Position numbers and translations under genes: made by a program. From a virus, in IMG/VR virus record IMGVR_UViG_3300037882_000817, positions 1 through 46,131 of that record: a DNA stretch of 46,131 nt; one strand, 5' to 3'. Below, one piece after another: positions 1-46,131 of this stretch (positions within the stretch are counted from its first letter, which is position 1; every line of letters starts with the position of its first letter). The notes beneath the pieces were generated by a model. The model was not told the origin of the DNA. It ran no database searches and saw only the letters and a list, made by a program, of their open reading frames with translations.

Positions 1-11
1 ATAAGTCGACC
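1..11. repeat. Left copy of 11-bp terminal direct repeat
   Basis: ATAAGTCGACC here is identical to the last 11 bases of the window. A chance match of both ends is very unlikely, so the contig is probably a complete genome. The repeat contains the palindrome GTCGAC and lies about 50 bp upstream of the small terminase gene across the junction, where lambda-like phages place cos. It may be a cohesive-end sequence or simply an assembly overlap. Confidence 0.7.
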
Positions 12-23
12 CTCAACGGAAAA

Positions 24-50
24 AGTACCGGAAGTACCTTGAGTACCCCC
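24..50. repeat. Three tandem 9-bp AGTACCNNN repeats followed by C9
   Basis: AGTACC occurs at 24-29, 33-38 and 42-47, exactly 9 bp apart, and the last copy runs into nine C residues (46-54). The array sits 13 bp from the terminal repeat. It may be a protein-binding array for terminase or a regulator. The C9 run is also a place where length errors are likely. Confidence 0.6.
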
Positions 51-88
51 CCCCGCTTGCGCATAGCGTTACCCCTAGCCCGGATACC

Positions 89-367
89 CTAACCCACAAC
101 ACCGCGATAGCCGGCACAAGCTCGATTATTATGCGCCCAGGTGCTCGGGAGCACGCGGGCCACCGTCGGGGTTCGATGCGACATTGATGCGATCTCACCT
201 GGCATCGCCTTGGCACTGACGGCGCAGATCAGATTACCTCTCTTGCGTCGATAGATGCGTGCTATCAGACCGCCATCGATAAATCGCTTGACCTCGGCAG
301 CAGGGAAAAGCCGCTTTGATCCATTGGCGAACTCGACACAGATTTCAGCAGCTACGAAACCGTCCAT
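89..367 (-). CDS. Hypothetical protein, first leftward gene before terminase
   Basis: This 92-residue reading frame starts at ATG 365-367. I do not recognise it. The first 60 residues look like a real basic protein (FANGSKRLFPAAEVKRFIDG), while the last third is arginine- and alanine-rich and less protein-like. It lies downstream of two leftward promoter candidates and, if the genome is circular or concatemeric, directly upstream of cos and the terminase genes. There is no strong ribosome-binding site. It could be a small regulator of the late operon or a chance frame. Confidence 0.45.
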   Translation of the reverse strand: MDGFVAAEICVEFANGSKRLFPAAEVKRFIDGGLIARIYRRKRGNLICAVSAKAMPGEIASMSHRTPTVARVLPSTWAHNNRACAGYRGVVG

Positions 368-444
368 GCGTGGCGATACCTCAGATGTAATCGGTGTATT
401 CGCTGGCCCAGCTTGCGCATCGTCGCGGGTGAACTACTACGGGT

Positions 445-474
445 AGGGTACGGGTTGCAAGCGCGGCGTGTCAA
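445..474 (-). promoter_or_regulatory. Candidate leftward promoter
   Basis: On the minus strand TTGACA (474-469) is followed after 18 bp by TACCCT (450-445). An A8 tract lies just upstream of the -35. It would drive the gene at 89-367 and, across the genome ends, the terminase and late genes. The -10 matches the consensus only partly. Confidence 0.4.
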
Positions 475-594
475 GTTCTTTTTTTTTGCGCGAGTGGATC
501 GCTCTTCGCCGCGAACACCCCAACGCATCGGCGCGATTCCATCGCTGCCCCGCTCGTGGCGCATAAAAACCCTACCGCCCCGCCCGCCGCCTTG

Positions 595-623
595 AGTATA
601 GGGTACTACGTCAAGCGGCGCAA
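595..623 (-). promoter_or_regulatory. Candidate leftward promoter
   Basis: On the minus strand TTGCGC (623-618) is followed after 17 bp by TATACT (600-595), a five-of-six -10 match. TACTACG, which occurs three times between 434 and 634, lies inside the spacer (604-610) and just upstream, so the motif could be an operator. Confidence 0.4.
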
Positions 624-667
624 TAGTACTACGGCTTCTTTGATACCGATGGGACTCTCTTTTTCCT

Positions 668-696
668 TTGACAAACTGCGCGCAGTGGGTTAATCT
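668..696 (+). promoter_or_regulatory. Rightward early promoter
   Basis: A perfect -35 TTGACA (668-673) is followed after 17 bp by TAATCT (691-696). Transcription would start near 703, about 40 bp before the first rightward gene. This is the strongest sigma70-like promoter I see and should drive the whole 743-3003 operon early in infection. Confidence 0.65.
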
Positions 697-742
697 GGTT
701 ATGTCAGCAGGCGCTGGCGGAAAGAGGGAAGGACACAATTAC

Positions 743-976
743 ATGATCTACGCATACGTAACAACCGAATCGTGCCGCTCGATTGAAGCAGAGAAGATCG
801 GCGCGGAAATTGGCCGCAACTCAACCCCAGTCGAGGAGCACGGCGACTACGCCGAATGGCCCTATGACGAACGGGAGACACTGCAACTCATTGTTCGCGC
901 CAGCACGCAGTACCAGCGGCGGGCGGCGCAAGCGGTGGCGGAGTTGCTCGGATGGAAGGAGGCCCGCAATGGCTAA
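743..976 (+). CDS. Small early protein, paralogue 1 (MxYAYVT family)
   Basis: This 77-residue acidic protein is unknown to me. It is the first gene after the rightward promoter, and the start at 743 is preceded by GGAAGGA; an in-frame ATG at 701 sits almost on the predicted transcript start and is less likely. It is a clear paralogue of the protein at 1792-2022: both begin MxYAYVT, share HGDYxxWP in the middle and end GWxxKEARNG or similar. The 3' end of the gene lies in a 29-bp exact repeat shared with that paralogue. Small acidic early proteins often bind and redirect host enzymes, but nothing here proves it. Confidence 0.75.
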   Translation: MIYAYVTTESCRSIEAEKIGAEIGRNSTPVEEHGDYAEWPYDERETLQLIVRASTQYQRRAAQAVAELLGWKEARNG

Positions 977-984
977 CCCGACGG
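956..984 (+). repeat. 29-bp direct repeat, copy 1
   Basis: The 29 bases here recur exactly at 2002-2030. Each copy spans the end of a MxYAYVT-family gene and the start of an overlapping MANPT gene, so it marks a tandem duplication of a two-gene block. Confidence 0.9.
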
Positions 985-1046
985 GCCTAGGCCCGCATGG
1001 CCGCAACGACAACCCCGGCTGGCCAAGCTGGCCGGGCCAATTTTAA
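969..1046 (+). CDS. Short MANPT protein, probably degenerate copy
   Basis: This 25-residue frame overlaps the end of the preceding gene in exactly the way that the 70-residue gene at 2015 overlaps its own upstream neighbour. Both begin MANPT inside the 29-bp repeat. After that the short copy diverges into a low-complexity, tryptophan- and proline-rich tail (GWPSWPGQF). It is best read as the decayed or truncated partner from a duplicated gene pair, possibly still translated. Confidence 0.45.
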   Translation: MANPTGLGPHGRNDNPGWPSWPGQF

Positions 1047-1061
1047 CAGAGGAGAGAAGAC

Positions 1062-1451
1062 ATGACCACAATCACAGGCAATACGTACCCAGTAAAAGAT
1101 CGCCTCCGAGCGATGGGCGGCAAGTGGAACGCCGATAAAAAGGCGTGGGAAGTTCCGGACGGCAAGGCCGCCGAAGCGCGGAAGATTGTCGCTGGCGCAC
1201 CCACGGAAACGCGAACTCCGGGCAAGTGCGCGAAGTGCAAAGGCCCAGTCAAAGAACCGTACATCGTCTGTTTTGGTTGTAAGCAGACGGCGGCCGGTAA
1301 ATGCGTAAAATGCGGCGATACGCTCGACGACTGGGAACGTCGTCACGGCGTGAAGCGCTGCGCTGGATGCCGTGAAGGTGGCGGCAACTACATGGGAGGA
1401 GCATCGTACCGCGATTCGCACGGCAATTTTGTGCTGGGCGACGACGACTAA
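1062..1451 (+). CDS. Zinc-ribbon protein with GKW/KAW domain
   Basis: This 129-residue protein follows a strong GAGGAGA ribosome-binding site. Residues 4-32 form a small domain with VKDRLRAMGGKWNADKKAW, a module I have seen at the N-terminus of plasmid and phage proteins, often with zinc fingers. The rest has cysteine pairs (CAKC, CFGC, CVKC, CAGC) that could bind two zinc ions. The C-terminus is glycine-rich and acidic. It is probably a small nucleic-acid or protein-binding early protein; its exact role is unknown. Confidence 0.75.
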   Translation: MTTITGNTYPVKDRLRAMGGKWNADKKAWEVPDGKAAEARKIVAGAPTETRTPGKCAKCKGPVKEPYIVCFGCKQTAAGKCVKCGDTLDDWERRHGVKRCAGCREGGGNYMGGASYRDSHGNFVLGDDD

Positions 1452-1490
1452 ACCAATTTAACCGCCCGCAAGGGTAGAGGAGAGAATGAA

Positions 1491-1721
1491 ATGCACTACG
1501 CGACCGAAGACGCTTTAAGCAAATGCCGGATGGAGGACATTCTTCCAATCCGGTGCAAAATGGCAGCCTCAGGTAATAGCTACATACTCCGCGCCGCAAA
1601 TGGCGAGAAGCGCTGGCTATTCACGGGCAACGCTCATACCGTGCTCGCGAACGCCGAATGGCCGAAGTACGGGAAAAACGCCGTGCTGTGGCGCAATGCG
1701 CAACCACTGCTAGCCGCCTAG
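1491..1721 (+). CDS. Hypothetical early protein
   Basis: This 76-residue protein follows GAGGAGAG with good spacing. It has no motif I recognise. The composition is that of a folded soluble protein, with no membrane segment. Position in the rightward early operon suggests a host-takeover or regulatory role, but this is inference only. Confidence 0.65.
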   Translation: MHYATEDALSKCRMEDILPIRCKMAASGNSYILRAANGEKRWLFTGNAHTVLANAEWPKYGKNAVLWRNAQPLLAA

Positions 1722-1791
1722 CCTACCGTCCCTAGCCGCTTTCGAAGCAGAGCGGCTGGATGATGGCAGGATGGACGAAAGGAAAGAGGAC

Positions 1792-2022
1792 ATGACATAC
1801 GCATACGTGACAAATGAGTGCTGCGTGAGCACGGTAGCCGTAAGGCCAGGCACGGAAGTTGGCGACAAGGCGGTATCACGGCACGGCGACTACTCCGCGT
1901 GGCCGTGGGGCAAGCGGGACACACTACGCATAATGGCTGAGCAGGGCGGCTACAATTACCGCTGCGCGCGTGCAGTTGCGCTGTTGTTGGGGTGGCTAGG
2001 CAAGGAGGCCCGCAATGGCTAA
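1792..2022 (+). CDS. Small early protein, paralogue 2 (MxYAYVT family)
   Basis: This 76-residue protein is the paralogue of the product of 743-976, with the same MxYAYVT start, HGDYxxWP centre and KEARNG end. The ATG at 1792 is preceded by GGAAAGAGGA and is preferred over 1771, because it aligns with the paralogue. Two adjacent cysteines (ECC) near residue 10 are not shared exactly. The stop overlaps the next gene. Confidence 0.75.
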   Translation: MTYAYVTNECCVSTVAVRPGTEVGDKAVSRHGDYSAWPWGKRDTLRIMAEQGGYNYRCARAVALLLGWLGKEARNG

Positions 2023-2030
2023 CCCGACGG
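2002..2030 (+). repeat. 29-bp direct repeat, copy 2
   Basis: This is the second exact copy of the repeat at 956-984 and joins the second MxYAYVT gene to the full-length MANPT gene. Confidence 0.9.
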
Positions 2031-2227
2031 CGCGGTTGCGCCGGCCAGCGCGAGAAGTAATTTTGCTCGACGCGCTAACAGTCGCGCAGCGCGAGCTGCG
2101 TGATTGGTACGAATTTGCGAGCGAACCGAACAACACGGTTGCGCCGACGGCGAAGACTGAAACCGCCGCTGTGCTAGCGGTCATCGATGCGGCATTCGCC
2201 GCGATCCAGAGGAGGATTGAACGATGA
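2015..2227 (+). CDS. Hypothetical MANPT protein, full-length copy
   Basis: This 70-residue, largely helical protein overlaps its upstream neighbour by 8 bases and its downstream neighbour by 4. The first five residues are coded in the 29-bp repeat and match the short copy at 969. Residues 8-66 look like two amphipathic helices with an alanine-rich end. I do not recognise a family. Confidence 0.7.
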   Translation: MANPTARLRRPAREVILLDALTVAQRELRDWYEFASEPNNTVAPTAKTETAAVLAVIDAAFAAIQRRIER

Positions 2228-2445
2228 GCCGCATAAACATCAACGCGCGATGCAGCGTCAAGCTGACCGAGTACGGCGTATCGGTCTTAACGGCCTACTT
2301 CTTGACTCTGGAATGCAAACCGCCCTTGCTCGGAATCGGCAACGAGTACGTCACGCAATTGTGGGACTTGTTCCAGGTCTTCGGACCTGAGATGTACATG
2401 GGCAACCGACAAATTTTCGAGAACAACGAGGTGATCTTCCAATGA
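2224..2445 (+). CDS. Hypothetical early protein
   Basis: This 73-residue protein starts in an ATGA overlap with the preceding stop and ends in another with the next gene, so it is translationally coupled on both sides. It has no motif I know. The segment SVLTAYFLTLECKPPLLG is hydrophobic, but too polar for a clear membrane helix. Confidence 0.65.
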   Translation: MSRININARCSVKLTEYGVSVLTAYFLTLECKPPLLGIGNEYVTQLWDLFQVFGPEMYMGNRQIFENNEVIFQ

Positions 2446-2570
2446 CCGACACGCGCACCCTGTACGTCTACTACCGCCGCCGCCGCGCGGTGATCAATCT
2501 CGCCAAAGATGCCGCCGCTCTTTTGTTTGCGCTCGCGGCGATCTACGCGGCCTGGGCGGTGTGGGAATGA
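2442..2570 (+). CDS. Single-pass membrane microprotein
   Basis: This 42-residue protein is held by ATGA overlaps on both sides, which supports it despite its length. After a basic N-terminus with four arginines in a row (residues 12-15), residues 20-41 form one hydrophobic helix rich in alanine and aromatic residues. The positive-inside rule would put the N-terminus in the cytoplasm. Its role is unknown. Confidence 0.65.
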   Translation: MTDTRTLYVYYRRRRAVINLAKDAAALLFALAAIYAAWAVWE

Positions 2571-2749
2571 GCGACAAAGCGAAACGCGAGATTCTCGCCA
2601 AACTCGAAGCCGTGGCAAAGGCTATCAGAGAGGCCGAAACGGAATTTTGCAACCACCAACCATGCGGCCTGTACCAGGAGCACCTAGAGCTAGGTGATAT
2701 CGACGTAGCAGTCTGGACATTGCGCCGGAAAGTGTCTGAAAAACCATGA
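2567..2749 (+). CDS. Hypothetical helical protein
   Basis: This 60-residue protein begins in an ATGA overlap with the membrane microprotein gene. Residues 3-24 make an amphipathic helix (KAKREILAKLEAVAKAIREA), followed by a short region with two cysteines. No family is recognised. Confidence 0.6.
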   Translation: MSDKAKREILAKLEAVAKAIREAETEFCNHQPCGLYQEHLELGDIDVAVWTLRRKVSEKP

Positions 2750-3003
2750 TCCCGCGAGAATTTACGTGCGAACTGGTACTCGATGAGGATTTTGAAACCG
2801 TGCGCGACAGGCTATTTCTGACCATGACGACCGACGCCGATCTCCACGCCGAGGTAGCCCGCCGCCGCCAGGCAAAGCGCAAGTCCCGCCGAGGTGGCAA
2901 GCCGCCGATCATCAATGCCTGCCACGGTTGCGGATCGCCGGTGAACGCGCGCCAGCGGTGGGCTGGGTGTCCGCAATGCGGCGCTCACACGCGCAAGAAA
3001 TAG
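2746..3003 (+). CDS. Zinc-finger protein, last gene of rightward operon
   Basis: This 85-residue protein has an acidic N-terminal half, a basic patch (RRRQAKRKSRRGGK, about residues 39-52) and a C-terminal CxxC...CxxC zinc ribbon (CHGCGSP and CPQCGAH). The basic patch plus zinc ribbon suggests nucleic-acid binding. It overlaps the preceding gene by 4 bases and closes the operon. The next gene converges on it. Confidence 0.7.
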   Translation: MIPREFTCELVLDEDFETVRDRLFLTMTTDADLHAEVARRRQAKRKSRRGGKPPIINACHGCGSPVNARQRWAGCPQCGAHTRKK

Positions 3004-3043
3004 CCATTCCTGCCACGCAAACGGCCCGCCAAGCGCTCGAAGG

Positions 3044-3274
3044 TCACTTCGGCGTGGTTGCGGGCCTTCCGTCGTCCAGCGCATCGAGCATTCCGCGCCG
3101 CATCATTGCCGACAATATTTGGCCGGTTGACCGCATTTGGTCAGGTTTCGGCAGGTCATCGGGTTGGAGTTCGAGCACCGCGCGCCAATTTTCAGTTTCC
3201 CCGCGTTTCCCCGCATCTCCCCGCCTTGACAGGGGGCGTGTTTCGTGATAGCGCTTTTCAGTTTTCTGGTTCAT
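3044..3274 (-). CDS. Hypothetical protein downstream of DnaB
   Basis: This 76-residue, charged protein starts at an ATG inside the end of the helicase gene, with GAGAGG upstream. It is the last gene of the leftward early operon. The stretch RRGDAGKRGETENW is coded by three 10-bp tandem repeats (3195-3224). No family is recognised. Inverted segments at about 3023-3070 (GGCCCGC and GCGGGCC) between this gene and the rightward operon could form a weak shared terminator, but there is no T-run. Confidence 0.6.
   Translation of the reverse strand: MNQKTEKRYHETRPLSRRGDAGKRGETENWRAVLELQPDDLPKPDQMRSTGQILSAMMRRGMLDALDDGRPATTPK
3195..3224. repeat. Three tandem 10-bp repeats
   Basis: GTTTCCCCGC occurs at 3195-3204 and 3205-3214, and ATCTCCCCGC at 3215-3224. 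They lie inside the small gene downstream of DnaB. They could be a binding array or just a coding repeat. Confidence 0.6.
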
Positions 3275-4592
3275 ATCCAGCCTCTCGGAACGTCGTTGTT
3301 TTCGGGTCGAAGACCAGTCGGCAATCGCCGATAGGCCCTAAGCGTTGCTTGGCGAGAATCAGTTCGATGATCGGCTTGTCGGCGCGGTGAAGGAACATTA
3401 CGATATCAGCGTCCTGCTCGATGCTGCCGGAGTCGCGAAGATCGTCCAGGCGTGGTCGTCGGCCTTCTTTGGCTGAACTGCGCGATAGCTGGCTGAGTGC
3501 GATCACTGGCACATCAAGCTCCATGGCCATCAATTTCAGGCCGCGCGTGATCTCTGAAACGTCATCGGTGCGATTGTTCGACGAGCGGCCCGCTGGCGTC
3601 AGGAGTTGCAGATAGTCGATCACCACCAGCCGCGTTTCGTGCTCTGCCATGTGCCGAAGCAACGCCGCATGGATGCCCGGAACCGTCGCGCGCGCCTCGT
3701 CGTCGAGGAACACGTTCGCGTCCTTGATCGCGTTCGCAGCGCTTTGGACGTCCAGCCGCTCGGCCTGCGCGAGCTCCCCGTTCTGCCAGTCGGCCATCGA
3801 CACTCCGGCGAACGTCGCGACAATTTTGCGAGTGATGTCGGTTTTCGGCATTTCCAACGTCACGAACACGGCCCCGACGGCCTGCGTTATCTGATGCGCG
3901 ACAATTTGGACCGCCGCCGATGTCTTCCCGACGCTCGGACGAGCCGCCAGAATTACTAGATTGCCCCCCTTGAAGCCGCCCGTGGCGCGATTGAGCCACG
4001 CCCAAGGGGTTTGGATACCACCAACGGCATTCGACGCGTCCAGGAACGCCGTAGCGCGATTGTCGGCCAATTCTGAGCCGCCGCCGCGCATGACTTCACC
4101 GATGGATACCAGTCGCCGCTTCTTGGTCTGGGATTCGGCCACGCGCCGGATCATGCGCTCGGCCTCTTGTACCTCCGCCGCGCCCGCGCCCGGTGCCGAG
4201 AGCATTTCCATGATGGCTTGCGCGGCCAGGACGCCGTTGCGAAGCGTTGATTTCTCCCTCAGCCGGAGCGCGTAGGCGCTGAGGTTCGGCATCGGCGGCA
4301 GGCCCTCATCCAGGTCGATCAGGTACGAGAGCCCGCCTACAGCGTCCACTTCGTTCCGCTCGGCCAGCCGCTTAAACACGGTCACGCGATCCACCGCAAC
4401 GCCGTCGCGCATAAGCGATTCCGCCGCCGCCCATATCAGCCGGTGTTTTTCGACTGAAAAATCAGCCGCCGTTACGATATCGGCTACCTGATGCCAATAC
4501 TGGCCGAAATCTGCTAGCACGCCGCCGAGTACGAATATCTCGCAGTCCAGATCAATCGGCAACCCGCGCGTTTCGAGATTCCCGGCTCTCAC
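3258..4592 (-). CDS. dnaB: Replicative DNA helicase, DnaB family
   Basis: This 444-residue protein is a hexameric 5'-3' helicase that unwinds DNA at the fork. The N-terminal DnaB domain spans about residues 10-115. The RecA-like domain follows with Walker A ARPSVGKT (217-224), Walker B LVVIDYLQLL (322-331) and the late KQRLGPIG loop expected for this family. Length is normal. I chose GTG 4592 because it makes a GTGA overlap with the upstream replication gene and has GGGAGG six bases before it. The phage thus carries its own loader partner and helicase, as in P22-like replication modules, but no primase or polymerase. Confidence 0.95.
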   Translation of the reverse strand: MRAGNLETRGLPIDLDCEIFVLGGVLADFGQYWHQVADIVTAADFSVEKHRLIWAAAESLMRDGVAVDRVTVFKRLAERNEVDAVGGLSYLIDLDEGLPPMPNLSAYALRLREKSTLRNGVLAAQAIMEMLSAPGAGAAEVQEAERMIRRVAESQTKKRRLVSIGEVMRGGGSELADNRATAFLDASNAVGGIQTPWAWLNRATGGFKGGNLVILAARPSVGKTSAAVQIVAHQITQAVGAVFVTLEMPKTDITRKIVATFAGVSMADWQNGELAQAERLDVQSAANAIKDANVFLDDEARATVPGIHAALLRHMAEHETRLVVIDYLQLLTPAGRSSNNRTDDVSEITRGLKLMAMELDVPVIALSQLSRSSAKEGRRPRLDDLRDSGSIEQDADIVMFLHRADKPIIELILAKQRLGPIGDCRLVFDPKTTTFREAGYEPEN

Positions 4593-5425
4593 GACGTGAC
4601 CTCCCAAGACGCGTCGATCTCCTCTTGCCGCTTGATGCGGGCATCACGTTCGCTTATCGCCGTCTTTCGCTCCGGCGGAGCCTTCTTCCAACCGCCACCA
4701 CTCAGCCATTTGTCCAGCGCCATCGCGAAGCGGTTGCCATCATCCGCCCAATATCCGCAATGCGCCTCTAGGCCATCGAATACGGCAGCCATGAAGAACT
4801 CATACTTGTCCACGTCTTCGCCGAGCCGATGCCAATTATCGAAGCAGAACTGGTGTATGTATCTTGGCTCGCAGGGCGTCGGGTGCCGGTCGCGCAGTTT
4901 TTCCGTCCACAGGCCGATAGGCGTGCTCGCGTTTGCGGTTGGCGTAGCCAAAGGGGTAGGGGTTTCTTTCTTCTTTGAAACTGAAGAAGAAGAAGAAGAA
5001 GAAGGGGTTGGAGTTTGCTTAACCCCAGTGGTTGGGTTTTGGTTAAGGTGGGTGGTTGGATTTTGGTTAAGCAAGCGCGGGTTTCCGCCCAGTTTTCCGG
5101 CTTTCGCGCGAATTTGGCGCAGTTCTTCGTCGCGCATCATGCGGCGGCTAAAAATGATCCCGGTGGAAGGTTCGATCCCGGCTACCCCCAAGGTTAGAAT
5201 TTGCTTAAGGTGGGTGGTTAGGATTTGCTTATCCAAACCGAGCATGTTTGCGAGCGCGTCGTCCGGTATCGCGGCCCCATTGAGAACCAATTTCCCGCGC
5301 GGTTCGCAGGCGTGCATGTGCATCAGTAGGTCAAACCACACGGCCCGCGCTTCAAGCGTTAGCGCACGCACGGCTGGATCTCTGAGCCAATCGCTCGGAT
5401 ACCACTGCAAAGATGGCAGTTTCAT
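4589..5425 (-). CDS. DUF1376/YdaU-type replication initiator-like protein
   Basis: This 278-residue protein has the N-terminal DUF1376 signature (LPSLQWYPSDWLRDPAVRAL, then RAVWFDLLMHMH), a winged-helix-like domain found in phage replication proteins next to helicases. The middle (about 98-150) is a disordered linker with 8-residue repeats of the LNQNPTTH type and seven serines. The C-terminal third holds a second small domain. Start 5425 is preferred to GTG 5443, since AAGGAC lies just before it. The gene overlaps dnaB. By analogy with lambda O and P it should bind the iterons inside its own gene and load DnaB. Confidence 0.8.
   Translation of the reverse strand: MKLPSLQWYPSDWLRDPAVRALTLEARAVWFDLLMHMHACEPRGKLVLNGAAIPDDALANMLGLDKQILTTHLKQILTLGVAGIEPSTGIIFSRRMMRDEELRQIRAKAGKLGGNPRLLNQNPTTHLNQNPTTGVKQTPTPSSSSSSSVSKKKETPTPLATPTANASTPIGLWTEKLRDRHPTPCEPRYIHQFCFDNWHRLGEDVDKYEFFMAAVFDGLEAHCGYWADDGNRFAMALDKWLSGGGWKKAPPERKTAISERDARIKRQEEIDASWEVTS
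5000..5233 (-). other. ori: Probable replication origin: five 24-bp iterons in the initiator gene
   Basis: Two directly adjacent 24-bp repeats lie at 5186-5209 and 5210-5233, and three more at 5000-5023, 5024-5047 and 5048-5071. On the coding strand all contain TTAASCAAAHYCYAACC or a close variant. The unit is eight codons, so the repeats stay in frame. A purine/pyrimidine triplet run (GAA on the plus strand, about 4983-5003) borders the inner array. Iterons inside the initiator gene are the arrangement of the lambda origin inside gene O. The function is inferred; the repeats are seen. Confidence 0.7.
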
Positions 5426-5519
5426 TTCGTCCTTTTCTGTCACAGAGAGAGGTGGGACCGGATCAGGACGAACCGGCCCCGAATCGTCTCTAGCGACGTT
5501 GCGGGAGCTACCCGCGCCT

Positions 5520-5582
5520 CTATTTTACAACGGTTTCCGCTTCGGGCAAACTGGTTTCGTCGTCGTACACCGCAAGCTTCAT
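5520..5582 (-). CDS. Possible 20-residue microprotein
   Basis: This 20-residue acidic frame (MKLAVYDDETSLPEAETVVK) starts in an ATGA overlap with another tiny frame. The stretch between here and the replication gene (5426-5519) shows no further gene. Only the overlap chain supports it. Confidence 0.25.
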   Translation of the reverse strand: MKLAVYDDETSLPEAETVVK

Positions 5583-5635
5583 GCCGTAATCGTTGACGCC
5601 GGAGGATTGTCGAATAGCTTTGCTTGTTCGCTCAC
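5579..5635 (-). CDS. Possible 18-residue microprotein
   Basis: This GTG-started 18-residue frame overlaps the zinc-ribbon gene stop (GTGA) and the next tiny start (ATGA). It could be a genuine microprotein or a coupling bridge. Confidence 0.25.
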   Translation of the reverse strand: MSEQAKLFDNPPASTITA

Positions 5636-5805
5636 GGTCGTTCCTCCGCACAAACCGGACAGCAGTCGGCGCAGTAGATCTCCGCTGCTTCCGGCGCAGC
5701 TCCGACGATGTGCGCGAGCTCGCCGCGATCCGGGTAAATCCCGCATTTTTGGCACGGTGCCGCGATCATGGACGCGGGCAGCGTGTGGCAGCGTTGGTTC
5801 TTCAT
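5632..5805 (-). CDS. Small zinc-ribbon protein
   Basis: This 57-residue protein has CQKC near residue 18 and a cysteine cluster CADCCPVC near the C-terminus, which together could hold one zinc ion. It has a 4-base ATGA overlap with the VRR-NUC gene upstream. The function is unknown; such ribbons are common in phage early operons. Confidence 0.65.
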   Translation of the reverse strand: MKNQRCHTLPASMIAAPCQKCGIYPDRGELAHIVGAAPEAAEIYCADCCPVCAEERP

Positions 5806-6176
5806 AATTTTGCAATCTCCCTGATGAGTTGTTCCAAACTGTCGATTTGTAAAACAATTGCCCCGCGCTTGCGCTCCACGTCGCGCCAGAGCGTCTGGTC
5901 AGCGCTGCGCTTGCCTCCGCGCACCCCTCGCGCCTTCGGTCGCTTAAATTCGATCCAAACGACTTTCGCAGCGGCCCCGTAGTCGGTGTAGTAGATAGCG
6001 AGGTAGTCGGGCATTCCAATCTCGCCGTAACACTCGACGCGCCGACCGTTGCGGTGGATCTCGCCGTAGCCGGTTCGGATCATGCGCCAGCCGTGGGACT
6101 CCATGAGGTCAACGCACTGGCGTTGCACGTCAGCCTCGCTCAGTCGGATTTTGCCGGATTTGTCGAGTCGGATCAT
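5802..6176 (-). CDS. VRR-NUC domain nuclease
   Basis: This 124-residue protein is a stand-alone VRR-NUC nuclease of the PD-(D/E)XK fold. The catalytic motifs are visible: GMPD at residues 54-57 and EFKRPK at 76-81, with an early glutamate (SEAD) in the first helix. Family members are structure-specific nucleases that cut flaps or junctions, so it may resolve recombination or replication intermediates before packaging. ATG 6176 with GGAG upstream is preferred to GTG 6200, because it makes an ATGA overlap with the preceding small gene. Confidence 0.85.
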   Translation of the reverse strand: MIRLDKSGKIRLSEADVQRQCVDLMESHGWRMIRTGYGEIHRNGRRVECYGEIGMPDYLAIYYTDYGAAAKVVWIEFKRPKARGVRGGKRSADQTLWRDVERKRGAIVLQIDSLEQLIREIAKL

Positions 6177-6319
6177 TTGCTCTCCAAAAGAATCAAGCAC
6201 TCCTCTATCAGCCAGTCACACAGCCCCGCCCACGCGCCAGCTTTATCCTCGCCGTCGCCGTCAAGGTAGGCTTTGCAGTCGGCTTGGTTACGGTGGCAGA
6301 TAGAGATCTCGTCTGTCAT
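6173..6319 (-). CDS. Small acidic hypothetical protein
   Basis: This 48-residue acidic protein is joined by 4-base ATGA overlaps to the methyltransferase gene upstream and the VRR-NUC gene downstream, which is good evidence that it is real. It has three cysteines and a C-terminal helix (DWLIEECLILLESK). No family is recognised. Confidence 0.65.
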   Translation of the reverse strand: MTDEISICHRNQADCKAYLDGDGEDKAGAWAGLCDWLIEECLILLESK

Positions 6320-7305
6320 GCGGTGGCCATCATGTCGTAGATGGTAACTTGCCGGTCGTCGTGGTTCTCTTCATGGTCAATCGTTGCGCTGGCCAAATTC
6401 TTGATCGCTTGCCTGTAATAGCTAGGCTTGAGTTCCGCGCCGATTGCCTTGCGCCCATTGATGAGCGCCCCGTAGCACTCCGATCCAACTCCCATGAATG
6501 GCGTCAACACGACTTCGCCAGGGTTGCTGCGAAGTACTACGGTTCGTTCGATCACGTCAAGTTGAAGCGGGTGCATGTGGCGCTCGTCCTCTTCTTCGCG
6601 GGCCTCTCGGTACGGAAGAACGCGCGACAATCGAACGTCATCCCAAAATGCGGAAGCATATTGACGCCAGATCCAATGTGAGTATCGGTTCTCGATTTGG
6701 TTCCCAGTCCACCCTCGATACTGAATCAGTTCGCGCGGGATCTCTCTCGCTCCGGCGTAGCGGAGTAGTCCGGTCGGGTGATTGATCGGGATAGGATTCT
6801 CACCCTTCTTGCGGAACAACAGAAGGTAGTCGGCGCTGGCCACGTCGCACAGCGACGAGTCTTCGACCATCTGGCGATGTGCCAACCCTTTCGCCATTGT
6901 TCGGTTGCGGACTTCTAGCGGTTCTTTCCAAACGTGATAACGCGCCGAGTAGTTCCATCCGTGCTTCTTGTGTGCGCGGATGATATCGCCAGGGAAATCG
7001 ATCAAGTCTCCGCCGACGTTCGCGCCGTTGTCTGGCACGTCCATGCAATGAACGGCGGTGCATCGGCCCGGAAGTGTCAGCCGTGTGATCTCGTCAAGTA
7101 CGTGATCGTAATGGCGAAAGAACTCCTCGTATGTCCGGCAGTTCGACAGATCGCGGTCGCTCGAACTGTAGTGGTACAGGCCACAGAACGGCGGCGAGTA
7201 CACCGAAAGGTGAACGGATTCGCTTTTCAGCCCGCCCATGACCTCGATGCAATCGCCATTGTAGGCGGCGTAGTTTTCTGTGATGACTTGCTCGTTTACA
7301 ACCAT
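6316..7305 (-). CDS. DNA methyltransferase (N4-cytosine/N6-adenine, beta-type order)
   Basis: This 329-residue enzyme should methylate an exocyclic amino group in DNA using S-adenosylmethionine. The catalytic motif IV SPPF is near the N-terminus (37-40) and the AdoMet-binding motif I FMGVGS near the C-terminus (270-275), the order of beta-class enzymes. SPPF rather than DPPY/F leans to N4-cytosine, but the base cannot be fixed from sequence. There is no restriction enzyme beside it, so it is probably an orphan protecting phage DNA. It overlaps the helicase gene stop and ends in an ATGA overlap. Confidence 0.85.
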   Translation of the reverse strand: MVVNEQVITENYAAYNGDCIEVMGGLKSESVHLSVYSPPFCGLYHYSSSDRDLSNCRTYEEFFRHYDHVLDEITRLTLPGRCTAVHCMDVPDNGANVGGDLIDFPGDIIRAHKKHGWNYSARYHVWKEPLEVRNRTMAKGLAHRQMVEDSSLCDVASADYLLLFRKKGENPIPINHPTGLLRYAGAREIPRELIQYRGWTGNQIENRYSHWIWRQYASAFWDDVRLSRVLPYREAREEEDERHMHPLQLDVIERTVVLRSNPGEVVLTPFMGVGSECYGALINGRKAIGAELKPSYYRQAIKNLASATIDHEENHDDRQVTIYDMMATA

Positions 7306-8654
7306 GCGGGAATCTCCTGTTTTTTGGTGAATACGACGGATCGTTCGATACGCAACTCGTTGTTCATCAGTTCGACCATGTTGGCGAACATCTCTTCGGC
7401 TTGCGCGGCCTTGCGGTTCATGTTCGCCAGAACGCCAGCGCTTCCCTCAGTTGTGATAATGTCAACCGTTACGTCGCGCCGCTGTCCGAATCGCCAGCAG
7501 CGGCGGACGCCCTGATAGAACTGCTCAAACGAATGGGAAGGAAAGAACGTCTCGTGTGCGCAGTGTTGCCAGTTCAAACCGAACCCCGCGATGCGCGGCT
7601 TGGTCACGAGGTACTTGACTTGGCCGGATGCGAAGGCAGACAAGATCTCCTCTTTTCGCTCGTCGCTGTCCGCGCCGCAAACTTCCTCGGCCCCACGAAC
7701 CAATGAGGAGAGCATTTTCCCCTCGTCGTTGAGATCGCACCACATCACCGATGAGTCATGCTCGCAAGCGAGTTCCGCCGCCTTCTCGCAGCGATCCTTT
7801 ATCGTTCGGCGGCGCTCTTCTTTATGCTCTTCTGGCGTATAGGCCGGTGTATCGAAAAGCTGGCCGGATCGTGTAACCGCTGCGATCACAAGATGCTCGC
7901 GCGTGATGAGTTTTGGCAGTTCATATCCCTTGTCAGGGAACCCAACGTCGGACGGCTTGCGAACCGCCCGCGAATACGAAACCACCCATCGCCAGAAGTC
8001 GCGCTCGGCGTAGGATCGAAGTCGATAATCCTCCCGGCCCCATGCGCGGAACCCGCCGTGCCGTTGCTTGGTGAAGAACTTTGTAATCATGTCCTGATAG
8101 CCCAGGTAGCCGAGCGCTTCTGACGATGTGCCGAGTTCGTCGTAGTCGTTCGGCGCGGCGGTGGCGGTGCAAAGCAAGCGATACGGAATCGTCCGCATGA
8201 ACTCGGTGATAGCCGCTTTCGTTGCCCCTGCGAAGTTCTTGAGGATCGATGACTCGTCGCAGATGGCCGCGCAAAAGTCGGACGGGTTGAAGCGGTGAAG
8301 CTGTTGGTAGTTGGTGACCACGATTGAAGTTGTCGGCGGGAGTTCTCCGGCCCGTGATCGGAAGCATTCGATTCCAAACTTCTCGCCCTCCTTGATCGTT
8401 TGCGGAGCGACAGCAAGCGGTGTCAAAATCAAGGCGTGCTTATTGTTGTGGCGAATAGCGTTGTCGGCGAAGATGAGCTGCATAATCGTCTTACCAAGAC
8501 CGCAATCGCAGAACAGCGCGGCGCGGCCCTTGGTGCAGGCCCATTCGGCCAGCGCCCGCTGGAAGTCGAAGGCCATGCTCGGCATCGCCTTGATCGGAAA
8601 GCCATCGTTCGATCCGTAGTCGGCCTTCGACCGCAAAAACTCCTCGTAGTTCAT
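7296..8654 (-). CDS. SNF2/DEAD-type helicase
   Basis: This 452-residue superfamily 2 ATPase shows Walker A GLGKT (52-56), a DESS box II (133-136), a TATAAP motif III and a late motif VI QGVRRCWRFGQ. That set is typical of SNF2-like phage helicases, which move along duplex DNA and often stand next to a methyltransferase in siphoviruses. ATG 8654 forms an ATGA overlap and has AGAGGG just before it; the longer frame from 8675 is less likely. Roles in replication restart, recombination or DNA protection are possible. Confidence 0.85.
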   Translation of the reverse strand: MNYEEFLRSKADYGSNDGFPIKAMPSMAFDFQRALAEWACTKGRAALFCDCGLGKTIMQLIFADNAIRHNNKHALILTPLAVAPQTIKEGEKFGIECFRSRAGELPPTTSIVVTNYQQLHRFNPSDFCAAICDESSILKNFAGATKAAITEFMRTIPYRLLCTATAAPNDYDELGTSSEALGYLGYQDMITKFFTKQRHGGFRAWGREDYRLRSYAERDFWRWVVSYSRAVRKPSDVGFPDKGYELPKLITREHLVIAAVTRSGQLFDTPAYTPEEHKEERRRTIKDRCEKAAELACEHDSSVMWCDLNDEGKMLSSLVRGAEEVCGADSDERKEEILSAFASGQVKYLVTKPRIAGFGLNWQHCAHETFFPSHSFEQFYQGVRRCWRFGQRRDVTVDIITTEGSAGVLANMNRKAAQAEEMFANMVELMNNELRIERSVVFTKKQEIPAWL

Positions 8655-8827
8655 CCCTCTGTCCTTTCGTCCCAAATCGTAGATCGCCCCTCAAACCGCC
8701 CAAACGCGCACGGCACGCGCGTGACCACCAGCCCCTCCGGCACGACGATGCGCTCCGGCTTGATCTCGATGCGCGGCGCTGGCGCGGCCATCTCCTGCCC
8801 CTTGGCGCGGTGGGTGCGCGGCTTCAC
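8651..8827 (-). CDS. Hypothetical protein
   Basis: This short protein is 58 residues from GTG 8827, which makes a GTGA overlap with the upstream stop, or 46 residues from ATG 8791, which has a better ribosome-binding site (AAGGGG). The core (IEIKPERIVVPEGLVVTRVP) is beta-rich. No family is recognised. Confidence 0.5.
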   Translation of the reverse strand: MKPRTHRAKGQEMAAPAPRIEIKPERIVVPEGLVVTRVPCAFGRFEGRSTIWDERTEG

Positions 8828-9120
8828 GATGATCGGGTTGTTGGGCTTGTGCTCTTGCCGCCGCGCTGAACGGCGTCCCAGTATGCGGGTAGGGTTTTGA
8901 GTTCGTGGGTCACTTGCTTTCCTTTCCTTTTCTCGGCTTCGATGTCGGCCAAACACGCATCGCGATACGGCTCAAAAACGCTCATGGCAACTCCACCTTG
9001 CCGACTTGCTTTTTTTTCGATCTTCAAAAGAACTTTCTCGATGCGCTCGAGGACGCCGATAATGAGCGCCAGCCCGACGTAGATTAAAAAGCCACTGAAG
9101 AACCACAGAACGTCACTCAT
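8824..9120 (-). CDS. Membrane/soluble fused ORF, possibly two genes with a homopolymer slip
   Basis: The 98-residue frame starts at ATG 9120. Residues 5-22 form a membrane helix (WFFSGFLIYVGLALIIGV), followed by a basic amphipathic stretch. A second in-frame ATG at 8985 has the same GGAGTTGCC leader as the first start. Between them is A8 (minus strand, 9010-9017); with one A fewer the first frame would end at a TGA overlapping the second ATG, the gene junction usual in this operon. So it may be two genes (a membrane microprotein and a 53-residue soluble protein), a fusion, or a frameshift pair. Confidence 0.55.
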   Translation of the reverse strand: MSDVLWFFSGFLIYVGLALIIGVLERIEKVLLKIEKKASRQGGVAMSVFEPYRDACLADIEAEKRKGKQVTHELKTLPAYWDAVQRGGKSTSPTTRSS

Positions 9121-9404
9121 GGCAACTCCCACCCGGTAATCACCACATTCTCCGGCACAGGTTTCGCCCACTCCGGCAGGATGGCTGTGTACTCACCTGG
9201 CTCGGAATCGTTGAGGAATTCGCGCCACGCGATCTCATGTTCGACTGGCACGAAGTACAGCCGGTAGCGATAGGTCTTCAGCCGCCAGCGTCCTCGGCCT
9301 TCAAGCGCTTCGGCTCCGGCGAGGAGGGCTTCTCGATTGCGCACTCCCACATTTGTTGCGGCTATCCCCCGCAGCCGCGCCGCGTCCTTTTGGTTGGTGG
9401 TCAT
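9117..9404 (-). CDS. Hypothetical protein
   Basis: This 95-residue soluble protein is taken from ATG 9404, which makes an ATGA overlap with the upstream zinc protein gene; its own stop overlaps the next start. The N-terminal half is helical and arginine-rich (KDAARLRGIAATNVGVR) and the rest has aromatic beta-strand character. I do not recognise it. Confidence 0.65.
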   Translation of the reverse strand: MTTNQKDAARLRGIAATNVGVRNREALLAGAEALEGRGRWRLKTYRYRLYFVPVEHEIAWREFLNDSEPGEYTAILPEWAKPVPENVVITGWELP

Positions 9405-9769
9405 ACGGTCAGTCCTTTCCACTGTCTCCACTTCTCCAGCAACTTCGCCTTCGCCGGTGCGGTCAGCGAGTCCCAGCAGTCGCCCGCCATTTTCAAATCG
9501 TCCATTGACTCGGACAAAACGTCCCACATGCCACCGAACGGTTGCGTTTCACCGCATGAGAAGACAGTCCGAATCTCGGCGCACGTCGAGCAGGTGTACT
9601 GAAGTTGCTCCTCTTGTTCGTCCATCCATCGCGACTCTTGACAGAGATCTCCGGCTGGTATCGAGATGCCGCATTCGATACACTTCGTTGACTCGGGCGC
9701 AGGAATGTCCTCCACGTCGTACACCATGTAATCGTAGTCACCGCCACCAATGCAAACGTCGCAACTCAT
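9401..9769 (-). CDS. Cysteine-rich putative zinc-binding protein
   Basis: This 122-residue acidic protein has several cysteine pairs: CDVC at the N-terminus, CIEC near residue 29 and CSTC near residue 62, plus single cysteines. At least one zinc site is likely. ATG 9769 makes an ATGA overlap. The role is unknown. Confidence 0.65.
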   Translation of the reverse strand: MSCDVCIGGGDYDYMVYDVEDIPAPESTKCIECGISIPAGDLCQESRWMDEQEEQLQYTCSTCAEIRTVFSCGETQPFGGMWDVLSESMDDLKMAGDCWDSLTAPAKAKLLEKWRQWKGLTV

Positions 9770-10023
9770 CGCGCACGATCCCGGAAGCGTGCTTCGCAGT
9801 AGGCGCGGAAGGTCTCGCCTACTGTGCGATGGATCAGCCATGCGCGATGGAGGAACACCGTTCGCGGAATGCCGCCGAAGGACTCTTCCATCAGCCACTC
9901 CAGCATATCGATGGCGTCGGCTCCGCGCTTGGCGGCGTCAAGCTCTTCTTCAGACCAGATGGGCACGGCCTCTTCATTGGCGATCATTGTTCGCAGCGTC
10001 GCCGTCGCCTGCTTATTATCCAC
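9766..10023 (-). CDS. Hypothetical helical protein
   Basis: This 85-residue protein starts at GTG 10023 with GGAAGG upstream; this start overlaps the preceding stop by a few bases, whereas the ATG at 10065 would lie deep in that gene. The centre (EEELDAAKRGADAIDMLEWL) is an acidic amphipathic helix. No family is recognised. Confidence 0.6.
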   Translation of the reverse strand: MDNKQATATLRTMIANEEAVPIWSEEELDAAKRGADAIDMLEWLMEESFGGIPRTVFLHRAWLIHRTVGETFRAYCEARFRDRAR

Positions 10024-10168
10024 ATTGCACCTTCCGCGCTTCTGCGTGTCGTCGTACGATGGCATCTATTTCCTGCTCAAGCCGACTCTGGCGCTCTGAG
10101 TCTGGTAGGATGTTCTCAGCGGCCACATACTCTCGAATCGCGGCTTGAATTTCTTTAAGCATTTCCAT
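10016..10168 (-). CDS. Small coiled hypothetical protein
   Basis: This 50-residue, almost entirely helical protein starts at ATG 10168, seven bases after AAGGAG, in a short overlap with the upstream gene. The acidic/basic pattern (RQSRLEQEIDAIVRRHAEAR) suggests a coiled coil. Function unknown. Confidence 0.6.
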   Translation of the reverse strand: MEMLKEIQAAIREYVAAENILPDSERQSRLEQEIDAIVRRHAEARKVQCG

Positions 10169-10523
10169 TGCCCATCTCCTTGTCGATTGCGGCGCGGACC
10201 GTTGGGCGATTTGGCACAAGGAACGCAGCATGAACGAGGGCGAACCGCGTGGTCAGTCTGGCGTTGGGAGCCTCACCGCGCACAACACACGACTCCGCGT
10301 CTTTCTCAAGCCAATCCAGCCGCGCCGTATCCCGCGCCAGCGCTTCGATGTCGAGCCAGCCGTCGAGGTCGTCGTCATCGTATGCGCGTGCGCCCAACTC
10401 AGCCCAGCAGCTATCGTCGCCGCATTCATCCCACGTGACTGACGTTAGATATCCCAGACGCATCGCGTAAATCTCTCGCCCGTCGCGCGGCGCGGTGGAC
10501 ATTGGTTGCAGGGGGAGGGTCAC
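10155..10523 (-). CDS. DUF551-like hypothetical protein
   Basis: This 122-residue protein begins near MSTAPRDGREI, a motif typical of small phage DUF551-like proteins, then has an acidic centre (AYDDDDLDGWLDIEAL) and a helical C-terminus. It starts at GTG 10523 in a GTGA overlap. Family function is unknown. Confidence 0.65.
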   Translation of the reverse strand: MTLPLQPMSTAPRDGREIYAMRLGYLTSVTWDECGDDSCWAELGARAYDDDDLDGWLDIEALARDTARLDWLEKDAESCVVRGEAPNARLTTRFALVHAAFLVPNRPTVRAAIDKEMGNGNA

Positions 10524-10840
10524 TTTTTACGCTCCGTGTCCTGCCAGAATGCCGCCGAGCAGTTGGCACAGCGGACCATGAAATCATGTACTCCGCTATC
10601 GATCACTTTCCTTGCCATCGTCCCGCACACGGGGCACTCGCCGTTCGCTGGCTTACACCTGTCTCCCAAGATCTTCCAGCACACTTTATTGATTGCCGGT
10701 GGCGTGCCCTTGAATATCTGTGCCAGCGCGGCGCGACGCGCGATATCTTCGCAGACCTTCGGATCAGAGCTGCCACATGTGGGTATTGCCACTTGCGCAG
10801 CCATCGGCAGGCCGAGGAATGTTAGGAAGCGGCGGGTCAT
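10520..10840 (-). CDS. Zinc-ribbon protein with signal-like N-terminus
   Basis: This 106-residue protein begins MTRRFLTFLGLPMAAQ, which resembles a short Sec or twin-arginine-like signal (TRR followed by FLTFLG) ending in AAQ. The C-terminal half has CPVCG and CANC, an evident zinc ribbon, with further cysteines before it. A signal on a zinc ribbon is odd, and the N-terminus may simply be a hydrophobic helix. ATG 10840 makes an ATGA overlap. It could be an exported metal-binding protein or a cytoplasmic nucleic-acid binder. Confidence 0.6.
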   Translation of the reverse strand: MTRRFLTFLGLPMAAQVAIPTCGSSDPKVCEDIARRAALAQIFKGTPPAINKVCWKILGDRCKPANGECPVCGTMARKVIDSGVHDFMVRCANCSAAFWQDTERKK

Positions 10841-11103
10841 CGCGGCACCTCGGTAATCTCGACATGTGCAAGTCGGTGGAATTTTGATTGGTTGCGGGTT
10901 GTTAGTCGCACGAACTGGCCGGTGGATAGCGCAACCAGCGCCCACGCCTTGATCGGCTTCATGGGCGATTGCTCCGGCAGTAACTTCGCCATCGGGCCGA
11001 GAACGGCTTTGGCCTTGGGTCCGAGTTTCTTCGACGGCTTAGTTGGTTTTTTAGCCAGCCTCTCGAAGGCTGCACACTCGGGCGTCCAATTAGATTTGGT
11101 CAT
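10837..11103 (-). CDS. Basic hypothetical protein
   Basis: This 88-residue protein has a strongly basic first half (KKPTKPSKKLGPKAKAVLG) and a C-terminal part predicted to be beta-rich. ATGA overlaps join it to both neighbours. The basic tail might bind nucleic acid. No family is recognised. Confidence 0.6.
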   Translation of the reverse strand: MTKSNWTPECAAFERLAKKPTKPSKKLGPKAKAVLGPMAKLLPEQSPMKPIKAWALVALSTGQFVRLTTRNQSKFHRLAHVEITEVPR

Positions 11104-11288
11104 CGCGGTCGCTCCTGTGCACAGCCGAGATACGCAAGATGCCGGATAACAGGGACGCCGCCGCGCGCAATGCAGTCCCGTATGCAGTCCCGTATATCGC
11201 CGTTTTGCTTAACGGAGGACCAAATACCCCAAGCGACCAGCAGCACCACGACGCCGATGGCGATCACTTCGTCTATTTTCATTTTCAT
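11100..11288 (-). CDS. Single-pass membrane protein
   Basis: This 62-residue protein has one membrane helix (residues 8-24, VIAIGVVVLLVAWGIWS) and a C-terminal domain with three cysteines (RDCIRDCIARGG and LGCAQ). Overlaps of four bases on both sides support it. The role is unknown. Confidence 0.65.
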   Translation of the reverse strand: MKMKIDEVIAIGVVVLLVAWGIWSSVKQNGDIRDCIRDCIARGGVPVIRHLAYLGCAQERPR

Positions 11289-11485
11289 CTCCCCCTCGCT
11301 TGGTCGATCAAAGCCAGCATTATCTCAACCTTGCCAGCGGCCAAGGCTCTGATCGTGGATTGCTGTTCGCTGGTGGCATATAATAAAAGCCACTCCAGCC
11401 GCGCCTTGTCCTCGCGCAGGCGGGCGAGTTCAGCTTCGAGTTCAGCTATTCGGTTGAGTGTGTTTTGTGAGATTACATTGTCCAT
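11285..11485 (-). CDS. Coiled-coil hypothetical protein
   Basis: This 66-residue protein is mainly one coiled coil (RIAELEAELARLREDKARLE, residues 12-31) followed by a second helix. AAGGA precedes the ATG. It overlaps the end of the upstream gene by 44 bases, a long overlap for this operon. Confidence 0.6.
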   Translation of the reverse strand: MDNVISQNTLNRIAELEAELARLREDKARLEWLLLYATSEQQSTIRALAAGKVEIMLALIDQARGR

Positions 11486-11603
11486 TGGTTATCCTTAAGT
11501 GATTCGGCAGGCCAGCCGCTTCCCGCAACCAGTCCGGCCATGTTTCAGATTCCGCGCGGTCGCGTTTGATCTGTTTGAGTATCCAGCCCTTTGGGGGATT
11601 CAC
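11442..11603 (-). CDS. Hypothetical protein, GTG start
   Basis: This 53-residue protein starts at GTG 11603 in a GTGA overlap with the upstream stop, with AAGG upstream. Residues 3-33 look like real protein (PKGWILKQIKRDRAESETWP). The last 14 residues are coded over the next gene. The longer frame to 11645 would overlap its neighbour further. Confidence 0.5.
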   Translation of the reverse strand: MNPPKGWILKQIKRDRAESETWPDWLREAAGLPNHLRITNGQCNLTKHTQPNS

Positions 11604-11881
11604 TCTCTCGACCTTATTGCCGCTTCGATGCAGGTATCGCAGCAAAACGCGCCGCGCCAGAGTGCAGTATCGTCAGTGGTCCCGCAGACGCGGCAGACGC
11701 CTTTCGCCTCATCCGTCTCATCCAGCGCATCGGGCATCCTTTCTTCGAGATCAAGTTGTGCGTCGGCCCACTCCCAGCGGATCGGGCCGCGCCAGATAAT
11801 ACATTCGGACTCGTCACGTTCAGCAGCTTGCCATCCAGCGCCGTTATTCAGCGGTCGGACTACTTCGAATCGTTCACGCAT
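11600..11881 (-). CDS. Zinc-finger hypothetical protein
   Basis: This 93-residue acidic protein has a C-terminal CRVC...CCDTC cluster (about residues 63-84) that can form a treble-clef or ribbon zinc site. It overlaps both neighbours by a few bases. No family is recognised. Confidence 0.65.
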   Translation of the reverse strand: MRERFEVVRPLNNGAGWQAAERDESECIIWRGPIRWEWADAQLDLEERMPDALDETDEAKGVCRVCGTTDDTALWRGAFCCDTCIEAAIRSRE

Positions 11882-12749
11882 CGCCGGCCTCCTTGCGGGC
11901 GGCGATCATGTCGAGTAAATAGCTAAGAGCGAACGCTGTGCCAGACTCCGCTAATCTATCGAGAACTTTATCGAGCACGGCTATCTCTATCTTCGCCTCG
12001 TAACGCTTCACCGCATCGGGCGGCGGGGCGGAGAGGGCGTAGTGGATACGCGTCAAACTCCACTTGTAGGTGTTCCTCCGCAGTACATCACCGACAGCGC
12101 CATCACCTTCGTACTCGGACTTCAGCTCCTCCAGCGCCCGCCGCAGCCGGTTGTTGTCGGCGGTGAGGGTTGCATGCTGATCCGCCCCTCCACGCATCGC
12201 CAACGCCTGCTCGACGACTTTTCGCGGGCTGGGGCGAGCGTGAATCCATGCGCCTTCGGGAAGGTCCTGGCGGACGTATTCCAGGGCGGCGCGTAGTTGG
12301 CCGATTACGTCGTCGAAAAACGTGGCAAGGATCTTGCTATTCTCTACGCCGTTCCACCCATGCTTGTGGCCTACTTCGACGAGCCGTTCGTTGTCGGCGC
12401 GTAGTTGGTCGCGCTGTTTCACCAACTCATCAATCCCCGCCGACACCGAATGCGCGCCACTGCTGCCTAGGTGATCGGACAGCAGCGCTAAGTGGAAGGC
12501 ACGATCCGCATAGAGATTTCGCAACTCCTTCGAGATCGCGGGCCAGGCGTTGTGCAGGGCGGCGGCGCATGTTGCGTTGTCCCCGCCACGACCATATTCG
12601 CAGTTCGAAAAGTGACCAAGTGGACCAACGACAAGCCCGTTTTTCTTTATCGTGATTCCTCCCCAAAACTCCCACCACTCCCCTTGCGTAGACGCCGCGT
12701 GCAACGCGTCCAGTTTGTCGAGGTCGGGCTTATTTGTCAGGCCGTTCAT
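11874..12749 (-). CDS. Ead/Ea22-like protein
   Basis: This 291-residue protein resembles the Ead/Ea22 class of phage early proteins: an N-terminal region with LDALHAASTQGEWWEFWGG and a NATCAAALHNAWPAISKEL helix, then long coiled-coil segments (KQRDQLRADNERL, TADNNRLRRALEELK). Members are found in lambdoid early regions and have no firm function. The start at 12749 has GGAG eight bases upstream and overlaps the membrane microprotein gene by 20 bases. Confidence 0.65.
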   Translation of the reverse strand: MNGLTNKPDLDKLDALHAASTQGEWWEFWGGITIKKNGLVVGPLGHFSNCEYGRGGDNATCAAALHNAWPAISKELRNLYADRAFHLALLSDHLGSSGAHSVSAGIDELVKQRDQLRADNERLVEVGHKHGWNGVENSKILATFFDDVIGQLRAALEYVRQDLPEGAWIHARPSPRKVVEQALAMRGGADQHATLTADNNRLRRALEELKSEYEGDGAVGDVLRRNTYKWSLTRIHYALSAPPPDAVKRYEAKIEIAVLDKVLDRLAESGTAFALSYLLDMIAARKEAGDA

Positions 12750-12876
12750 TTCGCTTCTCCAGTTCTTCGATGCGATTTTCGAGACAGTCCAAGCGCTGCC
12801 ACAAAAAAGGAATTGAGCAAACAGCGCAAAAACACAGTACTAAGAATATGATCGAGGCGAGTAATTCGTAGCTCAC
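12730..12876 (-). CDS. Membrane microprotein, GTG start
   Basis: This 48-residue protein begins at GTG 12876, four to five bases after GGAGG and overlapping the upstream stop as GTGA. Residues 5-27 form one hydrophobic helix with cysteines (IIFLVLCFCAVCSIPFLW), followed by a charged coiled-coil tail (LENRIEELEKRNERPDK). The membrane helix plus coiled-coil tail resembles small spanin- or holin-associated proteins, but its place is in the early operon. Confidence 0.65.
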   Translation of the reverse strand: MSYELLASIIFLVLCFCAVCSIPFLWQRLDCLENRIEELEKRNERPDK

Positions 12877-13214
12877 GCACCCTCCTTCGGCGGGGCGGGG
12901 AGTTCAGCCATAAAGCGGAACCCGCGCTTGTACGCCGTGTCTTGACGACAGTCTATGCCCCATACAGGACGCCCGTCAGGCAGTAATCGCCCGACCAGAA
13001 ACGAACCCTCTGGACCTTCGTAGTCATCGTTCTTTTGATTAATCGGCCTCCACTCCAACGCCCGCAGCGCGGCGGCTCCGGCTTCGCAAGCATCGGCCCG
13101 CGAGGTGTAAACTTCCGAGTGACCAGTCCGACCACAGCCGTAAGCGAGTTCGCTCTTCTCCCTCAGTTCGACAACGATAACGTCTAGCACCTGCGCCATC
13201 TCTTCGTGGGTCAT
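12873..13214 (-). CDS. Hypothetical protein
   Basis: This 113-residue protein has a helical first half with three cysteines and a second half (EWRPINQKNDDY, FLVGRLLPDGRPVWG) that recalls the DUF551-like style of two other proteins in this operon. Overlaps of four bases join it to both neighbours. Confidence 0.6.
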   Translation of the reverse strand: MTHEEMAQVLDVIVVELREKSELAYGCGRTGHSEVYTSRADACEAGAAALRALEWRPINQKNDDYEGPEGSFLVGRLLPDGRPVWGIDCRQDTAYKRGFRFMAELPAPPKEGA

Positions 13215-13432
13215 GCCTTCGCCTTCCTCGCCGCTTCGACGGCGGCTTTCATTGCGGCGTCGGGGGTGGTGCCGTAGCCTTTAATCACCCGGTCTGCGGT
13301 TGCGATGACGCATCGATAATCAACCGCCAACCATGGTCCTATGTCGCGACATTCGTGGCTGCGGCTCTCCGCCAGCCACTTCGCCAGCATGTTCGCGCCA
13401 GAAATATCAGTCAGTTGGTGAGAGTTGCTCAT
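13211..13432 (-). CDS. Hypothetical protein
   Basis: This 73-residue protein has a recognisable C-terminal pattern (GYGTTPDAAMKAAVEAAR) seen in many small phage proteins that pack a strand-helix unit. It overlaps both neighbours by four bases. Function is unknown. Confidence 0.6.
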   Translation of the reverse strand: MSNSHQLTDISGANMLAKWLAESRSHECRDIGPWLAVDYRCVIATADRVIKGYGTTPDAAMKAAVEAARKAKA

Positions 13433-13665
13433 AAGGTCACCCTTGTCTCAAGCTGCGCCGGCCGCTCGACGGAGCGCATTAGTCGGCGCATGTCTCGACG
13501 ATCCTCGACCATCACGCGAGCGAGCATTGCGTCTTCCATGCGGGCGCGAATCCAGTCGACGCCAGCGATGGATTGCCGCCACAGTTCCGAGCGCCGTGGG
13601 CCTTTCAGCCAGACGATGCCAGCCACGCAGAACAGCGCGGAGCCGGAGAGGGTTAGGTGGTCCAT
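13429..13665 (-). CDS. Hypothetical protein with N-terminal membrane helix
   Basis: This 78-residue protein begins with one hydrophobic segment (LSGSALFCVAGIVWL, residues 6-20) and continues as a basic helical domain. The TAATG junction with the upstream gene and the ATGA junction downstream support it. It may sit in the inner membrane with a cytoplasmic tail. Confidence 0.6.
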   Translation of the reverse strand: MDHLTLSGSALFCVAGIVWLKGPRRSELWRQSIAGVDWIRARMEDAMLARVMVEDRRDMRRLMRSVERPAQLETRVTL

Positions 13666-14096
13666 TAAACAAACTCTCCATTCCTTCGCTTCTGGTAAGC
13701 GATCTCTGTTTCAAGTTCCGCGATCTTTACGTGGAGGTCGTCGACGAGTTGGTTTTGAATCGCTTCGTGATTGGCCAGGTAGACGGCTTTTCGGTACTCA
13801 TCGAAATCAAAATCATAGAGCCACTTGCGAGCCATCGCCTCTTGCCATCCGCCATTCAGTAGTCCTTGAATGATGTATCTGGCGCGGTCGCGTACCATAC
13901 CGCCAAAGTTCCACGCGACATCGTTTTCAAATGTGCTATAGATTGACCCGTAGGCTTTGTCGGTTATGTCTTTGACAGCCTTATCGACGGCCTCTTTGAG
14001 CTTCGGCTCAATGATTTCGCGGAACTTGTCGGCAGTGGCGTTTGTTTCCGCTACGTGCTCCTCGGCGTGGGGAGTATCGGTGAAGTGGTCCATCAC
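13665..14096 (-). CDS. Hypothetical helical protein
   Basis: This 143-residue acidic protein is mostly helical, with a lysine/aspartate-rich helix near residue 30 (KLKEAVDKAVKDITDKAYG) and a C-terminal coiled coil. No motif is recognised. Four- and three-base overlaps join it to its neighbours. Confidence 0.6.
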   Translation of the reverse strand: MMDHFTDTPHAEEHVAETNATADKFREIIEPKLKEAVDKAVKDITDKAYGSIYSTFENDVAWNFGGMVRDRARYIIQGLLNGGWQEAMARKWLYDFDFDEYRKAVYLANHEAIQNQLVDDLHVKIAELETEIAYQKRRNGEFV

Positions 14097-14335
14097 GATT
14101 GCACCTCCAATGGCAACGATCTCTGCTTATTCCGTTTCTCGCGCTTGCAGTCGCACATCGGAACAACACCGGATCGGATGTCCTGCGTATCTACTTTGTT
14201 GATGTCGAGGCCGTATTTCTGCGCGTCCCGCACAAGTTCGCGAACCTCTCGTTTTGTTTGTTCGCATTCGACCACAAGAATGCGCCAGCCGCCGCAATCG
14301 GGGTGAATGGCTACCCACGTTTTTGATCCGTCCAT
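14093..14335 (-). CDS. Hypothetical protein
   Basis: This 80-residue protein is taken from ATG 14335, which overlaps the upstream TGA (TGATG). It begins KTWVAIHPDCGGWRILVV, a beta hairpin, then an amphipathic helix and a basic tail with CDC. The longer frame to 14437 would run inside the upstream gene. Confidence 0.55.
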   Translation of the reverse strand: MDGSKTWVAIHPDCGGWRILVVECEQTKREVRELVRDAQKYGLDINKVDTQDIRSGVVPMCDCKREKRNKQRSLPLEVQS

Positions 14336-14805
14336 CACGGCTTCACCTCCACGCGGCGGGCGCATAACTGTACGGTGCCGTTTAGGTTCGCGACGTTCTC
14401 TGGTAATACCTCGCACCAGTCTAGACCGGGAAGCCATACCCAGTCGCCTACCTTGGCCGTCCGCTCATGCTCCTCCGCCACGTACTCATACCGCACAGGC
14501 GGCGCGAGCTTGCGGACTTTTACGCGGACGTGAAGTGCCGGGTCCAGCCAGATGCAATGGTCTGGATTACCAACGCCGGTTATCAACTCAGGTAGCAACT
14601 CGCACCCCTCCGGCGTGATCGCGGCCACGATCTCGGCGGCGCGGATGAGGTCGGAGATGGTGTAGAATCTGGCGGCGGACAACCATCCTTGTCGGCCTTC
14701 TTCTGTTGTGATTACCCTTCGTTCTGGGTAGGCTCCTGTATAATATGTGACCAGCAGCGGCTCATTCAGCGGCGCTTCTGCCATCGGGCGTGGTTTCCAA
14801 TGCAT
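14335..14805 (-). CDS. Hypothetical DUF551-like protein
   Basis: This 156-residue protein starts after AAGGAGAG with good spacing. The opening HWKPRPMAEAPLNEPLLVTYY follows the DUF551 pattern (W-x-PM-x-x-AP). The middle binds no motif I know, and the end carries GDWVWLPGLDWCEVLPENV. It stands directly after the SSB gene. Confidence 0.6.
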   Translation of the reverse strand: MHWKPRPMAEAPLNEPLLVTYYTGAYPERRVITTEEGRQGWLSAARFYTISDLIRAAEIVAAITPEGCELLPELITGVGNPDHCIWLDPALHVRVKVRKLAPPVRYEYVAEEHERTAKVGDWVWLPGLDWCEVLPENVANLNGTVQLCARRVEVKP

Positions 14806-14814
14806 AATCTCTCC

Positions 14815-15216
14815 TTAAAACGGCACATCGTCATCTGACACTTCAAACGCGCTCTGCGCTGCTGGCGGAGCTGATCCGTCGTCGACGCGCTCGGCCTTTT
14901 TCGTGTACCACGCTGGCCCGCAAATTCGAGCGGTGATCACGTCCTTGGTTCGCTTCTCGCCGGTCTTTTTGTCGTCCCAGCTTTCCTGCTCGATGTAGCC
15001 GACAACGATGACGCAGAGGCCCTTCTTTAGCTCGGCAATGGCCAGTTCTGGCGCGTTCCACCATTTGACATTGTGCCAGCAGGTCTTCGGTTTTTCCTTC
15101 GTGCCGATGGACGTTGCGACGGAAAAAGTCGTCACGCTATGTCCGCTCTGGATAAACTTGGTTTCAGCATCGCGGCCCAAATGACCGCAGATCGTGATGC
15201 TGTTGTGGTTAGGCAT
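14815..15216 (-). CDS. ssb: Single-stranded DNA-binding protein
   Basis: This 133-residue SSB coats single-stranded DNA during replication and recombination. The OB fold is visible from ITICGHLGRDAETKFIQSG to VIVVGYIEQESW, and the acidic tail ends DDDVPF, the tip that binds partner proteins in bacterial SSBs. Start 15216 overlaps the ERF gene stop (ATGCCTAA) and is preferred to the longer frame. It is next to the annealing protein, its expected partner. Confidence 0.93.
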   Translation of the reverse strand: MPNHNSITICGHLGRDAETKFIQSGHSVTTFSVATSIGTKEKPKTCWHNVKWWNAPELAIAELKKGLCVIVVGYIEQESWDDKKTGEKRTKDVITARICGPAWYTKKAERVDDGSAPPAAQSAFEVSDDDVPF

Positions 15217-15823
15217 TGGCAGTTCCTTGAATTTCGGCAATGATGTTTTCGTAGTCGCGTGCCTTGATTGCCTTGGAGCTTTCGTATCCGGCCTTGCCGA
15301 TGATCTCTTTGACGCGATCAGTTGGACAGTTCGCCGCGCGAGCTACGGCGAATATACGTTTCTGCTGAGGCTCTGTAATTATCGACTCTGGGTCCTGTTT
15401 GGACTGCGCTTTCGCTTGCGGCTCTTGGCGCGTCGACTTCGAGTCCTTCTCCGGGTCGTCGCCAGTCGGGATCAAAAACAGCGTCGTGAGTACGTATTTG
15501 ATCGCGCCCGTGACGGCCTTGAATGTGCCTTTATCGAGCGTATCGCCACCGCTCGCCATCTGCTCCATAACAAGCTCCTCGCCGCTCTCCAGATCACGGA
15601 GCGCGAATGTGCATTTGAGCGTCGTAATGAAGCTTTTCTTGTCGCCTGTCGGCAGCTGGAAGTGAATGAACTCTTGACGCAACGGAATCAGTACTAGCCC
15701 GAGTTCGGTGAATAGCGGGTGAAACGTCTCCTTGATTGCCGCTTCACTCGCGTACTTGTAACCGCCCTGCTGGTTGTGCTTGTCCTTCTCGATGCGGTTG
15801 ATTGCGCGGTGAAGTTCGAGCAA
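15209..15823 (-). CDS. erf: ERF-family single-strand annealing protein
   Basis: This 204-residue protein matches the ERF superfamily: NQQGGYKYASEAAIKETFHPLFTELGL-type N-terminus, then SFITTLKCTFALRDLESGEEL and the GAIKYVLTTLFLIPTGDD segment. It anneals complementary single strands and drives phage recombination. A linker and a short C-terminal domain follow. The start is TTG 15823 with GAGGA upstream; no ATG is available in frame nearby. The SSB gene overlaps its end and a nuclease lies just upstream, which forms an annealing/exonuclease set. Confidence 0.88.
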   Translation of the reverse strand: MLELHRAINRIEKDKHNQQGGYKYASEAAIKETFHPLFTELGLVLIPLRQEFIHFQLPTGDKKSFITTLKCTFALRDLESGEELVMEQMASGGDTLDKGTFKAVTGAIKYVLTTLFLIPTGDDPEKDSKSTRQEPQAKAQSKQDPESIITEPQQKRIFAVARAANCPTDRVKEIIGKAGYESSKAIKARDYENIIAEIQGTANA

Positions 15824-15831
15824 CTTGGCGT

Positions 15832-16470
15832 TCAGTCCTCGCGGATTCGCTTGTACCAGTAGAGTTTCAGCGCAGCCAGGAACACTTGCAGATCCTCGTT
15901 GATCGTCTCCGGCCTGAAGTGGTAGTCCCTATACTTTTTTCGCTTCAGTTCCGGTCGCAGGTGAAGCATTATTCGATTCGGCCATTCTTCGGTCTCCAGT
16001 GGCCGCGCGTAAGCGGCTAGTTGTAGTTGATGCCAAGGCTTCAGTCCGACTGAGCCAGTTTTGATATCGATGACGGTCGGCTCATCGCCGATGTAGCCCA
16101 CAAGGTCAATGGTCCCTGCGTAGCGGTTCGGACGCTCGTAAAACCGCAGTTCCGATGCCACCGCTACAAATCCGGTATCCGCTACGAACTCGCGCCACGC
16201 GGACACGTACGACGCCGTTTCTTCGTCCAGCGAATCATCGTCGAGTTCGCCCCGGCTATCGAGTTCGATTGCACGGTGAACGATAGTCCCGCGCTCGGCA
16301 GCGGCTTCCATTACGGCCTCTGAAATCTCAAACCCGCTAGCGGTTGCGCTCGATTGCCCGATGCCAGCTAGTTCGATGATTTGCGTCACGCTCGGAACGA
16401 TCCGCCCATCGACTCGATAGACGTGCTCTTCTTCGTCGAAGTCCGGAACGATGATATGCGACAGGTCCAT
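15832..16470 (-). CDS. PD-(D/E)XK nuclease, RecB/Cas4-like
   Basis: This 212-residue protein has the motifs of a RecB-like nuclease: RGTIVH (60-65), GTIDLVG (119-125), DIKTG (135-139) and the QLQLAAY box (148-154). Stand-alone phage members act as 5'-3' or single-strand exonucleases that feed an annealing protein, here the adjacent ERF. No iron-sulphur cysteines are visible, so it is not a full Cas4. It starts in a TAATG overlap. Confidence 0.85.
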   Translation of the reverse strand: MDLSHIIVPDFDEEEHVYRVDGRIVPSVTQIIELAGIGQSSATASGFEISEAVMEAAAERGTIVHRAIELDSRGELDDDSLDEETASYVSAWREFVADTGFVAVASELRFYERPNRYAGTIDLVGYIGDEPTVIDIKTGSVGLKPWHQLQLAAYARPLETEEWPNRIMLHLRPELKRKKYRDYHFRPETINEDLQVFLAALKLYWYKRIRED

Positions 16471-16724
16471 TACGGATGCCTCGCGATCTCAAAAGTTACG
16501 GTTGGGATGATCGGCTCGTTGTTCGCATACGTGCCGTAGTCGTCAAAGTTGAAGTGGTCGGAAAACTTCTCACCACCGCGCCACGCTTCCAGTGCTTCGA
16601 TAGCCTCAGCGGGCGTCAGTGAGATCTGCAAGCTTGGCGGCTCAACGCTCACTTCCTCAGCGAAGCCGTCGCCATAGGCGTGTCGGTCGGTGTGGATGTG
16701 GAGCGGTGTTTCGGTGGTGGTCAT
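16470..16724 (-). CDS. Hypothetical protein
   Basis: This 84-residue acidic protein has LTPAEAIEALEAW, a short helix, and an otherwise beta-rich sequence. It sits between the ParB-like and nuclease genes with overlaps on both sides. No family is recognised. Confidence 0.6.
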   Translation of the reverse strand: MTTTETPLHIHTDRHAYGDGFAEEVSVEPPSLQISLTPAEAIEALEAWRGGEKFSDHFNFDDYGTYANNEPIIPTVTFEIARHP

Positions 16725-17488
16725 GACTCGCGCCCCGTAATCCGCAGCAACATCGCCTGGCAGAATCGGTCGATGACTTCGAGTTCGCTTCGGTTACACT
16801 CAAACCACTCCGGCGCTTTCCCCTCGCGGACAATGAACTGCATAGCTTCCTTTGTAGCGCCAAAATTCATGCGCTCCGGCGGCGGCTTCACGTCCTTTGT
16901 CTTTGTCTTGCCAGACTTGACCGCCTTCTTTTGTTCCTTTGCAGCGAGCTTCGAAATTGCCAGCGCGGCGGTGACTTTCATCTGCCCGCTCGCTAATCTC
17001 TCCTTCGCTTCTGGAGCGAGCGAAAGCAGCGATAGCCGATCATTCACCCACTTCACCGGCTCTCCGTACTCCTCTGCGATTTCGGCGACGGTCTTGCCCA
17101 TCTGCTCTAGCTTGCGGATGTTATGCGCATCGTCAAGCGCTGTCGTTGGATTCCGCTTACGGTTCTCGTGGATGTTGGCGATCAACCCCTCGTCCTCGTT
17201 GCAACGCACCGGAATACATCGAATGCGCATCCTCTCTTCCGGCCGGCGCGTCTCGTTGATTTCGCAGATAGCGCGCCAACGGGAGAATCCATATACCAGC
17301 GTCGGAGTACCGCCGTCGTTGCGGATGCCGACGGCCTGAAGCTGGCCTAACTTGCGGATACTGGCGACGATGCCACTGATATCCGGCAGGTCGTGCCGCC
17401 CGTTCATCTCCGGCGCGATCTCGATAGCTTCCGGCGCAAACAGATACTCGCTCCCGCGCTTATGCTCTGGCTTGAAATCGATGGCCAT
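16721..17488 (-). CDS. ParB/Spo0J-like protein
   Basis: This 255-residue protein has a ParB N-terminal domain: SIRKLGQLQAVGIR, then YGFSRWRAI where classical ParB has GERRWRA, and NIHENRKRNPTTALDDA for the ENLQR box. The KTVAEIAEEYGEPVKWVNDRLSLL helix-turn-helix follows. There is no ParA nearby, so plasmid-type partition is unlikely. Phage ParB-like proteins may act as CTP-switch regulators, DNA organisers or nucleases. It heads the recombination gene block. Confidence 0.8.
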   Translation of the reverse strand: MAIDFKPEHKRGSEYLFAPEAIEIAPEMNGRHDLPDISGIVASIRKLGQLQAVGIRNDGGTPTLVYGFSRWRAICEINETRRPEERMRIRCIPVRCNEDEGLIANIHENRKRNPTTALDDAHNIRKLEQMGKTVAEIAEEYGEPVKWVNDRLSLLSLAPEAKERLASGQMKVTAALAISKLAAKEQKKAVKSGKTKTKDVKPPPERMNFGATKEAMQFIVREGKAPEWFECNRSELEVIDRFCQAMLLRITGRES

Positions 17489-17490
17489 GG

Positions 17491-17733
17491 TTATGCCTTC
17501 GGTGCCGGGCCGGGTGTTGTGTTCTTCGCTGCGCGGAGGGCTTGGAGGCGCGCAGCTTCTTCAGCCTCGACGGCTTCGCGGATAGCGGCGGCAGCATCGC
17601 GGACGTCGCGCGGCTTAGCGATGGCGCTTAAGGCTTCCGCTGTGTCCACGATGTCTTGTGCGGTCAGTCTCTTAACCAGATCACTGATCAGTTCGGAGTT
17701 TTGCTGGGGGGTGTGTTCAATGTTCTTCGGCAT
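17491..17733 (-). CDS. Hypothetical protein, first gene of the long leftward operon
   Basis: This 80-residue helical protein starts at ATG 17733 after AAGGA. Its sequence (AIREAVEAEEAARLQALRAAK) is coiled and alanine-rich. A strong hairpin/T-run terminator lies immediately upstream, so expression of this gene and the operon behind it must depend on read-through or on a promoter I cannot place. Confidence 0.65.
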   Translation of the reverse strand: MPKNIEHTPQQNSELISDLVKRLTAQDIVDTAEALSAIAKPRDVRDAAAAIREAVEAEEAARLQALRAAKNTTPGPAPKA

Positions 17734-17745
17734 GTGTTCCTTTGA

Positions 17746-17785
17746 ATAAAAACCCAGCCGCCATGACGGGCGACGGCTGGGGTGA
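17746..17785 (-). terminator. Rho-independent terminator at the head of the early operon
   Basis: Read leftward, CCCAGCCG and CGGCTGGG form an 8-bp stem with a loop of about 14 bases, followed by TTTTTATT. The T-run ends only a few bases before the ribosome-binding site of the gene at 17491-17733. It ends the small membrane-protein operon and may act as an attenuator or antitermination target for the long operon. Confidence 0.75.
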
Positions 17786-18055
17786 GGTGATTGGCAGTCC
17801 GCCTTCGTGGTGGACATTTCGGGACAAGGATGGCGTTTCCCGCGCCCATCCTCCTTGTTTGGATTTAGCCCCGGCGAAACAGGCGATCTGGCAGCGTCTC
17901 AACCCGTGAACTCGCCACCCTCGTCACCCGCTTCGCCGGAGGCCCCTGCTCTTCATCAGAGGCATCCAGCTATCAGCAATTCAACAAGGTTCGTATTGGT
18001 CATCGCCCGGATGACTTCGGTGGGGTCTGCGCTTCCCTGGAAGGCGGCCCGTGAA
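17786..18055 (-). other. Non-coding gap with tiny frames and an imperfect hairpin
   Basis: I see no convincing gene in this 270-bp stretch. A chain of very short overlapping frames of 15-20 codons continues the ATGA pattern from 18056. An imperfect inverted repeat (ACAAGGA and TCCTTGT flanks, about 17824-17858) could fold in RNA. A 34-codon frame without a normal start, rich in charged residues, may be a gene remnant. Confidence 0.4.
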
Positions 18056-18259
18056 TCATTGCGCTAGCCCGTGCGCGATCAGCCAGGCGCTCAACAACAG
18101 CCCCAGCCCGATGATCACGTTCGGCCACCACCGAACTCGGTAATCATGGATCTCCCAGCCGTCGCCGAAAAACTCCATAGAGAAACTGAGCAGCAGAGTC
18201 CCGATGGCGATCGACGCGATCACGTACGCCATCAGGCCAATCAGCTTCCAGTCGGTCAT
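18056..18259 (-). CDS. Two-helix membrane protein
   Basis: This 67-residue protein has two hydrophobic helices (residues 5-27 and about 47-65) separated by a charged loop (EFFGDGWEIHDYRVRWWP). It starts after GGAGGG and overlaps the previous microprotein gene by 4 bases. It could be holin-like or a superinfection-exclusion factor. Confidence 0.65.
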   Translation of the reverse strand: MTDWKLIGLMAYVIASIAIGTLLLSFSMEFFGDGWEIHDYRVRWWPNVIIGLGLLLSAWLIAHGLAQ

Positions 18260-18360
18260 CGCGCCCTCCACGGATAGCAAAGTAGGAGTACCGCGCCGCC
18301 CAGTAGAACCCCGAACCCAATTCCTACTACAATAGCTCCCGCGATCTCAGTACATGTCAT
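18256..18360 (-). CDS. 34-residue membrane microprotein
   Basis: This tiny protein starts at ATG 18360 after GGAGGAG and ends in an ATGA overlap with the next gene. Residues 5-29 are one glycine-rich hydrophobic helix (GAIVVGIGFGVLLGGAVLLL), and the tail is basic (YPWRAR). The strong ribosome-binding site and double overlap support it. Confidence 0.6.
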   Translation of the reverse strand: MTCTEIAGAIVVGIGFGVLLGGAVLLLCYPWRAR

Positions 18361-18521
18361 CGTCGCTCCTCCTCAAGAATATCTTCCGCTTTCGGCCCCT
18401 TTGCCCCGCGCGCCAGAGCGTCGAGCATAATCAGGTTCGCCCAGTGGTATTGCGCATTGACTTCGCCGTGTACGATTGCGGCGATCAGGTGATTGGCCAT
18501 TGATATGGCTTCGCGGTTCAT
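18357..18521 (-). CDS. Small soluble hypothetical protein
   Basis: This 54-residue protein starts at ATG 18521 in an ATGA overlap with the 27-residue membrane gene. It is helical with a charged C-terminus (KGPKAEDILEEERR). The longer frame from 18689 runs against the upstream genes and is not used. Confidence 0.6.
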   Translation of the reverse strand: MNREAISMANHLIAAIVHGEVNAQYHWANLIMLDALARGAKGPKAEDILEEERR

Positions 18522-18601
18522 CGCGACACCGCCAGTAATCCAAGGGTTATGATTGACGCAAGCGCCAGGATAGCCAAAATCGCCTCCACTTTGAAACTCA
18601 T
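18518..18601 (-). CDS. 27-residue membrane microprotein
   Basis: The sequence is one membrane helix (VEAILAILALASIITLGLLA) with a basic end. It starts after GGAGGG and is held by ATGA overlaps on both sides, which is why I accept so short a gene. Confidence 0.55.
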   Translation of the reverse strand: MSFKVEAILAILALASIITLGLLAVSR

Positions 18602-18777
18602 CGCGCCCTCCGTGCTGGCAACTTCGCGACCACGGCGCTTTCGACGAAACCTTTGATCGTCTCGCCCGGATGCCGCAGCGCAATCTCAACGCGCACCCGC
18701 TGAAGCAGATCGGCGTCGATTCGCACCGGGGAAACCCGCGCGTGTTTGGTATCTTTCGCTACTTTGCTACTGTTCAC
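18598..18777 (-). CDS. Ribbon-helix-helix-like DNA-binding protein
   Basis: This 59-residue protein starts at GTG 18777. After a basic arm, VSPVRIDADLLQRVRVEI (14-31) fits the strand-helix of CopG/MetJ-type ribbon-helix-helix proteins, with a second helix ETIKGFVESAVVAKL. It is probably a dimeric repressor or activator and would be the phage's most likely small regulator. The predicted promoter ends only about eight bases before the GTG and no Shine-Dalgarno is present, so the mRNA may be leaderless. Confidence 0.65.
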   Translation of the reverse strand: MNSSKVAKDTKHARVSPVRIDADLLQRVRVEIALRHPGETIKGFVESAVVAKLPARRAR

Positions 18778-18784
18778 GAATTCA

Positions 18785-18813
18785 AGATTAAACCATGTCG
18801 AAACCGATTACAA
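18785..18813 (-). promoter_or_regulatory. Candidate promoter of the RHH operon
   Basis: On the minus strand TTGTAA (813-808 of this 18-kb block) is followed after 17 bp by TAATCT (18790-18785), the same -10 and spacing as the rightward early promoter at 668. Transcription would start at or next to the GTG of the RHH gene. Confidence 0.45.
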
Positions 18814-18853
18814 GAACTTTGTTCAACTTTTTTTCGGACCCTGAAAACCGAAA

Positions 18854-18882
18854 CCGCCCAGGCTAGGGGAAGCGCTGGGCGG
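18854..18882 (-). terminator. Terminator-like hairpin in leader
   Basis: CCGCCCAG (18854-18861) and CTGGGCGG (18875-18882) form a perfect 8-bp stem. Read leftward it is followed by TTTCGGTTTTC, an interrupted T-run. It lies between a leftward promoter and the RHH operon and may attenuate transcription. Confidence 0.5.
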
Positions 18883-19269
18883 GCTTAGTTCGGTGACGGC
18901 GGATGAAGCGCGCGTCGGTATCGTTGACACCAGTTCTATTTTTACGTACTTGCGCTCAGTCCGTCAAGTGCGTTACTCTGCGATTGTCCGTTGGGCGGGA
19001 TGAAGCCGCTGGCGACGGATGGCCGCAAGGCCCGCCGCTACCAGGGGAACCAATCACAGCGGCAACATCAGGACTTAATCCGGAGGATGGATTGGCGGCG
19101 CATCGTGGCGTCGTAAGCAGCCGGAAACTGGGGAAGTGCGATACGACTCCAGGCTCGCGAAGCAACCGGGTTACCTCAACCGATCAAGCTTTAGAGCGGT
19201 CCAGAGCCAGGAAGTTCTGACTCTGCCCGCTCGCCCCGTTTCCTAACCGATCAACGGGGCGGCAAGACG
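18883..19269. other. Intergenic control region
   Basis: This stretch of almost 390 bp between two terminators holds divergent promoter-like elements at 18924-18967 and a 9-bp perfect inverted repeat (CGCCCCGTT and AACGGGGCG, 19232-19261). A rightward 105-codon frame crosses it but looks non-coding. It could encode a small RNA. Confidence 0.4.
18939..18967 (-). promoter_or_regulatory. Leftward promoter, with an opposing element
   Basis: On the minus strand TTGACG (18967-18962) is followed after 17 bp by TAAAAA (18944-18939). On the plus strand a perfect TTGACA (18924-18929) overlaps it, with a weaker TACTTG 17 bp on. The pair could be a divergent, mutually interfering switch upstream of the RHH gene. 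Confidence 0.45.
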
Positions 19270-19297
19270 AAAAAAGCCCCCAGCGTGAGCCAGGGGC
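19270..19297 (-). terminator. Strong rho-independent terminator of the late operon
   Basis: Read leftward, GCCCCTGG and a GGGGGC partner form a GC-rich stem around CTCACGC and are followed at once by six T residues. It lies just after the last late gene and should stop late transcription before the early control region. Confidence 0.85.
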
Positions 19298-19336
19298 GAG
19301 GAGAGGTTCAGAAAAGAGGTCTACGGGATCAGTATA

Positions 19337-19582
19337 TCAAAATCGCCAACTGCTCATCGTCCAGCAGCGCGGAGGAAAGTCGTGCGGGCGGCGGCGAGCA
19401 TCGAGCCATAGCCGCTCCCAATCAGAGCGGAGAGTGTCGCGCTCGCGGGCGAGGCGGGCTACGACGCACTCGCAACAACGTCCACGCGAAACTCTACCAG
19501 CGCCGAAACAGCGCCTACACGATCCCGCGCCTAGCGCGAGGTGGTGATAATGCGGTGGGATGTCACTGTACTGTGATCTCAT
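19337..19582 (-). CDS. Possible small zinc-finger protein at end of late operon
   Basis: This 81-residue frame overlaps the end of the 138-residue gene by 20 bases. It carries CRRCFGAGRVSRGRCCEC, which resembles half of a DnaJ-type zinc repeat, and an arginine-rich helix. The ribosome-binding site is weak and the C-terminus is low in quality, so it may or may not be expressed. Confidence 0.45.
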   Translation of the reverse strand: MRSQYSDIPPHYHHLALGAGSCRRCFGAGRVSRGRCCECVVARLARERDTLRSDWERLWLDARRRPHDFPPRCWTMSSWRF

Positions 19583-19979
19583 CGGCCACTACGATATCAT
19601 CGGCGGCCCATGGTGTCTTTGGTGTCGCGCGGCCAGCGGAGAGCGTGTAGTCAATCCCAGCGGTCATCAGTAGGCCGTTGCGGAAGATGACGCCGATGTC
19701 GCTCAACGGGTACGATCCGTCAGCCGCCGCCATAACCTGCGCGCGGACCCGCGCGATGCGCAGCGCAGGCGCTGGCGTTGGAGCAACGTCAATCACCCAG
19801 CCGCTCGCCGTCATCGTGACCGTGAAGCCAGGCCCGAGCGTGACAGCCTGGAATCCCTTACCTGACGTATATGCGAGTAGAACCGGCTTTGGCGCGTCTG
19901 GCGGCGCTGCGCGTAGTTGGTCGGGCTTGATGGAGGTTTGCGCGTAGAGCGTAGCCGTGGCGATCAGCAAGAGCCTCAT
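19563..19979 (-). CDS. Secreted-looking late protein with Sec signal
   Basis: This 138-residue protein begins MRLLLIATATLYAQ, a short Sec signal with a probable cleavage before or after the glutamine. The mature part is beta-rich, with GFTVTMTASGWVIDV and VIFRNGLLMTAGIDYTL segments like receptor-binding or carbohydrate-binding modules, and it contains no cysteine. It overlaps the 159-residue gene by ATGA. It is part of the late adhesin block. Confidence 0.65.
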   Translation of the reverse strand: MRLLLIATATLYAQTSIKPDQLRAAPPDAPKPVLLAYTSGKGFQAVTLGPGFTVTMTASGWVIDVAPTPAPALRIARVRAQVMAAADGSYPLSDIGVIFRNGLLMTAGIDYTLSAGRATPKTPWAADDIVVADEITVQ

Positions 19980-20455
19980 TGCACCGCCGCCTCTGTCTCG
20001 GCGTTGGCCTGTGTCACGGCGGCATTGATCGCCGCTTGGCGTTGCTGGCGCACGACGGCGCGCATGGCGTCGACGATGATGGCCTTCCCGAGCGCGTTGA
20101 AGGTCTTGTACTTGAGTTCTGATACTTGCGCGTCAGTTGCGTGAATCGCTGGCGTCGTCCCGTTCGCGCCGCGAGTGACTGTGAGGACGTTGCCGGACTT
20201 CGCCGTTACTTGCAGGTGCTCGCTGTCGATGACAATGGCGGCGGCGGGGCCGATGCCCTGCGCGTTTTCGACCGTGAGCGTCACGGCTACAGCGCTGATT
20301 CCAGTTGTGAGTTTTGACGACACGCCGGTCGTCTGCCCCGCCATCCACGCGGTGAGCGCGGCGGTACCGTTTGCGTCCAGCGTCACGGCTGGCGCGTTGA
20401 CCGTCGCCTGAGAATAAGCAGCGATTGACGCCGCGACAATGATGAGTGTTTTCAT
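19976..20455 (-). CDS. Secreted-looking late protein with Sec signal
   Basis: This 159-residue protein starts at ATG 20455 after AAGGAG. It begins MKTLIIVAASIAAYSQ, a typical short signal. The mature part has LTTGISAVAVTLTVENAQGIG and VIDSEHLQVTAKSGNVLTVTRG, a fold common in small phage fibre-accessory domains, and a helical C-terminus. It has no cysteine. It directly follows the large fibre gene. Confidence 0.65.
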   Translation of the reverse strand: MKTLIIVAASIAAYSQATVNAPAVTLDANGTAALTAWMAGQTTGVSSKLTTGISAVAVTLTVENAQGIGPAAAIVIDSEHLQVTAKSGNVLTVTRGANGTTPAIHATDAQVSELKYKTFNALGKAIIVDAMRAVVRQQRQAAINAAVTQANAETEAAVQ

Positions 20456-20463
20456 ATTTCTCC

Positions 20464-23400
20464 TTAGAAAAGTGCCCTGTATGCGTAAGCATCGGCGGCG
20501 TCTTTCGTGCAAACTCGGAACGTGTCAGCCACTCCAGCGCCGCCCTGGACCATGGCGAGCTTCCCGCGATTCGATGAATTGCAGGTCGGCTCGGCCACGC
20601 TACCCCATTGCGGGATCGTGTCGCCAGCGATAGCGAATCCGAGCGTTCCGCTGCCAAGCGTAGCGTTGTTGGCGCGCCACTCCGTGAGGTTGGTGGTCGA
20701 TTGCCCAGCGCCTGCTTGAATGATTTCGCGGGTTGCGCCGGTTGTGGCGGTGGTGTCAAAGATCGCGAGGTCCACGCCGGAGACTTGGCCGTTGTATGCC
20801 GTTGCGCCAAAATTCCACTGACCTGTTGCTTCCATCCTCGCGGAAATAACCCCTGAGCTAGAAGCCCCAAACGTGAATGCGGGGCGAGTCGATAAATTTG
20901 CGAGTGTTCCGTTTAGCGGGTCGCCGGAGACCTGGAACGCCTGAAACGAAACCAGAGAAGTTGTGCCAGTGTCATTAGCGGAGGTAGTTAATCCACGAAA
21001 AACTAGCCCTTCTCTCGTTGATCCGCTTCCGATGCCTACGGTCATTGGGACAAAAGCCGTATCCGCTAAAGTTGCGTTCCCTAAAATAAGTTCCGCTCCC
21101 GACGCATCGGAAACCGTGGCGCGCCAAACAGCCTCACGCACACCAGCCTGTGACTGTATACTGCTCACAAACTGCCCATACGCATCGATTGCTAGCCGAT
21201 CCGCCCCATTTACTTCTGCCTGGATCAGGTTCCCGGTGAAACCAGAAGGCGCGTTGATGCAAAACTCCTGCCCTGCCGACGATCCAGACGCAATCGCCGC
21301 CGTACCAGCGGTCAACGCGCACCGCGTAGCCGACGCAGCCGGTGTTACCCCGATTCGTAATTCCCCCGCGTTCGGTTCGCTCGTGCTTTCGATCTCAGAC
21401 GGTGCCGTTCCCGCGCCGCCCCATCGCACCAGCGTTCCCGCAGTACCTGCCGCCGACGATGCCCACGCCGTGCCAGACGAGAAGTACGGAATCCCGCCGC
21501 TCGTACCGGCAATCGTGAATGCTGGCGTGGTCGTCGGGTTGGCAATTGAGACGATCCCGCCAGTCCATCCGACACTAGTGACCGTACCGCCGCCACCTCC
21601 GCCGGCCCCCAGCGCCACATTCGCGCCGTTGATCCGCGCGGTCAGTTCGTTCGCCGCCGAGTCGTACCAGAGATCGCCGTTCGAAGGCGCGGATGGGTCG
21701 CCCGCTTGAGATCCCACGTTGATCCCGGCGTTCGTGCCGTCAGGGTTGAACGTCTGGCGAACGCCGTCTGGGAATGTGATCGCGCCGGTCAGCGTCAACG
21801 TCGAGAGCGTTGTCGCGCCCGCAAGCGAGTTGGTCGCCGCGCCCTCCTGGACGATACCCCGGCAGGTGGTGATACCGGAGCCGCATTGATCGGAGACCAG
21901 GATGCCGGTGCGCGTGGTGATCGTGCCGCTTGAAACTGGTGTATTCACGCCAATCCCAACCGCCGATGTCAGTGTCCCGGCGAGGTGTAGCAGGTTCTCC
22001 GAATATCCAACATACGTTGGGATCGTTACCCCGCTCGCAGAGATCGCAAATAGCGAATCGTACCCAGCCATGCCACGCCCGCTGGGATTCGATGCAGGCG
22101 CCCAAATGAGGGTGTTGGACACCCCGATTGCGTGATCGGTCGTCTGCACTTGAGTGTCGCGCAGCGTCAGCGTCGTCGTGTCCACGTCCCTGTCGATCAT
22201 GGACTCGTTGCCGATTGCCATGTGCCCAGAGATGAACAAGCCGCCGAGGTTGACGGATTCCGTTTCCGAATTGGTCGATTGCTCCCAGGTGTTAGTCGTG
22301 TAGCAGTAATGCCAGACCTTCGCGTCCGTCTCGTAAAAGCGGTCGCCGAGTGTGCATGTTCCCGGTGTTGCCGTGCCGGTGGTGTAGCTAATGCCCTGCG
22401 TTTGCGTGATCGTTCGAGTGTAGAAGTCGCCGCTCGCGTCCCTCGCCACGATGGCCGAATTCGTCGCCGCGCTTGCGGCGGTTGTATTGGCGTTCGGCAG
22501 CACGCCGGTGACTTCGGTGGTCAAGTCCACGTCCGCGCATCCCTCCGCCGCGCCCGATGCGTCGACGCCGCGCGGGATGTTACCAGAGCAGTTCGCGCCG
22601 TTGGCCGCTAGCGCGGATGCGGTCGAAGCGTTGCCGGTGAACGCTGCTGCTTCCATTGTGGCGAGCGCGGAATCGGCGGCGTTCCGAACTTGCATGGTGC
22701 CGGACGAATTCTTGATCCGTGGGCCGCTAGCGCCGCTATCGATCTGAAACGAGGTTGCCGTGGTGCCGGTATCGGTGTTCTGTGTGTGCCCGCCGCCCGA
22801 TACGGTCGCCCAGGTGCCATCGCCGCGCAGATACGTCGTGCCGTCCGCCGTGCCGCTGCCGAGCCGCGCCGTGGGGACCGTGCCGCTCGCGAGATCCGAA
22901 GCGCTGCCGCTTGTCGCAATAGTCGCCAGCACCGTGCAGTTTTCCGACGCGCCAGAGGCGTCGACGCCGCGCGCATACGATCCAGCCGAACAGTTTGCTC
23001 CGTTCGCGGCGAGCGCCGTCGCCGTGGCGGCGTTGCCCGTGGTGCTGCCCGAGGAGCCGCTCACGTTGCCTGTGACGTCGCCCGTCAGGTTGCCGCTAAA
23101 TGTGCCGGTGGTCGTGCCGGGTAGCGTCGGGTTCGTCGGGATGCTGAACGTCGGCGCGCCCGCCACGCCATCGCCGTTGGTGACCGTGATCTGGTTCGCT
23201 GTTCCGGTGAGCGTTCGCGGCGTGTATGTCGCCGCTCCGGTACGCGAGAGTATCCCGGTCGTCGAGAGCGCCGCAACCGCCGTCAGATCCGCATCAAGCG
23301 GCTGCTTGGCGTCCAGCGCGGCCTGAAGGTCGGTTTGATCCGAGAGCGTGCCTGTGATCGCGCCCCATGCCGCGCTGCCGCCACCAGAGGCGTTGATTGT

Positions 23401-24492
23401 CGTTCCCGTGATCGACAAGTTCGTCCCGAGCGTCAGGTGCGTGTACGCGCCTGCGCTGTCATCCCAGAACAGGATGCGGTCCGCGTTGGGATCGGCTAGC
23501 GCCGCGATCTGCTGGACCTCCGTATCAAACGCCAGCACATCAGTCCCGATCACCAAACCTAGCGCCGTTCGCGCCCCGCTGGCCGTGGACGAGCCGGTTC
23601 CGCCGCGAGATACCGCAAGGGTGCCAGCCCAGGTCAAGACGTGCGCATTCGATCCGCTGACGATGGTGACGTTGGTGTCGTTCGTGAAGGTCTGGGTGCT
23701 GCCGGTCTGCGAGTTCAACGAGGTCAGGCCAGATCCGCCAGCCGCGCAGCTATCCGGCCCCCATGTCGCCGTGGTCGTGTCGTACACGAGGCACTGGCCG
23801 TCCGTCGCACCACCGCCGTTGAGTTGCGAGAGGGTGAACATCACCGTAGGACTCGGAACAGTCGTCGCGCGGATCTGGTAGAGCTTCGTATCGCCCGCCG
23901 TCACGTCCCATGTTTCTAGCCAGCCAGTACCACGCGAGGGCGTGAATCGTGCGCTGTACGACGTACCCGCTGGCGTTATAGCGCTGTTGGTGTAGAGCGT
24001 GATCGTCACGACGCCCGCTGATAGTTGCGCCGAGCAGTCGCCGCCGGTGACGCCAAGACAGAGCGTGTACGACCAGCCCGCGAGCGATGTCGTCCCGCTG
24101 TAGAGCGGTTGCGCCGATCCCGGAGCGTTGAGCGTGACGACGATCCTGCCCGTCCACGCCGCGCCGCCGACCGAGGAGGTGATGGCGTCGGAGATCGTGG
24201 CGGTCTGAGCGTGCAGCGCCGCCACAAACAAAAGCGGCAGGAAATGTTTCGCCGCCCACGCCACGCCGCCGCCGATCAGCGCGGACGCCGCCGTTATCGC
24301 CTTCCATGCGCCGCGAGCTTCGGCTACCTTGTCCTTCATCATGTCGTGAGCGTCTTCGAGTTTCGACACGCGCCCGTTTTGCTTTGCGATCTGCTCCTTG
24401 ATGTTTTCGAGCTTCTCGTCATGTCGGCCCATTAACTCGCGGATATCGCCGAGTGCTTCCCGCAAATCGTCCATTGTCATGGCTCCCTGCAT
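20464..24492 (-). CDS. Large tail fibre with coiled-coil/membrane N-terminus
   Basis: This 1342-residue protein is a fusion. Residues 7-60 are a charged coiled coil (RHDEKLENIKEQIAKQNGRV), 63-96 are hydrophobic and end LLFVAALHAQ like the signal peptides of its neighbours. The rest is a tail-fibre sequence with SRGGTGSSTASGARTALG, YLRGDGTWATV and two related blocks around ANGANCSAGSYARGVDASGA. Many cysteines occur in the fibre part. The first 95 residues resemble a XhlA/holin-associated protein and might be a separate gene whose stop was lost, with the fibre starting at an alternative codon near residue 85. Confidence 0.75.
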   Translation of the reverse strand: MQGAMTMDDLREALGDIRELMGRHDEKLENIKEQIAKQNGRVSKLEDAHDMMKDKVAEARGAWKAITAASALIGGGVAWAAKHFLPLLFVAALHAQTATISDAITSSVGGAAWTGRIVVTLNAPGSAQPLYSGTTSLAGWSYTLCLGVTGGDCSAQLSAGVVTITLYTNSAITPAGTSYSARFTPSRGTGWLETWDVTAGDTKLYQIRATTVPSPTVMFTLSQLNGGGATDGQCLVYDTTTATWGPDSCAAGGSGLTSLNSQTGSTQTFTNDTNVTIVSGSNAHVLTWAGTLAVSRGGTGSSTASGARTALGLVIGTDVLAFDTEVQQIAALADPNADRILFWDDSAGAYTHLTLGTNLSITGTTINASGGGSAAWGAITGTLSDQTDLQAALDAKQPLDADLTAVAALSTTGILSRTGAATYTPRTLTGTANQITVTNGDGVAGAPTFSIPTNPTLPGTTTGTFSGNLTGDVTGNVSGSSGSTTGNAATATALAANGANCSAGSYARGVDASGASENCTVLATIATSGSASDLASGTVPTARLGSGTADGTTYLRGDGTWATVSGGGHTQNTDTGTTATSFQIDSGASGPRIKNSSGTMQVRNAADSALATMEAAAFTGNASTASALAANGANCSGNIPRGVDASGAAEGCADVDLTTEVTGVLPNANTTAASAATNSAIVARDASGDFYTRTITQTQGISYTTGTATPGTCTLGDRFYETDAKVWHYCYTTNTWEQSTNSETESVNLGGLFISGHMAIGNESMIDRDVDTTTLTLRDTQVQTTDHAIGVSNTLIWAPASNPSGRGMAGYDSLFAISASGVTIPTYVGYSENLLHLAGTLTSAVGIGVNTPVSSGTITTRTGILVSDQCGSGITTCRGIVQEGAATNSLAGATTLSTLTLTGAITFPDGVRQTFNPDGTNAGINVGSQAGDPSAPSNGDLWYDSAANELTARINGANVALGAGGGGGGTVTSVGWTGGIVSIANPTTTPAFTIAGTSGGIPYFSSGTAWASSAAGTAGTLVRWGGAGTAPSEIESTSEPNAGELRIGVTPAASATRCALTAGTAAIASGSSAGQEFCINAPSGFTGNLIQAEVNGADRLAIDAYGQFVSSIQSQAGVREAVWRATVSDASGAELILGNATLADTAFVPMTVGIGSGSTREGLVFRGLTTSANDTGTTSLVSFQAFQVSGDPLNGTLANLSTRPAFTFGASSSGVISARMEATGQWNFGATAYNGQVSGVDLAIFDTTATTGATREIIQAGAGQSTTNLTEWRANNATLGSGTLGFAIAGDTIPQWGSVAEPTCNSSNRGKLAMVQGGAGVADTFRVCTKDAADAYAYRALF

Positions 24493-24513
24493 TGGTCTGT
24501 ACTCCTGATTTCA

Positions 24514-24753
24514 TCAGTGCTTCGGCGGGTCTTGCGGCGAAGGCCGCGCCGGTGGTTTTCCGTGCCCAAGTGGATATTGCGGCATCGGCTCATGCCCACT
24601 TGGTTCGTAATCTTGCGGACGCCTCGAATACAGCGCGCCCAGCGCAACGACCGCCGACGCCACCGAACTCACTAACTTGTCGTCTGACGAGACGAGCGGC
24701 GCGGCGGCTCCGGCTGCAAGGGTGAAGGCGATCTTGAACCAGCGGCGCTTCAT
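24514..24753 (-). CDS. Candidate holin (small membrane protein)
   Basis: This 79-residue protein starts at ATG 24753 in an ATGA overlap. A basic N-terminus (MKRRWFK) precedes two hydrophobic stretches (IAFTLAAGAAAPLV and VASAVVALGALY) separated by a short acidic turn, and the tail is proline-rich and polar. The size and shape suit a class II holin and the place, beside fibre genes at the end of the late operon, fits lysis. No endolysin is identified to pair with it. Confidence 0.5.
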   Translation of the reverse strand: MKRRWFKIAFTLAAGAAAPLVSSDDKLVSSVASAVVALGALYSRRPQDYEPSGHEPMPQYPLGHGKPPARPSPQDPPKH

Positions 24754-25187
24754 TGCTTGACCCAAAAGCCCTTGAATGGCGTCTCGCGACTGTAGAGAAA
24801 CTTCATGCCGTTCACTTCGCGCGGTTCACCGGTTTCGTGCATCTGGTTTGTCCGGTCGTAATAGCTTCGCGTGGTATAAGGAATCAGCGCTCCAATGCCT
24901 TGTCCAACCTCCCCTGCGACGTCTTTCGGCATGTAGTCGGCTGGGGTTCTATCGGAGCATGGAACATTCAGTAACTCGAACCCGCCCTCCGGGAATGAGT
25001 CCGTTTTTGGTCGTCTCTTGCGTTCGGCCGTCACCGTGACCGGAGGCTGCCCTGTCTTGATTGCGTTTTTGGCCGCGTTGTCGCAGGCGGTCTCGTGGTT
25101 GTCCGAGTTCAACTCATTGATGACATCGGCGGCTTCCTGTTGGGCGGTATAGAACCGTGCAATGTACTTCTCATCAACTGAAAACAT
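24750..25187 (-). CDS. Hypothetical late protein near holin candidate
   Basis: This 145-residue soluble protein starts after AAGGAG. I see no known lysozyme, amidase or peptidase motif. It has three cysteines, a basic linker (TAERKRRPKTD) and a C-terminal tyrosine-rich part (ALIPYTTRSYYDRTNQMHET). Its position between the secreted protein and the holin candidate makes it a possible lysis or virion-accessory protein. Confidence 0.55.
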   Translation of the reverse strand: MFSVDEKYIARFYTAQQEAADVINELNSDNHETACDNAAKNAIKTGQPPVTVTAERKRRPKTDSFPEGGFELLNVPCSDRTPADYMPKDVAGEVGQGIGALIPYTTRSYYDRTNQMHETGEPREVNGMKFLYSRETPFKGFWVKQ

Positions 25188-25209
25188 TCTTCACTCCTTT
25201 TGTTCTATT

Positions 25210-25926
25210 CTACTTTTCTTCAACCAGGACCTGAACACCGACCGTCTCCCAGTCCATATCCGCGAATACAACAGCGGCCACGCGCCGCCCAGACGGTTGC
25301 GTGTACGGTTCAGCGAGGTACGAGAGCGTTTCTTCGCCACGCTTGGCGGTCACACGCACGGCAACGGCGCTCTGATTGCGCGGGTCGACGAAGACCTGCG
25401 TGTACTTGCCGGACGCGGGCATTCCGGTTAACTCGCGCAGCTTGTCGAAGTCCACGCACGAGGTGTAGTATTCGGCGGTAGCGGTGGACGCTTGGATGCC
25501 GCAAGCGGTGGGCTTGGGTTCGTCCTGCGCCGCCGATTTGATCTGAGCCAGAGGTAGGTTCGTCGGATTGAATTTATCGATTTTCACTTCGCTCGACCGC
25601 ACGACAAGCCGCTTGTCTTTCGCGTGATATTCGAAGTTCTCGTGATAGATGGAGTTGAAGCCACGCGCGTCCATCATTTTGTCGTTGATCCGCGTTCCAG
25701 ACGGCCCCATTTCGTATTGAACATCGACGCCCGGCGCTACGATCACTGGGTACGTGGTATGGTCGGACCACGGCCCGCAGTACCCGGTCGTGACCGTCTG
25801 CGCCATGCCCGGCCCGTCGCAGACGGTGTTGCAGCCGTCGCCTGCCGGTCGGCAATTGCGCGGCGAGTTGCCCTGCCCGAACGCCAGCGTGGCGGAGGCT
25901 ATGATTCCGATGATTCGATGTCTCAC
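25210..25926 (-). CDS. Cysteine-rich secreted-looking protein with Sec signal
   Basis: This 238-residue protein starts at GTG 25926 (GTGA overlap). It begins MRHRIIGIIASATLAFGQ, a clear signal. The mature N-terminus is rich in cysteine (NCRPAGDGCNTVCDGPG and GYCGPW), and two more cysteines occur later, so disulphides in an oxidising compartment are likely. No family is recognised. It could be an exported accessory protein, an envelope-acting protein or a virion protein displayed outside the cytoplasm. Confidence 0.7.
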   Translation of the reverse strand: MRHRIIGIIASATLAFGQGNSPRNCRPAGDGCNTVCDGPGMAQTVTTGYCGPWSDHTTYPVIVAPGVDVQYEMGPSGTRINDKMMDARGFNSIYHENFEYHAKDKRLVVRSSEVKIDKFNPTNLPLAQIKSAAQDEPKPTACGIQASTATAEYYTSCVDFDKLRELTGMPASGKYTQVFVDPRNQSAVAVRVTAKRGEETLSYLAEPYTQPSGRRVAAVVFADMDWETVGVQVLVEEK

Positions 25927-26207
25927 TTTTTAACCTCGGCTTTCGGCGCGGACGGAATGGGCCGCTCGTAGACGAACCCGGCGCGCGGATCGACGGCGCA
26001 AGCGGGCATCGGGATTCCGGCCTTCGCGCAGATCGATGCGACTACGGCCTCGTAGCGGAGCTGGATGTTTTCGAGTCGGAGCGAATCGGCTTCTTCAAGC
26101 TGAAAGCGCTTCATTGGTTCCGGTTTCGGCGGCGCGGGTTTCGCGGCCTCCGGTTTGTCTTGCGCGGCTAAAGTGAGCGCCGCGAGTGTGAATGCTAGTT
26201 TTAGCAT
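25923..26207 (-). CDS. Small secreted-looking protein with Sec signal
   Basis: This 94-residue protein starts at ATG 26207 after CAGGAGG, overlapping the spike stop. It begins MLKLAFTLAALTLAAQ, then a proline/lysine/alanine-rich stretch (KPEAAKPAPPKPEP), then a helical domain with two cysteines. This layout (signal, flexible proline-rich spacer, helix) resembles small spanin outer subunits or periplasmic linkers, but no lipobox is present. Confidence 0.65.
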   Translation of the reverse strand: MLKLAFTLAALTLAAQDKPEAAKPAPPKPEPMKRFQLEEADSLRLENIQLRYEAVVASICAKAGIPMPACAVDPRAGFVYERPIPSAPKAEVKK

Positions 26208-28798
26208 GTGCCTCCTGTTAAAATCCCATTGCCAAAGATCAATGTGCATGTGCCGGTACCGGCTGCGTCCCGAACGGTTTTAGTGACGGACAAGCCATTT
26301 GATCCATTCGACTGAAGATTGCCGCCAGATAGAATATCGAGCGAGCCACCGGACGGTATATCCACTTGCAAAAAATAACCGTAATCAAAATAAATGCTGT
26401 TCCCGCGAGTAGCAATAGCCCCAATGTTGTACGTACTGCCCGTTCCGAACGCTATGTTCCCTGCAAATGTCTGTCCTGCCGTGAACGTATTCGCACCGGA
26501 AAACGTTTGCGCGATGTTTGTTCCGGCAATCGTGTAATTCGCGTCTTGAACTGTCAAAGCCCTTGTGGTTGCGGTTGTTAGTCCGTCTACCTCAAAACGT
26601 ACTATTTTCGTAGCATCGGCAGAGCCTTTTACTATCGCGGTCGTATCTACAACCGGAAGAGAACTTGAACCACAGCCAGTGCAAGTACCAGAAACATTCA
26701 AGTCAACAAAGTACCCAGTCAACCAGCGATTCATAGACGCGCCAATATTGTAAGCCGATGCAGTCTGCGGCAGCATGTCTGAGTTTATCTCGTTGCCGAA
26801 ATTCACATCTCCATTGAATTGGATCTCGCCACTTACAAGCGTAATCATGGCCGTGTTGTTTCGCTCGATAACGACGTTCGCAGCGGTGTTCGTTCCGATA
26901 GTGGGTGTGACGACTTGATCGAAGTATCCAGAGCCGTAGCTGTAGGACGAATCACCAATCGACCCAAGCCCAGTGAATCCAGGCCGAAGCGTTCCGCTCA
27001 TCGTGTTGATCGAGCCGCTCAGCGTCGCGTTACCACCAACAACCAGAACATCGTCAATCGTCACGTCATCGTTGACGATTGTGATTGCGGTTTCGTACCC
27101 ACCAACTCCCGTCGCTGTTTGAATCGTGACCTCCTCCGAAGAGAAGGTATTCGAGGTATAGCGCCCGCAAATCCGGCCAGCCACATATACAGTCGATCCA
27201 ACTGAATCCGTCGCCGACATCGCATAACAAGCGCCGTAAGCGCCAGTGTACGCGTTCTCGGCTACGACAGCGTTATAAGTGCTCGGGTCGTCGACACTGA
27301 AGTCTCCGAGATGGCCGTACAGCACGGACGGGCGAAGCGCGTCTGTGCCAACCGAGTAAGCATCGTCTGCGCCAGGGACCCAGTTATAAGACGAGTCGAT
27401 CTCCCACCGCAGGCCGGGCACATACGGCGAGCCGGTCGTTAATCCAGTCTCGCCAAAGAACGCCATGCGGCCCTGCGAGAGCCGGAGGATAGACGCCTGC
27501 GTAGCCCGTGGAATGAAGTTCGTACCATCCCACTCGATGCCCGCCATAAACCACGCCTGGTGGTCCTGCGCGGAAAAGAGGTATGCCCCACCCGTCGAGG
27601 TGTTCGACATGTGAATCTGCGTCCCGGCCCCCCGCCCATCGATCAGGAAATCCCCGCCGTGAAGCGTCAGGTGTCCGCTGCTGGCGTCGGAGAACTTGAT
27701 TCCGCTCACGCCCGCGTCGTAGATGTTGTCGAAGTTATCGCCCGTGAACGTGACAGGATCAAACCCGCCGATCACGCGGTTGCCGAGGAATGTCGAGCCG
27801 GTGACGTTGAACGCCTGAATCGGCGCGGTCGTCACGGAGTCGATCTTGTTGTCGTTGCAAACGATCCGCGAGCCATACGTGCAGGTCGTGTCGCAGTAGA
27901 AGTCAATGCCAACCGCGCCGCTTTCAATGTGGTTCGAATTAACGATGATATCACCGACGCCGGAGCTTCCGTGAATGTAAATGCACGTCCCTCCCGCCGC
28001 CATCGTCGCCGTGTTGCCGGTGATGATCCAGCCGGTCCCTGGCGTGTTGCGATCAACGCAGTTGAACGGGCCGACGAAAAGGTTGTCTTGGATATGGACG
28101 AAACTCGATTGAATCGATGGCGCGACAACGATGCCCTTGTACACGTTGTCGAACGTCAAGCGGTGAATCGTCGTGTAATCGATCAGTCCGGTTCCAATCG
28201 CGCGAATGCCGATCTGCGAAGTTCCGCCGTTGCCCTTGATCGTGAAGTCGCTGAAGTCCATCGCGATAAACTCACCGCTTGTCGCCACCGTGGGGATATC
28301 GATGATCGTGGCGTTTGTGGTCGAGTAAAGCTGCGAGACATCGCGCCCTTGCCCGCGCATCCCCTGATAGCTCGATGTGAATGTCACCCCGGTGACCAAG
28401 CAAACCCCCGGCGGGAGAACCACGACGCCACGGTTCGAGCCAATCGCCGCGATAGTGGCCGCGATAGCAGCCGTGTCGTCCGTCGCGCCATCACAGACCG
28501 CGCCGTAAGACCGCACGTCGTAATCAGCCGCCCCGCATGTCGCCCAGGACCAAACTCCCGCCGTGGTCCCGGTGAGGCATTGGCCGCTGGTTGTGGGATG
28601 CGCGCTCGGCCAGGTATTCGTAATCGTTGCCGCAAGAGAAGCGTTGCTGCGAAACTGAACCTCATGCGAACCGTTCGCATACTTCTCGCGAAACGCAAGT
28701 ATCCCTGTCGCCGAATCGTCCTGCTTGGGGATGATCGTTCGCTTCACGTCGGACTGAGCGAAGGCTACGGCCGATAGAGTCAGTATGAGGATTCTCAT
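26201..28798 (-). CDS. Pectate-lyase-like tail spike with Sec signal
   Basis: This 865-residue protein has a right-handed beta-helix start, DYDVRSYGAVCDGATDDTAA (residues 92-111), then GVVVLPPGVCLVTG, which is the Pectate_lyase_3 style of phage spikes that bind or cut surface polysaccharide. The C-terminal half has fibre-like repeats. It begins MRILILTLSAVAFAQ, a signal peptide, and contains about fifteen cysteines, both unusual for a virion spike. ATG 28798 makes an ATGA overlap with the tail-tip gene and has AAGGAAGG eight bases upstream, so the signal is inside the translated protein. Confidence 0.8.
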   Translation of the reverse strand: MRILILTLSAVAFAQSDVKRTIIPKQDDSATGILAFREKYANGSHEVQFRSNASLAATITNTWPSAHPTTSGQCLTGTTAGVWSWATCGAADYDVRSYGAVCDGATDDTAAIAATIAAIGSNRGVVVLPPGVCLVTGVTFTSSYQGMRGQGRDVSQLYSTTNATIIDIPTVATSGEFIAMDFSDFTIKGNGGTSQIGIRAIGTGLIDYTTIHRLTFDNVYKGIVVAPSIQSSFVHIQDNLFVGPFNCVDRNTPGTGWIITGNTATMAAGGTCIYIHGSSGVGDIIVNSNHIESGAVGIDFYCDTTCTYGSRIVCNDNKIDSVTTAPIQAFNVTGSTFLGNRVIGGFDPVTFTGDNFDNIYDAGVSGIKFSDASSGHLTLHGGDFLIDGRGAGTQIHMSNTSTGGAYLFSAQDHQAWFMAGIEWDGTNFIPRATQASILRLSQGRMAFFGETGLTTGSPYVPGLRWEIDSSYNWVPGADDAYSVGTDALRPSVLYGHLGDFSVDDPSTYNAVVAENAYTGAYGACYAMSATDSVGSTVYVAGRICGRYTSNTFSSEEVTIQTATGVGGYETAITIVNDDVTIDDVLVVGGNATLSGSINTMSGTLRPGFTGLGSIGDSSYSYGSGYFDQVVTPTIGTNTAANVVIERNNTAMITLVSGEIQFNGDVNFGNEINSDMLPQTASAYNIGASMNRWLTGYFVDLNVSGTCTGCGSSSLPVVDTTAIVKGSADATKIVRFEVDGLTTATTRALTVQDANYTIAGTNIAQTFSGANTFTAGQTFAGNIAFGTGSTYNIGAIATRGNSIYFDYGYFLQVDIPSGGSLDILSGGNLQSNGSNGLSVTKTVRDAAGTGTCTLIFGNGILTGGTC

Positions 28799-31700
28799 GT
28801 AATCGACCTTCCTTTGGCGCTCGCGTGTAGCTCCCATTTTGACGCGGTGTTGCGCACAAAACAATAGACTGAGTAGGTATCTGCGGTTAAGTCTGGGTCT
28901 TCGTTCGAAAGCCCAATGTACTCGGTGTCCCACGTGATCGTTCGACCGCCCGTCGCGTCCTGAATAAACTTCAAAGTGAGCTTCATCCCTTCAACAATTG
29001 CTCCGCCTGTGTAGACCGGATTGGCAGCGGTAACGTTCGCCGTCATTGTCTCTTGCTGGTTCAGCCCGTCAGCAAGATCAGGCGTAACCGTGGCCGATAC
29101 GGTCGCCATCTCGAAGTACCCATCGTTGTTTCCGATTGCCGGATTCGACGCGCCGAACACATATATCTCGCGAACTTTGTTCAGCGAATCGATGGACTCA
29201 TTGCCGCCGCCGTCGAGTAGGACCACCTGGACCAGAACGACGCGCTGATTGTAGTTCGTCACTTCGGTCGAGAGGTAGAGGGTCTCGGCGATATCCGCGT
29301 TGTTCAGGGAATCGCCCGTGACGTTTACCTGCCAGTCCGGCTCCTCGATTATGTACCGCGATGTTGAATCTGGCGTTGAAAGCCATGAACCCTCAATATA
29401 GATTTTCGTTGCCGTGTTGCTGATGATCCGATAGACCTGTCCAGCGCCCGGCCCGGTGATGACGCGCAGCAGGTTGCCGATTTCCTCATCGGTCGTCAAC
29501 CCCGCGCCACCAGCTTCCAGCGTGTTCTGCCAGAGCGCATCGGAAAGATAGTTGCCGCCGCCGTCGACGCCCACCGTCGGCTTCGAGCGCATAATCATCG
29601 CATCGCCCACGGCGACGATGCCGGAAGGGTTCGGGGAGACGGTCAAGACCGCTGCCGTATTCGACGAGACGCGGTAGTTCAAGACGCCGAGATTGCCGCC
29701 CGCCGCGATGCCAAGTATCGAAACGTCGTATCCGGCCCACTGGTTCACCGTCCAGCCCGCGCCGGTGACTTCCAGCGTGTTCGCTCCGACGACATCAACT
29801 GGCTGTCCCCAGACCCCGCTATGAGCCACGCGCTTAACCTTGATTCGCGCCCGGTCCATCTCGGGGTCAGGCATGCCCTCGGCGCACTCCTTGTAGGCTG
29901 TTAGCGTGACGCTCGAAGGCGTTGAGGCGCTCGTTGTGTGCTTCGTCAGGAACTGCGGCGTGTTGCCGCAATAGGCGACGTAGCCGGTCGCCCCGGAAGG
30001 CCAGCCGGTAATCGCGCACGTCACCGTATTCGCCGTTGAAGCGTTCGTTACGACCACCTCGCAGAGCGTCGATGGCGCGCTGACCTTTCCCGTCGAATCG
30101 GTCGCGCAAATTGCGATGTAGTATGTCCTCCCGCTGCCGAGGAAGTTCCCCCCGGTCGATGCGGTTGTTCCTTGCCGCGCGACAATCGGTGGCGCGAGCG
30201 AGGAGAAGATATTGACCGGCCAGTTTCCGCTGATTGCCAGTTTCGTGATGATCGTTCCGTCCGCCGCCGTTTCGTGTTCCTCGGCCAGCGTAAAGGTTTG
30301 ATCCGTCTCGTCAAGTATCGGGTCGCTGGCGTGCGGCGTAGCGCCGGCAGGCCCCCAAGGGTGAGCCGGTCGCTCCAAGCGATTGCGCGCCGAGGTTGTT
30401 GTCGTTGGGTCCGCCTCTTGCCCGTAGGTATCGACGAACCAATCGTCGTTATGGCGCTGCGCGACAAGCTGAACGGTCTCGAAGTCCTTCGACGGGCGAA
30501 CTTGCAGAATCCGCGCGAGCACGTTCGAGATCCCGTAGTGAGCGTTCGAGATTCTGACAATGTGCCCGGCCCGGACACGGACGGCCCGGAAAGAATCGCG
30601 CCACGAGAAGACTTCCGTTCCGCCACTATCGTTTCGTGGATTGCCGTACAGGTTTCGAGCGAGTCTCCGCTTACTGATCCGCTTCGCTTGATCGAACGTG
30701 TTGACGCCTTCGCAATCGAAGCGCTCGACAACTTCTTGACCGGCCAGCGCCGATGCGTTCGTATCGAGCCGTGATATCGAATCCGCCGCGTAGTCGCGCT
30801 CGGAATTAGTGAACTGGAACTCCACGCGATTCGGCGATTGCGAGATTGGCGGCGTCTCGATCTTGAACGTGCTTCGCCCGCCTTCGGTCAGGAACTTTGT
30901 GAAATCATAGGCCGCATAACCGTTCGTCGCGCCGCCCGTCAACGCTTTCGACGATATCGCCGTCGTATAGTTCGATCCATCTACCGCGCTCGGCTGTTGG
31001 CTGGCCAGCGTGCCCTCGATGTAGATGTCGATAAGGCCCGTCGAACTGTTTGGAACAAGCACCGCGCCGCACCCTTGGCGAACGGCCCGGATCGCGTCGG
31101 CGGCACTCCGGCGCTGGTTGATCACGAGACTGCACGAGTACCGCGCGTGGCTTGAAGATGCCCCGAACTGATCGGTATAGGAGATCGAAGCGTCACAGAT
31201 CGCAGCGGCGTCGATGAAGGATTGGATTCCGAGTTCGGAGTACCGCATCCCGGCCCAGACGAGAAGATCCATGATGACCCAGACCGGGTTCGCCGAATAG
31301 GCCGACGAGTATGTCGATGTCCCAGTGTAGACGCGGATCTGCGGGCCTTGCACCAGAACGCGCACGCGCGGCGTTCCTTGAGCCTCCGATACTCGGCGCG
31401 GAACAACGCAAAGGATCGCGCACATCGAACCGTAGGGGTCGCCGTTGCCGCTATAGAACGCGTCTGCGTTCGGCGCTCCGTCGCGGTCGCCGCGATTGAC
31501 GACGTTGTAGCGCAAGAGCGGATCGCGGACGATGTAGTTTGTCCCGCCAGTAACATCGGTTGCCGGTTGAAGTTCAACGTCATTAACGACGACGCGGTGA
31601 ATGTAGTTGACCTCTCCGAGGCAAACAATCGCCTCAAAGCGAGTCGAGTTCCCGTCGCCGAAGATCGGCATGACAATCGGATCGACCCATGCCGTTCCGT

Positions 31701-32541
31701 AGACCATCGGAATCGGGTTCCCGTATCGCGCTTCGTTCGGGTTGCCTTGGATATCGAGCCATTTGCCAGACGTGTATTCTCGGCTGCGAAACGCCGTCTG
31801 CGCCTCGTATTGCGAGCCGCCGAACCGCCCGGTAACGCGGGAACTTGAATCGAGCTTATACATACCTCTAGCCACGCAAGCGGCCTTCGTGTAATCGCAC
31901 GTCGTGTACGCCGTTACGCCACTCTGATAATTCCCTCGCGCGTTGCCTCCCGTAGCATCGGGAGAATAGCCGCAAGCGAAGTACGGCGAGTCTTCGTTGT
32001 CCGCTCCGTCCTGCCGTTGCGCGAGCGTCGATGGCAAGAGCCACGGACAGCGGCGTTGGAGCGGGACCGGTGGAAGTGTTCGGCGCTGCAAGCTGAGTTT
32101 GTTGGTCGCCGAAAGCGTCAACGTCGTTTCGTCGGATCGCGCCGGATCGCAAACGCCAACAAACTTGGCGATAGAATCGCTTGAAAACGTCGCCGAGTCA
32201 GCGTCCCACAGAAGAAATGTCAGCGATAAAGTGGCGTAAGCGAAACCCTTCACGTCCTCGTAGCCGGTCTTGATCGCCTTGTCCGGGTCGGCGATTGTGA
32301 TATCGGCCTTCGGAACGATATCGATTCCTCCGGCGTCGAATCCTTGAATCGCACCCAGGTTGTAATCCAAGATCCGCCCGTCATAGTTATTGCCGCCGTA
32401 TTGGTAGCCGCCTTGCGCGGTCGAAAGTGGCTTCGAACACAGACGTAGAACGCTGGCGTCGGTGAACGTGATAACCGCCAAGAGAAGCGGTTGGTACGTT
32501 TCGACAGAATCCTTCGCGGCGTTGATGGTTGTGAGCGCCAC
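28795..32541 (-). CDS. Tail tip protein, gpL/gpJ-like fusion
   Basis: This 1248-residue protein seems to join two lambda functions. The first 230 residues resemble gpL, with cysteines at 165 (CPW), 190 (CGYS), 215 and 222 in the spacing of the gpL iron-sulphur site. The following part (about 240-760) resembles the gpJ hub that forms the tail tip, and the remainder has repeated domains of fibronectin type. Separate K and I genes are absent. It starts at GTG 32541 with a weak ribosome-binding site and ends in the ATGA overlap with the spike. It should set host contact at the tail end. Confidence 0.75.
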   Translation of the reverse strand: MALTTINAAKDSVETYQPLLLAVITFTDASVLRLCSKPLSTAQGGYQYGGNNYDGRILDYNLGAIQGFDAGGIDIVPKADITIADPDKAIKTGYEDVKGFAYATLSLTFLLWDADSATFSSDSIAKFVGVCDPARSDETTLTLSATNKLSLQRRTLPPVPLQRRCPWLLPSTLAQRQDGADNEDSPYFACGYSPDATGGNARGNYQSGVTAYTTCDYTKAACVARGMYKLDSSSRVTGRFGGSQYEAQTAFRSREYTSGKWLDIQGNPNEARYGNPIPMVYGTAWVDPIVMPIFGDGNSTRFEAIVCLGEVNYIHRVVVNDVELQPATDVTGGTNYIVRDPLLRYNVVNRGDRDGAPNADAFYSGNGDPYGSMCAILCVVPRRVSEAQGTPRVRVLVQGPQIRVYTGTSTYSSAYSANPVWVIMDLLVWAGMRYSELGIQSFIDAAAICDASISYTDQFGASSSHARYSCSLVINQRRSAADAIRAVRQGCGAVLVPNSSTGLIDIYIEGTLASQQPSAVDGSNYTTAISSKALTGGATNGYAAYDFTKFLTEGGRSTFKIETPPISQSPNRVEFQFTNSERDYAADSISRLDTNASALAGQEVVERFDCEGVNTFDQAKRISKRRLARNLYGNPRNDSGGTEVFSWRDSFRAVRVRAGHIVRISNAHYGISNVLARILQVRPSKDFETVQLVAQRHNDDWFVDTYGQEADPTTTTSARNRLERPAHPWGPAGATPHASDPILDETDQTFTLAEEHETAADGTIITKLAISGNWPVNIFSSLAPPIVARQGTTASTGGNFLGSGRTYYIAICATDSTGKVSAPSTLCEVVVTNASTANTVTCAITGWPSGATGYVAYCGNTPQFLTKHTTSASTPSSVTLTAYKECAEGMPDPEMDRARIKVKRVAHSGVWGQPVDVVGANTLEVTGAGWTVNQWAGYDVSILGIAAGGNLGVLNYRVSSNTAAVLTVSPNPSGIVAVGDAMIMRSKPTVGVDGGGNYLSDALWQNTLEAGGAGLTTDEEIGNLLRVITGPGAGQVYRIISNTATKIYIEGSWLSTPDSTSRYIIEEPDWQVNVTGDSLNNADIAETLYLSTEVTNYNQRVVLVQVVLLDGGGNESIDSLNKVREIYVFGASNPAIGNNDGYFEMATVSATVTPDLADGLNQQETMTANVTAANPVYTGGAIVEGMKLTLKFIQDATGGRTITWDTEYIGLSNEDPDLTADTYSVYCFVRNTASKWELHASAKGRSIT

Positions 32542-32544
32542 CGG

Positions 32545-32898
32545 CTATGCGTACTCCTTGATTTTCACGTTGATAATGTGCTCGTTCGGACCTACGGTCT
32601 GGAACTCGGCGGCGTCCATATCGAACCGGCACTTTGTATGCGTTACGCCCGTTTGAGGGTCCGTGAAGTCGAAGACGGATAGTTTGCCCTTTTGCGCCAC
32701 CCAGAACGCCTCGAACGTCGCCCGGTCCGCATCGCTGAAACTGTAACTGATGGCCCAGGTCTTCAGGCCGGTTGCGATCAGGTTGTAAGCGTAGCGCCAG
32801 CCGTGCGGCATGTCCGTCGTGACGTTGGCGAAGTCGATTCCCTGTTGGAACGGAAGATGCGCAACTTCGCCGGCTGCGAACGTAGGATAAGCGGCCAT
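32545..32898 (-). CDS. Minor tail protein, paralogue of the next gene
   Basis: This 117-residue protein is taken from ATG 32898. It begins MAAYPTF and has FEAFWVAQKGKLSVFDFTDP, a pattern of DUF2460/gpM-like tail-tip proteins that join the tape measure end to the hub. The neighbour at 32900-33256 has the same opening and layout, so they are probably tandem paralogues. Confidence 0.65.
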   Translation of the reverse strand: MAAYPTFAAGEVAHLPFQQGIDFANVTTDMPHGWRYAYNLIATGLKTWAISYSFSDADRATFEAFWVAQKGKLSVFDFTDPQTGVTHTKCRFDMDAAEFQTVGPNEHIINVKIKEYA

Positions 32899-32899
32899 C

Positions 32900-33256
32900 T
32901 CAGTTCTTCCTAACCTGTTGAATCGCAAGCGTGATCGACCAAGTTCTATCGACGCCTTCGACGGCCACGAGCGGTTCGTCGGCAAAGCAGAGGTAGCTGT
33001 AAAGCGTACCGGCAAGCGTCAGATCCCAAGTCGAATCGAAGCCGCCCTTCATGGTCTCGTAGAAGGAAACGATTGACGTTCGCTCGGCTGCGGTCATGCC
33101 GTCGAGTTGAAGAACGAACCGGCGTACCGGCGCGGACTCGGCCCAGCGCTGTTCGGTTCGGTCGGTAAATTGAAGCACCGTTACCGGGTAGCGTTGCGCA
33201 TTCGTCACCGGATAGAGCGCGGCGGAACCGGCAAAAAGAGTGGGGAAACTTGCCAT
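32900..33256 (-). CDS. Minor tail protein, paralogue of the previous gene
   Basis: This 118-residue protein starts at ATG 33256, right after the tape measure stop. It opens MASFPTLFAGSAALYPVT and has IVSFYETMKGGFDSTWDL, matching the pattern of the gene at 32545. It probably builds part of the tail tip under the hub, like lambda gpM. Confidence 0.65.
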   Translation of the reverse strand: MASFPTLFAGSAALYPVTNAQRYPVTVLQFTDRTEQRWAESAPVRRFVLQLDGMTAAERTSIVSFYETMKGGFDSTWDLTLAGTLYSYLCFADEPLVAVEGVDRTWSITLAIQQVRKN

Positions 33257-33257
33257 G

Positions 33258-35933
33258 CTACGCCGCCAAGACCACTTCTCGCGCGGCGCGGTTGATCGAG
33301 TGGCCCTCGTACATTGCCGCTCGCACGGCGTCGGAGATATCCTCGCGCCGGTCCATGAACGACTTAGCGTCAATCGCCGAGATGTTCACGACGATGGTCC
33401 GGTATCCGCCGCGCCCGGAATCGAACCCGAAGCCGTTCTCGTCGATACTGAAGGTTTCCGATCCAGGCCCGTTATAGATCGACGAATTGATGAGCGAATC
33501 GATTTGGCGATCCCTCCGTTCCTTCGGGTTCCCAATTAGGCTTGCGGCCGCTGCGAGGACAAGCCCCACGCCAGCTATGATCGGAGCCGCAGGCCCAGCG
33601 GCCGCCGACGCCCCGAACAGTCCTCCGGCGATAGCCGCCGCTGTTCCCCCTGCGACGGACGCCGCTCCGCTCAAGTTTCCCTGAACACCACCAGCCTTGA
33701 AGCCGTTGACCGCGCCGAAGGCCGAACCGGCCAGTGCCGCCGCCGTTCCAATGCTCGCCGATAACGTAGTGGCCCGCCCATTCCCAAGCGGGATTGATAT
33801 GTCCTTGCCGAACAAAGGCCCTCGCCCGGTGATTCCGTTGGTGTCGCTTCCGAAGACTCCGATAGCCCCGCCCGCGCTATTTGTGATCCCGATAGCGCCG
33901 GGTACTAGCCCGCCGCCAGCAACGCCAGTCAGCGCCGCCGTATTCGCTTCCGTTGCCAGCGTGTTGCGGTCAATGGCTTTGTTCTGAGGGTCGAATACCG
34001 TGCCCTTTAGAAGCCCGCCAAAGCCGCTCGCGCCACCAATGCCCCCGAGCGTGGAAAGCAAGCCGCTCACCGGCCCCGCAAGCGCGTTGGTGCCGATCTG
34101 GTTGAGAAGCTGGCCGCCCTGATTGCGGAAGAACCCGCCGACGTTCCGCGATTGGATCGAACCTACGAAGTCGGAGGCGATACCGCGCGCGAGGTCAAGT
34201 TTGCGGCGCTGAAGGTCGATGATTCTCAGCGTCCGGTCTTCTTCGATTTGGAGCCTTCGCTCGTTGAGGTCGAATATCTCCGCGCCAAGATCCAGTTCTT
34301 GTTGCAGCGCCGCGCGGCGAAGGTCGGCAATTGCATTGATCGCCGCAAGTTCCCCACCTGGTCCGGTCAATAAATCGACCTTGCGCTCTTGATGCGCGAG
34401 TTCCTGTGATACGAATTGAAGGCTTCGCTCACGGGATCGCTGGTCCCGTTGGAATTGCAACGCGCCGGTTGTCGCGTTCGGATCGAATCCGGGTATAGCG
34501 TTGGCGGCGGCGATATCAACGGTACTCGTTTGGAACGCGCTTGAAGTTACTCCGCCCAGCCTCGCGGTACTACCGAGCAATGATGGGACGCGCGTGCTGC
34601 GCGGAACGTCGGCACCGATGCGCGAATCAATCGTGATAGTCGCGCCAGATTGCCGCAGGTCGATCAACTTCAGCCGCGTTTCAATCTCGAATTGTTCCGC
34701 TTCCAGCCTGTCGAGATCGACACGTAGCCGCCGGAATGCCGTTTGGCCGAGGTTCCCACTCGACAGTTTTTGTTGAATGACTCCGCGCTCTTCGCCGAGT
34801 TTTTGAAGCCGAGCCTTTAATCCGGTTTCCGAACCAGCGAGGCCAGTACGGAAGTCGGCGGCGAGTCTTCGCCCTACAGGATCTTCAAAACCAGGCCGGA
34901 ATCGGTCGAGCGACTCCGCGCCGATAGCCTCTTTCTTGATATCCGGCTTACCAAGCCCGAGGAACAACGGCAATAGCGGATTCGCGCTGAATGCCGTACC
35001 GAACTTTTCGGCTTCGATGATTCCACCAAAATTATCATTGATGAACTTCAACGGAATCGTCAGCCCCGTCGAAAGTCGCCCTTTCAACGCTTCCCACTGA
35101 AGGTCGAACTTGCGAATCTCGGCGTTGGCCTCGATCATGGCCTTGACGAGACCTTCGCGCGATCCGAAGCCGAGTTTGACAGCTTCGGCGTTCAGTTGAC
35201 GGTATTGCGTCAACAGCGGCTGAACGCTCTTCGCCGCATCCTCGCCCCCGAGCACTCGGGACAGATTGACGCGCGTTGAAGTGTCTTCAATCTTCGATAG
35301 CGCGTCGAATGTTTCGAGCAACACGTCGTTGAGATTTCGCGCGTTTCCATCGAACGTATACGCCGCCACGCCCAACTTCTGAAGCAGGTCCCGAACGCGT
35401 TGGCCTTCACCGGAAGTATCTTTCAGCGCTTGCGATAAATCGAGCGCCGCTTCTTTCAGGTTGCGGATATCAAACCCGGCGAGCACGGACGCCGCCCGGA
35501 GTTTGTCCGCTTGGTTGATCGAAAGGCCAGTCGCCTGCGAAAGCGATTGGATCTCGCGAGCCGACTCCGACGCGGCTTGCACGAAGTTCTTGAAACCGAT
35601 TGCTCCAGCAGCCAGCCCAACGGCCACACCAGCGGCAGCCGCGCCAAACTTGCCCATGCCTGAAGCGCCGGACAGCAGCGCATCGGATGCCGACGACAAC
35701 GGCGAGACAAGGAAGTTGCGGATGTTCGCGCCGAGCGATTGAGCTTGCGTTTCCGTTCGCTTAAACGAGTCGCCTACACGCTTGTGCGCCGCCTCCGTAC
35801 TCCGGGCCGTTCGGTTGTTCGACGCCTCGACAACAGAAGCCAGCTTCGCCAGCGTATCGTTGAAGCGGTTAATCGACTGCTCCCCGCGCGTCTGCGACTC
35901 GACAAGTAGTTGATATCTGTCCGTTGCGCCCAT
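33258..35933 (-). CDS. Tape measure protein
   Basis: This 891-residue protein sets tail length and passes into or through the host membrane on infection. It has coiled N-terminal segments, a hydrophobic stretch at 94-114 (FGAAAAGVAVGLAAGAIGF), central charged helices and a long glycine/alanine-rich hydrophobic region near 790-840. The gene follows the gpG/gpGT pair, as in lambda gpH. No peptidase motif was seen. The implied tail is of the order of 130 nm by the usual 1.5 angstrom per residue rule. Confidence 0.88.
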   Translation of the reverse strand: MGATDRYQLLVESQTRGEQSINRFNDTLAKLASVVEASNNRTARSTEAAHKRVGDSFKRTETQAQSLGANIRNFLVSPLSSASDALLSGASGMGKFGAAAAGVAVGLAAGAIGFKNFVQAASESAREIQSLSQATGLSINQADKLRAASVLAGFDIRNLKEAALDLSQALKDTSGEGQRVRDLLQKLGVAAYTFDGNARNLNDVLLETFDALSKIEDTSTRVNLSRVLGGEDAAKSVQPLLTQYRQLNAEAVKLGFGSREGLVKAMIEANAEIRKFDLQWEALKGRLSTGLTIPLKFINDNFGGIIEAEKFGTAFSANPLLPLFLGLGKPDIKKEAIGAESLDRFRPGFEDPVGRRLAADFRTGLAGSETGLKARLQKLGEERGVIQQKLSSGNLGQTAFRRLRVDLDRLEAEQFEIETRLKLIDLRQSGATITIDSRIGADVPRSTRVPSLLGSTARLGGVTSSAFQTSTVDIAAANAIPGFDPNATTGALQFQRDQRSRERSLQFVSQELAHQERKVDLLTGPGGELAAINAIADLRRAALQQELDLGAEIFDLNERRLQIEEDRTLRIIDLQRRKLDLARGIASDFVGSIQSRNVGGFFRNQGGQLLNQIGTNALAGPVSGLLSTLGGIGGASGFGGLLKGTVFDPQNKAIDRNTLATEANTAALTGVAGGGLVPGAIGITNSAGGAIGVFGSDTNGITGRGPLFGKDISIPLGNGRATTLSASIGTAAALAGSAFGAVNGFKAGGVQGNLSGAASVAGGTAAAIAGGLFGASAAAGPAAPIIAGVGLVLAAAASLIGNPKERRDRQIDSLINSSIYNGPGSETFSIDENGFGFDSGRGGYRTIVVNISAIDAKSFMDRREDISDAVRAAMYEGHSINRAAREVVLAA

Positions 35934-36819
35934 TACGTCGCCGCCTTCATTTCCGCGATCTCGTATTGTGCGCGAACGTTCGCCACGACGCGCACGGCGT
36001 CATGCCACCAGGCGGGATGAGTCGCAAGGTCAGGCCCAAATAAAACAGCCCCGGCAGACCCTTGCGCGCTGCCGTTGTTCGTGACGAGAGTGAGCATTTC
36101 CAGGGACTCCGGGGTTATGAGCGATACCGGGCATTCCTTGGTTCGGAAGCCTTCGACGGCGAATGTTTTTGTCTTACCGCCCCGCCGCTCGCGGAATTGA
36201 GCGGACCAAGCAGCCTTGCGGTCTATTTGGACCAGATCGGGGTAGTATTTCTTGCAGTTGCGAGCCTCGTAGAGCTTCGCTACGCGGCACTCGGAGCAGT
36301 GGAATCGTCGGTTGCTCCATCCCCCTGCCTGACTAAAGAGCCAGGCGAAGGCGAGTTTTTTTCCTGTTCCCCCGTAAGGCCCGAAGCGCTGATACAAGCC
36401 GCGTGGATCTCGTCAATGAGGTCCGATGGAGCGGCGGATAGCACGGTTTCGATGGTCGCCGGTTGCCCGCCGCTTTCGATACCTTCTACCGAGACGAGCG
36501 CCGCGCGGATCTCGGCCGGTAGGATCTCGCTGTTGTGAACAAGATCGGACTGTTCGAGAAGCAAGTACACCCGCTGTTTATCGGCTTCAGCCAGTGTTTC
36601 GATTTCCGCGTAGGTGTAGCCGGAGAAGTCTCCATCCGTGCGCGGGAGAAGCGCCTTCAGCAAGGCGTCACGCTCACGGTTAAGCCGGAGGCATTCGGAG
36701 CGGGCGGCGGCCATCGACATATCGCGCCGCGCCCGCTCGATGACGTTCAGCGCCTTGACGGTAAAGCTGACCTCGGGGTACTTCTCGGACCGGACTGTTT
36801 TCGTTGGGTTCAGGATCAT
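35933..36819 (-). CDS. Tail assembly chaperone, long frameshift product (gpGT-like)
   Basis: A -1 shift at 36355-36361 joins the first 155 residues of the short chaperone to 140 residues from the overlapping frame, giving about 295 residues (lambda gpGT is 279). The T part begins LAFAWLFSQAGGW and has a cysteine pair HCSEC with a further cysteine after it. The longer form should bind the tape measure and recruit the tail tube protein. Location between tube and tape measure genes is the diagnostic place. Confidence 0.75.
36280..36819 (-). CDS. Tail assembly chaperone, short product (gpG-like)
   Basis: This 179-residue acidic helical protein directly follows the tail tube gene. It has a conserved-looking opening (RSEKYPEVSFTVKALNVIER) and ends in a poorly conserved tail after the slippery site, as short chaperone forms do. 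It is made in excess over the long form. Confidence 0.8.
   Translation of the reverse strand: MILNPTKTVRSEKYPEVSFTVKALNVIERARRDMSMAAARSECLRLNRERDALLKALLPRTDGDFSGYTYAEIETLAEADKQRVYLLLEQSDLVHNSEILPAEIRAALVSVEGIESGGQPATIETVLSAAPSDLIDEIHAACISASGLTGEQEKNSPSPGSLVRQGDGATDDSTAPSAA
36355..36361 (-). promoter_or_regulatory. Slippery heptamer A AAA AAC
   Basis: On the coding strand the codons GAA AAA AAC give the heptamer A-AAA-AAC in the correct phase. It lies in the 118-bp overlap of the two chaperone frames, and a shift by -1 enters the T frame exactly. This is a canonical programmed frameshift signal. Confidence 0.85.
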
Positions 36820-36822
36820 GGG

Positions 36823-37848
36823 TTAGGTTTGCACGTAGCCGATTTCGTCGTTGGCTGCGGTGTTCGTGATTGACGCCGTGCCGGTAAAAGCCAATGTCGA
36901 TTCCGCGCCGGAACTATCACCCGTTGGCGCGTCAATCGCGGCGTTGTTTACGGTGAAGGTGTGGATGTTGCCAGCCGTGTTGCCCAGCACAATCGTTGAG
37001 TCGAATGTCCCTTTGGTTCTCGAAAGATACCGTAGCGCCGCTTGCGCCGACGTGTCTTCCTCGTAGAGCGTGAAGTCGAAGCCGAGCGTTCGTTCGACGT
37101 TGATCGGTATACCGGCAGAGTAGGAGTTGAAGGCGTATCGAAGAGATCGACCCATCGTCCCGTAGATCCGTCCGCTTTGAATCAGGAATGTCTGTCCGTT
37201 GATCGTGATCGAGCCGATAAACGCCAGCGTTGGCGTGCCAAGGAACGTCGGAGCTGTTGGCTCGGTCGGGAACGAAGTTAGGCCGAAGTTTTCGCCGGCC
37301 GTCACGAGCGCCGAAAGGTTCGGCTTATCGATGACATCGACGCAAGGGCCGGAAACCCTTATCTCGGCTTCCTGCTCCTCGCCAAACGATATTTCCCAGG
37401 AATCAATGAGCCCGGCAACGGCAACTTCGTTCCAGATATTCGAACCGGCTGGATCGCGGAACTTCCAGACCGTCAGCCCGAAGTTCGTGGCTGTCAACGC
37501 GAACGTAACACTGGTTGACGCGGAGACTGTACCGGCATGACCAAAGATCGCCGAGATAAGCGCATCGGCATCGCAGCGCGTTCCCGCCGTGCCGGAGCCC
37601 TGGAGAGGGACTACTAAATTATTGATACTGCCCACGCGCCGGCCGCGCCTTGCCGCGAGCCGCCCAAGCGTACCGCTCTTGACACGGGAGACAATCGAGT
37701 TGGAGTTTGCGGAGAGATCGCACGAGATATGCTGTAGCCCGTCTGCCGTCGCCACTGTCGCGGCCCCAGAGGAGTTCGGGATCGTAGCCGCCCAGGGGTT
37801 CGTGGCTTGGATGAAGATTCGCTCGCCAAGCGTGTTTACGATGCTCAT
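36823..37848 (-). CDS. Major tail tube protein
   Basis: This 341-residue protein is a phage tail tube protein of the Ig-like-fold type (VNTLGERIFIQATNPWAA near the start, an immunoglobulin-like or repeat C-terminal part with LAFTGTASITNT). It builds the non-contractile tube. It overlaps the terminator gene by ATGA and is followed by the chaperone pair, the usual order. Confidence 0.8.
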   Translation of the reverse strand: MSIVNTLGERIFIQATNPWAATIPNSSGAATVATADGLQHISCDLSANSNSIVSRVKSGTLGRLAARRGRRVGSINNLVVPLQGSGTAGTRCDADALISAIFGHAGTVSASTSVTFALTATNFGLTVWKFRDPAGSNIWNEVAVAGLIDSWEISFGEEQEAEIRVSGPCVDVIDKPNLSALVTAGENFGLTSFPTEPTAPTFLGTPTLAFIGSITINGQTFLIQSGRIYGTMGRSLRYAFNSYSAGIPINVERTLGFDFTLYEEDTSAQAALRYLSRTKGTFDSTIVLGNTAGNIHTFTVNNAAIDAPTGDSSGAESTLAFTGTASITNTAANDEIGYVQT

Positions 37849-38396
37849 TGTACGTGTACCACCATTCCTAAAGTGAAAGTTAAGATCTGAACATGCCCGT
37901 CGCCAAACGTTTGAACCGGATCACGGTCGGCCCGGTAATCCTCGTAGAGGACGCCCAATTGACACATCGTTGAACGGCCCGCGTGAAGCGCTTCGTTCAT
38001 TGCGTCTTCGACCGCATCCGGGTACTTCTCCATGTCGTTCCCGAAGGTCGGCTGATTGGACCCCGTATCGGGATCGTCGAGCGCCCGGTAGCGGAGGTAG
38101 AAGACCACGTAGGCGTTAACGAAGCCAGAGAACTTCGAGAACTTGATTTTGTTTTCGTTGACCGATTCGGTCGAATAGATCACAGCGCCAGGGAACTCAA
38201 AGATCCGGGAAACGTCCACCTCTTCCGGGTCCAAGTAGCCGAAGGCGACGTTCTTCGATTCCGCCCCGAACTCCAAAGAGAACAGCGGGATATCGTAGCT
38301 AGCCGCAATCGCGCCTAGCTTCGCGTTGAACCCGTTCGTCCCGTCCGAGAGGGCGGCGACGAGCGCATCACGACACTTTTTCTTGTAGTTCGCCAC
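37845..38396 (-). CDS. Tail terminator-like protein
   Basis: This 183-residue protein stands directly before the tail tube gene, the place of gpU-type terminators that cap the tube and join it to the head. It starts at GTG 38396. A sequence such as NAYVVFYLRYRAL and HVQILTFTLGMVVHV fits an alpha-beta tail terminator fold. Assignment rests on order and general pattern. Confidence 0.55.
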   Translation of the reverse strand: MANYKKKCRDALVAALSDGTNGFNAKLGAIAASYDIPLFSLEFGAESKNVAFGYLDPEEVDVSRIFEFPGAVIYSTESVNENKIKFSKFSGFVNAYVVFYLRYRALDDPDTGSNQPTFGNDMEKYPDAVEDAMNEALHAGRSTMCQLGVLYEDYRADRDPVQTFGDGHVQILTFTLGMVVHVQ

Positions 38397-38918
38397 CTAC
38401 GCCGCCTGCCGACCGAAGAACGTTCTGCGTTCGCGAATCCGCGCTCTCGGCTCAGCCGCTGCGCGGGAAGGACTCAGGCCGCCGCTGATCTGCCGTACTC
38501 CCTCGCGAAAGAGAGATGCCGCTACCTCGCCCATCGCCTTCTGATCGTTGTCAGAGAAGAGCATCAGTTTTTTGTGAACGCGTGCCTTCTGACGGTCCAA
38601 GCGCGCGCCCTTGCCTTGCCCGGCGTCTGCTACGGCTATGCGGTCGTCGGCGTACCTGGTCTTCAGCCCACCTAACAGGCTGCCTGTCAGGAAGAGATCC
38701 CTGATAGCCTTCTTGCCTGTCCGCTTGCTCTTGAACCGAGCGTAGCGCTTCTTGAGCGGGTCGGTCGGCCCGTCATCCTCGCCGATGCCCTTGGCCAGTC
38801 GCGCCTTGATTGACTTCAACCCGGCATCCATGATCCGCAAGTTGTGGAACTTGCGGAACCCGAATCCGACAAGCCGGACGTTGACGCCGTTCCATTTGAT
38901 GCGGGTGTCGAGGATCAT
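38397..38918 (-). CDS. Tail completion/virion morphogenesis-like protein
   Basis: This 173-residue basic protein resembles phage virion morphogenesis or gp10/gpZ-like tail completion proteins: a helix-rich middle (DPLKKRYARFKSKRTGKKAI) followed by DLFLTGSLLGGLKTRYADD and VADAGQGKG. These proteins form part of the head-tail joint. It overlaps a small unknown gene upstream by ATGA. Confidence 0.6.
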   Translation of the reverse strand: MILDTRIKWNGVNVRLVGFGFRKFHNLRIMDAGLKSIKARLAKGIGEDDGPTDPLKKRYARFKSKRTGKKAIRDLFLTGSLLGGLKTRYADDRIAVADAGQGKGARLDRQKARVHKKLMLFSDNDQKAMGEVAASLFREGVRQISGGLSPSRAAAEPRARIRERRTFFGRQAA

Positions 38919-39115
38919 CGCTTTCCGTTTAGCGCATCCGCAAGTAGTTGCGCTCGTTGCTCGGTCAGTACAACTTTCGTTTCAAGGATCGCCGACCCTC
39001 CGTACTTATCCGGATCTGCGATGATCGAGAACCCAACGCAGTTTTCGGGAAGAAACCCGATACCGCGCAATAGTTCGCCAAGTTCGGCACTGTCGATTAG
39101 TCGATGAGGCTTCAT
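38915..39115 (-). CDS. Hypothetical protein in head-tail block
   Basis: This 66-residue protein has four-base overlaps on both sides. It is not recognised. It may be a small head-tail accessory protein or a passenger gene. Confidence 0.6.
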   Translation of the reverse strand: MKPHRLIDSAELGELLRGIGFLPENCVGFSIIADPDKYGGSAILETKVVLTEQRAQLLADALNGKR

Positions 39116-39429
39116 GCGATTGGGTTCGTCGCCTGAAGTTTGAGCAGCCGCCCGCCAAGATGCTCCTTGTCGATATCGCCAACTCGATAAGTGGTTGTCC
39201 CGATAACGATGTGATCGCCCTTGACTGGCTCGCCGCCCGTGAAATTGGCGAGCGGGGCCCAGAAGGTCTGGTACGCCCGCTCGCCCTGTTGAACCGCCGA
39301 ACCGGAATCGAGCACGCCCGTGATGGCGTAATCGGTTCCGACGCGAGGATAGTATGTGATCTCGTCGCCGAAGGTCGCGAGCAACTGAGGCTCCAACGTA
39401 TCGGTTATGAGATCAGAGAAGTCGGACAT
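39112..39429 (-). CDS. Head-tail joining protein, FII-like
   Basis: This 105-residue protein is in the place of lambda gpFII. It has the beta-rich pattern of head-tail joining proteins (VKGDHIVIGTTTYRVGDIDKE is typical, describing a small barrel). It should bind below the portal and gpW and form the site where the tail docks. Confidence 0.65.
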   Translation of the reverse strand: MSDFSDLITDTLEPQLLATFGDEITYYPRVGTDYAITGVLDSGSAVQQGERAYQTFWAPLANFTGGEPVKGDHIVIGTTTYRVGDIDKEHLGGRLLKLQATNPIA

Positions 39430-39432
39430 CGT

Positions 39433-39981
39433 TTATCCAGCGAAGGCGACAACGAGGAACTTCTTGCCGCTGGTAACGGTTACGACAACGTTGGTCGACG
39501 TGTGCGTTCCGTATGTGACGTTTACGGAGCCCGCCGTGGCTGGCGTAAGGTCGGTATAGGTGATGAAGACGAAAGCCGGAGCAACGCCAAGGCCGTGAGC
39601 GACGTTTTGCGCCGAGCCGGTCCCGGTTTGCTCGGACGAGACGAACATGCGCGGCTCGTTGGATGCGTCGAGCCGTACGCGGCCCGTGGCATCGCCGGAG
39701 CCGGCCGCCGCTACCGCTACGCCAACACGCTTGTTTGCAGCCGCCGTAGTTGTGACGAATTTGTTGGTGTTGTCCCAGTAGATGTTGTCACCAACGACCC
39801 AAGCGCCGGATGCTTTGACGATATCAAAGACGCCGGACATTTTGATCTGGCCTGCCGCGCCGGACGTGATATCGTCCGTCGCCACGCCGAACAGACCGCC
39901 GATTTGAACGCCGCCGCCACTGGTGACGGTATACGGCGCTGTGATGGCGATTGTGTCGCCAGTTTGAACAAAGTTGACCAT
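39433..39981 (-). CDS. Capsid decoration/fibre-like protein (DUF2190)
   Basis: This 182-residue protein is taken from ATG 39981 after AGGAGAAG. It opens VNFVQTGDTIAITAPYTVTS and continues GGLFGVATDDI, the signature of DUF2190 capsid proteins. The C-terminal 70 residues form an added beta domain. It probably decorates the capsid beside the fused capsid protein. Confidence 0.8.
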   Translation of the reverse strand: MVNFVQTGDTIAITAPYTVTSGGGVQIGGLFGVATDDITSGAAGQIKMSGVFDIVKASGAWVVGDNIYWDNTNKFVTTTAAANKRVGVAVAAAGSGDATGRVRLDASNEPRMFVSSEQTGTGSAQNVAHGLGVAPAFVFITYTDLTPATAGSVNVTYGTHTSTNVVVTVTSGKKFLVVAFAG

Positions 39982-40045
39982 GATTCTTCTCCTGTTTGAT
40001 AGACGGGCCGCCACTAGACGGCCCGTCCGGGTTCAACCGTGCCGA

Positions 40046-42037
40046 TTAAGCGCCGGGGTTCTTGTAAGCGCCGCGCCAATCGAGGATTTGCGCGCCGAAA
40101 TCCGTTCTGACTTTCATCTCCACGCCATCAACGTCGAAGCCTACACGCTGTTCCGTGTAGATGCCTTCTTGGCCGGCGAGGTAGCCGTACTCGATGATGT
40201 CGATTTGCGCCGGATCGGCGAAACCGTACCATGCAATTGCGCTGTTCGCGTCCAGGCGTGGCTCGACAATCACGCTCAGGTTCTTGAACGTGTTGATATT
40301 CGACCCCTGCTGCGGAGTGTACTGATTGCTCGTCTGTTGAAGCGCGACGGTTTCAATCGCGGCCGGGACTGCGATATAGCGCGCCTCAATGTTGAGGTAT
40401 TCAACGGCAAGCACGTTTTTCTGAACCCGCATAGCGGCGCGCATAGCCCCGAGTGTCGTTTGCGAGATCACCCCGCCGGAGCCGGCGAGATTCCCGTGCG
40501 TGGCGGTGTGGAACAGAGCCACCGAGTCCGCGCCCATCGTCGGGTTGCTAGTGATTAGCGCCCAGACGATATCGCTCTCCAGTTGCGCGACAGCCCGGCC
40601 TTGGAGTGTCGGGATGCGGCTAAAGGCCGAGAGGTCATCGTTGATGATCGCCTGTCTATTCAAGGCGATGATATTGCCGTAGGTGGCCAGCGCATAAGAC
40701 TCTCGCTTGTCGCTCATCTTGACATACTTGAACTCGCCGCCCGGCCCAACGACGGTGGGAGTCGCCATTTCCGAGATTTGGTTCACGTACTTCGTCTTGA
40801 AGTCGCTCAGCGTGGTCCCGCGCGCAATCGGCTTCCACGTTTGCGGGTAGGCGTCGTAGGCGGCGCGAAGCGACTTGTTCATCACGTTGGCGAGGATCAA
40901 CGGGAGATCCGTTGTTCCGCCGTATCCGGGATTGGCAAAGCGTTCCACGCGGAGACCGAGCGCCATCGCGGCGAGTTCCATTGGCGTTGCGCCGGAGTAC
41001 TTGACTCCAGACAGCCGCAGGCTTTCTTCGGCAATCCGGAGCAAGCTCATGCCAGCGTAAGGCTTACCGGCATCGAGCTTGACCGCGTTCATATTGCATC
41101 GGTGCTCGATGGCGTTCTGCAAGCCCTCGCGCTGCCTGTCCCGTTGGTCGTTCTGGACGCTCGCCGTATGCCGGTTGTCAATCTCGGTTGCTTCGGATTG
41201 TCGCCCGAGTTCTTCGATAATCGATGCGCGCGCATCGGCGAGAGTAGCGCCGGACGCAATCAATCCGTCGCCAAACTCCTGTTTCAGTTTGGCCGCTTTG
41301 ATGGCGGCCTGGATACCGGCAACGCGCTCGCGTTCCGCTTTCGCGCCTTCCTCGCGCGCGGCGCTAACCGCCGCAAGGTTTGCGGTACGGGTTTCGTCGC
41401 CCGTGGGTTGGGGATTCAGATTATCCGCCATTTGACTTGCCTCCTGTCGGGGGGTTGGTTGAGGTTGATCGAACGTCTGTTGATCCATCAATTGAGCGAT
41501 GGGCAACTGGTCCGATAGAAACCCGGCGTTTTCGTCCGCCGGGATAGGAACAATCGAAACTTCTCGGGGATACCACTTGTCGGCGACGTAAGTCGAAATA
41601 CCTTCCTCTTCCGATTCCTTCGAAAGATGAAGAATGACGGCTCCCACGCTGACTTTTGAAAGCGTTCCGCTCTTGACTTTCCTAAAAATAGAATCGCTCT
41701 CAGGGTCGTCGGCGAAAGACGCCGTAGCGAATGCCACGCCACCATCGATTCGGGGATTAGAGCAGGTCCCGAGAACGTATCGAACGCTCCAGTCCATGTG
41801 AGAATCGAGCAGCGGAGCACCGCGCAGCCGCCCGATATCGCACTGCCCGGCGTCAAGTCCGAGCCGAAGTTTGTATTTCTCGCCCGTATTGTAGTCGTAA
41901 CGGTCAACCGTCGCGCCCGTGTAGAACTGCATTTCCACGGTCCGCGCATCGTCCGAGAACGATTGCGGCTGAATATCAGCGGCGAGCCGGACGACGTTGG
42001 AAGTCTTACGCTGCGGCTGTTTTACTTGAGGGTTCAT
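40046..42037 (-). CDS. Fused prohead protease and major capsid protein
   Basis: This 663-residue polyprotein has an HK97-type prohead protease at 15-190, with likely catalytic H80 (LLDSH) and S130 (SKVS). A coiled linker (about 210-300, AAREEGAKAERERVAGI) follows as in scaffold delta domains, and the major capsid protein occupies about 330-663 (LPLILANVMNKSLRAAYD, FHTATHGNL, RVGFDVDGVEMKVR). The protease should cut itself and the scaffold away during head maturation. No separate scaffold or capsid gene exists. The start overlaps the portal by 32 bases. Confidence 0.9.
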   Translation of the reverse strand: MNPQVKQPQRKTSNVVRLAADIQPQSFSDDARTVEMQFYTGATVDRYDYNTGEKYKLRLGLDAGQCDIGRLRGAPLLDSHMDWSVRYVLGTCSNPRIDGGVAFATASFADDPESDSIFRKVKSGTLSKVSVGAVILHLSKESEEEGISTYVADKWYPREVSIVPIPADENAGFLSDQLPIAQLMDQQTFDQPQPTPRQEASQMADNLNPQPTGDETRTANLAAVSAAREEGAKAERERVAGIQAAIKAAKLKQEFGDGLIASGATLADARASIIEELGRQSEATEIDNRHTASVQNDQRDRQREGLQNAIEHRCNMNAVKLDAGKPYAGMSLLRIAEESLRLSGVKYSGATPMELAAMALGLRVERFANPGYGGTTDLPLILANVMNKSLRAAYDAYPQTWKPIARGTTLSDFKTKYVNQISEMATPTVVGPGGEFKYVKMSDKRESYALATYGNIIALNRQAIINDDLSAFSRIPTLQGRAVAQLESDIVWALITSNPTMGADSVALFHTATHGNLAGSGGVISQTTLGAMRAAMRVQKNVLAVEYLNIEARYIAVPAAIETVALQQTSNQYTPQQGSNINTFKNLSVIVEPRLDANSAIAWYGFADPAQIDIIEYGYLAGQEGIYTEQRVGFDVDGVEMKVRTDFGAQILDWRGAYKNPGA

Positions 42038-43505
42038 CGGCCTTTCCTGCGGGCAGTTGCCCTTGTGCGGTGCGCTGACGAGGGTCGCAATCGAAGATCA
42101 ATCCGAGGTTGTCTAGTTTGATCCACCACGCGGCGATCTCAGCGGCCTGTTTGTCCGGGTCGTAGCCCTTGCGCCCCACGGCTTGCGGCCAGGTCATCGT
42201 ACCGCAGCGGAGTTCGGCTAAGTCCGCTTTGGCCTCTTCTAGCCGGTCGAGCAGATCAAACGATGGAGCGTCCCACTCAACGCCATAGTTGCGCTCCGGG
42301 ATCAGCCCGGCGATAAAGCAAGCGTCGATAAACCAGACCCATACGCGGCTTAACGCGCGCGGGATAAATACGTTCCATCGCGCGGATTCGATCATATCCC
42401 GGAATGACAAGAGAGATCCGCGATAACTGGAATAGTTGATTTGTGAAAGATCGCCGGTCAGGAGTTCATACGGGATTTGCAACCCAGCCGCTATTTCGTG
42501 CTGCCAAAGCCTCGTTTCGTCTGTATAACCCGGAGAGCCCTTTGGCTCGGCGAATGAAATATCCTCGTCTTGGCGAAGATACTCGATCATGCCCGGCTCA
42601 AGCGATTCGATGCGCTTCCCGTCATCTTGCGTTGATTCCGCGCCAAGTAGCGGGCCGTTTGCTGTATCGGTTTGTTTTACGAAGACCGCGAAACAAGCCT
42701 CGATCTTGCGCGCGTAGAGTTTTGCTTCGGATAGGTCGTCAAGGTCCTTCATCTTTCGCATCACAGCCGCCAATCGCGGTACCCCTAAGACCTGGCCTGG
42801 TCGATCCGCTTCGTACAAGTGCCCGATTTCATCAGACGCCACGAACGAACTTTCGAATGATTGTCGCATCACCTGCCGTTCGCCGGGGTGTTGCTTCCAC
42901 ATCCAATAACCTGTACGCCGCCCGATTCGATCAAAAGCTACACCGTCTATCGTGCTGCCAGTGATATCGGCCGATTGCCTGGATCTGTCCAGAAAGTCAG
43001 CCTCAAGTGTCTGGATTTGGAGCGGTATCTTGAGACCATCCGTCGCCCTGCGTTGCCGGCGACGGAGAAACACATCTCCGCTCTCGAACATCCCGCCAGC
43101 CCAGCTTTGCTGCATCGAACATATCGTCCCGTCACCGTCGGCGTTACCCGTCTCATCGAACATACGCCACAGTTCGTCGATCTTCTTATTCAGCGAAGCC
43201 TTGCCTGTGTTCGCGCGCGGAGTGATGCCAGTACCGACGAGCTTCGACTTGAATTGAAACTTGGCGTTGCGCGCCAGCGGGTTGTTTCGGATCAGATCGC
43301 GCGACCGCTCTCGGAGCAGCGGAGCCGCCGCCGATACCTCAGCGTTCGCCGAAGTCCCTCCGGTTGTCCATCCGGTTGTCCGGCGGCCCGTATTCGCACC
43401 CTCGTAGGCGAGCGCGGCTTCCATGGCCGTGCGGTGCCTTATGCGGCGGAGCCCCGATTGCGGGCTTACAAAGCCAATCGCCATGTCCAACCAGTTCGCC
43501 TTCAT
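42006..43505 (-). CDS. Portal protein, lambda gpB family
   Basis: This 499-residue protein matches lambda-type portals: RDLIRNNPLARNAKFQFKS near residue 70, a central LYARKIEACFAVFVK helix and a C-terminal part ending in a flexible tail (PAGKADEPSSKTAAA). Twelve copies form the channel at one head vertex, bind terminase and later the connector. It overlaps gpW by 4 bases and the protease/capsid gene by 32. Confidence 0.92.
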   Translation of the reverse strand: MKANWLDMAIGFVSPQSGLRRIRHRTAMEAALAYEGANTGRRTTGWTTGGTSANAEVSAAAPLLRERSRDLIRNNPLARNAKFQFKSKLVGTGITPRANTGKASLNKKIDELWRMFDETGNADGDGTICSMQQSWAGGMFESGDVFLRRRQRRATDGLKIPLQIQTLEADFLDRSRQSADITGSTIDGVAFDRIGRRTGYWMWKQHPGERQVMRQSFESSFVASDEIGHLYEADRPGQVLGVPRLAAVMRKMKDLDDLSEAKLYARKIEACFAVFVKQTDTANGPLLGAESTQDDGKRIESLEPGMIEYLRQDEDISFAEPKGSPGYTDETRLWQHEIAAGLQIPYELLTGDLSQINYSSYRGSLLSFRDMIESARWNVFIPRALSRVWVWFIDACFIAGLIPERNYGVEWDAPSFDLLDRLEEAKADLAELRCGTMTWPQAVGRKGYDPDKQAAEIAAWWIKLDNLGLIFDCDPRQRTAQGQLPAGKADEPSSKTAAA

Positions 43506-43708
43506 CCCTTTGAAAATGCCGCGTATGAGCGGCGCTCCGAACGGTCCGTGCTCAATTGGTCATCCAGGTCCGCGAGCGCCTTGCGCATATCATCGATAGA
43601 CTGGTAATCCACGGAGCGGTCCACGAACTGCACCCGCCGAACGCCTTTGTACATCGCGGTCTGAAGGGAATCCTTCATCGCTTCGAGTTGTTCGGTAGTT
43701 AGAGCCAA
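43502..43708 (-). CDS. Head-tail joining protein gpW
   Basis: This 68-residue protein has the same length as lambda gpW and a matching helix-hairpin-helix layout (VRRVQFVDRSVDYQSIDDMR). It stabilises the packaged head before tail joining. The start is TTG 43708, six bases after AAGGAG and overlapping the terminase stop; there is no ATG in this position. Confidence 0.85.
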   Translation of the reverse strand: MALTTEQLEAMKDSLQTAMYKGVRRVQFVDRSVDYQSIDDMRKALADLDDQLSTDRSERRSYAAFSKG

Positions 43709-45660
43709 TTCCTTCTCCTTTGTAGATATCCGCTGTTTTGCCGTTGTTGTTGGATTACTGGCGCTGGCGCTGGAGTTGGAGCTGGCGGCGGGGCCGGAAC
43801 CGGATTCCCGACAATCTCTCTTTCCTTGGCCGGCGCGTCAGCGGCAAAGGCCCCAATCCGTCGCCAGTCAGAATCTTTCATCTTCGAAACCCCGACATGC
43901 TCTGCCGCCGCGCGCGCGTAGTTCGCGCAATCCAGCGCTTCGTTGCGGCCCGTCTTATGCCATCGGCCCACGAGCACCCCGCGCCGGTCTTTCGCCTGCA
44001 CGAACCGCTCGGCAACCAGTTGCCGGTAAAAGGAGTCTTCCTCGCGGTAGTGGTGGAACCACCCTGTAGGGTATTCTTCGCTCGCTTCCGGCTTCACCGC
44101 CCTAAGTTGACCGTATAGTTCGGCCTTCGCCATTGAGACGTTGATCGGATAGACTAGCACGCCGCGCCGCTTGCGCTTCGTGACCGTTTCCGTCGTCTTC
44201 GGTTGGCCTACCAGCGCCACGCCGTTATCGTAACCCTTGATGACAATGACGCGCCCCGGAGCTTGCCGCCGCGCCCAATCGTATACCTGCGCCGTCTGGT
44301 CGCCGGAGTCAACCGCGGCCCGCGCTAGCGACATATCCGCGCCGCTCTCGTGCCGCCACGTCTCGCCCATCATTGCCGTCAACGCGGCCCATGCCACGCC
44401 GTCCAGCGTGTTCGTCGGCCCCCACAGTATCCGGTGATCAACCAGCCATCGCTGCTTGTTGCGGCCCCAACCATAGACCGATACCTCGATCCGATCCGTC
44501 TGGATATCGACGCCCGCCGTTAGCATCAGCGCTCCGTGCGGGACGTTTCCTTTGTGGTACGCCTCAGCCCGGCTTGCGATCACCTCCCAGTCCGGCGCGT
44601 CTCCGCTCAACTTCCAAAGCTCAGCCAGCTTTGTGTTAACGAACGCCTTCAACTCACCAGGATCGTCTTTCGCCGCCAGGAACTCTTCGACCAGATCGCC
44701 CCACGGCGTAATCAACGAGTACGTTCTCGGCAGGTGAAACCCGGCTATCTTCGACTTCGGATTGCCTTTCCGCCACTCGCCGCGATCAATCATCCAAGGC
44801 TTGCGCCAGTTCGGAATCAGCCTCTCGCACGACTCGCAGCGGTAGTGCGCGTCCGCCGGCTCGATTCCGTCACCCCAAACTACCCCGCCTTTCGTCGGCC
44901 ACGCCGCGTAATCGGCAGACCAGACGAGAACTTGGAAGTGTTCGCAGAACGGGCATGGCACAAAGAACCGCCGTTGATCGGATCGCAACCACCAATCCCA
45001 GATAACCGAATCGCCTTCAAGCGTCGGCGTGGACGCCAGCGCCACTTTGCGAATCAGCCGGAAGTTCGCGGTTCGCATGATGAACAGCCGAACCGTCGAG
45101 CCTTCTTTCCCGACCTCGCGCGGCCAGCGATCAACCTCATCACCGAACGCATACCGGATCGACCGCATCTGGAAGTTCTCCGGCGTCTGCGCGCCGAGCA
45201 TCGTCAACGATCCGCCCGTAAAGTGCTTCTCGTTGATAGTGTTCCCCGCATCGCGCGACTTCTTGCGCGTGAACCGCTCGGATAGGCAGGCCGTATCCCG
45301 AATCATCGGGTCGATAAACTTCTTCGAGAACTCCTCAACGTCCGACTCGCGCGGCTGAATCACCAGGATCGGGCCAGGGTCGTTTGTCACCGCGCACCCC
45401 GCCGCATTCTCAAACGCCGTCGTCTTGAGCATCTGAGACGCGCAGACGAACACCGCGAACTCTGTCGGATCATGCGGCGATAGAACGTCCATCGGCTCGC
45501 GCTGAAACGGCCACGCCCGGAACATGCCAGGCTGCGCCGTCCGCTCGCTACTCAGTACCCGATTCTTCTCCGCCCACTCCGTCACCGTCTCCCGGCGCGG
45601 CGGCGTCATCGACCGAATCGCCTCTTCCCAAAGCCTCGCTTGCTGCCGTCCTGAAGTCAT
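43699..45660 (-). CDS. Terminase large subunit, GpA family
   Basis: This 653-residue packaging motor and nuclease is a lambda gpA homologue (641 residues). Visible are the Walker A-like CASQMLKTT (73-81), Walker B AFGDEVD (171-177), a zinc pair CPFC/CESC and nuclease-domain acids (GVDIQTDRIEV, VDSGDQTA). The C-terminus is proline-rich. GpA enzymes cut cos sites to make cohesive ends. The first ATG overlaps the small subunit by 113 bases; ATG 45609 is an alternative. Confidence 0.95.
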   Translation of the reverse strand: MTSGRQQARLWEEAIRSMTPPRRETVTEWAEKNRVLSSERTAQPGMFRAWPFQREPMDVLSPHDPTEFAVFVCASQMLKTTAFENAAGCAVTNDPGPILVIQPRESDVEEFSKKFIDPMIRDTACLSERFTRKKSRDAGNTINEKHFTGGSLTMLGAQTPENFQMRSIRYAFGDEVDRWPREVGKEGSTVRLFIMRTANFRLIRKVALASTPTLEGDSVIWDWWLRSDQRRFFVPCPFCEHFQVLVWSADYAAWPTKGGVVWGDGIEPADAHYRCESCERLIPNWRKPWMIDRGEWRKGNPKSKIAGFHLPRTYSLITPWGDLVEEFLAAKDDPGELKAFVNTKLAELWKLSGDAPDWEVIASRAEAYHKGNVPHGALMLTAGVDIQTDRIEVSVYGWGRNKQRWLVDHRILWGPTNTLDGVAWAALTAMMGETWRHESGADMSLARAAVDSGDQTAQVYDWARRQAPGRVIVIKGYDNGVALVGQPKTTETVTKRKRRGVLVYPINVSMAKAELYGQLRAVKPEASEEYPTGWFHHYREEDSFYRQLVAERFVQAKDRRGVLVGRWHKTGRNEALDCANYARAAAEHVGVSKMKDSDWRRIGAFAADAPAKEREIVGNPVPAPPPAPTPAPAPVIQQQRQNSGYLQRRRNWL

Positions 45661-46072
45661 CCGTCAGATGTCCTAGCCGATCTTCGATTTCCTTTGCCAG
45701 ATACGCCCGCGCTTCCACCGGATCGGTAATCGCCGCCAGCCGGTCGGCGCAAGCCGTGGCCATAGTCGTAATACGCACCCGCGCCATAACCAGGAGCGTT
45801 CCCCACTGCCTCAGCGCGTCCACAACCGGAATCAGTTCGCCGCGCTTCTGCGCCAGCTCCAGTTCTTTCAGGCTCGCTGCCGCGCTCTCTTTGCGCGTCT
45901 GCGCGGTTAGGAAAGATTCATCAGACTTCAGCGCCTTGTTCTTGTCGCGCTTGTTCGGCTTGCGTCCGGTAGCAAGGATCTGCTCATCGGTCTCGCCGCG
46001 CGCCCTCCGCCTACTGACAGACGAAGGGTTAACGCCTATGGTATTAGCTACGCTTATCGACGCCTCTTGCAT
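45548..46072 (-). CDS. Terminase small subunit, Nu1-like
   Basis: This 174-residue protein binds DNA near cos and starts packaging. The N-terminus holds a helix-turn-helix (SISVANTIGVNPSSVSRRRA), and the middle has KRGELIPVVDALRQWGTLLV, the usual Nu1/TerS assembly pattern. The tail is acidic and glycine-rich. It is the first gene after the genome end and lies 48 bp from the terminal repeat. Confidence 0.85.
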   Translation of the reverse strand: MQEASISVANTIGVNPSSVSRRRARGETDEQILATGRKPNKRDKNKALKSDESFLTAQTRKESAAASLKELELAQKRGELIPVVDALRQWGTLLVMARVRITTMATACADRLAAITDPVEARAYLAKEIEDRLGHLTDDFRTAASEALGRGDSVDDAAAPGDGDGVGGEESGTE

Positions 46073-46108
46073 TATTACCTTGCTTGATACTTAACTACGG
46101 CTAACTAC
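46044..46108. repeat. TTA(A/G)CTACG-type repeats between terS and the genome end
   Basis: TAACTAC occurs at 46092-46098 and 46102-46108, 10 bp apart, and TTAGCTACG at 46044-46052 inside the start of terS. TACTACG recurs three times at 434-634 on the other side of the junction. The position between cos and terS suits binding sites of the small terminase, like lambda cosB. Confidence 0.45.
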
Positions 46109-46120
46109 ATATTCCGTGCA

Positions 46121-46131
46121 ATAAGTCGACC
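46121..46131. repeat. Right copy of 11-bp terminal direct repeat
   Basis: This is identical to bases 1-11. Together the copies indicate a complete genome with a short terminal overlap, either cos or an assembly overlap. Confidence 0.7.

Follow-up and report, generated by a model that had tools for sequence, protein, structure and literature searches.

Tailed phages are assumed to synthesize their tail adhesins, and to mount them, inside the cytoplasm, and we know of no textbook tailed phage that folds its adhesins outside it. Virion proteins that pass through Sec before assembly occur in filamentous phages (coat proteins pIII and pVIII), but these phages are assembled at the membrane without lysis and have no tail. 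Late proteins with Sec signals are also encoded by phage lambda (Lom, Rz, Rz1, and Bor), in which lom is located between J and the side-fibre genes. However, none of the four is a tail fibre or spike, and the lambda fibres lack a signal. The nearest functional analogues of the proteins described here are the MAT adhesins of Bdellovibrio and, among phages, exported non-fibre proteins such as Lom. MAT fibres are trimeric, phage-tail-fibre-like adhesins with an N-terminal signal peptide that a Gram-negative cell exports (PMC10769870). Compared by description, they differ from the proteins reported here in being encoded by bacterial genes and in sharing, in all MATs, a conserved beta-rich domain of ~130 aa after the signal. 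Among cultured phages, signal-bearing, Cys-rich spike and fibre genes are present in Tunturi 1, 2, and 4, members of a group (Tunturi 1 to 5) that comprises the first reported cultured viruses of Acidobacteriota (PMC11924767). Among the non-subscription papers searched, none described tailed phages whose tail fibres or spikes bear signals, or a secretion strategy of this kind. A preliminary description of this DNA had suggested that the strategy could be largely undescribed.

The window analyzed here, a whole virus record of 46131 bases, is from a soil phage that is siphovirus-like. Its lambda-like head genes (terminase, portal, a capsid-protease fusion, and head decoration) are followed by a tape measure gene and a gpJ-like hub gene, with the adhesin block directly behind the hub on the minus strand. 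The stop codon of the hub gene overlaps the ATG of the spike gene (ATGA). The features referred to below are:

28795..32541, minus strand, signal-less gpJ-like tail hub of 1248 aa (weak, sub-threshold match to Phage-tail_3)
26201..28798, minus strand, spike, 865 aa, pectate-lyase-like (PF12708, 29.7 bits vs. a cut-off of 27), N-terminus MRILILTLSAVAFAQ
28757..28798, minus strand, signal region of the spike, codons 1-14
25923..26207, minus strand, 94-aa accessory protein, N-terminus MLKLAFTLAALTLAAQ, signal MLKLAFTLAALTLAA
25210..25926, minus strand, 238-aa accessory protein, N-terminus MRHRIIGIIASATLAFGQ, signal MRHRIIGIIASATLAFG, C-terminal beta domain
24750..25187, minus strand, 145-aa protein, no signal, homologous to cassette proteins in relatives L034 and L031
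24514..24765, minus strand, 83-aa hydrophobic small protein, putatively holin-like from its sequence and position
24241..24492, minus strand, XhlA-like domain, in one reading frame with the fibre, a gene of its own in relatives
20464..24240, minus strand, residues 85-1342 of the fused ORF, the fibre proper, with the remnant fibre signal LPLLFVAALHAQ at its start
19976..20455, minus strand, 159-aa tail-type protein, N-terminus MKTLIIVAASIAAYSQ, signal MKTLIIVAASIAAYS
19563..19979, minus strand, 138-aa fibre-tip-like protein, N-terminus MRLLLIATATLYAQ, signal MRLLLIATATLYA

Sec-type signals open five proteins within 19563-28798, and their N-termini are present exactly as first reported. Signals were scored with a home-made scorer based on a positive n-region, an uncharged hydrophobic core of 8-12 residues, and small residues at -1 and -3. 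The five proteins scored 11.0 to 14.9 (14.9 for the spike, with signal MRILILTLSAVAFA and predicted mature start QSDVKRTIIPKQDDSATG), and the remaining called genes of the window reached 9.1 at most. Scores of at least 11 were thus obtained for 5 of ~62 called genes, all within the 8-gene block (hypergeometric 9e-6). A weak signal-like start outside the block (MTRRFLTFLGLPMAAQ, 10520-10840, minus strand) scored 9.1. In a 50-kb E. coli test, the scorer recovered 5/5 known signals and also flagged two membrane proteins; on lambda it flagged Lom, Rz, Rz1, Bor, and RexB, and it flags some membrane anchors as well. At the level used for the window it flagged no fibre of lambda or crAss001, and the crAss001 spikes, considered as a precedent, were rejected as they scored no signals.

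All five N-termini have the n-region, core, and small -1/-3 residues of Sec and signal peptidase I substrates. The residue following the small residue is Gln in every case, and not the +1 Cys after a lipobox that marks lipoproteins. Likewise, neither the spike nor the fibre has a C-terminal membrane beta-barrel match in Pfam as would be expected of autotransporters (type V). Each of the five genes has an RBS-like site that places the signal inside the translated protein, as originally proposed. No convincing alternative start that skips the signal was found, i.e., no later in-frame start with a good site within 150 codons, the sole exception being a TTG inside the signal of the 138-aa protein.

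The signals recur in related phages, where the preliminary description had suggested looking for them. Five contigs that are 71% identical to the window in the hub have a spike gene behind it, and the signal is kept in all three spike versions that were aligned with that of the window. The core residues of these N-termini (e.g., MRILLYIIAAGLAFGQSQNELKIIPKQDDSATG) vary, while the charge, hydrophobic core, and Q are kept; just past the varying signal, IIPKQDDSATG is invariant in the aligned relatives. A second phage lineage with other hubs contains the same cassette, in the order spike, 94-aa-like, 238-aa-like, small proteins, and XhlA-like protein, followed by a second fibre and its partners; signals are present there on the spike, the 94-like and 238-like proteins, the second fibre, and a 118-aa protein. 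A search with the mid-spike domain gave 39 loci, of which 24 encode signal-started fibres and 14 encode fibres with an N-terminus of the ordinary phage type, the last one being truncated (24/38 with a readable 5′ end). Counterparts of the 94-aa protein, whose mature part contains one Cys pair, have the same position and layout in L024, L031, and L038. No relative of the 238-aa protein was confirmed with that protein alone as query against viral contigs, nor did we find cultured phage relatives of the window spike; in a fold prediction of the 238-aa protein, the C-terminal domain alone was confident (pLDDT ~80), with no significant PDB match. Homologues that start past the hydrophobic segment, named beforehand as evidence against export, were found for one protein and not among the aligned spikes: the homologue of the 159-aa protein in L024 (15088-15531) has no signal and begins at the expected start of the mature part, so not every cassette member needs one.

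Hydrophobic N-termini could also remain uncleaved and, with no export, serve to anchor the adhesins on the tail hub or become inserted into a target membrane, the N-terminus being where tail fibres attach. However, the same signal start occurs with different hubs, and at least five proteins with no detected mutual similarity share the charge, the core, and a small-x-small-Q ending, as signal peptidase substrates do and unlike a docking motif. The signal also goes with Cys pairs (see below), and we regard docking as unlikely.

The large fibre had been reported to contain LLFVAALHAQ at residues 87-96, and the motif is indeed found there in the ORF 20464-24492. Comparison with relatives indicates that this “internal” signal is the result of a fusion of an XhlA-like gene and the fibre gene, since the fibre in relatives is a gene of its own starting with MKKLLLFLGALAAYGQ or similar, and the XhlA-like protein ends at its own stop. 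The fusion in the window might be real (a deletion) or an assembly fault; other genes, including a metallophosphoesterase-like one, are located between the XhlA-like and fibre genes of relatives. If it is real, the XhlA-like helix would act as a signal anchor, with release of the fibre still possible at the A-Q site. The window domain is called XhlA-like with no Pfam match to XhlA (PF10779) and with a PHROG hemolysin match at 0.0028 only; its homologue in L018 reaches 27.6 bits vs. the PF10779 cut-off of 34.7. XhlA-like and holin-like genes are present in the window, and no endolysin was recognized among the genes searched against PHROGs, which covered the small early genes in part. With the whole window fibre as query, no relative was confirmed among viral contigs; only the query with its N-terminal domain was successful, and the fold prediction of that domain was of too poor quality to use. 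In L020, the second fibre frame begins near 14007 just past a stop, at QVTISDTL, with the signal missing or in another frame, possibly due to a frameshift.

Cysteine content provides a second line of evidence. The spike, previously credited with about fifteen cysteines, contains exactly 15, the 238-aa protein, described as cysteine-rich, contains 6, and the fibre contains 16, every one past residue 96. A small fibre domain, NGTNYVG...LPxADGTSGQxL, is shared by 80 loci in our search. Its Cys pair is present in 8/8 signal loci and in 0/72 loci with no signal (Fisher 3e-11, which is descriptive only, because the loci are related and the counts are not independent events). In the signal loci this domain lies ~35 to 45 residues from the start; in the signal-less loci it is free of Cys and is usually preceded by a longer N-terminal domain, which most signal fibres do not have. 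Homologues of the second fibre have a signal in 19/19 loci. The number of mature cysteines is even in 13/13 distinct complete signal-bearing second fibres and in 10/13 spikes, as expected for disulphide pairs, with the window spike (15 Cys) being an exception. Cysteines alone are no proof of export, as disulphides can reach tailed virions by other routes: phage Milano, described with a contractile tail, is reported to have disulphide-linked tail proteins and a virion disulphide network (PMC10811340).

We consider it probable that the spike, the fibre, and their small partners are exported via host Sec, cleaved before Gln, and form disulphides as they fold in the periplasm. The Cys-pair association, the even Cys counts, and the signals in Tunturi phages make export, with probable disulphide formation, our preferred reading of the locus. 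Export of the adhesin set, as initially suggested, is well supported by the conservation in relatives, the Cys-pair match, the even counts, and the cultured acidobacterial phages. The internal signal of the fibre has to be reinterpreted as a gene fusion. Counter-evidence consists of the odd number of spike cysteines, the hub, which is Cys-rich (19 Cys, 1.5%) yet has no signal, the signal-less 159-aa homologue in L024, and Tunturi 3 (see below). The reading relies on our scorer and on sequence, and the loci counted are related to each other. The proposed sequence of events is that the host Sec pathway would export the adhesins, signal peptidase I would probably remove the signals before Gln, oxidation in the periplasm would allow folding with disulphides, and part of the set would join tails once lysis mixes periplasm and cytoplasm.

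The destination of the exported proteins is the least certain part of this reading. We think that joining of part of the set to tails at lysis is most likely, as the spike follows the hub in the way receptor-binding proteins do, with secretion of a free adhesin or depolymerase only slightly less probable. In the latter case the exported proteins would not be virion parts at all; they would be free agents (a depolymerase, decoy, or exclusion factor) at work in the periplasm, at the cell surface, or once lysis has occurred, and the signal-less hub would bind the receptor. We give this alternative appreciable weight, though we doubt it on balance. In its favor, the signal fibres mostly lack the longer N-terminal domain, presumably the one for attachment, the window spike is pectate-lyase-like, the exported outer-membrane protein Lom is encoded between J and the side fibres of lambda, and secreted phage-fibre-like adhesins exist in Bdellovibrio (PMC10769870). 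Yet several large signal-bearing proteins per phage are encoded directly behind the hub, the usual place of receptor-binding proteins, and passage through the outer membrane before lysis needs a route, for which no autotransporter domain was found in Pfam.

In favor of the export reading, the same pattern is seen in cultured Tunturi phages. Tunturi 1 and its relative Tunturi 2 have signals on gp12, gp13, gp14 (annotated as tail spike or pectin lyase), gp16, and gp17 (annotated as virion structural protein), and the mature proteins of Tunturi 1 contain 20 (gp12), 10 (gp13), 20 (gp14), and 32 (gp17) cysteines. The siphovirus Tunturi 4 has signals on gp113 and gp114. Tunturi 3, which has the same host as Tunturi 1, has no signals on its annotated fibres; the comparison covers Tunturi 1-4. 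Tunturi 1, 2, and 4 differ from the window in having podo- and siphovirus genomes whose proteins show no detected similarity to the spike or fibre of the window. We found no mention of the signals in the main text of the Tunturi paper (PMC11924767).

The A-x-Q form accounts for 20/30 predicted signals on a Granulicella plasmid and for 2/7 E. coli signals, a sample too small for comparison. The suggestion that the host has A-x-Q signals is therefore consistent with the plasmid. As the signal form is common on an acidobacterial plasmid, it points to an acidobacterium as the probable host of the window phage. No relative of the spike start or hub was found in genome contigs that would link the phage to a host or prophage.

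The same resemblance raises the question of whether the signals are hitch-hikers with no role, carried along when fibre genes were taken from secreted proteins of the host, and phages beyond the Tunturi group contain no relatives of its gp14 and gp17. We find this quite improbable: the signals persist even though their residues change, it is only in these phages that domains homologous to ordinary phage fibres bear signals, and neither Tunturi gp17 nor the N-terminus of the signal-started fibre yielded a plasmid relative.

On the export reading, a broader proposal can tentatively be made, to which we give somewhat less than even weight, that in tailed phages of Acidobacteriota the receptor-binding spikes and fibres are made in the host periplasm (Sec, signal cleavage, and disulphides), the virions being completed only when lysis brings the exported adhesins together with tails from the cytoplasm. 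If whole adhesin sets of soil phages do pass through Sec, these phages must either complete tailed virions outside the cytoplasm or secrete large fibre-like factors, and either would be new. Host prediction would be affected because signal style may point to Acidobacteriota, and the proposal is testable now because cultured phage-host pairs (Tunturi 1, 2, and 4) exist. Annotation would be affected too, in start codons and fibre calls. The annotated start of the tail fibre gp111 of Tunturi_4 (PP885687; L168, 12077-12434) seems to be set too far downstream: from a TTG further upstream in the same frame, which has a ribosome-binding site, the protein begins with LNRISKAIGLCALALSVGSSYGQ and gains a signal.

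Follow-up and report, generated by a model that had tools for sequence, protein, structure and literature searches.

An open reading frame joining a coiled-coil/membrane module to a tail fibre in a tailed-phage genome whose neighbouring genes carry signal-peptide-like leaders

In the late region of a tailed phage, a viral entity known from sequence alone, one open reading frame runs from a coiled-coil/membrane module, through a signal-peptide-like segment, into a tail fibre. In our view this frame is probably a natural in-frame fusion of an XhlA-like coiled-coil/membrane gene with a leader-bearing fibre gene, giving one protein whose fibre would lie outside the inner membrane. The fusion is supported because the profile match to the first module ends at residue 76, the leader-like segment lies there, the coding signal is continuous, and a ribosome-binding site precedes the ATG. 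These observations favour the original prediction that two genes may have fused; that the ancestral genes were separate, and in what order events took place, we only infer, because searches of IMG/VR, of twelve virus records reached through related loci, of phage records and of species genomes turned up neither half in any relative.

The reading frame and its setting in the late region

The window, that is, the whole stretch of DNA analysed here, corresponds to an IMG/VR virus record of 46,131 bases. Family and profile searches of the window proteins place a tailed-phage late region on its minus strand, comprising the small and large terminase, a lambda-type portal, a capsid protein with a protease-like N-terminal part, a tape measure and a large tail protein. 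The large tail protein is followed by a pectate-lyase-fold spike, four small genes, the fused frame and two further small genes (Table 1). No endolysin family was recognised among the window proteins scanned, including those encoded near the fused frame.

Table 1. Coordinates of the fused reading frame, its parts and the neighbouring genes in the window. For leaders, the predicted cut lies directly before the Q.
Feature	Position	Strand	Remarks
Large tail protein	28795..32541	-	upstream of the spike; PF13550 5.8e-4, below cut-off; bait for 7 related loci
Pectate-lyase-fold tail spike	26201..28798	-	PF12708 7.8e-7; leader MRILILTLSAVAFA before Q, conserved in relatives
94-aa protein	25923..26207	-	leader MLKLAFTLAALTLAA before Q
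238-aa protein	25210..25926	-	leader MRHRIIGIIASATLAFG before Q
145-aa protein, no function assigned	24750..25187	-	without leader
79-aa protein, hydrophobic N-terminal part	24514..24753	-	holin-like by size only; no family match below 0.06
Ribosome-binding site caggag	24493..24510	-	nine bases upstream of ATG 24492
Fused ORF, 1342 aa, coiled-coil/membrane module and tail fibre	20464..24492	-	open frame, uniform coding signal
XhlA-like module, residues 7-76	24265..24474	-	coiled coil and start of membrane segment; phrog_937, helix model
Signal-peptide-like segment, residues 77-96	24205..24264	-	predicted cleavage between A95 and Q96; contains GTG 24264 and CTG 24240
Fibre part, residues 97-1342	20467..24204	-	short, repeat-type similarity to fibre/structural proteins of cyanophages and others, best 2e-7
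159-aa structural-type protein	19976..20455	-	leader MKTLIIVAASIAAYS before Q; PHROG tail families best 7.5e-5; cyanophage structural proteins 2e-6
138-aa protein	19563..19979	-	leader MRLLLIATATLYA before Q; no phage match

The frame itself is as the original prediction had described it, opening with ATG and encoding the module and the fibre without an intervening stop. A codon-usage model built from ten core genes of the window gave log-odds of +0.45 per codon over residues 1-76, +0.23 over residues 77-96, +0.29 over residues 97-340 and +0.28 over the remainder, versus at most +0.05 in the five other frames. The log-odds are high in the frame of the fibre and do not dip at the join, so the N-terminal part codes for protein and is no chance extension. 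A frameshift at the join was considered and rejected, as the other frames hold no competing coding signal. Besides the ATG at 24492, a second candidate start, ATG 24474, is preceded by ggag. The calculated anti-Shine-Dalgarno pairing is -6.9 kcal/mol at ATG 24492 and -7.4 kcal/mol at ATG 24474, next to a median of -6.6 over 21 gene starts of the window, these two included.

The similarity of the N-terminal module to small lysis-cassette membrane proteins comes mainly from one profile. With residues 1-95 scanned alone, residues 7-76 matched positions 38-105 of the 115 positions of phrog_937 ('hemolysin') at E = 2.8e-5 (E = 0.0028 when the whole frame is scanned). The match stops with about ten model positions left, and the leader-like segment begins right there. 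Part of this score may be generic coiled coil, because phrog_937 is coil-prone and matches at E <= 1 in 13 of 14 control genomes. The Pfam XhlA model (PF10779) gave 11.0 bits, against a gathering cut-off of 34.7. AlphaFold2, run without an alignment, predicted one long helix with pLDDT of about 77-92 over the first ~50 residues (residues 7-56 of the frame), and low confidence from the membrane segment onward; its model of residues 7-240 from one sequence (pLDDT 52, pTM 0.29) was too poor for fold searches. The architecture of a coil followed by a hydrophobic stretch fits XhlA-like proteins, of which the module is a putative, unproved family member. The earlier description of residues 1-82 as looking like a complete XhlA-type protein is too strong, given the missed Pfam cut-off and the coil-prone profile.

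In a separate viral record (G038), phrog_937 also matches a 1377-codon open frame at E = 1.0e-3, which we took for coil, so that 2 of 30 records, the window included, have such a match. Against phage records, residues 1-95 returned weak matches only (E 0.02-0.8; 18 records, to tape measure, exonuclease and hypothetical proteins). A 60-aa protein of Rhodoferax phage P26218, encoded directly before an annotated glycosyl-hydrolase-108 gene, shares a 32.9%-identical stretch (E = 0.05); weak as the match is, this may be a stand-alone protein of the same general kind in a lysis position.

The remainder of the frame looks like a tailed-phage tail fibre, with fibre or structural similarity in short parts and a position after the tail genes, and both features suggest that the fibre is present in the virion. 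Residues ~84-241, searched alone against phage records, had no match.

Leader-like sequences at the join and in neighbouring genes

Residues 77-96 read AWAAKHFLPLLFVAALHA followed by Q after the start, and the same segment read from GTG 24264 is MAWAAKHFLPLLFVAALHA followed by Q. Taken from GTG 24264, it has the predicted features of a Sec signal peptide cut by signal peptidase I: a positive n-region, a hydrophobic core and a small-x-small motif. Taken from ATG 24492, the n-region would exceed 75 residues, which is atypical. The combined hydrophobic stretch at the join is modest, with a best 19-residue Kyte-Doolittle mean of 1.49.

Leaders were called by a hydropathy heuristic made for this analysis, not by SignalP. 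It tested 56 starts (55 window genes and the alternative start GTG 24264) and flagged six, namely 28798, 26207, 25926, 20455, 19979 and GTG 24264, and no others; ATG 24492 is among those left unflagged. The claim that neighbouring genes begin with the same kind of signal was thus confirmed for five genes, and all five leaders end in A, G or S directly before Q. A blind regular-expression scan, which took every ATG, GTG or TTG with 29 open codons, matched 8 of 976 starts on the minus strand, six of them being the heuristic's six; the two extra matches were a 41-codon frame at 10962 and an internal GTG of the fused frame (23904) with only modest hydrophobicity. The plus strand gave matches at 5 of 959 starts, none recognised as a gene start. 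At this rate, roughly half a percent for each start, the chance of a match is ~1.5% for the three ATG/GTG/TTG codons listed at residues 60-111.

The leaders at the join and on the five neighbours hint that the phage may export fibres through the cell membrane. The original remark that a membrane-anchored fibre would be very unusual overlooks that leaders of this kind are also carried by the neighbouring spike and fibre-type genes.

Relatives and fibre leaders in other viral contigs

The large tail protein led to seven IMG/VR loci with 67-72% identity. In five of the seven the next gene is reached, and all five carry a spike leader at its start (MRILLYIIAAGLAFGQ, MRILFYIIAAGLAFGQ or MRLYLYILSASLAFGQ; loci L002, L003 and L004 look alike). 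The N-terminal ~95 residues of the spike are kept in 5 of 5, and the remainder is unlike in 4 of 5, L005 sharing later parts too; contig L006 breaks off within 103 codons of the spike start and L004 within 223, and little more is visible there. A conserved N-terminus with a variable rest is the usual modular build of spikes. A further relative, record G011 (locus L022), has a large terminase 91% identical and a large tail protein 62% identical to those of the window, and encodes a different fibre two genes after the tail protein, with a leader of its own at its start, MLRYLIFFLPLFAQ.

The fused frame is covered by none of the relatives found. IMG/VR holds no match with residues 1-241, ~84-264 or 7-86, the 145-aa upstream gene as an IMG/VR query returned nothing holding the fused frame, and the twelve virus records contain no relative of it. 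The spike N-terminus and the large tail protein, used as queries against species genomes, found nothing, and the large tail protein had no match among phage records.

The fibre module of L022 led to 79 IMG/VR loci, 77 of them closed at the 5' end. Of these 77, 16 were flagged by the heuristic and 61 had no leader. Four flagged loci (L054, L055, L076 and L078) were dropped as false, their flagged starts being internal and over 100 codons in. This leaves 12; among these, L026 is G011 itself, and a single gene seems to underlie both L043 and L047, giving about ten unrelated contigs. The leader lies away from the first possible start in L027, L028, L042, L043 and L047; as a judgement call, L043 and L047 were kept with leaders 136 codons in, these being strongly hydrophobic. 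Q follows the predicted cut in 6 of the 12. Several of the leader-bearing contigs have two or more leader genes, L029 as many as six. Of 10 contigs tested for phage head, virion or terminase genes, 7 had them (L027, L028, L030, L031, L047, L050 and L058), and the searches made found none in L029, L042 and L077.

Fibre leaders thus appear to recur across viral contigs, yet in a minority. We rejected the notion that the leader is a property of the fibre module, as most fibres sharing the L022 module are without one. A habit common to phages of Acidobacteriota was likewise rejected: in the cultivated Acidobacteriota phage Tunturi_3, a leader was seen in 0 of the 26 proteins examined. The leader pattern is therefore not general.

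Origin, topology and meaning of the fusion

In the reading that we prefer, a small gene encoding a coiled coil with a C-terminal membrane segment would have joined a tail fibre gene that already had a leader, like its neighbours. A single protein would be translated from ATG 24492 (or 24474), a start backed by its ribosome-binding site. The coiled coil would remain cytoplasmic, with the hydrophobic stretch (about residues 64-95) spanning the inner membrane N-in/C-out and the fibre standing outside the inner membrane, where the neighbours' products would go too. Signal peptidase may still cleave after A95, freeing the fibre. Because both parts predict an N-inside/C-outside topology, the fibre would end up, even when fused, on the neighbours' side of the membrane, and this may be the reason the fusion was tolerated.

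An unlikely alternative is that two proteins come from one frame, the long product and a fibre started at GTG 24264 (or CTG 24240) as a secreted pre-protein, MAWAAKHFLPLLFVAALHA before Q. The original prediction had suggested a possible non-ATG fibre start near 24240, at residue 85; this was not supported, and GTG 24264, at residue 77, is the better internal candidate, giving a charged n-region and a leader resembling those of the neighbours. Some room for an internal start is left because both codons (-5.0 kcal/mol at GTG 24264, -5.7 at CTG 24240) pair more strongly than the background, whose median is -2.9. Both values, however, fall short of the median real start and of the best-10% limit of the background, -6.4. 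The pairing is made by GGCGGC rather than by a purine-rich site and abuts the codon at 24264, and among the first eight ATG/GTG/TTG codons of the frame no internal start near the join has a 4-base Shine-Dalgarno word.

Less likely again is the view that the coil and the hydrophobic stretch are the fibre's own head, a trimerisation or attachment coil plus a linker that is hydrophobic without acting in the membrane. N-terminal coils are often found in fibres, and the coil-prone nature of phrog_937 would agree with such a head, but the profile match extends into the membrane segment and the hydrophobic stretch has the same ending before Q as the five neighbouring leaders. The fusion might also be an artefact or a recent lesion, arising in this one assembled genome from an assembly join or the loss of a stop codon, and the single known copy of the frame would suit this explanation. 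We consider it very improbable, as both parts lie in the same frame, which an artefact would keep only about one time in three, with strong coding signal on both sides of the join.

Returning to the fusion, its N-terminal module resembles the XhlA and phrog_937 lysis-cassette small membrane proteins in having an N-terminal coiled coil and then a hydrophobic C-terminal segment, and differs from them in being joined to a fibre part of ~1246 residues with no endolysin recognised nearby and with a score below the Pfam cut-off. The neighbouring spike is like modular tail spikes, which combine a conserved N-terminal head with exchanged enzymatic or binding parts, in that its relatives keep the head and vary most of the rest, but here a signal-peptide-like leader precedes the conserved head, an arrangement for which our literature searches found no printed description. 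Filamentous phages have coat proteins with signal peptides, and their virion proteins cross the inner membrane and are assembled at the membrane. The likeness ends with this passage through the inner membrane, the window belonging to a tailed phage with terminase, portal and tape measure. In tailed phages, fibre assembly is generally understood to take place in the cytoplasm.

According to one article, lambda Lom is a phage outer-membrane protein encoded between the spike and fibre genes, a beta-barrel put into the host membrane (PMC12309495). It shares with the present case a gene with a membrane localisation signal within the tail-fibre region; unlike it, Lom is a host-membrane beta-barrel and not a fibre (PMC12309495). 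In the portions of the phage literature covered by our search, signal peptides are described for endolysins, Lom and unnamed Bacteroides phage genes (among PMC5723332, PMC12309495, PMC8951688, PMC10820202), and tail fibres with signal peptides are described nowhere in the same portions, which include PMC11924767.

We also consider unlikely a wider scheme, in which a group of environmental tailed phages export spikes and fibres by Sec leaders and attach them to virions outside the cytoplasm, at lysis or later; here one fibre would be welded to a lysis-type membrane protein, and signal peptidase could cleave the joint chain to yield both a mature fibre and a membrane-bound accessory for lysis.

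Leaders on the fibres of about ten unrelated viral contigs are, to us, a more interesting result than the fusion. If they are real, the annotation of start sites of such fibres needs care. If the leaders and the fusion function as we read them, some fibres would be outside the inner membrane before lysis, where they might be attached at a late stage, be displayed on the surface of the host, or be set free and act on its polysaccharide.

Leader-bearing genes in the window and elsewhere

Signal-like leaders ending [AGS]|Q stand at the starts of five genes between positions 19563 and 28798 of the window, not counting the fused coiled-coil/membrane and fibre gene, and all five are grouped downstream of the large tail protein. 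In the related virus locus L022 (18694-19116) the fibre is unlike that of the window and has the N-terminus MLRYLIFFLPLFAQ; the gene order there runs from the large tail protein through a 297-aa gene to this fibre. Runs of at least two consecutive leader-bearing genes, fibres among them, were also seen in four viral contigs unrelated to the window (L029:667-10480, L058:3458-10196, L047:4452-8442 and L077:4668-7747).

Lysis and other genes

No endolysin was recognised among the scanned proteins of the window (Pfam and PHROGs). The 94-aa protein may have an accessory role in lysis or in the envelope. On the capsid protein, PF04586 fell below the cut-off.

Other features of the window
Feature	Position	Domain or trait
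Capsid protein, 663 aa, protease-like N-terminal part	40046-42037	PF25209, phrog_4523
ParB HTH-domain protein	16721-17488 (early region)	PF17762
94-aa leader-bearing protein	25923-26207	short coil-like stretch

Genome ends

In two relatives (L012:428-9830 and L010:36-7245) the methyltransferase gene, and in L012 the helicase gene as well, is found a few kilobases ahead of the terminase genes, an arrangement suggesting that the two ends of the window adjoin in a permuted or circular genome.
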